Below are positions 1 through 34,040 of a DNA stretch of 34,040 bases, piece by piece. Both the position numbers and the translations under genes were made by a program. Position 1 is the first letter of the stretch; each line of letters opens with the position of its first letter. Origin of the DNA: Spirirestis rafaelensis WJT71-NPBG6 (lineage in GTDB: Bacteria > Cyanobacteriota > Cyanobacteriia > Cyanobacteriales > Nostocaceae); assembly GCA_019359015.1 (NCBI GenBank), contig JAHHID010000076.1:1-34040 (forward strand), written 5' to 3'. The notes below the pieces were generated by a model. That model had not been told where the DNA came from, made no database searches, and saw only the letters and a list, made by a program, of their open reading frames with translations.

Positions 1-2
1 GG

Positions 3-122
3 TATCAACGTAAATACCGCCGTTTAGCTGTTCGTTGGGAGCGCAGGAAAATATATTTTGACGCATTTATTGACCTTGGCACTGTCCATATTTGGGTTCA
101 AAGAATTTTATTAGTGGGATAG
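3..122 (+). CDS. IS5-type transposase, C-terminal end only (cut by window edge)
   Basis: An open frame runs from the window edge to a TAG at 120-122. Its 39 residues include YRRLAVRWERR followed by a hydrophobic tail (IDLGTVHIWVQRILLVG). This resembles the C-terminus of IS5/IS4-like DDE transposases of cyanobacteria, where a conserved RRL-VR-ERR stretch precedes a short hydrophobic end. Only the tail is visible, so the catalytic DDE residues and the intactness of the element cannot be judged. It lies ten bases from the end of devA in convergent orientation, so an IS element abuts the export operon. The family call is inference from a short match. Confidence 0.5.
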   Translation, partial: YQRKYRRLAVRWERRKIYFDAFIDLGTVHIWVQRILLVG

Positions 123-132
123 GTTCATGTGT

Positions 133-825
133 TTAAGCAGAACTAGTCACACTGCCATCTTCCATATAGATAATGCGGTCAGCAATATCAAGAATGCGGT
201 TATCGTGAGTAACCAGCAAAATTGTGCAACCTTGTTCTTTTGCTAACTTTTGCATCAATTCCACGACATCGCGCCCAGATTTTTTGTCTAAAGCAGCAGT
301 GGGTTCATCCGCCAAAACGATTTTCGGTTGACTCACTAACGCCCTTGCTATAGCTATCCGTTGTTTTTGTCCGCCTGATAAGTCATTAGGATAGTAATTA
401 AGGCGGTGTCCTAATCCTACCTGCTCCAGCATTTCGGTTGAGCGGGAGAGCATTTCTTTTTGGGAAATACCCTGATGCAGTTCCAAGCCCATCATGACGT
501 TCTGCAGCGCCGTTAAACTGCCATGCAAATTGTGTGCTTGGAAAATATAACCGTTGCAGCGCCGTATCAGTGTCAGGGAAGCCGGATTAGCTTTGCAGAG
601 CTCTCTTCCCAGTACCTTCAAACTTCCCGATTCGGCAGAACGCAAACCTCCCACTAAAGTCAGCAATGTAGTTTTGCCCGAACCGGAAGGACCAGTCATT
701 ATGACTATTTCCCCAGCATTGATTTCCAGATTAATATCAAATAAAGCTTGTTTGCGAAGTTGACCTTTACCAAAGAAGTGATCAAGATGGTGGATAGAGA
801 TAGCAGGTTTACTATTCATAATCAT
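133..825 (-). CDS. devA: DevA-type ABC transporter ATP-binding protein
   Basis: This is the ATPase subunit of a DevBCA/MacB-like exporter acting on the cytoplasmic face of the inner membrane. In the 230 aa are Walker A GPSGSGKTT (about 45-53), Q-loop Gln96, the signature LSGGQKQR (149-156), Walker B IVLADEP ending in catalytic Glu174, and the switch His207 in THD. The length is normal for the family. Two in-frame ATGs (825 and 819) are possible and neither has a clear Shine-Dalgarno. It is the third gene of devB-devC-devA but is separated from devC by 139 bp, so it may be translated, or even transcribed, separately. In Anabaena the homologous pump moves heterocyst glycolipids with a TolC partner. 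Its placement at the end of a lipid-synthesis cluster suggests export of that product, which is inference. No TolC is in the window. Confidence 0.9.
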   Translation of the reverse strand: MIMNSKPAISIHHLDHFFGKGQLRKQALFDINLEINAGEIVIMTGPSGSGKTTLLTLVGGLRSAESGSLKVLGRELCKANPASLTLIRRCNGYIFQAHNLHGSLTALQNVMMGLELHQGISQKEMLSRSTEMLEQVGLGHRLNYYPNDLSGGQKQRIAIARALVSQPKIVLADEPTAALDKKSGRDVVELMQKLAKEQGCTILLVTHDNRILDIADRIIYMEDGSVTSSA

Positions 826-964
826 GTTGATATAAATACACTAAATGCTGAGAACGGCTCCTAATAACAGTGATTTATTCTTTGTCCTTAGTGTTTTGCA
901 GTCAAAAATGATAAATGACTAGGACGTATAGTTAAAAAGCACACTTGTTGAATATAATAAACGC

Positions 965-2137
965 TTAGAACATATCAGCAGGGTCAGCAGCTTGGACTTT
1001 ACGGGTAGCTATAGCGCCAGAAATTATACACATTAGCATGGTTAATACCTGCACTTGAATCGCTCGTGCCAAGGTCATGTATAACGGTAAATTCGTCGCA
1101 TTTGTTGTTATAGCATACAGCCCAAAAGAAACGGCAAATCCAGGTATAAAACCCAAAACAGCCATAATGATTGCCTGTTCAAAAACCACGCCTAATAAGT
1201 AGATATTGCGATACCCCATTGCTTTGAAAGTAGCGTATTCTTTCATGTGGGTATTCACATCAGTGGAAAGGACTTGATAAACGATAATTACACCCACCAT
1301 AAATCCCATCGCAACACCCAAGCTAAAAATAAAGCCAATAGCAGTATTTTTTTGCCAGTAGTCTTTCTCTAATTCAATGAATTCCTCGCGGGTGAGAACT
1401 TTGATATCATCACCTAAGTGAGATTTCAAAGTATTTGCTATTTGTTGTGTGTCATAACCTGGTTTTAGCTGCACCAAACCCAAGCTGATACTACCTGGTT
1501 GTCGTTGGGGAAACAGTCGCAAAAAGTTTTGATCGCTAGTCATTAGGCTACCATCAGCAATGAAGGAAGCACCTACTTTAAATAAGCCGCGAATAGTAAT
1601 TGTTCGCCGTTCGATTTCGGTAGTGACAGGTTTACCTTGATCAATTTGAGCGATAGCTTCTTGATAATCCCCTCTAGCAGCACGGTCAAACAAAACAGTA
1701 TCTGGTAATTTAATCGCTTGTAATTGGCTATTAACCTCTGGTAAGTTAAAAGTTGGCTTGTCAGGATTGAACCCTATAACTAGTACATTTGTCTTTTTGT
1801 GTGTCTGAGGGTTTTTCCAATCGAGAAAGTTAATATGCATTCCTTCCGCCGACTTCACCCCTGGTACATCCATTGCTTGGTAAAGTCGCCGCCGAGAAAA
1901 TGTGGACATATTTGCTAGGTTACGTGCTTGGGGGCTGATTAAAAAAATCTCAGCTTGTATGCTGCTGTGCAACCTAGTGTTACTATCATACAGGGCTGTC
2001 TGAAATCCTAGCTGCATAAACATGAGTACGTCAGCAAAGGCAATCCCTGACAATGCTACTAAAAAACGACTTTTTTCTCGGCTTAGTTGCAGCCATCCCA
2101 AAGGGGTTCGTCGCAGTCGCTGAATAAATCCAATCAT
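965..2137 (-). CDS. devC: DevC-type ABC transporter permease
   Basis: This 390-aa permease belongs to the MacB/FtsX type used by DevBCA exporters. A first membrane segment lies at about residues 28-50. A large periplasmic domain follows (about 50-260, including the polar stretch around FLDWKNPQTHKKTNVLVIGFN). Three C-terminal segments lie at roughly 268-292, 315-345 and 360-382. This one-plus-three topology is the MacB fold, which transmits ATP hydrolysis to a periplasmic adaptor rather than forming a channel. The ATG at 2137 overlaps the devB stop by four bases (ATGA), indicating translational coupling. Key family features are intact and nothing looks truncated. The substrate is not readable from the sequence; the neighbouring PKS/NRPS suggests an acyl-lipid. 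Confidence 0.88.
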   Translation of the reverse strand: MIGFIQRLRRTPLGWLQLSREKSRFLVALSGIAFADVLMFMQLGFQTALYDSNTRLHSSIQAEIFLISPQARNLANMSTFSRRRLYQAMDVPGVKSAEGMHINFLDWKNPQTHKKTNVLVIGFNPDKPTFNLPEVNSQLQAIKLPDTVLFDRAARGDYQEAIAQIDQGKPVTTEIERRTITIRGLFKVGASFIADGSLMTSDQNFLRLFPQRQPGSISLGLVQLKPGYDTQQIANTLKSHLGDDIKVLTREEFIELEKDYWQKNTAIGFIFSLGVAMGFMVGVIIVYQVLSTDVNTHMKEYATFKAMGYRNIYLLGVVFEQAIIMAVLGFIPGFAVSFGLYAITTNATNLPLYMTLARAIQVQVLTMLMCIISGAIATRKVQAADPADMF

Positions 2138-3441
2138 AGTTCAATCACCGCCTGTACTTGCAAATTAGTAAAATTAGCAGCTTTTTGACTAGATGCTTCA
2201 TCCAGCTGCACGTGGACTTCCACCACTCTGGCGTCAATATTGCTAGAGGGGTCACTGTTGATCACATTCTGCTTTTGCACCTGTAAGCCAATCCAATCTA
2301 CCTTTCCCAGCAATTCGCTCTTAAGGGAATTGCTGGCTACCTTCACCTGTTGCCCCGGATGCACTTTGTTAATATCACTTTGGTATACTTCTACAACTGC
2401 GGACATTTGGTCGGTTTGACCTAAATCGACAATTCCCTCGTTCCCGACAGTTTCTCCCGCTCGTGTATTAATCTTCAAAACTTGCCCTGCTTTGGGAGCG
2501 CGGATATATGCCTGATCCAGTTGTGCTTTAATTCGCTCAACAGTAGCTTGAGCGCTGTCTACCTCTGCTTGTGCTGCTGCTACATCTGTTGGACGTACTT
2601 CAGCAACTTGGTTGAGTGTAGCTTTTGCTTCGTTAATCTGCTGTTGCAAGGTGGCTACAGTTTTCTGTCGGTTAGCTTTTGCTTCGTTAATCTGCTGTTG
2701 CAAGGTGGCTACAGTTCTTGCTTGATTAGCTTGGCTTTCGATTAACTGCAAATTAGAAGTTTCTGCACTGAGGCGTTTGCGATCAACTTCCTGACTAGAA
2801 ATGGCTCCTTCATTATATAAAATCTCGTAGCGTTGAACCTCGGCTTGGGCGTTGCGCTTTTCAGCTGCTACGCGAGCAACCGTTGCTTTTAAACTCTGTT
2901 GTTGACCTTGTAGTTCAGCTTCGAGACGATTAATCGTGGCTTGTTGAGTTCCTAAATTTCCCTCTAGCTCCGCTTGCAGACGTCTCACCGCAGCCTGTTG
3001 CGCTCTAATTTCTCCCTGTTTTGCTCCGGCTTTTACCTGTCCTAAATGAGCTTGAGCGACTTCAACTTTTTTTTGCGCCTCTTTTAAACTGCCTTTTAAG
3101 CGATCGCTACTGTCGATAATTGCAATTATCTGCCCTGCTTTTACCTTCTGTCCCTCCTTCACCAAAAGTTCCTCAACCCGGCTCCCTTCAGGAGTGGAAG
3201 TTGCTGAGACTTTTATTACCTTTCCCTTTGGCTCCAGTCTTCCTAATGCTGTTACTGTTTTTATTTCTGATAAACTGGTTGCTACAGATTTTACTTTCTG
3301 CTCCTGGCGAGTTTCTAAACTCAGTAAACTGTAAGCATTGACTCCTAATAATGTCAAAGCTGTGATGAGAGCTATAAAAACAGATGTCCGCTGAATAGAC
3401 CAAGAGGGGAATGAAAGATTTAACTTAGATTTTTGTTGCAT
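2134..3441 (-). CDS. devB: DevB-type periplasmic adaptor (HlyD-family membrane fusion protein)
   Basis: This adaptor links the DevC/DevA pump to an outer-membrane TolC-like channel. From the ATG at 3441 it has 435 aa: a short cytoplasmic tail, one membrane anchor (about 20-42), a first lipoyl half (around VKEGQKVKAGQIIAIID), a very long alpha-helical hairpin, the second lipoyl half (IRAPKAGQVLKINTRAGETV) and a beta-barrel. An upstream TTG at 3468 would extend it by nine residues. The ATG is preferred because AAAGGGTG lies just upstream. The hairpin is built from 18-residue repeats: QQAAVRRLQAELEGNLGT followed by a variant, and two nearly identical TVATLQQQINEAKA units. The second pair is also a 44-bp DNA identity at 54-bp spacing. 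It heads devBCA, 193 bp after the KAS III gene. Confidence 0.87.
   Translation of the reverse strand: MQQKSKLNLSFPSWSIQRTSVFIALITALTLLGVNAYSLLSLETRQEQKVKSVATSLSEIKTVTALGRLEPKGKVIKVSATSTPEGSRVEELLVKEGQKVKAGQIIAIIDSSDRLKGSLKEAQKKVEVAQAHLGQVKAGAKQGEIRAQQAAVRRLQAELEGNLGTQQATINRLEAELQGQQQSLKATVARVAAEKRNAQAEVQRYEILYNEGAISSQEVDRKRLSAETSNLQLIESQANQARTVATLQQQINEAKANRQKTVATLQQQINEAKATLNQVAEVRPTDVAAAQAEVDSAQATVERIKAQLDQAYIRAPKAGQVLKINTRAGETVGNEGIVDLGQTDQMSAVVEVYQSDINKVHPGQQVKVASNSLKSELLGKVDWIGLQVQKQNVINSDPSSNIDARVVEVHVQLDEASSQKAANFTNLQVQAVIEL
2619..2716. repeat. 54-bp-period tandem duplication inside devB
   Basis: Bases 2619-2662 recur identically at 2673-2716, an offset of 54 bp or 18 codons. It encodes a duplicated 18-residue helical unit in the adaptor hairpin. 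Eighteen residues equals five turns of alpha-helix, so the duplication lengthens the coiled coil without breaking its phase. Near-identity at DNA level suggests a recent duplication or gene conversion. Confidence 0.9.
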
Positions 3442-3661
3442 AACACCCTTTAGAAACTTTAGAAACAATCAAAATCAAATTTTGAAGTCACTGAAAAACC
3501 ACATAGCAAAAGCATCTCAAATACCAAAATTTTCTCTTTAACGTTGCAACTGCCTTAGAGTCGCTATGCCCACTTAAAAAGGGGGGTTGGGGGGATCGTA
3601 CGTTTCAATAAGAGCGGAGAAATGGTATTATAGTGACAAAAAAGTTAATTTTGTCATTGTC

Positions 3662-4663
3662 TTAAATTGCCCAACGGAACACTGCCGCCCCCCAACTCAG
3701 ACCTGCACCAAAACCTGAGGCAGCTATTAAATGACCAGGCTGAATATGACCGAGACGCACCCATTCATCAAGGGCTAGCGGAATAGAAGCGGCAGAAGTA
3801 TTACCGTAGTTTTCCAGGTTGGAAATCACTTTTTTTGGGGGTATGGCTAAACGAAGAGCTACAGCATCAAGGATTCGCTTGTTAGCTTGGTGTAGTAGCA
3901 GCCAATCAAGTTCCGAAGCACTGACTCCAGAACGGTACAAAGCCTTGTCAATCACCTCTGGTACTGATCGCACTGCAAACTTATATACCTCTTGGCCATT
4001 CATTGCGATCGGCATGAAATCTTGCTGACCGATGCTTACGTCGTTTGTGAGTGTACGCGGCTGCGTCCGAGAAGCGATATTCAGGTGGTGATGATCGCTA
4101 CCATCGCTCCGCAATTCAAAACCTAAAAGCCGATCTTCCCAGTGGGCTTGGATAACAACAGCTCCCGCACCATCTCCAAACAGCACGCAGCTACGTCTAT
4201 CTGACCAGTCTACCCAATGAGATAGAACGTCTGCACCAATCAGCAAAATATTGCGATAGGTGCCAGTGCGGATAAACTGGGCAGCAGTGACTAAGCCAAA
4301 CACAAACCCCGAACAAGCAGCAGTTAAATCAAATGCTACTGCCCACTTTGCACCTAATTGGTGCTGAATTTGGGTGGCAGAGCCAAATCTGTCATTAGCT
4401 GTAGAAGTGGCTAACAGAATCAAATCTAAGTCGGTAGCAGCCAAAGAGGCAGATGAGAGTGCTTGTTTCCCAGCTTGCACCGCCAGCGAGGTCAGGCTCT
4501 CTGCCGGACTTAACAGCCTGCGAGCGCTAATCCCAGTACGGCTTTTAATCCACTCATCAGAGGTTTCTACCACCTCAGCAAGGTCATCGTTAGTTAAAAC
4601 CGTGTCTGGAACTGCTGAACCAGTACCAGTCAAGGCAACACCTGCAAAAGTTCCTGCCATCAT
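3662..4663 (-). CDS. fabH: beta-ketoacyl-ACP synthase III (FabH-like)
   Basis: This 333-aa KAS III family protein normally condenses acyl-CoA with malonyl-ACP to start fatty acid synthesis. The catalytic triad is complete: Cys117 in LTAACSGF, His258 in LLLHQANKR and Asn288 in ENYGNTSAA. The length is typical. Start ATGs occur at 4663 and 4660. It lies 27 bp downstream of a coiled-coil gene and 193 bp upstream of devB on the same strand, inside a secondary-metabolite cluster. It is therefore more likely a dedicated paralogue than the housekeeping FabH. In such clusters KAS III homologues may make a special starter acyl group or act as acyltransferases that release or esterify the product. Which of these applies here cannot be told from the sequence, and the symbol is a family name only. 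Confidence 0.85.
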   Translation of the reverse strand: MMAGTFAGVALTGTGSAVPDTVLTNDDLAEVVETSDEWIKSRTGISARRLLSPAESLTSLAVQAGKQALSSASLAATDLDLILLATSTANDRFGSATQIQHQLGAKWAVAFDLTAACSGFVFGLVTAAQFIRTGTYRNILLIGADVLSHWVDWSDRRSCVLFGDGAGAVVIQAHWEDRLLGFELRSDGSDHHHLNIASRTQPRTLTNDVSIGQQDFMPIAMNGQEVYKFAVRSVPEVIDKALYRSGVSASELDWLLLHQANKRILDAVALRLAIPPKKVISNLENYGNTSAASIPLALDEWVRLGHIQPGHLIAASGFGAGLSWGAAVFRWAI

Positions 4664-4690
4664 GACACATCCATTTTTATTTAATAATGG

Positions 4691-5242
4691 CTATTTGATA
4701 ATGGCAACGCTTTGTGCCTGCCGAACAATCTTGGTTGTTTGTTGGAATTGAGGTAATTTTGGTGCTTGCTCCAAATTTTCTTGAGGCGCGTTCTCTTTCT
4801 CTTTATGGAGGGCAATTGCCTTTACAGTGATAATGAACTGGGATTCACGTTTAATCACTGTAGGAATAGAAAAACCAATATTTTTCATTTCCAAAATATT
4901 GGTAAGTTGTAAACGAGACGTTATTGATTTTGATTTTGATTTGTCCTGCTCGGCTGATTTTAAGGTGGGGGAATCTTGAATACTATTGTATAGATAATTA
5001 ACCTCAACAGCAGTTTCTTTAAATTTGAAAATTTCACTCTCTAAACTATCCGCTATGGCATTGATTCTATTCGCTTGTGTTTCTAGATTTTCAATACTCG
5101 TGCTTAACTGATACTGTAAGGCTTCTTGCTTTTTCTGCCGAAGTTCTAACAATGCTTGTTCAACCTTTGCTACTTCATGTTGTAGCTCGCTTAAGGCAGA
5201 CATAACATTTTGAGGAATTGATAGATTTGTGTTGTGAGACAT
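4691..5242 (-). CDS. unidentified coiled-coil protein
   Basis: I do not recognise this 183-aa protein. Residues about 12-85 form a predicted coiled coil (SALSELQHEVAKVEQALLELR and a later SLESEIFKFKETAVEV stretch). The middle is lysine/serine rich (KSAEQDKSKSKSITS). A short beta-like segment follows (about 118-145, containing IGFSIPTVIKRESQFIITVKAI), then a Q/P-rich tail. There is no signal peptide or membrane segment. It sits between fabF (214 bp upstream) and the KAS III gene (27 bp downstream) on the same strand, so it is probably co-transcribed with the latter. A scaffold or adaptor for the biosynthetic enzymes is possible but there is no direct evidence. The ORF length, orientation and tight spacing support a real gene. 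Confidence 0.7.
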   Translation of the reverse strand: MSHNTNLSIPQNVMSALSELQHEVAKVEQALLELRQKKQEALQYQLSTSIENLETQANRINAIADSLESEIFKFKETAVEVNYLYNSIQDSPTLKSAEQDKSKSKSITSRLQLTNILEMKNIGFSIPTVIKRESQFIITVKAIALHKEKENAPQENLEQAPKLPQFQQTTKIVRQAQSVAIIK

Positions 5243-5456
5243 AATTGTTCAGTTTTGCTTGAGTGTTGAATTTTGATTGGTGCAAAATTTTAGCCTGATC
5301 TGATGCAATAACCACTACTTCAGCTAATTAAATTCAATGAAAAACACTTATGTTGTCTGTCTAACTAATAGGAACAGCAAGACATTTTTAAAGCTGGAAT
5401 AGTGCGGTATGTTTGAGAAAACTAATTAAAAGTTTGTGCAGAGTCAAAGTTATAGA

Positions 5457-6710
5457 TTAGGCTGTAAATTTTTTGAAAGCCAAAGTGACATTGTGACCGC
5501 CGAAGCCTAAAGAATTAGACAGGGCAACGTCCACTCGTTGATGCCGGCTTTTATGGGGAACATAGTCCAAGTCACAGTCTGGATCTGGCTGCTCCAAATT
5601 GATGGTTGGTGGAATTTGGTCTGCAAACACTGCCATAACTGTTGCCACAGCTTCGATGCCTCCTGCACCGCCCAACAAATGTCCAGTCATCGATTTAGTG
5701 GAACTAACGGGTGTCTGGAAGGCATTATTTCCGAGAGCTTTCTTAATAGCTAAAGTTTCATTCACATCGTTGGCAGGAGTGCTAGTGCCGTGAGCGTTGA
5801 TATAGCTTACCTGATTGGGAAACAAGCCAGCGTCTTTGAGAGCCAGTTCCATAGCTCTAGCCGCTCCCTCACCGCCAGGAGATGGAGCAGTCATGTGATA
5901 CGCATCACAAGTCAATCCATAGCCAACGATTTCTGCATAGATATTAGCCCCACGGCTTAGAGCGTGCTCTAGCTCTTCTAGTAAAAGAATGCCGGCACCT
6001 TCCCCCATCACAAACCCATCTCTTTTGCTGTCAAAAGGACGAGAAGCATAAGTTGGTTCTTGGTTGCGAGTTGATAAAGCTTTAGCAGCTGCAAACCCAG
6101 CTACACATAAAGGCGTAATTGCTGCTTCTGTACCACCGCAAAGCATTGCTTGAGCATAACCGTGTTGAATTAAACGAAAAGCTTCTCCTATAGCATTAGA
6201 ACCGGCAGCGCAAGCGGTAACTGTACAAGAGTTAGGTCCTTTGGCACCTGTATGAATTGCTGTTAATGCAGCTGCCATATTTGCAATTATCATCGGAATA
6301 TAAAAAGGACTACAGCGGTCAGGACCCCTTGTCAGCAATACTTCCTGTTGTTCTTCGATTACTTTGACACCACCAATACCACTGCCGATTATCACTCCGA
6401 CTTGGGTAGCATTTTGGTCATTAATTGCAAATTTTGCATTGTCAAGCACTTGTTTGCTAGCAGAAATTGCAAATTGGGCAAAGCGATCCATCCGCTTTGC
6501 GTCCTTACGCTCCATATAATTACAGGGGTCAAAACCCTTGACTTCTGCCGCTATTTTACAAGTATGGTGAGAGGCATCAAACAAGGTAATGGGTGTAATA
6601 CCGCTATGTCCGTTAAGGAGAGCGTTCCAGTATTCCATCACGTTATTTCCTAAGGGTGTAATAGCTCCTAAACCTGTAATTACTACCCGCTTTCGTTTCA
6701 AATTGGTCAT
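5457..6710 (-). CDS. fabF: beta-ketoacyl-ACP synthase II (FabF-like)
   Basis: This 417-aa KAS II condensing enzyme elongates acyl-ACP with malonyl-ACP. The Cys-His-His triad is present: Cys167 (TVTACAAGS), His307 (INAHGTST) and His344 (MTGHLLGGAGG). The GFGGHN glycine loop is near the C-terminus. It starts at the ATG at 6710, beginning MTNLKRKRVVITGLGAITPLG as FabF proteins do. It lies downstream of the thioesterase across a 667-bp AT-rich spacer, so it probably has its own promoter. With the KAS III it forms a small fatty-acid-elongation pair beside the FAAL/PKS/NRPS genes. A role in making an unusual-length acyl starter is inferred, and it could also be a housekeeping paralogue. Confidence 0.88.
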   Translation of the reverse strand: MTNLKRKRVVITGLGAITPLGNNVMEYWNALLNGHSGITPITLFDASHHTCKIAAEVKGFDPCNYMERKDAKRMDRFAQFAISASKQVLDNAKFAINDQNATQVGVIIGSGIGGVKVIEEQQEVLLTRGPDRCSPFYIPMIIANMAAALTAIHTGAKGPNSCTVTACAAGSNAIGEAFRLIQHGYAQAMLCGGTEAAITPLCVAGFAAAKALSTRNQEPTYASRPFDSKRDGFVMGEGAGILLLEELEHALSRGANIYAEIVGYGLTCDAYHMTAPSPGGEGAARAMELALKDAGLFPNQVSYINAHGTSTPANDVNETLAIKKALGNNAFQTPVSSTKSMTGHLLGGAGGIEAVATVMAVFADQIPPTINLEQPDPDCDLDYVPHKSRHQRVDVALSNSLGFGGHNVTLAFKKFTA

Positions 6711-7377
6711 AAGTAAAATTCAAATAACAGCTTATTTTTTTTGACATAATTAGCCTTTTTATGAAATTTAACTTCCTATGTTTTTTGCTCTTTTCAACTA
6801 GAAAATAAGTTGATTTTAATATTTACATACATACTTACTTCTAGATTGTGTTTTTAAGTTTGTTACTATCCTGTTTTAACCAAATAAGAAAGTTTTTGTT
6901 TGCCCTATTTTAGGAAGTAGAAGCATGAACCTATAATTATTATTCAGCTTGAAAAATAGAAATTACGCAAAAAAATACAAAATTTCCAATTTAATTTTTT
7001 AAATTTGTGAAATATCTGAAGCGATATGGCTTTTGCCAGGGTGAAATGGCACGCTTGTTAGCGGGACTTTGTAAAAAATGAGGATTAAAATTACCTTAAT
7101 CGTCTAACTGGCAAGGGTTTTACATCGATTTACTGCCTTTGTTTGTCAGAACAGCGTTTGAGACATTTTACCGCTGTTGATGTATTTCCCTTGCCTGAAA
7201 AGGCTTTCAGGTACTTTTTATGCCAGAAAGTTTTAAAGTCCGATTAGGCTAAAAGTTTGATACTGCCTCCCGTCAAACCTGGAGGCAGAGCCTCCCAGAA
7301 GAGCATTACAAGATAATTGTATGAAAAGCGCGATTTTTTTGGCAATTGCACGCCACACCGATTCGGGTCTTTAGAGA
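6711..7377. other. AT-rich spacer with nested inverted repeats
   Basis: I see no gene in these 667 bases. Positions 6711 to about 7015 are very AT-rich and probably hold the promoter of the downstream fabF. Positions 7110-7126 and 7179-7195 form an imperfect inverted repeat (GGCAAGGG...CCCTTGCC, 14 of 17 matching). It encloses a perfect 7-bp stem (AACAGCG at 7150-7156 with CGCTGTT at 7172-7178), giving a small foldable element of about 86 bp that may be a decayed miniature transposable element. A separate hairpin lies at 7263-7288. Confidence 0.5.
7263..7288 (-). terminator. possible terminator hairpin after the thioesterase gene
   Basis: A perfect 8-bp stem, CTGCCTCC (7263-7270) with GGAGGCAG (7281-7288), has a 10-base loop. 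On the minus strand it lies 90 bases past the thioesterase stop and is followed by TATCAAACTTTT, which is only a loose T-tract. It could be a weak terminator of the MFS-thioesterase transcript or simply a dispersed GCCTCC-type repeat. Confidence 0.4.
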
Positions 7378-8136
7378 TTAGAGAAACTGGATTAACTCTT
7401 CAGCGATCACATTCAACAGTGGAATTCGGGCGTCTCGCAAAAAGAAGTGATCGCCGTTCAGCATTTGAAGGGTAAAGGTTTCAGAGGTTTGATGCCGCCA
7501 GAATATAATGTCATCTTGACTCACATGATGATCCTGCAATCCACCAAATGCAGAAATAGGCAAGTTCAGTGCTGCTTCATCTATGTAGGCATAAGTTTCG
7601 CAAATTGTCATATCTGCTCGCATGATGGGCAAAAAAAGTTGCAACATTTCGGTATTTTGGATCAAAATGTTTGGTACGCCATTGTATCTGCGCTGTAATT
7701 CCGCCAAAAAGGAGTGTTGGGGCAATTGATGGATGGGATCTAAATCCGGTATTTGGGGCGCAGGGCGACTAGAAACAAATAAGTGAACTGGTGTGGGATC
7801 TCCTTGTCTGCGAAGTTGACGGGCTAATTCAAAGCTAATCAAGGCACCCATACTATGACCAAAGAATGCAAAGGGTATGTTTAAATATGGGCGGAGAACT
7901 GATGCTAATGTCTCAACAAGGGGTAACAGTCTGTTAAATGGTGCTTCTTGCAGCCTATTCTCCCTACCGGGAAGCTGAATTGGACAAACCTCGATATCTG
8001 CTGGCAAATAATTTGACCATGTATGATACATTGAGGCTCCACCTCCTGCATAGGGAAAGCAAAACAAGCGCAGGCGAGGGTGAAGATTTTTCTTAGGGCA
8101 AGTTATCCAAGAGGAAATCATGGATCTAGTTCTCAT
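7378..8136 (-). CDS. type II thioesterase (external editing thioesterase)
   Basis: This 252-aa alpha/beta-hydrolase of the GrsT/RifR type removes mis-primed or stalled acyl groups from PKS and NRPS carrier domains. Visible features are the FCFPYAGGGASMY motif (about 25-37) that opens this family, the nucleophile Ser95 in FGHSMGA, Asp202 in GLQDHHVS and His230 in LNGDHFFL, which together form a full catalytic triad. The start ATG at 8136 overlaps the stop of the MFS gene by four bases (ATGA). A second ATG at 8121 would remove five residues. Coupling with the transporter and location just after the NRPS make a repair role for this assembly line likely. Product release as the main terminating enzyme is an alternative, because the NRPS has no thioesterase domain of its own. 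Confidence 0.9.
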   Translation of the reverse strand: MRTRSMISSWITCPKKNLHPRLRLFCFPYAGGGASMYHTWSNYLPADIEVCPIQLPGRENRLQEAPFNRLLPLVETLASVLRPYLNIPFAFFGHSMGALISFELARQLRRQGDPTPVHLFVSSRPAPQIPDLDPIHQLPQHSFLAELQRRYNGVPNILIQNTEMLQLFLPIMRADMTICETYAYIDEAALNLPISAFGGLQDHHVSQDDIIFWRHQTSETFTLQMLNGDHFFLRDARIPLLNVIAEELIQFL

Positions 8137-9308
8137 TTACGCTTACGGAAATTTTTACGTTTTAATGCAATACGCAACAGTAATATTGTGTAAAGCGGAA
8201 TGCACAAACTGAACAGATTGCGATTTCCCAAAGTTTCCATCATTATAGAAGACAATATTGGGCCACTAGCACAGCCAAGGCTATAAATGGTGGTAAATAA
8301 GGCTGTTCCAGCAGCTAATTCTTGTTTAGGAAGTTGCTCTCCTACTAAAGCCAAACAAAGGGGATAAAGTGGACCAATGCTAGCTCCAGCCATGAAGGAA
8401 AATAACAGAATGAATTCATATTGATTGACTAAAACAAGTCCCAGGCAAGATAACAAACCAATCAACAAATTGATTGAAAGAATTTTGACTTTTCCCGAAC
8501 GATCTGCTAGATAGGTAACGGGAAGTGTGCCGATTATGCTGCCAACTACAAAGAGGGAAAAGGTGTTTCCCATTTGTTCTAAACTGTAGTTTTGGCGTAA
8601 TAGGAATAATGGATACAGGGAAATTAAGGCAGCCTCGGCAAAACCGTAGCAAAATACTCCATGAAGCGAAAATTTCAGCTTTTTAGCAGTTTTTGTTAAG
8701 AAATGAGCAGATGGTAGAGAAATAGCAAATTTCTTGGGTAACCAATACCAAACTACAGGTAAGGCGCTGAGAATCGCTGCTCCCCCGACAATAAATGCGA
8801 GTTGAGGAGAAATTACGTAAATACGAGGACCAATTATTGGACCAATACCAAATCCAACGCCAAGGGCTAGAGAATATATTCCGCTAACACTTGTTCGGTT
8901 GCTTTCATGAGAAAAGTTATTTAGTGCTGTTTGTCCGGCAATTAAAAGACAACAAACACCAACACCCATAACTATGCGAATGATAAACCATAAGGGTAGT
9001 TGTGTTGTTAGGGGAAACAGGCTAGCGCTAAAACCAGTTAGCAACAAGCCAAATATCATGATGCGGCGAATACCGTTTCGTCGCAAACTTTTCTCTACAA
9101 ATGGAGTTACCAGGGCGATGGTCAGAAAATATATTGTAGAATTCGCGCCTATCCATACGCCGTCAATTTGCTGTTGTTCCATGAAGGTGGAAATCAGCGG
9201 ATTAAAAAATCCTAATGATACTCCTGTTAGGAAAGAGATGATGTATAACGCTATCAACTTAGTGTCAAATAGAGAAGTTGATTTTTTCGATTTAATAATT
9301 TGTTCCAT
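8133..9308 (-). CDS. MFS transporter (probable product exporter)
   Basis: This Major Facilitator Superfamily protein has about 391 aa from the ATG at 9308 (MEQIIKSKKS) and about twelve hydrophobic segments. The conserved loop after helix 2 is degenerate (FVEKSLRRNGIRR), and the loop after helix 8 carries DRSGKVK. An upstream TTG at 9359 would give a 408-aa product. I prefer the ATG because the added residues (IAYTNSLVANSSRHKT) are unlike an MFS N-terminus, although neither start has a clear ribosome site. It overlaps the downstream thioesterase by four bases and lies about 350 bp after the NRPS stop, beyond a repeat element. It probably exports the lipopeptide-like product or an intermediate from the cytoplasm; the substrate is unknown. 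Confidence 0.85.
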   Translation of the reverse strand: MEQIIKSKKSTSLFDTKLIALYIISFLTGVSLGFFNPLISTFMEQQQIDGVWIGANSTIYFLTIALVTPFVEKSLRRNGIRRIMIFGLLLTGFSASLFPLTTQLPLWFIIRIVMGVGVCCLLIAGQTALNNFSHESNRTSVSGIYSLALGVGFGIGPIIGPRIYVISPQLAFIVGGAAILSALPVVWYWLPKKFAISLPSAHFLTKTAKKLKFSLHGVFCYGFAEAALISLYPLFLLRQNYSLEQMGNTFSLFVVGSIIGTLPVTYLADRSGKVKILSINLLIGLLSCLGLVLVNQYEFILLFSFMAGASIGPLYPLCLALVGEQLPKQELAAGTALFTTIYSLGCASGPILSSIMMETLGNRNLFSLCIPLYTILLLRIALKRKNFRKRK

Positions 9309-9373
9309 TGTTTTATGCCGTGATGAGTTCGCAACTAAGCTATTAGTATAGGCAATCAAAGAAAAGCGAAATT

Positions 9374-9477
9374 ATATCATGTCCGTTTAATTAAAATTAA
9401 TCAAAATTTTCTAAGTCCTTGTAGAGATATAGCACTGCTATGTATCTACATCATATGTAATTTATCGGACATGATAT
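9374..9477. repeat. ATATCATGTCCG terminal-inverted-repeat element, copy 1
   Basis: A 12-bp perfect inverted repeat, ATATCATGTCCG (9374-9385) and CGGACATGATAT (9466-9477), bounds 104 bp with no ORF. The same ends occur at 23379-23532, and one end occurs at 15839. The structure resembles a miniature inverted-repeat element. It fills most of the 9309-9660 gap between the NRPS and the MFS gene. The rest of that gap (about 9490-9640) is purine-rich low-complexity sequence with no gene. Confidence 0.75.
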
Positions 9478-9660
9478 TAGATAATTAACCGCAGAGCCAC
9501 GGAGGAAGCAGAGGAAGAGGAAGAGAAAGATTTTAAAACTTGGTTTACCTAGTAAAGGGTAAAAAATATGAAGTAAAAAAGTTTATGTCTTTCCCTTTTC
9601 CTCTTTCCCAGTCTTGAGCCGACAATTTTGGATTGCCAGACTACTAGAATTAAAGACATT

Positions 9661-12600
9661 CTATTTGCTAGATATTTTCAAGCATTCACCTGTGATGCCA
9701 TCTGATAGAGGTGAAGTCAAAAATGAAACGACTTCAGCAACCTGTTCAACTGGAATAAATCCTTGGAATGCTTTGAAGTTGGTATCGGTCTTGACGAAGG
9801 TAGGACACACAGCATTAACTTGAATGTTTTGCTGTTTGAGTTCTTCTGCTAAAGATTTTGTAAGACCAACGATCGCATGTTTTGCAGCAGCATAGGCGCT
9901 AAACAAGGGAGAGCCTGTCAAGGAAGTATCTGAGCCTAAATTGATTATTTTTCCTTTTCCGCGTTGATTTAAGTAGGAAATAACGCTTTGGCAGCAATTA
10001 TAGGTGCCAACTATGTTTGCATCGATTATCTGCCGCCACTGTAACATGTCTAAGTTAGTCAGTTCTGTAAAATCACTAACACCTGCACTGTTTACTAGAA
10101 TATCAATGCCGCCAAACTGGCTAACTACCTTTTTCACCATCGTCTCAACTTGAGTTAAGTCGCTGATATCTCCTGTAATCGCTAAGACTTCTAAACCTAA
10201 TTTGCAAATTTGTGCGGCAGTTTCTTCGATTTCTGCAAAATTTCGCACTACGACTGCAACGTTAGCTCCTTGCTGGGCTAAATTTAAGGCAATTGCTTTA
10301 CCCATTGCTCCGTTGCCATCAGTAATAATAGCTACCTTACCATTTAAGGGTAGGTTAGTTGATCGTAACTGATGCTGGGTAAAGTTGGCTTGTTGTGGGT
10401 TGGAAACTTCTGCCAACATGTCTTGCATGAGTTCTAAGTAGCGATCGCCTAATTTGCGAACTGTTTCAGGTTGATGGAAATTTTGCGAATATTCAATTTC
10501 CAAATGGAATTTACCATCAACAATCGAAAAGAAAAACTCTAGTAGTGTTGTGCGTTTTTGATCGGGAGGGGACAGCCGACGATCCCTGTCTGACTCGATA
10601 AACTCAAATAAGTTGGAAGCGGGAAGACTGCGATTGCCGAGATAATTTGCTCTTACTGGAGTGAGTTTGCGATCTGGATAAATGCTATCGGGCAGTTGGT
10701 CGGATATCCAATCATAAGTGATGCCGTTCATCGGAAGCTCATCAAAGCATTTGACAATTTGTTTGACATTTTGCTTCCACTGTGGATTTTCACTTAACCT
10801 AATCCCAACAGGGAAATTGACAGCAAAATTACCAACACTTTCTAGAAATGTATGGTTGTTGCCGACATTCCTACCGTGGCTGCGATGGCTAAGTACGACT
10901 TTAGAATTTCCGCTCCATTCCGCCATTAATTTATACAGTGGAGCAAGCAAGATTGGATACAAATTGCATTCGTAGTACTGTTTGGCTTGGCGCAGTAGAG
11001 TATTGCTATCGTTTGTAGATAGGGTAAAGCGATCGCTTGCGGTGGAAGCTTCTAAATTTGCTCCTGTTTCACGATCTAACGGTATTTTAAAGGCAGGTTC
11101 ACCAGCAGGAAATTGTGACTTCCAATAATCAACATGACTTGCTAAAGCTCCCTGTTTTTCTTCTTCTAAAAGCAAACGGATGTAGTCTGCATAAGATTTA
11201 TAAGGTCTGTCTTTGAGGCTGTGATTTTGTTTGCCTAAAACCTGGCTGTAAATTGACCAAAATTCTTGGAAAATCACATTATTACTGAGCAAATCGCCGA
11301 TGATATGGTGTCCGACGATAGTGATGTCGTAGCAGGAGTCATGAACCTTGACAACAAATACCTTTAATAAAGGAAACTTGTCAATTCGCAGTTGTTGAGC
11401 CATTTGCTGCGTCAGTCTGTAAATTTCGCGATCGCGTTCTTCAGGTTCTAAATGGCTACCTTCATAAAATTCTGCGCTCAACTGTTTTTCTTTTTGAATC
11501 AATTGTTGCCACCATTGCCCATCTTTTTGCACAAACACGGTACGCAGGGCATAATGGCGTTCTACCAACAAGTTAAGAGTTTGGTTGAAAGCATCTTGAT
11601 CTAAAGGTTGCTGGTAACGAAAACGGGTGTAGCCACTCCACTGATAGGTGGGGGCAAAATATTCAATTAACCACCGTTGGGCGGGTCCCAAGGGCAAATA
11701 TTCATCAGAAACGCTGCGTGGCTTGTCTGGTGTAGAAGAACCCTCATTGAAAATAGCTTGAAGAGCTTTGCGATCGAGTTTGCCGTTGTGGTTTTTAGGC
11801 AGGCTGGGTAACCATTCCAGACGGTGGGGAATCATGTAATGAGGTAATCTTTGTTGCAGATATTCTTTAATATCTTTATTTGACTGATTGGCAAATTCTT
11901 GCAGGACTTGTGTGGAAATTGCAATAGCTTGACCGCCAGCTAAAAAGGCAACTAATCTTTTTTCGCCGTTACCATAATCTACAGCCAAAACTCCAGCCTC
12001 GTTAACTGCTGGGTGGCTCATAAGGACATTCTCTATTTCTCCCAACTCTACACGGAAACCGCGTATTTTAACTTGGTGGTCAATGCGACCGTGGTATTCA
12101 ATACTGCCATCTGGTGATTGCGTTGCTAAGTCTCCAGTTCGGTATAAATATTCTCCGGGAATCTCTGTAAAGGGATTGGGGCGAAATGCATTTGATGTTT
12201 TTTCTAGGTCTTTCAAATAACCTTTCGCTAGTTGTACGCCTCCAATCCATAATTCTCCCATTTCTCCCAGTGCAACTGGATGCATTTGTTCATCCAAAAT
12301 CGTCAGATAAACATTGTCAATCGCCTTGCCAATTGGAATCGAATTTTCTTGGGGACGCTGATGAATAATATGTGCGGTTACGTCTATAGATGCCTCTGTG
12401 GGACCGTAGAGATTAGCTAGTCCAACGCTCATACCATATTTATCTATCCAGCGTTGAATGAAAGGTACGGGTAAAGCCTCGCCGCTAAAAATTAACCAAC
12501 GCAAGTCAGGAAAAGTCCAAGAATCTGCTTCCAAAGCAGCAATAAATTCCCCGAATAAAGATGGAACGAAATGCAAAATATTAATTTGGGTGTCTTTCAT

Positions 12601-15381
12601 CCACTGTGCCAAACGCCAGGGATTTTTCACTGTTTCTGTTTCCACCGGGCAAACAGTAGCCCCTACCATCAAGGGCCAGAATAATTCCCATACTGATATA
12701 TCAAAACAGCAAGAAGTTTTTTGTGCAACTCGCTCTCCAGGTTGCAATTGAAAGGCTTTTTGCATCCACTGCAAACGGTTCATGTAGCCCTGATGATTTA
12801 ACATCACCCCTTTGGGTTTACCTGTAGAGCCAGAAGTGTACAGGACTGTCATTAAATCATCTGGAATATTAACGCAATTGGGTTCTAATTGGGACCAACT
12901 CGACCAAATGTTTTTGCTGACTTGTTCCCATGCTTTGCCGCCTTCCCAAAGTTCTGCTTCATCTAAGAACATCAAAGTTTGTAACGGCAACTGTTCTGTT
13001 AGACATTCTGTTAATTTGTCAGTTAACTGATGTTCTGTGACTAAAATCTTGATTTCTGCATGTTCTAGGATGTATCGAATTCGTTCTCTAGGGTAGGAAG
13101 GATCTAAAGGAACGTAAGCGCCTCCAGCTTTGAGGATACCCAAAATGCCTGCTAACATTAAAGGATTGCGCCCCATCATAATACCCACTAGAGAATTTGC
13201 CCCTACGCCCTGAGAGCGTAAATAGTTAGCAATCTGGTTGGAAACTTGGTGCAATTCTTTGTAGGTGAGTTGGGTTTCTCCATGTAATACAGCTACTGCA
13301 TTTGGCGTACGTCTGGCTTGTTCGATAATTTGCAGGTAAGGAATTTCTGGAAGCTTTTTCTCTTGAATTTTAACTTGAACTACTGGTTGATTTTGACTGA
13401 TTGAAGGCGATTGTCCTCCCTCAAGTACAGAAGCAATTTCTCGCAGACTTCGACAAGACAGTAAAGCGTGACGATTCATCTTGCCAAATCGCTGTTCTAA
13501 TCGGGTAACTATGCGGACAAGTTCTAAAGAGTCCATTCCCAAATCTGCTTCCAAATCTTTATCCAGATCAGATGAAGTGATTGGGTAGTGGCAGATTTCC
13601 TCTGCTATTTGTCTGAGTGCAATTTCGATTGAAGCATCTATTTGGGGTTTAGCGATCGCTTGTTTTGTCTGCTTGGCTGATTTAGAGTAAGAGGTTAATT
13701 CTTTGATTTGAGCAATATATTCCCTCATTAAACTTTCAATCAACGATTCACTAAAGCAGTTATCATCATAACTTGCGAAAAAGTACAAGCGATCATCAAA
13801 AATTTCTTGCAAAAGATCCAACGTACCAATCGCGTTAATTCCACCTGCACGATAATCAGTTAACTCTACTGAAGCGTACCGAGTTTTGAGATGAGTTTGT
13901 CCGGTGTAGGGGAAAAACAGATTGGATTTTAAGCTAGACCGAAACATGGAAATGCTGTGTTCTGGAAGTTTGCCATGTTCTAGCTTGATTGCATCCCGGA
14001 ACACTCTTGCCATTTGCTGGCTTTGAACGCGATCGTAACCGTTGGCTAAACCATTTTGAATTTCTTGATGAACCCGATGAACAAGAATTTCCCAATCTTC
14101 GTGAGGTTGCGGGCGAGTAAAACTCAACCCTAAATTCTGAGCAAAACTGCTAACAACATTTGAGGCGTCGATACCGGGATAAACTCTACCACTGGTAGGA
14201 ACTTGAATAATTAAAGATTGAGAAGACTGCTCTAAATTGGCAACTGCCTTTAAGAAAGCGGCTAGTAAAAGGGAATTGACTGGTAATCGCCAATCGCGGG
14301 TTTGAGCAATCAGTTTTTTTGTAATATCGCGTTCTAAAGAATATCGGATATTGTGGAATTTGGGGCGAAGATGGGTGCTAAAGTTTTTATTTTCTGGATT
14401 CCATAAATAAGAATCTTTTCCTTGACGGCTGATATAATCTGCTAGAGCTTTTTCCTCTTCATCAGCCTTCCAAGAGTTCATTTTTTCCACTAATTCTTGA
14501 TATTCTTTTACAGAAGTTGGTGGCGGTAGTTCGGGTTCTTGACCGCAGATTCGTGCGCCATAAATCTCCATAAATTCGCGCAGAATCAATTGATTCCCCA
14601 AACCGTCAGAAACTATATGTTCATTAGCAAAAAATAATTGGTATACTGAATCTTCCAAGCGAAATACAAAAAACTTATGTAAAGGAAACTCAATTAACTG
14701 CCACTCAAAATTCAGCCACCGTTGGAACTCCTCTTCCAAAAGTTTTTCTTGTTTATCTTTGCTAAAATGCCGAATATCCACAACCGGAATTTCCGGGAGT
14801 TTGGGATTCTCTAAAACAGTGAGTTGGTAATCTTTAAAGCTAGTAGCATCTGCTGAAATCGAAAAACGTACTCTTAACATCGGATGCCGTGCTATGAGTT
14901 CTTTCCAGCTTTGCTGTGCAACATTAACATCAAATGCTCCCTGCCAGCGCAAGGTGTAACACAAGCTGTTAGAATTGACTACCCAGTGACTCATCAGATG
15001 TAGATACTGACTGTGAAGAATTTCTATATCTTCTTTTTTTTCTTCTGGCTGAAAAGTTATAGCGTTTAATTCTAAAATTTGAGAATCGCAGTTTTTTATT
15101 GTTGCTATTTCCTCAAAGTCTTGCCAATCTTTAACAATGTCGATAGCATCTCTTAATATTTGAATTTGCATCAATTTTTGTACTGGGAACTGAAGACTAA
15201 AAGTATCCCTTTTTGCTTCTGGAACGAGTTGGATCATTCCATTAAAAAACTCTAACATTTTGATGGAGTCCAAGCCTAGTTCGCTCTCTAGGTACATATC
15301 TGGCTCCAATTGGTCTGGTTCATGACCGGTGATGCTTGTGACTAAAGAAAAAACTCTTTGTTCTAATGTTGTCCTTTCCAT
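9661..15381 (-). CDS. NRPS with order ACP-C-PCP-A-C-SDR (predicted serine-activating)
   Basis: This is an assembly-line protein of about 1906 aa. Domains (numbered from the ATG at 15384) are: ACP about 5-88 with Ser40 in LGLDSIK; condensation C1 about 120-565 with EHIVSDG (His256, Asp260); carrier about 583-655 with Ser619 in LGMDSLE; adenylation about 680-1210 with TSGSTGKPKG and Lys1202 in NGKLDRKA; condensation C2 about 1228-1665 with HHIIGD (1359-1364); short-chain dehydrogenase about 1680-1907 with Ser1818, Tyr1831 and Lys1835. Pocket residues read by alignment to GrsA are D-I-W-H-I-S-L-I-D, close to the serine code D-V-W-H-L-S-L-I-D. No carrier follows the A domain and there is no TE. 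The SDR nucleotide loop is TDGNGAMG instead of TGxxxGxG. AAGGGA fits ATG 15381 better than the overlapping ATG at 15384. Confidence 0.9.
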   Translation of the reverse strand: MERTTLEQRVFSLVTSITGHEPDQLEPDMYLESELGLDSIKMLEFFNGMIQLVPEAKRDTFSLQFPVQKLMQIQILRDAIDIVKDWQDFEEIATIKNCDSQILELNAITFQPEEKKEDIEILHSQYLHLMSHWVVNSNSLCYTLRWQGAFDVNVAQQSWKELIARHPMLRVRFSISADATSFKDYQLTVLENPKLPEIPVVDIRHFSKDKQEKLLEEEFQRWLNFEWQLIEFPLHKFFVFRLEDSVYQLFFANEHIVSDGLGNQLILREFMEIYGARICGQEPELPPPTSVKEYQELVEKMNSWKADEEEKALADYISRQGKDSYLWNPENKNFSTHLRPKFHNIRYSLERDITKKLIAQTRDWRLPVNSLLLAAFLKAVANLEQSSQSLIIQVPTSGRVYPGIDASNVVSSFAQNLGLSFTRPQPHEDWEILVHRVHQEIQNGLANGYDRVQSQQMARVFRDAIKLEHGKLPEHSISMFRSSLKSNLFFPYTGQTHLKTRYASVELTDYRAGGINAIGTLDLLQEIFDDRLYFFASYDDNCFSESLIESLMREYIAQIKELTSYSKSAKQTKQAIAKPQIDASIEIALRQIAEEICHYPITSSDLDKDLEADLGMDSLELVRIVTRLEQRFGKMNRHALLSCRSLREIASVLEGGQSPSISQNQPVVQVKIQEKKLPEIPYLQIIEQARRTPNAVAVLHGETQLTYKELHQVSNQIANYLRSQGVGANSLVGIMMGRNPLMLAGILGILKAGGAYVPLDPSYPRERIRYILEHAEIKILVTEHQLTDKLTECLTEQLPLQTLMFLDEAELWEGGKAWEQVSKNIWSSWSQLEPNCVNIPDDLMTVLYTSGSTGKPKGVMLNHQGYMNRLQWMQKAFQLQPGERVAQKTSCCFDISVWELFWPLMVGATVCPVETETVKNPWRLAQWMKDTQINILHFVPSLFGEFIAALEADSWTFPDLRWLIFSGEALPVPFIQRWIDKYGMSVGLANLYGPTEASIDVTAHIIHQRPQENSIPIGKAIDNVYLTILDEQMHPVALGEMGELWIGGVQLAKGYLKDLEKTSNAFRPNPFTEIPGEYLYRTGDLATQSPDGSIEYHGRIDHQVKIRGFRVELGEIENVLMSHPAVNEAGVLAVDYGNGEKRLVAFLAGGQAIAISTQVLQEFANQSNKDIKEYLQQRLPHYMIPHRLEWLPSLPKNHNGKLDRKALQAIFNEGSSTPDKPRSVSDEYLPLGPAQRWLIEYFAPTYQWSGYTRFRYQQPLDQDAFNQTLNLLVERHYALRTVFVQKDGQWWQQLIQKEKQLSAEFYEGSHLEPEERDREIYRLTQQMAQQLRIDKFPLLKVFVVKVHDSCYDITIVGHHIIGDLLSNNVIFQEFWSIYSQVLGKQNHSLKDRPYKSYADYIRLLLEEEKQGALASHVDYWKSQFPAGEPAFKIPLDRETGANLEASTASDRFTLSTNDSNTLLRQAKQYYECNLYPILLAPLYKLMAEWSGNSKVVLSHRSHGRNVGNNHTFLESVGNFAVNFPVGIRLSENPQWKQNVKQIVKCFDELPMNGITYDWISDQLPDSIYPDRKLTPVRANYLGNRSLPASNLFEFIESDRDRRLSPPDQKRTTLLEFFFSIVDGKFHLEIEYSQNFHQPETVRKLGDRYLELMQDMLAEVSNPQQANFTQHQLRSTNLPLNGKVAIITDGNGAMGKAIALNLAQQGANVAVVVRNFAEIEETAAQICKLGLEVLAITGDISDLTQVETMVKKVVSQFGGIDILVNSAGVSDFTELTNLDMLQWRQIIDANIVGTYNCCQSVISYLNQRGKGKIINLGSDTSLTGSPLFSAYAAAKHAIVGLTKSLAEELKQQNIQVNAVCPTFVKTDTNFKAFQGFIPVEQVAEVVSFLTSPLSDGITGECLKISSK

Positions 15382-15478
15382 CATGTCCCTTATACAAAAA
15401 TAGTGTCAGTACTACAAGTTCATGCAAAATGCAAATTATTCAGAATTGCAGAATTGCTCTACTCTGTGCCTGCAATAT

Positions 15479-15501
15479 CCGTGCATCTTGAAAATGCACG
15501 G
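15479..15501 (-). promoter_or_regulatory. hairpin in the NRPS leader
   Basis: A perfect 8-bp stem, CCGTGCAT (15479-15486) with ATGCACGG (15494-15501), has a 7-base loop and lies about 95 bases upstream of the NRPS start. It has no T-tract, so it is not a terminator. A regulator-binding palindrome or an mRNA structure are both possible. Confidence 0.3.
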
Positions 15502-15838
15502 TCTAATGGTTGTAGTATTTTAGAAGTTCAATTGATTCATGCGTCTTATATAGATATCAACTCTGGCTAAAGAATTTACGCAAGAATCAGTAGTTTATTG
15601 TGTAAATTTTAGATGAAGATGAAAGCGATCGCCTTATAAAACTCACTTGGGAAGAGAGATTAGGGATAAGCACTGTTTATCCCTTAAACAGAGAATATTC
15701 TTAAATGCTTGCAAATAAAGGCTTTACCCAATAATAAATGTTTCAGGTGTGTGAGAAATTAAAGTCCAAATCCTTAACAGTATTTGGGTTTCAAATTTTG
15801 TCTAAAATTTTTCTCACTAAAGTGACACCAGAGGGATA

Positions 15839-15960
15839 ATATCATATCCGTCCAATTTGCCATAGTAAAAACACCCCGCCGCCAACCCCTCTACTACGGG
15901 GTGGAGGGTTTGGCGGTGGGGTTCCTCCGAGGGATTATTGATAATTAATTGAGCGGATTT
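15839..15960. repeat. ATATCAT-CCG element, copy 2 (one end decayed)
   Basis: ATATCATATCCG at 15839-15850 differs by one base from the left end of the elements at 9374 and 23379. The expected right end is reduced to CGGAT at 15954-15958. The interior holds the 19-bp inverted repeat described separately. This is the third spacer of the cluster to carry this family. Confidence 0.45.
15867..15922 (-). terminator. strong hairpin with T-tract after the PKS gene
   Basis: Arms 15873-15891 and 15904-15922 are 19 bases each and pair at 17 positions, with GC-rich CCCCGCC/GGCGGTGGGG-like ends and a 12-base loop. On the minus strand the stem is followed by GTTTTTA (about 15866-15872). It lies 77 bases past the PKS stop, as expected for an intrinsic terminator or attenuator. 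The arms resemble a dispersed cyanobacterial repeat, so termination may be incidental. Confidence 0.5.
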
Positions 15961-15998
15961 AAGGCATTATCGTCGGTCTGGTATGCAGCAACACTTGC

Positions 15999-18900
15999 TT
16001 AAGAGGCAAACTTTGTAAATTCGTTTAACAAAGCTGTATGAACTGACTGACGCTTTTCTTGTGGAAGTGGAGGTAATTTAACCACTCTCAAAAGTCCGGA
16101 ACCACTAGTTGAGGGCTGATTTTCCTCTTTGTCCTGAGGAAGAGGTGCTTTGTAGGTTCCATAGTCGAATGGATAAGTCGGTAGTGGAACTCGACGCAAA
16201 CCTTTAGGAAGTAAAGGTAGGCTGTTCAACCTGACTCCTGTTACATACAATTTGCCAATAGCCTCCAGCAAACCGGATACAGGTGCTTGCTGTTTGTTTG
16301 CAGATATCCAAATTTGGGGTTCGTCGGCAATTTCCAATTGTTCTCTCATTGACAAAGAACCGCCAAGATGTAAATACACTCCAGGTGCAGCAATCTCTTT
16401 GCAGGCAGATGCATTTAAATTAGTTGATGCTTGCACAAGTGCTGCCAATTGTAAAGTAGTTACTTGGGCGGAAGACCTCAAAATTCCTTGAGGAGTTACT
16501 AATGGGCATTTCCAAGCGGGTGAAACAATCTCCGATCTGGTTGAGATATCGCCAGAAATATTGCCGTGTTCTAGCTGTGCTAACAAATTGAACGCTTGTT
16601 CTAAAGTCAATAGTCCGCGCAGACAAGCCGCCACTAAGATACCTGTGCCTTCTGCCAGCAAATTGCTGGGTTGAAGCTGCACGGACATTAATAAGCGTCC
16701 TAAAGCATACTGGGCTGCAAAAGCACGTGCCTTTTCTGTTAGCTTGGCTGGAATTGTTGTATTGTTAAGCCTCGCGCATTCGTTGTAAGCAGTTTGAAAA
16801 TCTGGGAAATGTTCTCCTAAAACCTTTACGTCATCGAGGCTTAACCGACTGCTACCATCCATTACCAATTGAATTGGTGTTGACCGTTGCGGGTTGGCTT
16901 TGCCAATGCAAACATCTTGACTCATTTCCCCTAACATGATATTTCCTAAGGCATCAAGCATCTGTTGGCGATCGCCAACGAGTAAAGCTGCTTTGTAAGG
17001 TAGATCGCGCTGGGCATTGTTCATTGTAAAGCAAACTTGAGCGGCATCATGTTCGGGATGCTTGATTAAATGGTTGTGCAGAAGTTGTGCAACTTCTTTA
17101 AGTGCTGTTTGGGTGCGTCCAGTCAGGAATAACATATTGGAAGTTGAGTTATGGTCTTTAAATTTAAAAGTTGATGCCACTGGAGATTGTTCTAAAATCA
17201 CGTGACAATTGGTTCCTCCAAATCCAAATCCGTTAACGCCAGCCCGCAAAAGTTTGCCGTTTCCAGACCAGTCAACGCCTTGACTGCCAGCGACATAGAA
17301 GGGTGTGGCGGCAAAATTGATATGTGGGTTCGGGTCTTCGTAGCCAAAAGTTCCGGGAATTCTACCATGCTGCATGGCAAGGGCGACTTTGATCAAGCTG
17401 ACAATGCCTGAGGCTGAAAGCATGTGACCGATAGAAGACTTAACAGAACTAATGGCACAAAATTCTCGGCGGTCAGTAAAGCTGCGGAAAGCTTGTGTCA
17501 TCCCCTCTATTTCTACAGGGTCGCCTAATAAAGTCCCCGTCCCATGTGTTTCAATATAGGAGATATCTTCAGGGTTTATGCCAGAGTTGATGTAGGCTTT
17601 GCGGATTGCTTCTGCTTGTCCCCGTGGGTTGGGGGCGGTAATACCTTGAGAGTGACCGTCATTATTAACTGCGGAACCTTTGATGACAGCATAAATAAAA
17701 TCTCCATCTTCTATTGCCTGCTGTAAAGGTTTGAGAATGACTGCACCTGCACCTTCTCCCAAAACCATACCGTTAGCACGACGGTCAAAGGGGTAACAAT
17801 CTCCAGTTGGCGAAAGCGCTTGCACGCGAGACAGTAAAGTAAAGGGGGTAGAACTCAAATTCAAATTCACTCCGCCAACTATTACCATGCGGCTTTGACC
17901 GGAACGCAAACTCTCACAGCCAAGATGCAATGCCACAAGAGAAGAGGAACAAGCTGTACCGACTGTTAAACTTGGTCCGGTAAGATTTAAACAGTGACTG
18001 ACTCTAGCAGCAATTCCATTTAACTCGTTGCCAGCCGCTGTTTCTGGTAAAATTTCGCTCGGCTGTAGTACTTCTATTAGAGTTTTCTGTAAGTGTTTGC
18101 GTGCTTCCCAAGATAAGCTATTATACCAAGAACTTTCTTGTAAACGTTCACGCAAGACTTCGTATTGCTGGGAATTGAGGAAGTGTTCTGCATAGTTATT
18201 CTGTCCGCAACCAACGAACACACCGATCTCCTCTGGTCGATATCTTCCGCCATAACCAGCTTGCTGTAAAGCTTGCCATGCAATTTCTAGAAACAACCGC
18301 TGTTGTGGGTCCATCGCGCTTGCTTCCCGTGGGGAAACACCGAAGAACATCGTATCAAAATCGAAAGGACGCTCTATAAATCCGCCACGGTTGCAGTATG
18401 TTGTATGGGGATTTGTCCCATTCTCTTGATAGTAGTCATCAATCGACCAACGGTCTTTTGGTACTTCCTGAATGGCACATTTTCCTTCAACAAGCAAGTT
18501 CCAGTACTCTTCTAAATTGTTTGCTCCTGGGACTTTGCACGCCATACCAATGATGGCGATATCCTGTTGTTTAACATCAATTTGCTTGGTGTCTGATTTT
18601 TTAGTATCTTCAGAATTTGCTTGGGGGAAATTAATTTGCTTGATGTCTGGTTTTTTAGTATCTTCAAAATTTGGTTGGGGGACATTAATTTGCTTGATGT
18701 CTGGTTTTTTAGTATCTTCAAAATTTGGTTTGGCGACATCAACGCTAGTTGCGGGTGTTTGTGGCTCAATTGTTATCGAGTCTCCATACTTACGCTCTAA
18801 GTAATCTGCCAGGTCATCTGGTGTTTGATATTCAAACAATAAAGTCGGAAATAACTCATCTTTAACAACTTCACTTAGTTGTTTGATAGCTTCGATAACA

Positions 18901-21900
18901 CCAATAGAATCCATTCCCAGCTCTTGGAAAGTTTTGTGTCCTTCTAACTGTTCCTGGGAAACTGATAGATATTGACATAAGATTTCCCGGATTAAAAACC
19001 GCAAACTTTGAGATTGAGACTGGTTAGTAAAAATATCCTCCACAAGATTTTTTTCTGGAACAGAAGAAGGTGTTTGTACTTGTGCTGTTGTTTCAGCAAT
19101 CAAGTCAATAATGTGAACTACAGAGGGAGTATCTGAGGATACAGCCGTGAGAAACGCATTAACAGCTTGCTCTGGTTCTAAAGGATTCAAACCTTTGGAT
19201 TTAGCAATTAAACTTGCTGACTCACCGAGAATTGCGCCCATACCGCGATCGCGCCACAGCGAATAGTTGATTGCTAGTGATTTTCCTGTAGTGTTGCGTT
19301 GGCTACGATACACCGCATAACTATCAAGGAAAGTGTTGGCAACTGCATAATCTCCTATACCTGCACCCCATTTTGCTTTAGAAGCGGCGACGGATGATAG
19401 TACAATAAAGAATTTCAGCGGTTCGTTTTGTGTCACAGCATCCAGGATAATAGTCCCCTGAACTTTTGGCGCGAGAACTTTAGCAAATGTTTCGGGTTCC
19501 TCGGTCTTCAGCATGAATGTAGTACCGCTAACCCCTGCTGCGTGGATAACTGCGTCTAGTTTGCCGAAGCGTGCTTTAATATTGCTTACTAGGCGCTGCA
19601 TACCCTCTACATCGTTAACATCCACAGTTTGATACATAACTGTAGCACCTAGTCGCTCTAATTCCGCGATCGCCTGGATGCGTTGTTTAGTCGCAGAATC
19701 AGCAACATTACCCCATTGTTCTTTTGGTGGAAGTGGATGACGCCCGGTTAGCACTAAGTTAATGGGTGCTTGACTAGCCAAAGACAGGGCAATTTCTGTA
19801 CCCACAGCGCTAGTACCGCCAGTAATCAAACAAGTTTCTCCAGATTTTAGCAGTCGAAGGTTATTTGGACATGAGGAGAGACTTATTTTTTCCAAGGTAC
19901 GGACAAGCCGTTGTCCGTTGCGTAAAGCAACAATACCTTCAGCACAAGGTTTTGCTTTTAATTGTTGGAATATAATATTAGCTAATTTTTCTGGGGCGGA
20001 AATTTCTGAGGTAACATCCACCACTTGCGTTTCAATGGTAGGATTTTCTTCATCCAGTACTTGAGCCAATGTGGCAGCCATAGATTGATGTAAGCCACAA
20101 ATAGCTTCACCTGGGCGGGTTGCATAAGCATTTTGGGTGACTAAAAACAGGCGAATGGGATGATGCGGGTAAACCTTTAACAGTGCTTGGGATAAAAATA
20201 GTACGCTGTAAACGCCCTCATGCAGGTTTTGGTCTTCCACTAAGGGGGCGCTGTTTTTATTTGAGTCGGACTCCTTAAGAGCAACTGAACTGTAATTCCA
20301 AAGATGAATAACGGCAGTTACTTTTAAACCATCTTCTTGAACTGCTTTCAGTACTTTTTCGTAGTCGTCTGGATTTGCATAATCAATTGTGAAATTTCGC
20401 TCGCTGCTTTTCTGGAACTTAAGATCGGGAGTAACAAAATATACGGTATGTTTTTCAGCCGCAAACATTCCCATTAAAGTTTTACCCAGATTTTGGCGAT
20501 CGCTCAAAATCAAAATTGCACCTGGGGGTATTTCTTGTAGTGTGACAAGTTGTTCTGGATGCCATTGCCATTGATAAAACCATTCGGGGGAACAAGCTGC
20601 CAATGCTTCAACTTGCTGTTTTTCCTCAATCACAACCTGTTCAAAAAGGTCATTTGTTGCCACTGTCTCAACCGGAGTCCAAAAACTCTCCTGCTGGAAT
20701 GGATAAGTCGGTAGCGACATTCGCCGCCGTACATAGTCTCGGTCAAACCCCGACCAGTTGATTTCTACGCCGCGAACGTATAATGTCCTTAAACATTCCA
20801 GCGACTGCTGCCAGTCCGGCTGCCCTTTTTTGAGAGAAGATAGCCAAACTGCTGTACCTTCCGGTAAACATCGCCGCCCCATCCCTGCAAGTATCGGTGA
20901 TGGTCCCAATTCCACAAAAATTTCGTAGCCTTGCTGGTGAAGTGTTTCTATGCCTTGATAAAATCTGACTGCCCCTCGCAAATGACGACGCCAATAGTTT
21001 GGTGAAGTGATATCCTCTGGTGCGATTAATTCCCCAGTCAAGTTGGAAATTAGCGGTATGCAGGGAGACGCATATTTAACCAATTCAGCAGTTTGCTCGA
21101 ATTCGTCGAGAATCGGCTCCATTAAAGGTGAGTGAAAAGCGTGGGAGACATTTAGTTGTGTAGTTTTGACCCCCTCAGATACCATATAACGCAGCACCGC
21201 CTGTACTGCCTCCCCAGCACCAGAAATAACGATGTTTTCAGGACCGTTGATTGCCGCGATCGCTATTTTTTCTGCATAAGGTGATATTGCCGCAAGTACG
21301 CGCTCTTCGGTAGTAAATACTACTGCCATTTCACCGCCAGCAGGCAAACTTTGCATTAACCTGGCTCGCTGGGCAACGAGCTTCAGTGCATCTTCCAAGG
21401 AAAATACACCAGCTATACAGGCAGCTACGTATTCTCCCAAACTGTGACCCATAACTACCTGGGGTTCTACGCCCCACGACCGCCACATTTGTGCCAAAGC
21501 ATACTCTAAAGCAAATAAAGCGGGTTGAGTGTAAGCTGTTTGATTGAGCGGCGAAGTTGTTTCTGATTCGGGATAAATTACCTGAAGCAGTGGCTGTTCG
21601 AGGTAAGGGCGCAGCAATTGGTCGCAACGATCCAAAGCTTGACGGAAGGTAGGCTGGGTGTCGTAAAGTTGGCGTGCCATGCCTGGATACTGCGAGCCTT
21701 GACCGGTGAATAAGAAAGCTATCTTCGGCTTTTTGCGGCTTTGCACTTGTCCTTGGGTGACTGCTGCACTTGACTTTCTCCCAGCAAAAGCATACAGATG
21801 CTGGCGCAATATCTCAGTAGATTCCGCTGCTACTGCCAAACGGTGGGCAAAATGCGATCGCCCGGTATTAGCAGTAAAGCAAATATCTGCAAGTGACAGA

Positions 21901-23309
21901 TTGGGATTATTTGCCAAAAAAGCTCCATAACGGACTGCTAAGGCGACTAATGCGTTTTCAGTTTTAGCTGATAAAGTTAAAAGGTGCAAAGGGCGATCAA
22001 TATAGTTAGCGACAGTAGAGACTGGAAGTGCTTCTTGCAATATGATATGTGCATTAGTTCCGCCCAAACCAAAGGAACTCACCCCAGCTAATGCCAAACC
22101 CGATTTCGCAGACCAAGAACCCAAAGTATGCTGAACGCGCAAAGGCAAATTGTCAAAAGGAATATGAGGATTTGATTCTTGGAAATGTAAACTTGGTGGA
22201 ATTTCTTGGTGTTTGAGTGCTAGCGCCACTTTGATCACTGCCGCAATCCCAGCTGCCCCCTCCAAGTGTCCGATGTTAGTTTTAACCGAACCGATCGCGC
22301 AAGGATTTGCAGCAGGACGACCGATACTCATTACAGCTCCCAAAGCTTTAGCCTCTATTGGATCGCCCAACAATGTTCCAGTACCGTGAGTTTCGACATA
22401 CTGAACTTGACTCGGACAAACCCCAGCCTTTTGGTAAACTTCCCGCAGTAAAGCTTCCTGTGCCCGCTGGCTGGGAGCGGTAACCCCATTTGTCAACCCA
22501 TCCTGGTTAACTGCATTGCCTCGAATAATCGCATACACTGGATCGCCATCAGCAAGGGCTTGGGAAAGCAGCTTGAGAACCACAACACCAACACCTTCGC
22601 CACGCACTATGCCATCAGCTCGACCATCAAAACTTTTGCAACGACCATCAGCGGCTAAAAGTCCAGCTTTTGTGTAAAAAATACTCGCTCCTGGCTCTAG
22701 AATGATATTGACACCGCCAGCTAACGCCATACTAGACTCACCAGAGTATAAACTTTGACAAGCTAGGTGGACTGCAACCAGTGATGAAGAGCAGCCAGTG
22801 TCAACCGCCAGACTCGGACCTTGAAAATTAAATCTGTAGGATAGGCGATTGGCTGTCATAAAAAAGCCATTACCAGACCCCGTATAGGCATCAATGCCAG
22901 ATGGGTTTCTCGTCTGCATCTGTGCGTAATCGTTCCACATGACGCCAATAAACACGCCAGTGCGGGAGCCTGATAGACGTTCCGGTGCTATTCCCGCGTC
23001 CTCCAAAGCCTCCCAAGCTGTCTCTAGCAGCAACCGTTGCTGGGGGTCCATCGCAGCAGCTTCCCGCTTGGGAGTACCAAAAAAGTGAGCATCAAACTGG
23101 TCTATCTGTTCCAAAAAACCACCCCAACGGGCACTCATTTTACCCGGTTCTTTCGGGTTTGGGTGGTAAAAAGAACGAAGATGCGATCGCTCCGGTGGTA
23201 CTTCGGAAATTGCATCTACGCCATTTCGCAACAGGTTCCAGAAAGCATCTTTATCTTTAGCTTTGGGAAAACGGCAACTAACACCGATAATTGCTACAGG
23301 CTCCACCAT
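15999..23309 (-). CDS. type I PKS, KS-AT-KR-ACP-KS-(inactive AT)
   Basis: This 2436-aa modular polyketide synthase has the following domains. KS1 spans about 3-425 with Cys173 in DTGCSSSL, His308 and His348. AT spans about 530-815 with GHSLGE (Ser623) and HAFHSP, the malonyl-CoA signature. KR spans about 905-1400 with TGGTSAVG (1163-1170), Ser1306 and Tyr1321. ACP spans about 1436-1508 with Ser1468 in LGMDSIG. A linker of three 18-residue repeats covers 1528-1581. KS2 spans about 1583-2040 with Cys1787 in GTACSSSL, His1922 and His1962. An AT-like domain at about 2145-2390 has AEGTG where GHSLG is expected, so the catalytic Ser is Gly2221. There is no DH, ER or terminal ACP. KS2 probably works with the ACP that opens the NRPS, and AT1 or another AT must load it. 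GAAGGA precedes the ATG at a rather long distance. Confidence 0.93.
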   Translation of the reverse strand: MVEPVAIIGVSCRFPKAKDKDAFWNLLRNGVDAISEVPPERSHLRSFYHPNPKEPGKMSARWGGFLEQIDQFDAHFFGTPKREAAAMDPQQRLLLETAWEALEDAGIAPERLSGSRTGVFIGVMWNDYAQMQTRNPSGIDAYTGSGNGFFMTANRLSYRFNFQGPSLAVDTGCSSSLVAVHLACQSLYSGESSMALAGGVNIILEPGASIFYTKAGLLAADGRCKSFDGRADGIVRGEGVGVVVLKLLSQALADGDPVYAIIRGNAVNQDGLTNGVTAPSQRAQEALLREVYQKAGVCPSQVQYVETHGTGTLLGDPIEAKALGAVMSIGRPAANPCAIGSVKTNIGHLEGAAGIAAVIKVALALKHQEIPPSLHFQESNPHIPFDNLPLRVQHTLGSWSAKSGLALAGVSSFGLGGTNAHIILQEALPVSTVANYIDRPLHLLTLSAKTENALVALAVRYGAFLANNPNLSLADICFTANTGRSHFAHRLAVAAESTEILRQHLYAFAGRKSSAAVTQGQVQSRKKPKIAFLFTGQGSQYPGMARQLYDTQPTFRQALDRCDQLLRPYLEQPLLQVIYPESETTSPLNQTAYTQPALFALEYALAQMWRSWGVEPQVVMGHSLGEYVAACIAGVFSLEDALKLVAQRARLMQSLPAGGEMAVVFTTEERVLAAISPYAEKIAIAAINGPENIVISGAGEAVQAVLRYMVSEGVKTTQLNVSHAFHSPLMEPILDEFEQTAELVKYASPCIPLISNLTGELIAPEDITSPNYWRRHLRGAVRFYQGIETLHQQGYEIFVELGPSPILAGMGRRCLPEGTAVWLSSLKKGQPDWQQSLECLRTLYVRGVEINWSGFDRDYVRRRMSLPTYPFQQESFWTPVETVATNDLFEQVVIEEKQQVEALAACSPEWFYQWQWHPEQLVTLQEIPPGAILILSDRQNLGKTLMGMFAAEKHTVYFVTPDLKFQKSSERNFTIDYANPDDYEKVLKAVQEDGLKVTAVIHLWNYSSVALKESDSNKNSAPLVEDQNLHEGVYSVLFLSQALLKVYPHHPIRLFLVTQNAYATRPGEAICGLHQSMAATLAQVLDEENPTIETQVVDVTSEISAPEKLANIIFQQLKAKPCAEGIVALRNGQRLVRTLEKISLSSCPNNLRLLKSGETCLITGGTSAVGTEIALSLASQAPINLVLTGRHPLPPKEQWGNVADSATKQRIQAIAELERLGATVMYQTVDVNDVEGMQRLVSNIKARFGKLDAVIHAAGVSGTTFMLKTEEPETFAKVLAPKVQGTIILDAVTQNEPLKFFIVLSSVAASKAKWGAGIGDYAVANTFLDSYAVYRSQRNTTGKSLAINYSLWRDRGMGAILGESASLIAKSKGLNPLEPEQAVNAFLTAVSSDTPSVVHIIDLIAETTAQVQTPSSVPEKNLVEDIFTNQSQSQSLRFLIREILCQYLSVSQEQLEGHKTFQELGMDSIGVIEAIKQLSEVVKDELFPTLLFEYQTPDDLADYLERKYGDSITIEPQTPATSVDVAKPNFEDTKKPDIKQINVPQPNFEDTKKPDIKQINFPQANSEDTKKSDTKQIDVKQQDIAIIGMACKVPGANNLEEYWNLLVEGKCAIQEVPKDRWSIDDYYQENGTNPHTTYCNRGGFIERPFDFDTMFFGVSPREASAMDPQQRLFLEIAWQALQQAGYGGRYRPEEIGVFVGCGQNNYAEHFLNSQQYEVLRERLQESSWYNSLSWEARKHLQKTLIEVLQPSEILPETAAGNELNGIAARVSHCLNLTGPSLTVGTACSSSLVALHLGCESLRSGQSRMVIVGGVNLNLSSTPFTLLSRVQALSPTGDCYPFDRRANGMVLGEGAGAVILKPLQQAIEDGDFIYAVIKGSAVNNDGHSQGITAPNPRGQAEAIRKAYINSGINPEDISYIETHGTGTLLGDPVEIEGMTQAFRSFTDRREFCAISSVKSSIGHMLSASGIVSLIKVALAMQHGRIPGTFGYEDPNPHINFAATPFYVAGSQGVDWSGNGKLLRAGVNGFGFGGTNCHVILEQSPVASTFKFKDHNSTSNMLFLTGRTQTALKEVAQLLHNHLIKHPEHDAAQVCFTMNNAQRDLPYKAALLVGDRQQMLDALGNIMLGEMSQDVCIGKANPQRSTPIQLVMDGSSRLSLDDVKVLGEHFPDFQTAYNECARLNNTTIPAKLTEKARAFAAQYALGRLLMSVQLQPSNLLAEGTGILVAACLRGLLTLEQAFNLLAQLEHGNISGDISTRSEIVSPAWKCPLVTPQGILRSSAQVTTLQLAALVQASTNLNASACKEIAAPGVYLHLGGSLSMREQLEIADEPQIWISANKQQAPVSGLLEAIGKLYVTGVRLNSLPLLPKGLRRVPLPTYPFDYGTYKAPLPQDKEENQPSTSGSGLLRVVKLPPLPQEKRQSVHTALLNEFTKFAS
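18567..18728. repeat. three 54-bp tandem repeats in the PKS inter-module linker
   Basis: The repeat encodes PNFEDTKKPDIKQINVPQ, a near copy, and a third diverged copy (ANSEDTKKSDTKQIDVKQ), which is residues 1528-1581 of the PKS. It joins the ACP of module 1 to KS2. The units are charged and proline-containing, so probably a flexible or extended spacer. The high DNA identity of units 1 and 2 implies recent duplication, and copy number may vary between strains. Confidence 0.92.
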
Positions 23310-23378
23310 TTTTATATTGTTCCTTCTTTAATGTTGACCGGAGATTCTTATACCAAAAATAGTGCTGAGTGCTGGGTA

Positions 23379-23532
23379 ATATCATGTCCTTTGTCAATAC
23401 AAGTCAATTGCCTTGGCGTAGCCTTCCCGTAGGGTACGAAGTGAAGCAATTCGCAAGGGAATTGGAGATTGCTTAGTTCCACTTTGTTGCACTTGCAATG
23501 ACAAATTATAAGCAATCAAGCGGACATGATAT
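23379..23532. repeat. ATATCATGTCC terminal-inverted-repeat element, copy 3
   Basis: Ends ATATCATGTCC (23379-23389) and GGACATGATAT (23522-23532) bound 154 bp between the ACP and PKS genes. The interior contains GCGTAGCCTTCCCGTAGGG and TTCGCAAGGGAATTGG, well-known types of short dispersed palindromic repeat in Nostocales. Flanks carry AGTGCTGAGTGCTG and its inverse near 23566, so the element is nested inside another inverted repeat. Confidence 0.75.
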
Positions 23533-23599
23533 AACGAGTGCCTCGTGGTGAAAGTAATAATTACACTCAGCACTCAGAACCTAAAACTTTTGAATGCTA

Positions 23600-23869
23600 T
23601 TACTTTGCTACAGCAGCAGCGAACTGATTTTCCAAATTTTCTGCCAGTAATTCGATAGTTGGGTAGTCCCATGCTAAGGTCGCAGGTAGCTTAATGTTCA
23701 GCCAACTTTCTAAGTCACCCGAAAGGCTGACAGCTGTCATCGAATTTAGACCATAGCGAGCAAAGGGTTCCTGGGTGTCTATTTCATCAGGGTCTAATTC
23801 CAGTTCTTGAGAAAGCTTAGAAATCAACCAAGCTTGAATATCTTCTGCGCTCAATGTGTTCGGTGTCAT
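23600..23869 (-). CDS. free-standing acyl carrier protein
   Basis: This 89-aa carrier protein has a 4'-phosphopantetheine site at Ser43 in YGLNSMTAV, helix I around AWLISKLSQELELDPDEID, and acidic residues typical of carrier proteins. The ATG at 23869 is preceded by TAGGAGC, a good ribosome site. It lies between the FAAL gene (upstream) and the PKS, the usual arrangement where a FAAL transfers an acyl-adenylate to a dedicated ACP that then feeds KS1. It is not the housekeeping AcpP, whose motif is DSLD rather than NSMT. It needs activation by a phosphopantetheinyl transferase encoded elsewhere. Loading by the adjacent FAAL is inferred from order and precedent in other cyanobacterial lipopeptide clusters. 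Confidence 0.9.
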   Translation of the reverse strand: MTPNTLSAEDIQAWLISKLSQELELDPDEIDTQEPFARYGLNSMTAVSLSGDLESWLNIKLPATLAWDYPTIELLAENLENQFAAAVAK

Positions 23870-24363
23870 AATTGCTTGCTCCTAAGAATAAGTATTGTCG
23901 AAAAAAGTGTTTCTCTGTCAAATATGGGAAGTGAACTAATACCAATTTGGAAAAATAATTGCTACAGATGGACTTGGGAAACTACTTGCTCACAAGGCTT
24001 TGGTAATCCAAAATCCTTGGCTCCAAAATGGTATAAGCGATCAATCAGGGATGCGATGACATGTGCAAAGCCACATGCAGACATATATCAACTGCATATA
24101 ACGTGCAATATTTTGCTTATCTAGATGAAAATTTAGGAATTTTCTATCTCAATAAAAGAGATTTTTGAGTTTGGAAATGTGCGATTATCTATTATAAATA
24201 TCTAACTACACTTTTTGTTGAGCAAGGTTTAACTAGATATTTAATCTGTAGTAAAATTGTGTCTTTCTTAACAATTATACTACCATCAAACAAACTCATA
24301 ATTCCATTGTCTATCGCAATCTTGAAAAAACTTTCCACCAGTAATTTTCGGCTAACTTGCCAT
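23870..24363. other. spacer between FAAL and ACP with a small inverted-repeat element
   Basis: I see no gene. Positions 23939-24034 are bounded by ATACCAATTTGG and CCAAAATGGTAT (inverted, 11 of 12 matching), a 96-bp element of a kind common in filamentous cyanobacteria. The remainder (about 24110-24363) is AT-rich and without recognisable signals. The gap is long for an operon, so the ACP may also be transcribed from here. Confidence 0.5.
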
Positions 24364-26220
24364 TTAGATTAGGGTTGGGGTTAGCTTTAATTCATTTTGA
24401 GGCACGCGAGTTTTGCTTGCTTTATGCTGTTTAGACCACTGTCCTACACTTTCTAGAGTGCCAGTCAAAAATCCTTTTCGGCAGGCATGACGTTGAATTT
24501 TGCCACTAGAAGTCTTCGGTATATTCCCAGTCTTAAGCAAAACGACTGCATAAACCTGTAACTCATGCTGTTCCGATACTGCTTGACGAATGTTTCCAAT
24601 GACCTCATCAACATTTAATTTGCGGATATATTGCCGCTCTACCTCTTGAGCTATTACCAATTGTTCCTGACCATTAACTTCAATTGCAAACGCTGCACTA
24701 CATCCCAACCTAAGTGCCGGATGGCTCTTTTCTACTGTCAATTCAATATCTTGGGGATAATGGTTGCGACCTCCAATAATAATCAAATCTTTCAGGCGAC
24801 CGGTTACAAATAGTTCTCCATTTTTCATGAAGCCCAAATCGCCAGTCCGCAGGAAAGGACCTGGACTTCGTCCCGCTTGTGCGCCATCGCGCCCCGCTTC
24901 GCTAACGCTAACGTGGGTATCTGCTAAGTAAGCCTGGAACGTGTTCTGTGTTTCTATGGGGCGCTGCCAATACCCTTGAGCGACATTAGCACCAGACACC
25001 CAAATTTCACCGACTTCATCAGGTTGGCAACGTTTTAAGGTTTCGGGATGAGCAATGATAATTTTTTGCTCTAGCAAAGTTTGACCGCAGCCAACTAAAG
25101 TTTGAACTGCTTCATTTTCCTCACAAGCTGGCTCTAACACCTGGTTTTGTTCTAATGCATCTGCTTTGACAGTTGTTAACACTGGCAAAGCGGTCTTGAG
25201 TCCACCAGAAACAATAAGAGTCGTTTCAGCCATACCATAGCAGGTATAGAAAGCACTTGTGCGAAAACCACATGACTCAAAAGCAGCAGCAAATCGCTCC
25301 ATTGTCTCAGCACGGACAGGTTCAGCGCCATTAAAAGCGACATCCCAGCTACTGAGGTCAAGTTCCGCTCGCTGTTCCGGAGTGATTTTGCGAGCGCACA
25401 AATCATATGCAAAATTTGGTCCGCCGCTGGTCGTAGCTTTATAGCGAGAAATTGCTTGGAGCCAGCGAACGGGGCGCTGTAAAAAAGCCACTGGAGACAT
25501 CAGGATGCAAGGGATACCCAAGTACAGTGGCTGCAACATATTTCCGATTAAACCCATGTCATGAAACAGCGGTAGCCAACCAACAAAGATAGTTTTTTCC
25601 GAATGCTGCATTGCATGCTGAATCATTTTTTGGTTGTACAGCACATTCTCATGACTGACTATGACTCCTTTCGGTTTACCTGTAGAACCTGAGGTATACT
25701 GGAGAAACGCTAACGTGTCGCCGCTTACGAATGGTTTTTGCCATACTTGCGTTAAGTTGATAGAAATTTCATCAGTGGCTACCCAACGTAAAACTGCTAG
25801 TTCTGGAGACTGGGAAATTTGTTGAGATGCATTAGATAGAACAGATGCTGTGGTAAGTACAACACTTGCTTGTGCATCCTCTACGATCGCTTCTAAGCGT
25901 AACAAAGAGTGGTTTTGACGGGGAGGATAAGCTGGGACAGCAACAACTCCAGCATAAAGACACCCAAAAAATGCAGTAATGAATTCCAGCCCTTGTGGAT
26001 AAAGCAACAATGCTCGTTCCCCAGTTGCTGTTGAACTTTGAAGTATGGTAGCAATGGCGCGAGCTTGTTCTTCTAACTCTCTATAAGTCAAACTAACCTC
26101 TTCGGTTTCTCCATCAACTAAAAAGGTATAAGCTATTTGATTAGGTTGGTTTAGCGCTCTGTAACTAAGAAGGTCTATTAAGCTGGAAAAGCTAGGAAAC
26201 TCATTGCAACATTCGATCAT
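24364..26220 (-). CDS. fatty-acyl-AMP ligase (FAAL)
   Basis: This 618-aa adenylate-forming enzyme activates a fatty acid with ATP and passes it to an ACP rather than to CoA. The P-loop-like YTSGSTGKPKG (175-185) is present, as are the FAAL-typical GWLPLFHDMGLIGN (214-227), YGMAETTL (328-335), the extra FAAL-specific segment around residues 338-378, the hinge RTGDLGF (458-464) and the C-terminal lid with KTSSGKIQR, whose lysine is catalytic. The ATG at 26220 follows AAGGA at normal spacing. It is the first gene of the cluster and so defines a fatty-acid starter. The sequence HVSVSEAGRDGAQAGRSP (436-453) interrupts a region that in relatives reads DTGEGPFLRTGDLG. It is encoded by a GC-rich repeat and seems to be an in-frame repeat insertion close to the hinge. 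Confidence 0.93.
   Translation of the reverse strand: MIECCNEFPSFSSLIDLLSYRALNQPNQIAYTFLVDGETEEVSLTYRELEEQARAIATILQSSTATGERALLLYPQGLEFITAFFGCLYAGVVAVPAYPPRQNHSLLRLEAIVEDAQASVVLTTASVLSNASQQISQSPELAVLRWVATDEISINLTQVWQKPFVSGDTLAFLQYTSGSTGKPKGVIVSHENVLYNQKMIQHAMQHSEKTIFVGWLPLFHDMGLIGNMLQPLYLGIPCILMSPVAFLQRPVRWLQAISRYKATTSGGPNFAYDLCARKITPEQRAELDLSSWDVAFNGAEPVRAETMERFAAAFESCGFRTSAFYTCYGMAETTLIVSGGLKTALPVLTTVKADALEQNQVLEPACEENEAVQTLVGCGQTLLEQKIIIAHPETLKRCQPDEVGEIWVSGANVAQGYWQRPIETQNTFQAYLADTHVSVSEAGRDGAQAGRSPGPFLRTGDLGFMKNGELFVTGRLKDLIIIGGRNHYPQDIELTVEKSHPALRLGCSAAFAIEVNGQEQLVIAQEVERQYIRKLNVDEVIGNIRQAVSEQHELQVYAVVLLKTGNIPKTSSGKIQRHACRKGFLTGTLESVGQWSKQHKASKTRVPQNELKLTPTLI
24862..24915. repeat. short dispersed repeat inserted in frame in the FAAL gene
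   Basis: These 54 bases are GC-rich (GCGCCATCGCGCCCCGCTTC, then GCTAACGCTAACG) and match the style of cyanobacterial dispersed repeats, such as the CGCTTCGCTACCGCTACGC stretch near 26645. They add 18 codons without breaking the frame, immediately before GPFLRTGDLG. Confidence 0.6.
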
Positions 26221-26463
26221 AATTATTGTTCCTTGTAGATAAAGCAGCGATACTGCTTCTGTTGTGCGTGCAACAGGTTTGGTTTTTCTTGTGTAAGGAC
26301 ACAGTAGGCTACAAAATCAGATCGTTGCATTCCGGATTAAATTCTTTAGATACTGTAAATGGAAAATTTGACCTTAATTTATATACAGCCATATTCTCAG
26401 GAATTATGCAGGTGTCACAATTAAATGACCATTTGTAGTGAGGATTCCACAATTGCTGATTTT

Positions 26464-26692
26464 GGTCGGCGGTGCCCAACGCCAGATGCCTGACCGTCGG
26501 GAACTATGCACGGCAGTTCCTCCTGAGGGAAACCCCCTTGGGTGCGGACTGCCGACGCTCCTACGTCGAAAGACCCTGCCAAGAGCGCTACCGCTTCCGC
26601 AGAGCGGACGAGGGGCGCGTTTGCGGAGCATCCCTTCGGGAACGCGCTTCGCTACCGCTACGCTAACACCAACGCAGTGGCTCCCGTACGTA
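26464..26692. repeat. cluster of GC-rich dispersed palindromic repeats
   Basis: Consecutive motifs such as GGCGGTGCCCAACGCC, CCTGACCGTCGGGAAC, CTCCTGAGGGAAACCCCC and CGCTTCGCTACCGCTACGC are characteristic of the repeats scattered between genes in Scytonema, Calothrix and Nostoc-like genomes. They produce spurious ORFs on both strands. Base composition here is clearly more GC-rich than the surrounding sequence. Confidence 0.75.
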
Positions 26693-26879
26693 GTTAAATT
26701 TTGTGCCAGAGAAGTAAGTCCTAATTCCTTTGGATGCTAGTACCGCTAGCCTTCGGCTTTTGCGAAGGAGTACACGGAAGTCAAAAGGTAAAAGGAAAAA
26801 GACTGATTTCTCAAGCTTTTACGCTGTTTGGTAATAGTAGCTTTATTTCCACGCCCTACATACTAGTTCTCGACGACAT

Positions 26880-26940
26880 CCAAGAGCGATCGCTTTTCTT
26901 TGAACTATGAATTTAACACAATAAGCGTGATCGCTCTTGG
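26880..26940. repeat. inverted repeat built on two HIP1-like sites
   Basis: CCAAGAGCGATCGCTT (26880-26895) pairs with AAGCGTGATCGCTCTTGG (26923-26940) apart from a two-base bulge. The loop is 27 bases. It contains one perfect HIP1 octamer. A cruciform or dispersed-repeat origin is likely, and no regulatory role is shown. Confidence 0.65.
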
Positions 26941-27210
26941 CTCTGTTTTCAAACTATTCGTTATGCACCCCAGTCCCGGAAGATCCACTTTTAACTGATT
27001 TCTTGCACGCCGAACTCAAGAACGCCTAGAGAAACCGGGTTTTTTAAGGATAAATCTCTGTTTTGAGGTTCAGTTTGCTGCAAAAACAAAGGTGATGATA
27101 ATCGTGCAATCAAAGTGAGTTTTAACAAAAATTAAAAATTTGTCAGCTAAATGCGGAGCAGCTTAACGCTTCATCATTACTTAAATAAAATTACTAACTA
27201 CCAATGTTAA

Positions 27211-27216
27211 TATACT
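27211..27216 (+). promoter_or_regulatory. possible -10 box of the PEP-CTERM gene
   Basis: TATACT lies 36 bases upstream of the ATG at 27252 in an AT-rich stretch. No good -35 hexamer is found at 16-18 bases, so the call is weak. Confidence 0.3.
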
Positions 27217-27251
27217 GAGATAGTTAATCAAGCTTAGTTAAAACATTTACT

Positions 27252-28226
27252 ATGCGTACTCAAATAGTTCCAGTTATTATAGGGTTGACAAGTGCTGTGA
27301 CTATGTGTAGTTGGTCAGCTGCTCGCGCTGCAACCTTCGACTTTAACCAATTAAAAAACATATCATCTCGACCAATTGACTCTGACAACAGACTACAATT
27401 ATTTGGCAATCCAGCCGACAAACAGGGATATACAGCTTTTTTCAACCTAGATCCCTCCGCTCTAGACTCCGGTCATGCAGATATTAGCCTAAATGCGTCT
27501 GGTAACGGCGCTCCTTATTATGTGACTGGTCGGCAAGGAAGTCCAGAAGTTCCTGCAAGCGGCGCTACCAGAACATCTACTGTAGCTGATATAGTCGGCT
27601 TTCCAAGCTTAAGCAATTACCTGACAAATAACAGCATTCCTTTAAGTAGTATCGGCTTTAGTTTTAGTCGAAAAAGCGATCGCGACTTCACCAAAACGTG
27701 GAATTTGGGCAATGACCGTCTTGGTGAAGATTGGTTTGCTAGTCCTGATTCTCCCATTGAAGAAAGGATTTATAAAGCTAATCCAGATGATGTTGAAACG
27801 TTCCTCTCTTTTGGGACAACTAAAATACTAAGCTTTGGGTATTCTAATATTTACTCAGTTCTCAATTACGGTCCGACGACCGCACTAGCTGATGATATTG
27901 ACAGTGCTTTTACCGATCCACTGACAGCAACAAAGGTGGCTGGACTAGATCCACTGGCAGAAGGATTGGCTAACGCTTTATTACAAGATGTTAATGCTGC
28001 TGGTGGTAGAGTGCAGCTAGTTATCCAGGATAACGATGTTCAATTGCCTACTTTTACTACTGGCAACGGGTTCGGTGTCCTAAATTTCCAATTAGTAGGT
28101 TCCCTTCGAGCGGTACGTCCTGCAACAGTACCTGAACCTCATTCAGCACTGGGATTGTTAGTTTTTGGCACTTTGGGAGGAGTTTTTTATTTGAAGAAAC
28201 GCAAGCTAAACATGAAGCAGCGTTGA
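27252..28226 (+). CDS. PEP-CTERM-anchored secreted protein of unknown function
   Basis: This 324-aa protein has an N-terminal signal peptide (hydrophobic residues about 5-25, likely cut after ARA at about 26). Its C-terminal sorting signal (about 293-318) is VPEP, then a hydrophobic helix ALGLLVFGTLGGVFYL and a basic KKRK end. PEP-CTERM proteins are exported and processed by an exosortase for the cell surface or extracellular matrix. The central domain is rich in polar residues and has no motif I recognise. It is divergent from the biosynthetic cluster and the only complete plus-strand gene. No clear ribosome site precedes the ATG at 27252, which is common in cyanobacteria. A link to the cluster product is not evident. 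Confidence 0.85.
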   Translation: MRTQIVPVIIGLTSAVTMCSWSAARAATFDFNQLKNISSRPIDSDNRLQLFGNPADKQGYTAFFNLDPSALDSGHADISLNASGNGAPYYVTGRQGSPEVPASGATRTSTVADIVGFPSLSNYLTNNSIPLSSIGFSFSRKSDRDFTKTWNLGNDRLGEDWFASPDSPIEERIYKANPDDVETFLSFGTTKILSFGYSNIYSVLNYGPTTALADDIDSAFTDPLTATKVAGLDPLAEGLANALLQDVNAAGGRVQLVIQDNDVQLPTFTTGNGFGVLNFQLVGSLRAVRPATVPEPHSALGLLVFGTLGGVFYLKKRKLNMKQR

Positions 28227-28544
28227 ACTAGGTTGGGTCGTCACAGTTGTATTGCAAAAAGTTTTTCAGGGGCATAAAAACCCATTTGCGGGATTTTGTT
28301 TATGCAGCAACTTTAAATAATCACGCATACCCCAATAAGAGCGAAAGTTAGATTGACATTACCTCTCCCGTTTATTGATTAGCTTTACTTATGAAATGAC
28401 CCAGAGCAAATTTCCAAAAAGCTGTATTCAAAAATACAGCTTTTCGGCAAAAGCCAGCTAAATCGGGCAGCAGCCCCAAAGCGATCGGATTCATTTTTCG
28501 GTCTAGTGATTGTACAAAAGGGGCTTATGCTTCGGGCTATCCTA
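28227..28544. other. convergent intergenic region
   Basis: No gene in 318 bases between the ends of the PEP-CTERM and relaxase genes. The only clear signal is the terminator at 28417-28444. This gap may mark the boundary between the chromosomal-type region on the left and the mobilization module on the right. Confidence 0.5.
28417..28444. terminator. bidirectional intrinsic terminator
   Basis: A perfect 12-bp stem, AAAAGCTGTATT (28417-28428) with AATACAGCTTTT (28433-28444), has a CAAA loop. The A and T runs give a U-tract in either direction, fitting termination of both the rightward PEP-CTERM transcript and the leftward relaxase transcript. Confidence 0.75.
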
Positions 28545-30620
28545 TCACAAATCCAAACCAGAGTCCGAACGCTTTGGTTGTTGTGGCTTCTGGTAACTTT
28601 GCTGTCGGGGTTGTTGCTTCTGTTGCGCTTTTATCTGCTTAGGATGAACTTGTTCGTTTAACTCCTCTTGGTAATCCAAAAATATCTGCACATCATCTTG
28701 TGTCAAATTCTTCCCTCTAGCTGGTTTGCTTGGATCAAGTGGAATTAAGGCTAATTCTTCACCACTTGTACGTTTTAGCTGAAAAATATCATTTTCCAGA
28801 ACCAGCTCATGCTTAGAACTTCTATACCGCTTGTGCTGACCCCGCAGATGCCAAAAGTTACGGACAATTGGTGCAATTGTTTCAGCATACTGCTGTTGCA
28901 GTTTTTCCGATTGGGGAGTGGTTGACTGTTGCTGTACTTTTAGTTCTTTAGCACTAATAGTTGACTTCTCTGGTACGGTTGGTTCTACTTTTTGATGAGA
29001 AGTTGGTTCTGATTCAACAGCAGTATCTGGTGTAGTTGAACTGCTGGAGTTGAGTATTTCTTGCATCTTACGAAAGGCTAGGAAAAAACCACCTTCTTGT
29101 TCTACTAATCGTTGAAATAATGGTTCTTGTTGTAGTTTAGTTAACCAGTCAGCACTATAATTCGGGATTGATTCCGTACTTATTTCTTCAGTTTCTCTTC
29201 TATCTTCTGCAACCGAATCTCGATACTGTTGCTGCGATTGTTCATCCGGTTTAGGACTTGGGGTGGTAGAATCTGTATCAGCATCCAAGCTGTTGCTCCT
29301 GATATTACTCCCATCATTGCTAGCAACCCCGCTAGCCCTCTGTAGGTGAATATTTGCTCTTGAAGCATTATCTTGAACGGGTACTTTTTCGGCAACAACT
29401 TCTCTAGTTTCTGAATTGCTGCGTTGGTTTTTTCTATTTCCTTTAGTTGGTTTAACTGGGAGGCTTGATTCCCCAATATTTGATTGCTGGTTGCTAATTG
29501 TTTCTCTAGATTCTGAATCGTTTCTGTCAGGTTGGTTATTAATTGGTTCGGAGTCGATAATTGATTCGATAATGCTTGCATTTCCTGTGATAAATTGGCT
29601 ATCTCCGATTTTATCAATACTTGTTGATTCTCTACCGACTGAACTTTCTCCACCCACTGTGTTAAGGATTGCGGCAATTGGTTCAATACTTGCAGTAATT
29701 CGTTTAATGCTTGCTGCGTCTGTAAGTCGTTTTCTTCTTCGCTTATTTGTTGCTCCCACTGTGGCTTGTTGTTGTCCTGATTCTCCATATACTACACCTA
29801 AATATTTTTGCAATCCTGGGAACGAATAACCCTTACCTATTTGATATCCAGCTATTTTTATCCCATTCATCTCATAGGCAATACCCAATATATTGTCCTG
29901 TTTATCCAACTTGGGATGGACGATTATATTCTTCTCTTTTAGTCGGCTAACTAGTTGAGTAAAGGTTGGTTTATCTACTGCGGCTTCATCAATTGCGTCT
30001 GCTATTAGTTGAACTAGAGGTGGTTTACCTGATGTATGTTTTAACTGTTTAATAGTTGGTGGTTTCCTAATCGTAGGAGTAACACTTGCTTCTATTCCTA
30101 TTTCTTGGAGCTTTTGGACAACTTTTTCACTACTGCAAGGTGTTGGCTCTAAACCAAATTCCTTTTCTAATTTGCGTGCTGCAACTTCGGCTTTCCTATA
30201 GTCCCACGAATCTGGAACAACAGTAGCATCCATCTTGATGCGACTGGCAATAATATGTATGTGTTCGTGTTCTCTATCAGTATGTCTGCCCATTACATAC
30301 TGACTAAAGTGCAACCCCTCACCCAAATATCCCATTTCTTCTAGAAAGCGTTGACCGACAGTGCTATATTGCAAATCATCTAAATGTTCGTGATATTCAC
30401 CATTAGCATGTTCGCTACTACGATGGGGAATAGATAATATTATATGGGCGCAAGCATTCTTAAATTCTGGGTTGGAGCGTTTTGCAAGTGAGAATTCTCG
30501 TGCTAGTTCGTTTGGTGTAGCACTATTCATGTTAGTGCCAATAATCGATGCACCCTCTTTCCCAAGTACATACTTGAGAGTGGGGAGAAAGTTACCGTGT
30601 TTAAAGATTTTGGGAATCAA
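28545..30620 (-). CDS. MOBP-type relaxase / mobilization nuclease
   Basis: This 691-aa relaxase nicks plasmid DNA at oriT and pilots the strand during mobilization. The nuclease domain is at about 1-270. The candidate catalytic tyrosine is Tyr17 in LKYVLG, and the HUH metal site is H113-T-D-R-E-H118-E-H120-I-H122, matching the HxDxxHxHxH pattern of VirD2/MobA-like relaxases. Residues about 278-481 are low-complexity (Ser, Asn, Thr, Glu rich) and are overlapped by a second gene in another frame. The C-terminus has a conserved-looking segment (about 480-650) and a Q/P-rich tail. The start is TTG at 30620: it yields the family-typical opening MIPKI, and an in-frame stop lies two codons upstream. 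It follows mobC by 34 bases. Confidence 0.9.
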   Translation of the reverse strand: MIPKIFKHGNFLPTLKYVLGKEGASIIGTNMNSATPNELAREFSLAKRSNPEFKNACAHIILSIPHRSSEHANGEYHEHLDDLQYSTVGQRFLEEMGYLGEGLHFSQYVMGRHTDREHEHIHIIASRIKMDATVVPDSWDYRKAEVAARKLEKEFGLEPTPCSSEKVVQKLQEIGIEASVTPTIRKPPTIKQLKHTSGKPPLVQLIADAIDEAAVDKPTFTQLVSRLKEKNIIVHPKLDKQDNILGIAYEMNGIKIAGYQIGKGYSFPGLQKYLGVVYGESGQQQATVGATNKRRRKRLTDAASIKRITASIEPIAAILNTVGGESSVGRESTSIDKIGDSQFITGNASIIESIIDSEPINNQPDRNDSESRETISNQQSNIGESSLPVKPTKGNRKNQRSNSETREVVAEKVPVQDNASRANIHLQRASGVASNDGSNIRSNSLDADTDSTTPSPKPDEQSQQQYRDSVAEDRRETEEISTESIPNYSADWLTKLQQEPLFQRLVEQEGGFFLAFRKMQEILNSSSSTTPDTAVESEPTSHQKVEPTVPEKSTISAKELKVQQQSTTPQSEKLQQQYAETIAPIVRNFWHLRGQHKRYRSSKHELVLENDIFQLKRTSGEELALIPLDPSKPARGKNLTQDDVQIFLDYQEELNEQVHPKQIKAQQKQQPRQQSYQKPQQPKRSDSGLDL
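29180..29788 (-). CDS. nested mobilization protein inside the relaxase gene (coiled coil plus membrane helix)
   Basis: This 202-aa frame lies wholly inside the relaxase gene, on the same strand but shifted by one base. It reads like a real protein. It has a long coiled coil (about 25-132, for example NLSQEMQALSNQLS and TNLTETIQNLEKQLA), a basic patch LPKKYPFK, one hydrophobic helix (about 151-173, GLAGLLAMMGVISGATAWML), and a short C-terminal amphipathic helix. AGGTG lies six bases before its ATG, a good ribosome site. The relaxase is low-complexity in just this stretch, as expected if the nested frame carries the constraint. In ColE1-type plasmids mbeB and mbeD are likewise nested in mbeA. 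Equivalence is inferred from layout, not sequence. It may tether the relaxosome to the membrane. Confidence 0.75.
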   Translation of the reverse strand: MENQDNNKPQWEQQISEEENDLQTQQALNELLQVLNQLPQSLTQWVEKVQSVENQQVLIKSEIANLSQEMQALSNQLSTPNQLITNLTETIQNLEKQLATSNQILGNQASQLNQLKEIEKTNAAIQKLEKLLPKKYPFKIMLQEQIFTYRGLAGLLAMMGVISGATAWMLIQILPPQVLNRMNNRSNSIEIRLQKIEEKLKK

Positions 30621-30654
30621 GGTTTATCTGGCTCAACAAAACTATAATTCGATT

Positions 30655-31062
30655 TTATAAAGCATCAGTTTCATCATCCACATCTATACTTAACAACTGC
30701 TGCGTAGTTGTCCACATATCCGAGTGCAGTTGTTCAAGTTGCTCTACAATATTGCCAATATCGTTATTGGATGATGCTACTGTTAAACAAAGTTTAAGTT
30801 GGCTGGCAATCAATTTTAGTTGTGCTAGTTGGTTGTAAAATTGCCACTGTTCTTTTAATAAGGGGGTGGTGATTTTTCGTCTTAATCCTGCACGACGCAG
30901 ATATTCAGATATCGACAGTTTGCTGCTAAAAGCATATTGTTTAATTTTTTCGCTTTCAAGTTGCGAAAAACTAACTGGATGACGAATGGTTCTTCTACTT
31001 GTACTAGTTTTGTCGGTTGTAGATAAAGCTTTCTTTTTCTTCTTCTGACTATCCGTTTGCAT
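30655..31062 (-). CDS. mobC: MobC-like relaxosome accessory protein
   Basis: This small basic protein (135 aa) resembles plasmid MobC, which binds oriT and helps the relaxase open the strands. The N-terminus is lysine-rich. A ribbon-helix-helix-like segment lies at about 26-62 (RHPVSFSQLESEKIKQYAFS, then SISEYLRRAGLRRK). A helical region at about 72-120 with the FYNQLAQLKLIASQLK pattern is typical of the MobC C-terminal half. It ends 34 bases before the relaxase start on the same strand, so the two form an operon. The ATG at 31062 has no strong ribosome site. A short palindrome TTGTGGTTACAA (31069-31080) sits just upstream and could be an autoregulatory operator. Confidence 0.75.
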   Translation of the reverse strand: MQTDSQKKKKKALSTTDKTSTSRRTIRHPVSFSQLESEKIKQYAFSSKLSISEYLRRAGLRRKITTPLLKEQWQFYNQLAQLKLIASQLKLCLTVASSNNDIGNIVEQLEQLHSDMWTTTQQLLSIDVDDETDAL

Positions 31063-31193
31063 AGCGAGTTGTGGTTACAACCAACCACCGTAGCTAGCTA
31101 ATAATAATAATGTCCACCTTAGAATTGCGGAATTATGGATGCACCAAACATTCCTTGCATGTGAGGTCAGACAGCCACCAACAACAGAGGATG

Positions 31194-31440
31194 GTCGAAG
31201 TCTTGCGCCATACGTGGGTGACGCTGAAACGAATGGGTGTTACTGTGCAACTGCGCGGGTTACTGCTAACACTTATGGCTGGTACGTCGAGTGCGATCGC
31301 TCATAATGCGGGGCATCGTCCGTCGCGCTGCGACCGTCGAAGAACGCCATACGTGGGTAATGCTGGCACATGGCGTGATACTGAGCTATGCGCGGGTTGC
31401 TGCTGACACGGCTGTGCTACGTCTCCCGTGCGATCGCACT
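31194..31440. repeat. two diverged direct repeats of about 105 bp
   Basis: Both units begin GTCGAAG, share CGCCATACGTGGGT, a GCGCGGGTT(A/G)CTGCT(A/G)ACAC stretch, a TACGTC segment, and end GTGCGATCGC(T/A)C (31194-31302 and 31336-31440). A shortened third copy starts near 31618 (AATCGAAGAATGC...GTGCTACGTCGAGTGC). The divergence shows an old amplification. Confidence 0.6.
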
Positions 31441-31763
31441 TGTGCGGGCGCGGGAGCGCCATCGCATTGCTGTGCGCGGCTCGCTCCGGAGAGCGATCGC
31501 TCTCCCTTTAACGGGTAACATTCCTTTTCGATTGGGGCTTTTTGGTATGCACTTAACCTGACTTATCTGTAGGAGAAGACAGCCACCAACAATCCAGCAA
31601 TACAACAGGTGTCGGCAATCGAAGAATGCTCTTGTGGGTGATGGGTTGCACAGTATCACGGTGTGCTACGTCGAGTGCTTAAGCTCTCCCTTAAGTGAAG
31701 TAATATTCCCCTTCGATTGGGGCTTTTTGGTATACACCAAACATTCCTTGCATCCCGGAGAGA

Positions 31764-31957
31764 GTACCACCATTCGTGACAGGCGTTGTTGCACAGGGGT
31801 TAACGGCGCTAACGTCCATCGACTGGTTGGGTTATCTTGCACTAATGAGTAAACTGTACCACCATTCGTGACAGGCATTGTTGCACAGGGGTTAACGCTG
31901 CTAACGCAGAAAAACGTTGATTAACTGGTTGGGTTATCTTCCACTGATGGGTAAACT
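31764..31957. repeat. tandem repeat of 92 and 102 bp in the mobilization region
   Basis: Unit 1 (31764-31855) and unit 2 (31856-31957) both start GTACCACCATTCGTGACAGG and share TTGTTGCACAGGGGTTAACG, ACTGGTTGGGTTATCTT and GTAAACT. Unit 2 has about ten extra bases. Each carries one CGTTA double motif. Unit 1 contains TATCTTGC (31833-31840), reminiscent of IncP-type nic cores; unit 2 has TATCTTCC instead. Confidence 0.7.
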
Positions 31958-32185
31958 GTACTGCTCCAAATCGATTCGACTGTGGGTTTTATCCAAGTTT
32001 GTCAGGAGTAGCGTTAACAACGTTAACATTTTACGTTTATTTACTTTTTGCGCTCTGGTAATAGTGTGGGTATGAGTTTCCATTTGAAGAGATTGTGGGT
32101 TTTGTCGAAGTAAACATAGTGATGGAATTACACCCCTTGCTGTTGGATTTTACTGCTACAAAATTCAGGCGTTACCACCGTTAAC
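31799..32185. promoter_or_regulatory. four 16-bp CGTTA-N4-CGTTAAC motifs (operators or iterons)
   Basis: Consensus CGTTANCRNCGTTAAC occurs at 31799-31814 (-), 31891-31906 (-), 32012-32027 (+) and 32170-32185 (+). Thirteen of sixteen positions are invariant, and each site is a direct repeat of CGTTA at 9-bp spacing. Gapped relatives appear near 31258 and 31396. Two sites face each way around about 31.96 kb. The neighbouring ribbon-helix-helix protein is a candidate binder, since such proteins usually bind short repeats one turn apart. Confidence 0.65.
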
Positions 32186-32236
32186 ATTGCGATATTCGTC
32201 AAGAAAAGCGATTAGCTTTTAGCTATTAGCTAACTG

Positions 32237-32863
32237 CTAACTGCTAATTGCTTTTTGGTCATTTATCTCGCTTGTGTTTCTTGTTTCTTTACCGTTATTA
32301 GGAGTATTGCCGTTAAGCTCTCGAATAGTTGTATTAACATTGTTCTCCAGAGGTAGCCATCGTGAACGTCTTTTGTTAGGGTCTTTTTTGTACCACCCGG
32401 TTTTCTCTTTTACGACTTCATGGAATGGTATGCCTTTTTCTTTCGCTTCCTTATCAAGTGCGTGGTACGAAAGCTGGTATTTCTCTAGTAATTCGGTTTG
32501 GGTGATTCCCCCATACCGTTCACCATCAGAAATCGTCTCCCGAAATTTTTCAACTATTTTTATTTCGGGTTTGATATCACCAAGCGCTTGTAATATTGCT
32601 TGCAGAATATCTTCTAACTTGTCGAGGCGTTGGTTTAATGGTGCAATATCAAAATTCTGATTATTTTGTGCTAATTTATTTTCGATTGTGGTAATTCGGT
32701 CAACAATAGTCACCTGGCTTTTATTGAGATAATCTCCAATAGCCTCGTTAATAACATCACTTTTTGTTTTTCCACTCGATGAGACATATGCATCTAGTTC
32801 TGCCAACCATGTAGACGGTATTCTTGCACCAATATTTGACTTTGGTGATGCTGAATTGCTCAT
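32237..32863 (-). CDS. ribbon-helix-helix DNA-binding protein, plasmid type
   Basis: This 208-aa protein has an N-terminal ribbon-helix-helix domain (about 10-48: IGARIPSTWLAELDAYV, then KTKSDVINEAIGDYL). A coiled coil follows (about 52-97). A second basic module lies at about 118-172 (TQTELLEKYQLSYHALDKEA, then WYKKDPNKRRSRW) and could be an additional HTH. Such proteins control plasmid copy number, partition or mobilization by binding operators. It lies just upstream of the repeat-rich region holding the four CGTTA double motifs, which it might bind. The ATG at 32863 is clear. It is separated from the next upstream gene by 104 bases on the same strand. The specific role is not known. Confidence 0.75.
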   Translation of the reverse strand: MSNSASPKSNIGARIPSTWLAELDAYVSSSGKTKSDVINEAIGDYLNKSQVTIVDRITTIENKLAQNNQNFDIAPLNQRLDKLEDILQAILQALGDIKPEIKIVEKFRETISDGERYGGITQTELLEKYQLSYHALDKEAKEKGIPFHEVVKEKTGWYKKDPNKRRSRWLPLENNVNTTIRELNGNTPNNGKETRNTSEINDQKAISS

Positions 32864-32967
32864 TGCTTATTAAATAAATAGTCGTAATTAGTATTCGATA
32901 TGATTGAAGTGCGAGCAATATCACAGATAATTACTCGTCGATTAGGCAACGATATGCAATAAACGCA

Positions 32968-33735
32968 CTAATTAATATCGGTTTTATCCAGCAATGACTG
33001 TTGGTTTGTTTGCGGTTGTTGTGCCTCCAGGACGTTTGAGTTACCGTTTTGCATGGGTTGATTGCTGCTACCGTTTGCTTGGAGTTGAGAATTATTGTGG
33101 GAAGTTTTAGCATACTTCTGGGATTTATCACCCGACGTTGAAGTTTTAGCAGCATTTGTCCCGTTCTGCTTGGGGGATTTATTTTTTGTAACAGTGGTAG
33201 CTGTACTGTTATTATTTATTGCTGGTGGGTTGGATTGATTTGTTGGTGTCGGTGATTGGGGAGTTGCACTCTCAGAAGCTTGGTTTGCTGCTGGTGCGGG
33301 TGGTTGAATAGTTTCAGTTTCGGTTGCTTCATTCGTGAAGAGTGCTTGCGTGTTGTCAGATTTATTTGAGTTATAATTGGCAGTGGCTTGGTTATTTTTC
33401 GCTTGCTTATTGTTACTTGCTTTGCGATTGATACCTGGGTTTGATTGGGTTGATGCGGGATTATTAGTTGCCGTACTGGAGTTTTTTGCTCGTGCTTTCA
33501 AGAGATAGGATTTAATTGTTGTGGGTTGCACGTTAACTCCTTCTGATTTAAGAATTGCTGCAACTTCTTGTAATGTATAATCCACTGCCAGCATTTTATC
33601 GATTTGGGTGGAGAGCGCTTGGATAAATTGCTGTAGTGTTAGGTTCTTTGGTTGCTTTGCTTTTGCTTCAAGGATGGCGCTAACTTTTTTGAGTTTGTTT
33701 TTTGAATCGGATATTAATTGTGCGCTGCGTGCCAT
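32968..33735 (-). CDS. putative HTH plasmid protein with Asn/Gln-rich tail
   Basis: This 255-aa protein has an ordered N-terminal third and a disordered remainder. Residues about 30-82 (FIQALSTQIDKMLAVDYTLQ, EVAAILKSEGVNVQPTTIKS, YLLKARAK) have the helix-turn-helix pattern 'EVA-ILK--GV-V-P-TIKSYL' seen in several plasmid mobilization and maintenance proteins. From residue 86 on it is low-complexity Asn, Ser, Thr, Gln and Pro, which suggests a linker or aggregation-prone tail. The ATG at 33735 is the obvious start. Being on the same strand as the RHH and mob genes, it appears part of the same plasmid module. A transfer regulator or partition-type role is plausible, but I cannot assign a family with confidence. 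Confidence 0.65.
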   Translation of the reverse strand: MARSAQLISDSKNKLKKVSAILEAKAKQPKNLTLQQFIQALSTQIDKMLAVDYTLQEVAAILKSEGVNVQPTTIKSYLLKARAKNSSTATNNPASTQSNPGINRKASNNKQAKNNQATANYNSNKSDNTQALFTNEATETETIQPPAPAANQASESATPQSPTPTNQSNPPAINNNSTATTVTKNKSPKQNGTNAAKTSTSGDKSQKYAKTSHNNSQLQANGSSNQPMQNGNSNVLEAQQPQTNQQSLLDKTDIN

Positions 33736-33914
33736 AGTTATATAAATAGTTAAAATATTTTTCTATACTATTCAAATCGCTCATCGACTGCCCAACGTGG
33801 AATTACTAAATTTGAGGAAAAAGCAGTCTCGTTAGATGTCGGTGAAGATAACTATAAGTATCAGGCTTTTCGAGATTTTAACAGGCTTACTATTAGTCTC
33901 AGTTAGGCTGATTA

Positions 33915-34040
33915 GTTAGAGTCGATGGTGGGTATTATCCCACGCACCTCTCTGTTAGAACCGTGCGTGCCACTTTCATGGCACACGGCTCCCGATATTC
34001 TTAGGGTTATACCCTTTGCTTCATGTGAATATAATCGTGA
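33915..34040 (-). mobile_element. group II intron, 3' end (rest beyond the window)
   Basis: On the minus strand a complete domain V (33958-33991) is followed by a domain VI-like stem: AGAG/CTCT outer pairs and a GTGGG/CCCAC inner helix with ATAATA loop, at 33918-33951. The predicted 3' end is CTCTAAC at 33915, with an unpaired A eight bases from the end, as expected for the branch point. The body and any reverse-transcriptase ORF would lie at higher coordinates, outside the window. Confidence 0.75.
33958..33991 (-). ncRNA. group II intron domain V
   Basis: This is a 34-nt hairpin, the normal length. It starts GAGCCGTGTGCC, has a GAAA tetraloop (ATGAAAGT) and returns GGCACGCACGGTTC. The catalytic AGC triad is at positions 2-4 and the two-base bulge precedes the last helix. 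This is the most conserved part of the ribozyme and the basis of the intron call. Confidence 0.85.

Follow-up and report, generated by a model that had tools for sequence, protein, structure and literature searches.

Two long open reading frames share 609 bases on the same strand of a contig from Spirirestis rafaelensis WJT71-NPBG6 (JAHHID010000076.1; the whole 34,040-nt stretch analysed is referred to as the window). The outer frame encodes a relaxase. Is the inner frame a gene in its own right, and what could its product do?

Layout of the locus

The outer gene combines a PF03432 nuclease domain with an intact HUH-type histidine motif, as expected of a MOBP relaxase. The inner open reading frame (ORF) lies wholly within it in the +1 frame, in agreement with a sequence-only reading that had proposed a complete second gene here. 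The features of the locus are the following:

28545–30620, minus strand: outer gene, MOBP-type relaxase of 691 aa, TTG start (PF03432, E 9e-24; motif HTDREHEHIHII)
30150–30572, minus strand: relaxase nuclease domain, residues 17–157, outside the overlap (Pfam)
28638–29039, minus strand: relaxase C-terminal region, residues 528–661 (similarity to other relaxases)
30655–31062, minus strand: NikA/MobC-like relaxosome accessory gene, upstream of the relaxase (PF21983, E 5e-11)
29180–29788, minus strand: nested gene, helical protein of 202 aa with one membrane segment, ATG start (ORF and coding tests)
29795–29799, minus strand: Shine-Dalgarno-like AGGTG, 6 bases before the inner ATG (sequence)
29276–29332, minus strand: predicted membrane segment, inner residues 153–171 (Kyte-Doolittle 1.78)
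29198–29236, minus strand: conserved tail, inner residues 185–197, family consensus GRVNNxEI(R/K)LxR(I/L)E (alignment)

The inner gene starts at relaxase codon 278, past the nuclease domain. The membrane helix and the ribosome site that the sequence-only reading had also claimed are both recovered, as the single hydrophobic segment and the AGGTG listed above. A single-sequence AlphaFold2 model of the inner protein shows helices almost throughout, at low confidence (mean pLDDT 60.8, pTM 0.25).

In the relaxase frame, S, T, N, Q, D, E, K and R make up 64% of the residues within the overlap, 43% before it and 58% after it. The entropy of the same frame is 3.50 bits in the overlap, a slight drop only from 3.73 bits before and 3.69 bits after. 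The relaxase had been described as low-complexity exactly there; it is indeed more polar in the overlap, but hardly less complex. The C-terminal region is 29–37% identical to those of the relaxases of G116, G135 and G170 (E 4e-15 to 1e-13), and it is also present in relaxases without the inner gene.

Three Pfam models detected no coupling protein or VirB4 in the window's own genome, the VirB4 model being positive in only one of 14 control genomes; the plasmid may therefore be mobilized by another element. Beside the mobilization genes, positions 133–26220 of this 34-kb contig hold NRPS/PKS-type biosynthetic genes together with MFS, HlyD, ABC and FtsX transport genes. Since they share a contig with the mobilization genes, the biosynthetic cluster may be mobilizable.

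Relatives of the inner protein in three relaxase classes

A tblastn search of 72,556 plasmid records with the inner protein found three: two Gloeothece citriformis plasmids, with the homologue inside a relaxase annotated as MobQ, and Leptolyngbya NIES-3755, with it inside another relaxase. Searches of the plasmids with other family members returned only the same three records again. The PLSDB gene tables of these records, which are stated to be incomplete, list only the relaxase at that place.

Across the order, a model built on the inner tail matched 17 of 388 genomes at E ≤ 1e-4, the window's included, in 19 places. We fetched 18 regions, namely 17 of these places (excluding the window and G036, which is L009) and one from G334 found with a full-length model. 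All 18 contain an inner-family ORF by HMM, nested in 12 and stand-alone in six, where stand-alone denotes the lack of an overlapping same-strand ORF of at least 130 aa. Together with the window, L002, L003, L004 and L009 this gives 17 nested loci, and the inner frame is +1 in all 17.

The hosts belong to different relaxase classes. The window, L004 and L009 are MOBP by PF03432. Nine of the 17 are MOBQ, five of them by PF03389 (L002, L149, L150, L153 and L156) and four by close similarity (L003, L151, L154 and L155); in L155, an interruption of the relaxase frame lies downstream of the inner gene. Among the MOBF hosts the TrwC domain (PF08751) scored in L166 alone, while L167 and L168, of which only helicase or C-terminal parts are present, are assigned by similarity. 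The hosts of L169 and L173 are cut at the contig end and carry no class assignment; by its C-terminal part, L169 clusters with the MOBF set. Aligned with hhalign, the N-domains of MOBP, MOBQ and MOBF hosts show no similarity to each other (probability ≤ 2.8%). According to a review, these HUH relaxase families are distantly related and share one fold (PMC12857230). In all three classes the inner family occupies the same site, after the relaxase N-part and before the C-terminal part, and the same frame.

Family members have a common layout of a long polar part, one hydrophobic segment and the tail, in which R185, N187 and E190 (window numbering) are invariant among 17 aligned sequences; the L009 protein stops early, within the tail. 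An NGNGK-type N-terminus just after the start is common to the MOBQ and MOBF members. A Shine-Dalgarno-like match of at least 4 bases precedes 11 of 16 inner starts (that of L173 being doubtful), compared with 177 of 847 background ATG/GTG codons, and is absent at five of the 16; this enrichment lends weak support, as the starts were chosen from the alignment and the members are related. In a tree of 23 inner proteins, where L169 and L173 carry the MOBQ label by script default, the only well-supported grouping near the window is that of the window and L009 (96/94). L004 has a second nested ORF of 164 aa (L004:2311–2805), which lies upstream of the inner gene, shares its frame and lacks a clear membrane segment; it is faintly like the inner tail (E 0.082).

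The stand-alone relatives are found on a chromosome-sized contig (L148) or next to non-mobilization genes. The basic role of the family may therefore be a different one. Two of them, L161 and L163, match DUF6753 (PF20538; E 3e-20 and 4e-16), a domain without a match in the nested proteins scanned with Pfam. In L161 the match (residues 3–144 of 179) ends before the conserved tail. Both DUF6753 proteins (L161:2165–2704 and L163:1039–1587) end in a similar membrane segment and tail, and each is preceded by an open frame with a ParA-like GGAGKS motif, recognized by eye; that of L161 has no Pfam match, and a topoisomerase frame comes next in this locus.

Codon-level selection in the overlap

Close pairs of nested loci were compared in alignments that followed the inner codons within the overlap and the relaxase codons in the flanks. 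In the Gloeothece pair (L002/L003), differences in the overlap number 7, 6 and 44 at inner positions 1, 2 and 3, and the inner protein changes by 8.4% compared with 25.0% for the relaxase frame. Upstream of the overlap, relaxase positions 1, 2 and 3 differ at 37, 34 and 89 sites. The same switch is seen in 13 of 13 pairs, with differences peaking at inner position 3 in the overlap and at relaxase position 3 in both flanks. Because pairs within a group share history, we tested one pair per group, comparing relaxase positions 1 and 3 within the overlap with those outside it. The p values were 3e-12, 6e-6, 9e-7 and 7e-7 for four groups, three of MOBQ and one of MOBF hosts. Pairs from MOBQ-B and MOBF differ by 14–28% in the inner protein and by 17–33% in the relaxase frame (for example 22.9% versus 27.5%), a difference so slight that the constraint on the inner protein is modest in these groups.

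For the window, no close relative was found for this test, and distant ones were used. Against six of them the inner frame shows p3 > p1 > p2 in 6/6 comparisons when aligned by the inner protein, an alignment that favours this pattern; aligned by the outer protein, L004 gives the same order and L149 a tie, and the other four do not show it. Measured against shuffles, the window's similarity to L002, L003, L004, L009 and L040 reaches z 9.9–20.1 in the inner frame and 1.5–5.4 in the outer frame. Across all comparisons inner proteins score z 6.4–20.1, excluding the close pair L002/L003 and L009 versus L040 (2.8), and relaxase frames −0.9 to 5.4, excluding L002/L003. In the overlap, the relaxase frame of MOBQ-A resembles that of MOBQ-B (98%) and somewhat that of MOBF (70%), which complicates the picture and could be an effect of inner conservation or of a segment that moved as a whole. 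Purifying selection on the second frame, as in an overprinted gene, is observed in relatives and for the window by distant comparison only.

One rival reading is that the amino-acid composition of the relaxase linker left this frame open by chance. In its favour, synonymous permutation of the window's relaxase leaves the +1 frame naturally more open than +2 (mean longest run 76 versus 46 codons), and long runs are not rare in two of the relatives: in 2000 permutations each, the observed length was reached 824 times for L004 and 474 times for L009. Against it, 5000 synonymous permutations for the window gave +1 runs of at most 200 codons and never the observed 202, 5000 shuffles of codon order did not reach 202 either, and the observed length was reached in none of the 2000 permutations for L002 or L003. 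In the real relaxase gene the +2 frame opens 31 codons at most. Related proteins are also encoded within outer genes of other classes and by genes that stand alone, and the codon phase switches in four pairs from four groups. On the permutations, the substitution pattern of the relatives and this switch, we reject the chance reading, which is scarcely credible; 29180–29788 is a real, conserved coding gene. The sequence-only reading had named a lack of independent protein matches and of codon-level constraint as what would speak against it; matches were found in plasmids, in genomes across the order and among stand-alone genes, and constraint on the inner frame is seen in the relatives. Neither of the two refuting tests proposed in that reading went against it.

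Sporadic distribution of the inner gene

Similarity searches yielded 96 relaxase ORFs in 127 loci, reduced to 81 by removal of 15 with identical C-ends; 58 of the 81 have at least 400 aa, four have fewer than 300 aa, and at least 15 come from Bacteroidota. A nested ORF of at least 140 aa is present in five of the 81, all of the inner family, of which L002, L003, L004 and L009/L013 entered the set via the inner protein; among loci brought in by relaxase similarity only the window has the inner gene, and G036 also appears in the relaxase search. The longest nested ORF in the remaining 76 has 104 aa. The inner gene is absent from the eight nearest relaxase loci (54–57% identity); two of these eight (L017 and L019) were removed as duplicates before the count, and neither shows a nested ORF. 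Since 76 of 81 relaxase ORFs lack it, the inner gene is no general trait of this relaxase lineage, and relaxases as a rule do not depend on it for their action. It is sporadic, gained or lost together with the linker.

Within the window's taxonomic family, seven of 217 genomes gave matches, of which only the window's own is clear. The six weak ones were not counted: L133 and L136 contain stops, and L131, L132, L134 and L135 are one kind of short protein scoring 18–26 bits with the tail model. The latter four have an N-terminal hydrophobic stretch and an (R/S)xNNLExxxNRxExRLNQIES pattern that recalls the inner tail, and they may be remotely linked to it. Also left uncounted were 27 further places from the full-length model (L041–L067) and three non-G036 loci (L010–L012), none of which has the tail by HMM. 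In the last phylum sample only the window matched among 259 genomes at E 1e-4, and no relative was found in viral contigs.

Another nested ORF is present in 10 of 10 flavobacterial relaxase loci (L022–L031; for example L031:4746–4949). It has 63–85 aa, looks unrelated to the inner family, lies in the +1 frame about 35 codons before the relaxase stop, and has an M(S/N)KxETV start region; it is MbeD-sized and without a membrane segment. In this overlap relaxase position 1 shows more differences than position 3 in 23 of 24 pairs above 60% identity, the exception having five changes in total, and outside it position 3 leads in 24 of 24. For L031/L030, relaxase positions 1, 2 and 3 differ at 22, 11 and 4 sites in the overlap and at 44, 40 and 114 outside.

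The C-terminal domain beside the inner gene

The region that follows the inner gene was modelled from the MOBQ and MOBF hosts, L169 and the MOBP hosts L004 and L009. This model covers 13 of the 17 nested hosts, partly by construction, and also finds relaxases without the inner gene (L092 and L097, E about 5e-10). Its match to the window is weak (E 0.0026), and L002, L003 and L173 are unmatched at E 0.05. A separate model built with the window included was not used, its match to the window carrying no weight. By hhalign, this region links MOBQ-A with MOBF (95%), MOBQ-B with MOBF (86%) and L004 with MOBQ-A and MOBQ-B (80–92%), and links the window to no group (≤ 0.9%). A zeta-toxin-like kinase (L039:2830–3810; PF06414, E 5e-12) has the relaxase-type C-terminal domain at its C-end (E 8e-7), where it is perhaps a transfer signal.

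A portable 3' cassette, consisting of the nested membrane-protein gene and the small C-terminal domain, might have been joined in cyanobacteria to MOBP, MOBQ and MOBF N-parts, which are distantly related at most; the nested gene, which also has its stand-alone relatives, would then predate its hosts' linkers and would have been inserted always in +1. We offer this tentatively and rate it somewhat below even odds. Given the links between C-terminal regions, the cassette is best supported for MOBQ, MOBF and L004, the window not being linked.

Comparison with known nested mobilization genes

Plasmids of the IncQ and ColE1 types are known to carry nested mobilization genes. IncQ MobB (IncQ1 record, L129 2749–3162) is nested in mobA in the +1 frame and has a membrane segment at residues 99–117 of 137; ColE1 MbeB is nested in mbeA, also in +1, with a membrane segment at 89–107 of 172. 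The inner protein resembles IncQ MobB (RSF1010/R1162) in its +1 nesting after the relaxase domain, its helical-looking N-part and a membrane segment near the C-end. The MOBQ host of MobB is shared by nine of the 17 nested loci, whereas the window's host is MOBP, and MobB lacks the GRVNNxEI(R/K)L tail. With ColE1 MbeB the inner protein shares a MOBP-type host, one membrane segment and +1 nesting, but the segment of MbeB is central. ColE1 has two successive nested ORFs, as does Leptolyngbya L004. The ColE1 mbeB/mbeD precedent cited in the sequence-only reading thus stands for the membrane segment and the +1 nesting of MbeB, while IncQ MobB is closer in layout.

These likenesses do not extend to sequence. 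The inner protein has no significant homology to MobB (hhalign 2.6%; hmmsearch 13 bits, confined to the helical part) or to MbeB (hhalign 1.2%), and since no sequence homology was detected we do not file it as MobB. MbeB_N (PF04837) and MbeD_MobD (PF04899) have no match in the proteins of the window, L002, L004 (two ORFs), L009 and L040, and the ColE1 controls matched. Without a Pfam match or significant hhalign similarity, membership in MobB, MbeB or MbeD was rejected.

The title of Parker and Meyer 2007 states that R1162 MobA transport signals require MobB. By record coordinates, mobB spans about MobA codons 250–387. Transport signals of R1162 MobA are placed at 204–323 and 322–387 in a published study (PMC10025392). 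In the open-access literature covered, no description of the nested gene in cyanobacteria was found.

Proposed function

We consider the inner gene best explained as a member of a coding, +1-nested family whose product is probably a membrane-anchored partner of the relaxase, working like IncQ MobB (probability about 0.75). The 609 bases serve two proteins. Read in the relaxase frame, they supply a polar stretch that links the nuclease domain to the C-terminal region. Read in +1, they specify a separate protein whose long helical part, presumably cytoplasmic, is followed by one membrane helix and a short conserved tail. The relaxase mRNA would be translated from the inner start as well, so that the inner protein would be made together with the relaxase. 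Its helical part may bind the relaxase or the relaxosome, and its membrane helix would keep the complex at the inner membrane, within reach of a coupling protein that another element provides and that could take it up. The inner protein may thus tether the relaxosome at the membrane. A role of this kind has been reported for IncQ MobB. The inner gene may have entered relaxase genes within an exchangeable 3' segment, with the relaxase frame reading through it as a tolerant linker.

The product could instead serve some other envelope function of the plasmid, such as entry exclusion or plasmid partition, with the relaxase gene as no more than its location. The ColE1 record calls MbeD a mobilization/exclusion protein, and the DUF6753 relatives in L161 and L163 follow the ParA-like frames, with the topoisomerase after that of L161; yet relaxase genes of three classes repeatedly act as hosts, which points to a relaxase-linked job and makes this alternative unlikely. 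Considerably less probable is +1 frameshifting from the relaxase, which would yield a membrane-tethered fusion with the relaxase nuclease. The constant +1 position of the nested frame would suit such a mechanism, but the start codons with Shine-Dalgarno-like sites, the N-terminus that MOBQ and MOBF members share just after the start, and the stand-alone relatives with their own starts argue against it.

Implications

What is new here is one nested gene family common to three relaxase classes, beside a C-terminal domain in 13 of 17 hosts. Such a gene may be missed by annotation, as the gene tables, themselves stated to be incomplete, give the relaxase only. Its recurrence in three classes, together with the switch in codon constraint, offers a way into the spread of overlapping genes by recombination between hosts. 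It also makes testable by which of its parts a relaxase reaches the cyanobacterial transfer machinery. If the cassette is true, it would be a common docking device that brings different relaxases to the same cyanobacterial transfer machinery, and the presence of the C-terminal domain on the zeta-toxin-like kinase would mark that domain as a secretion signal.
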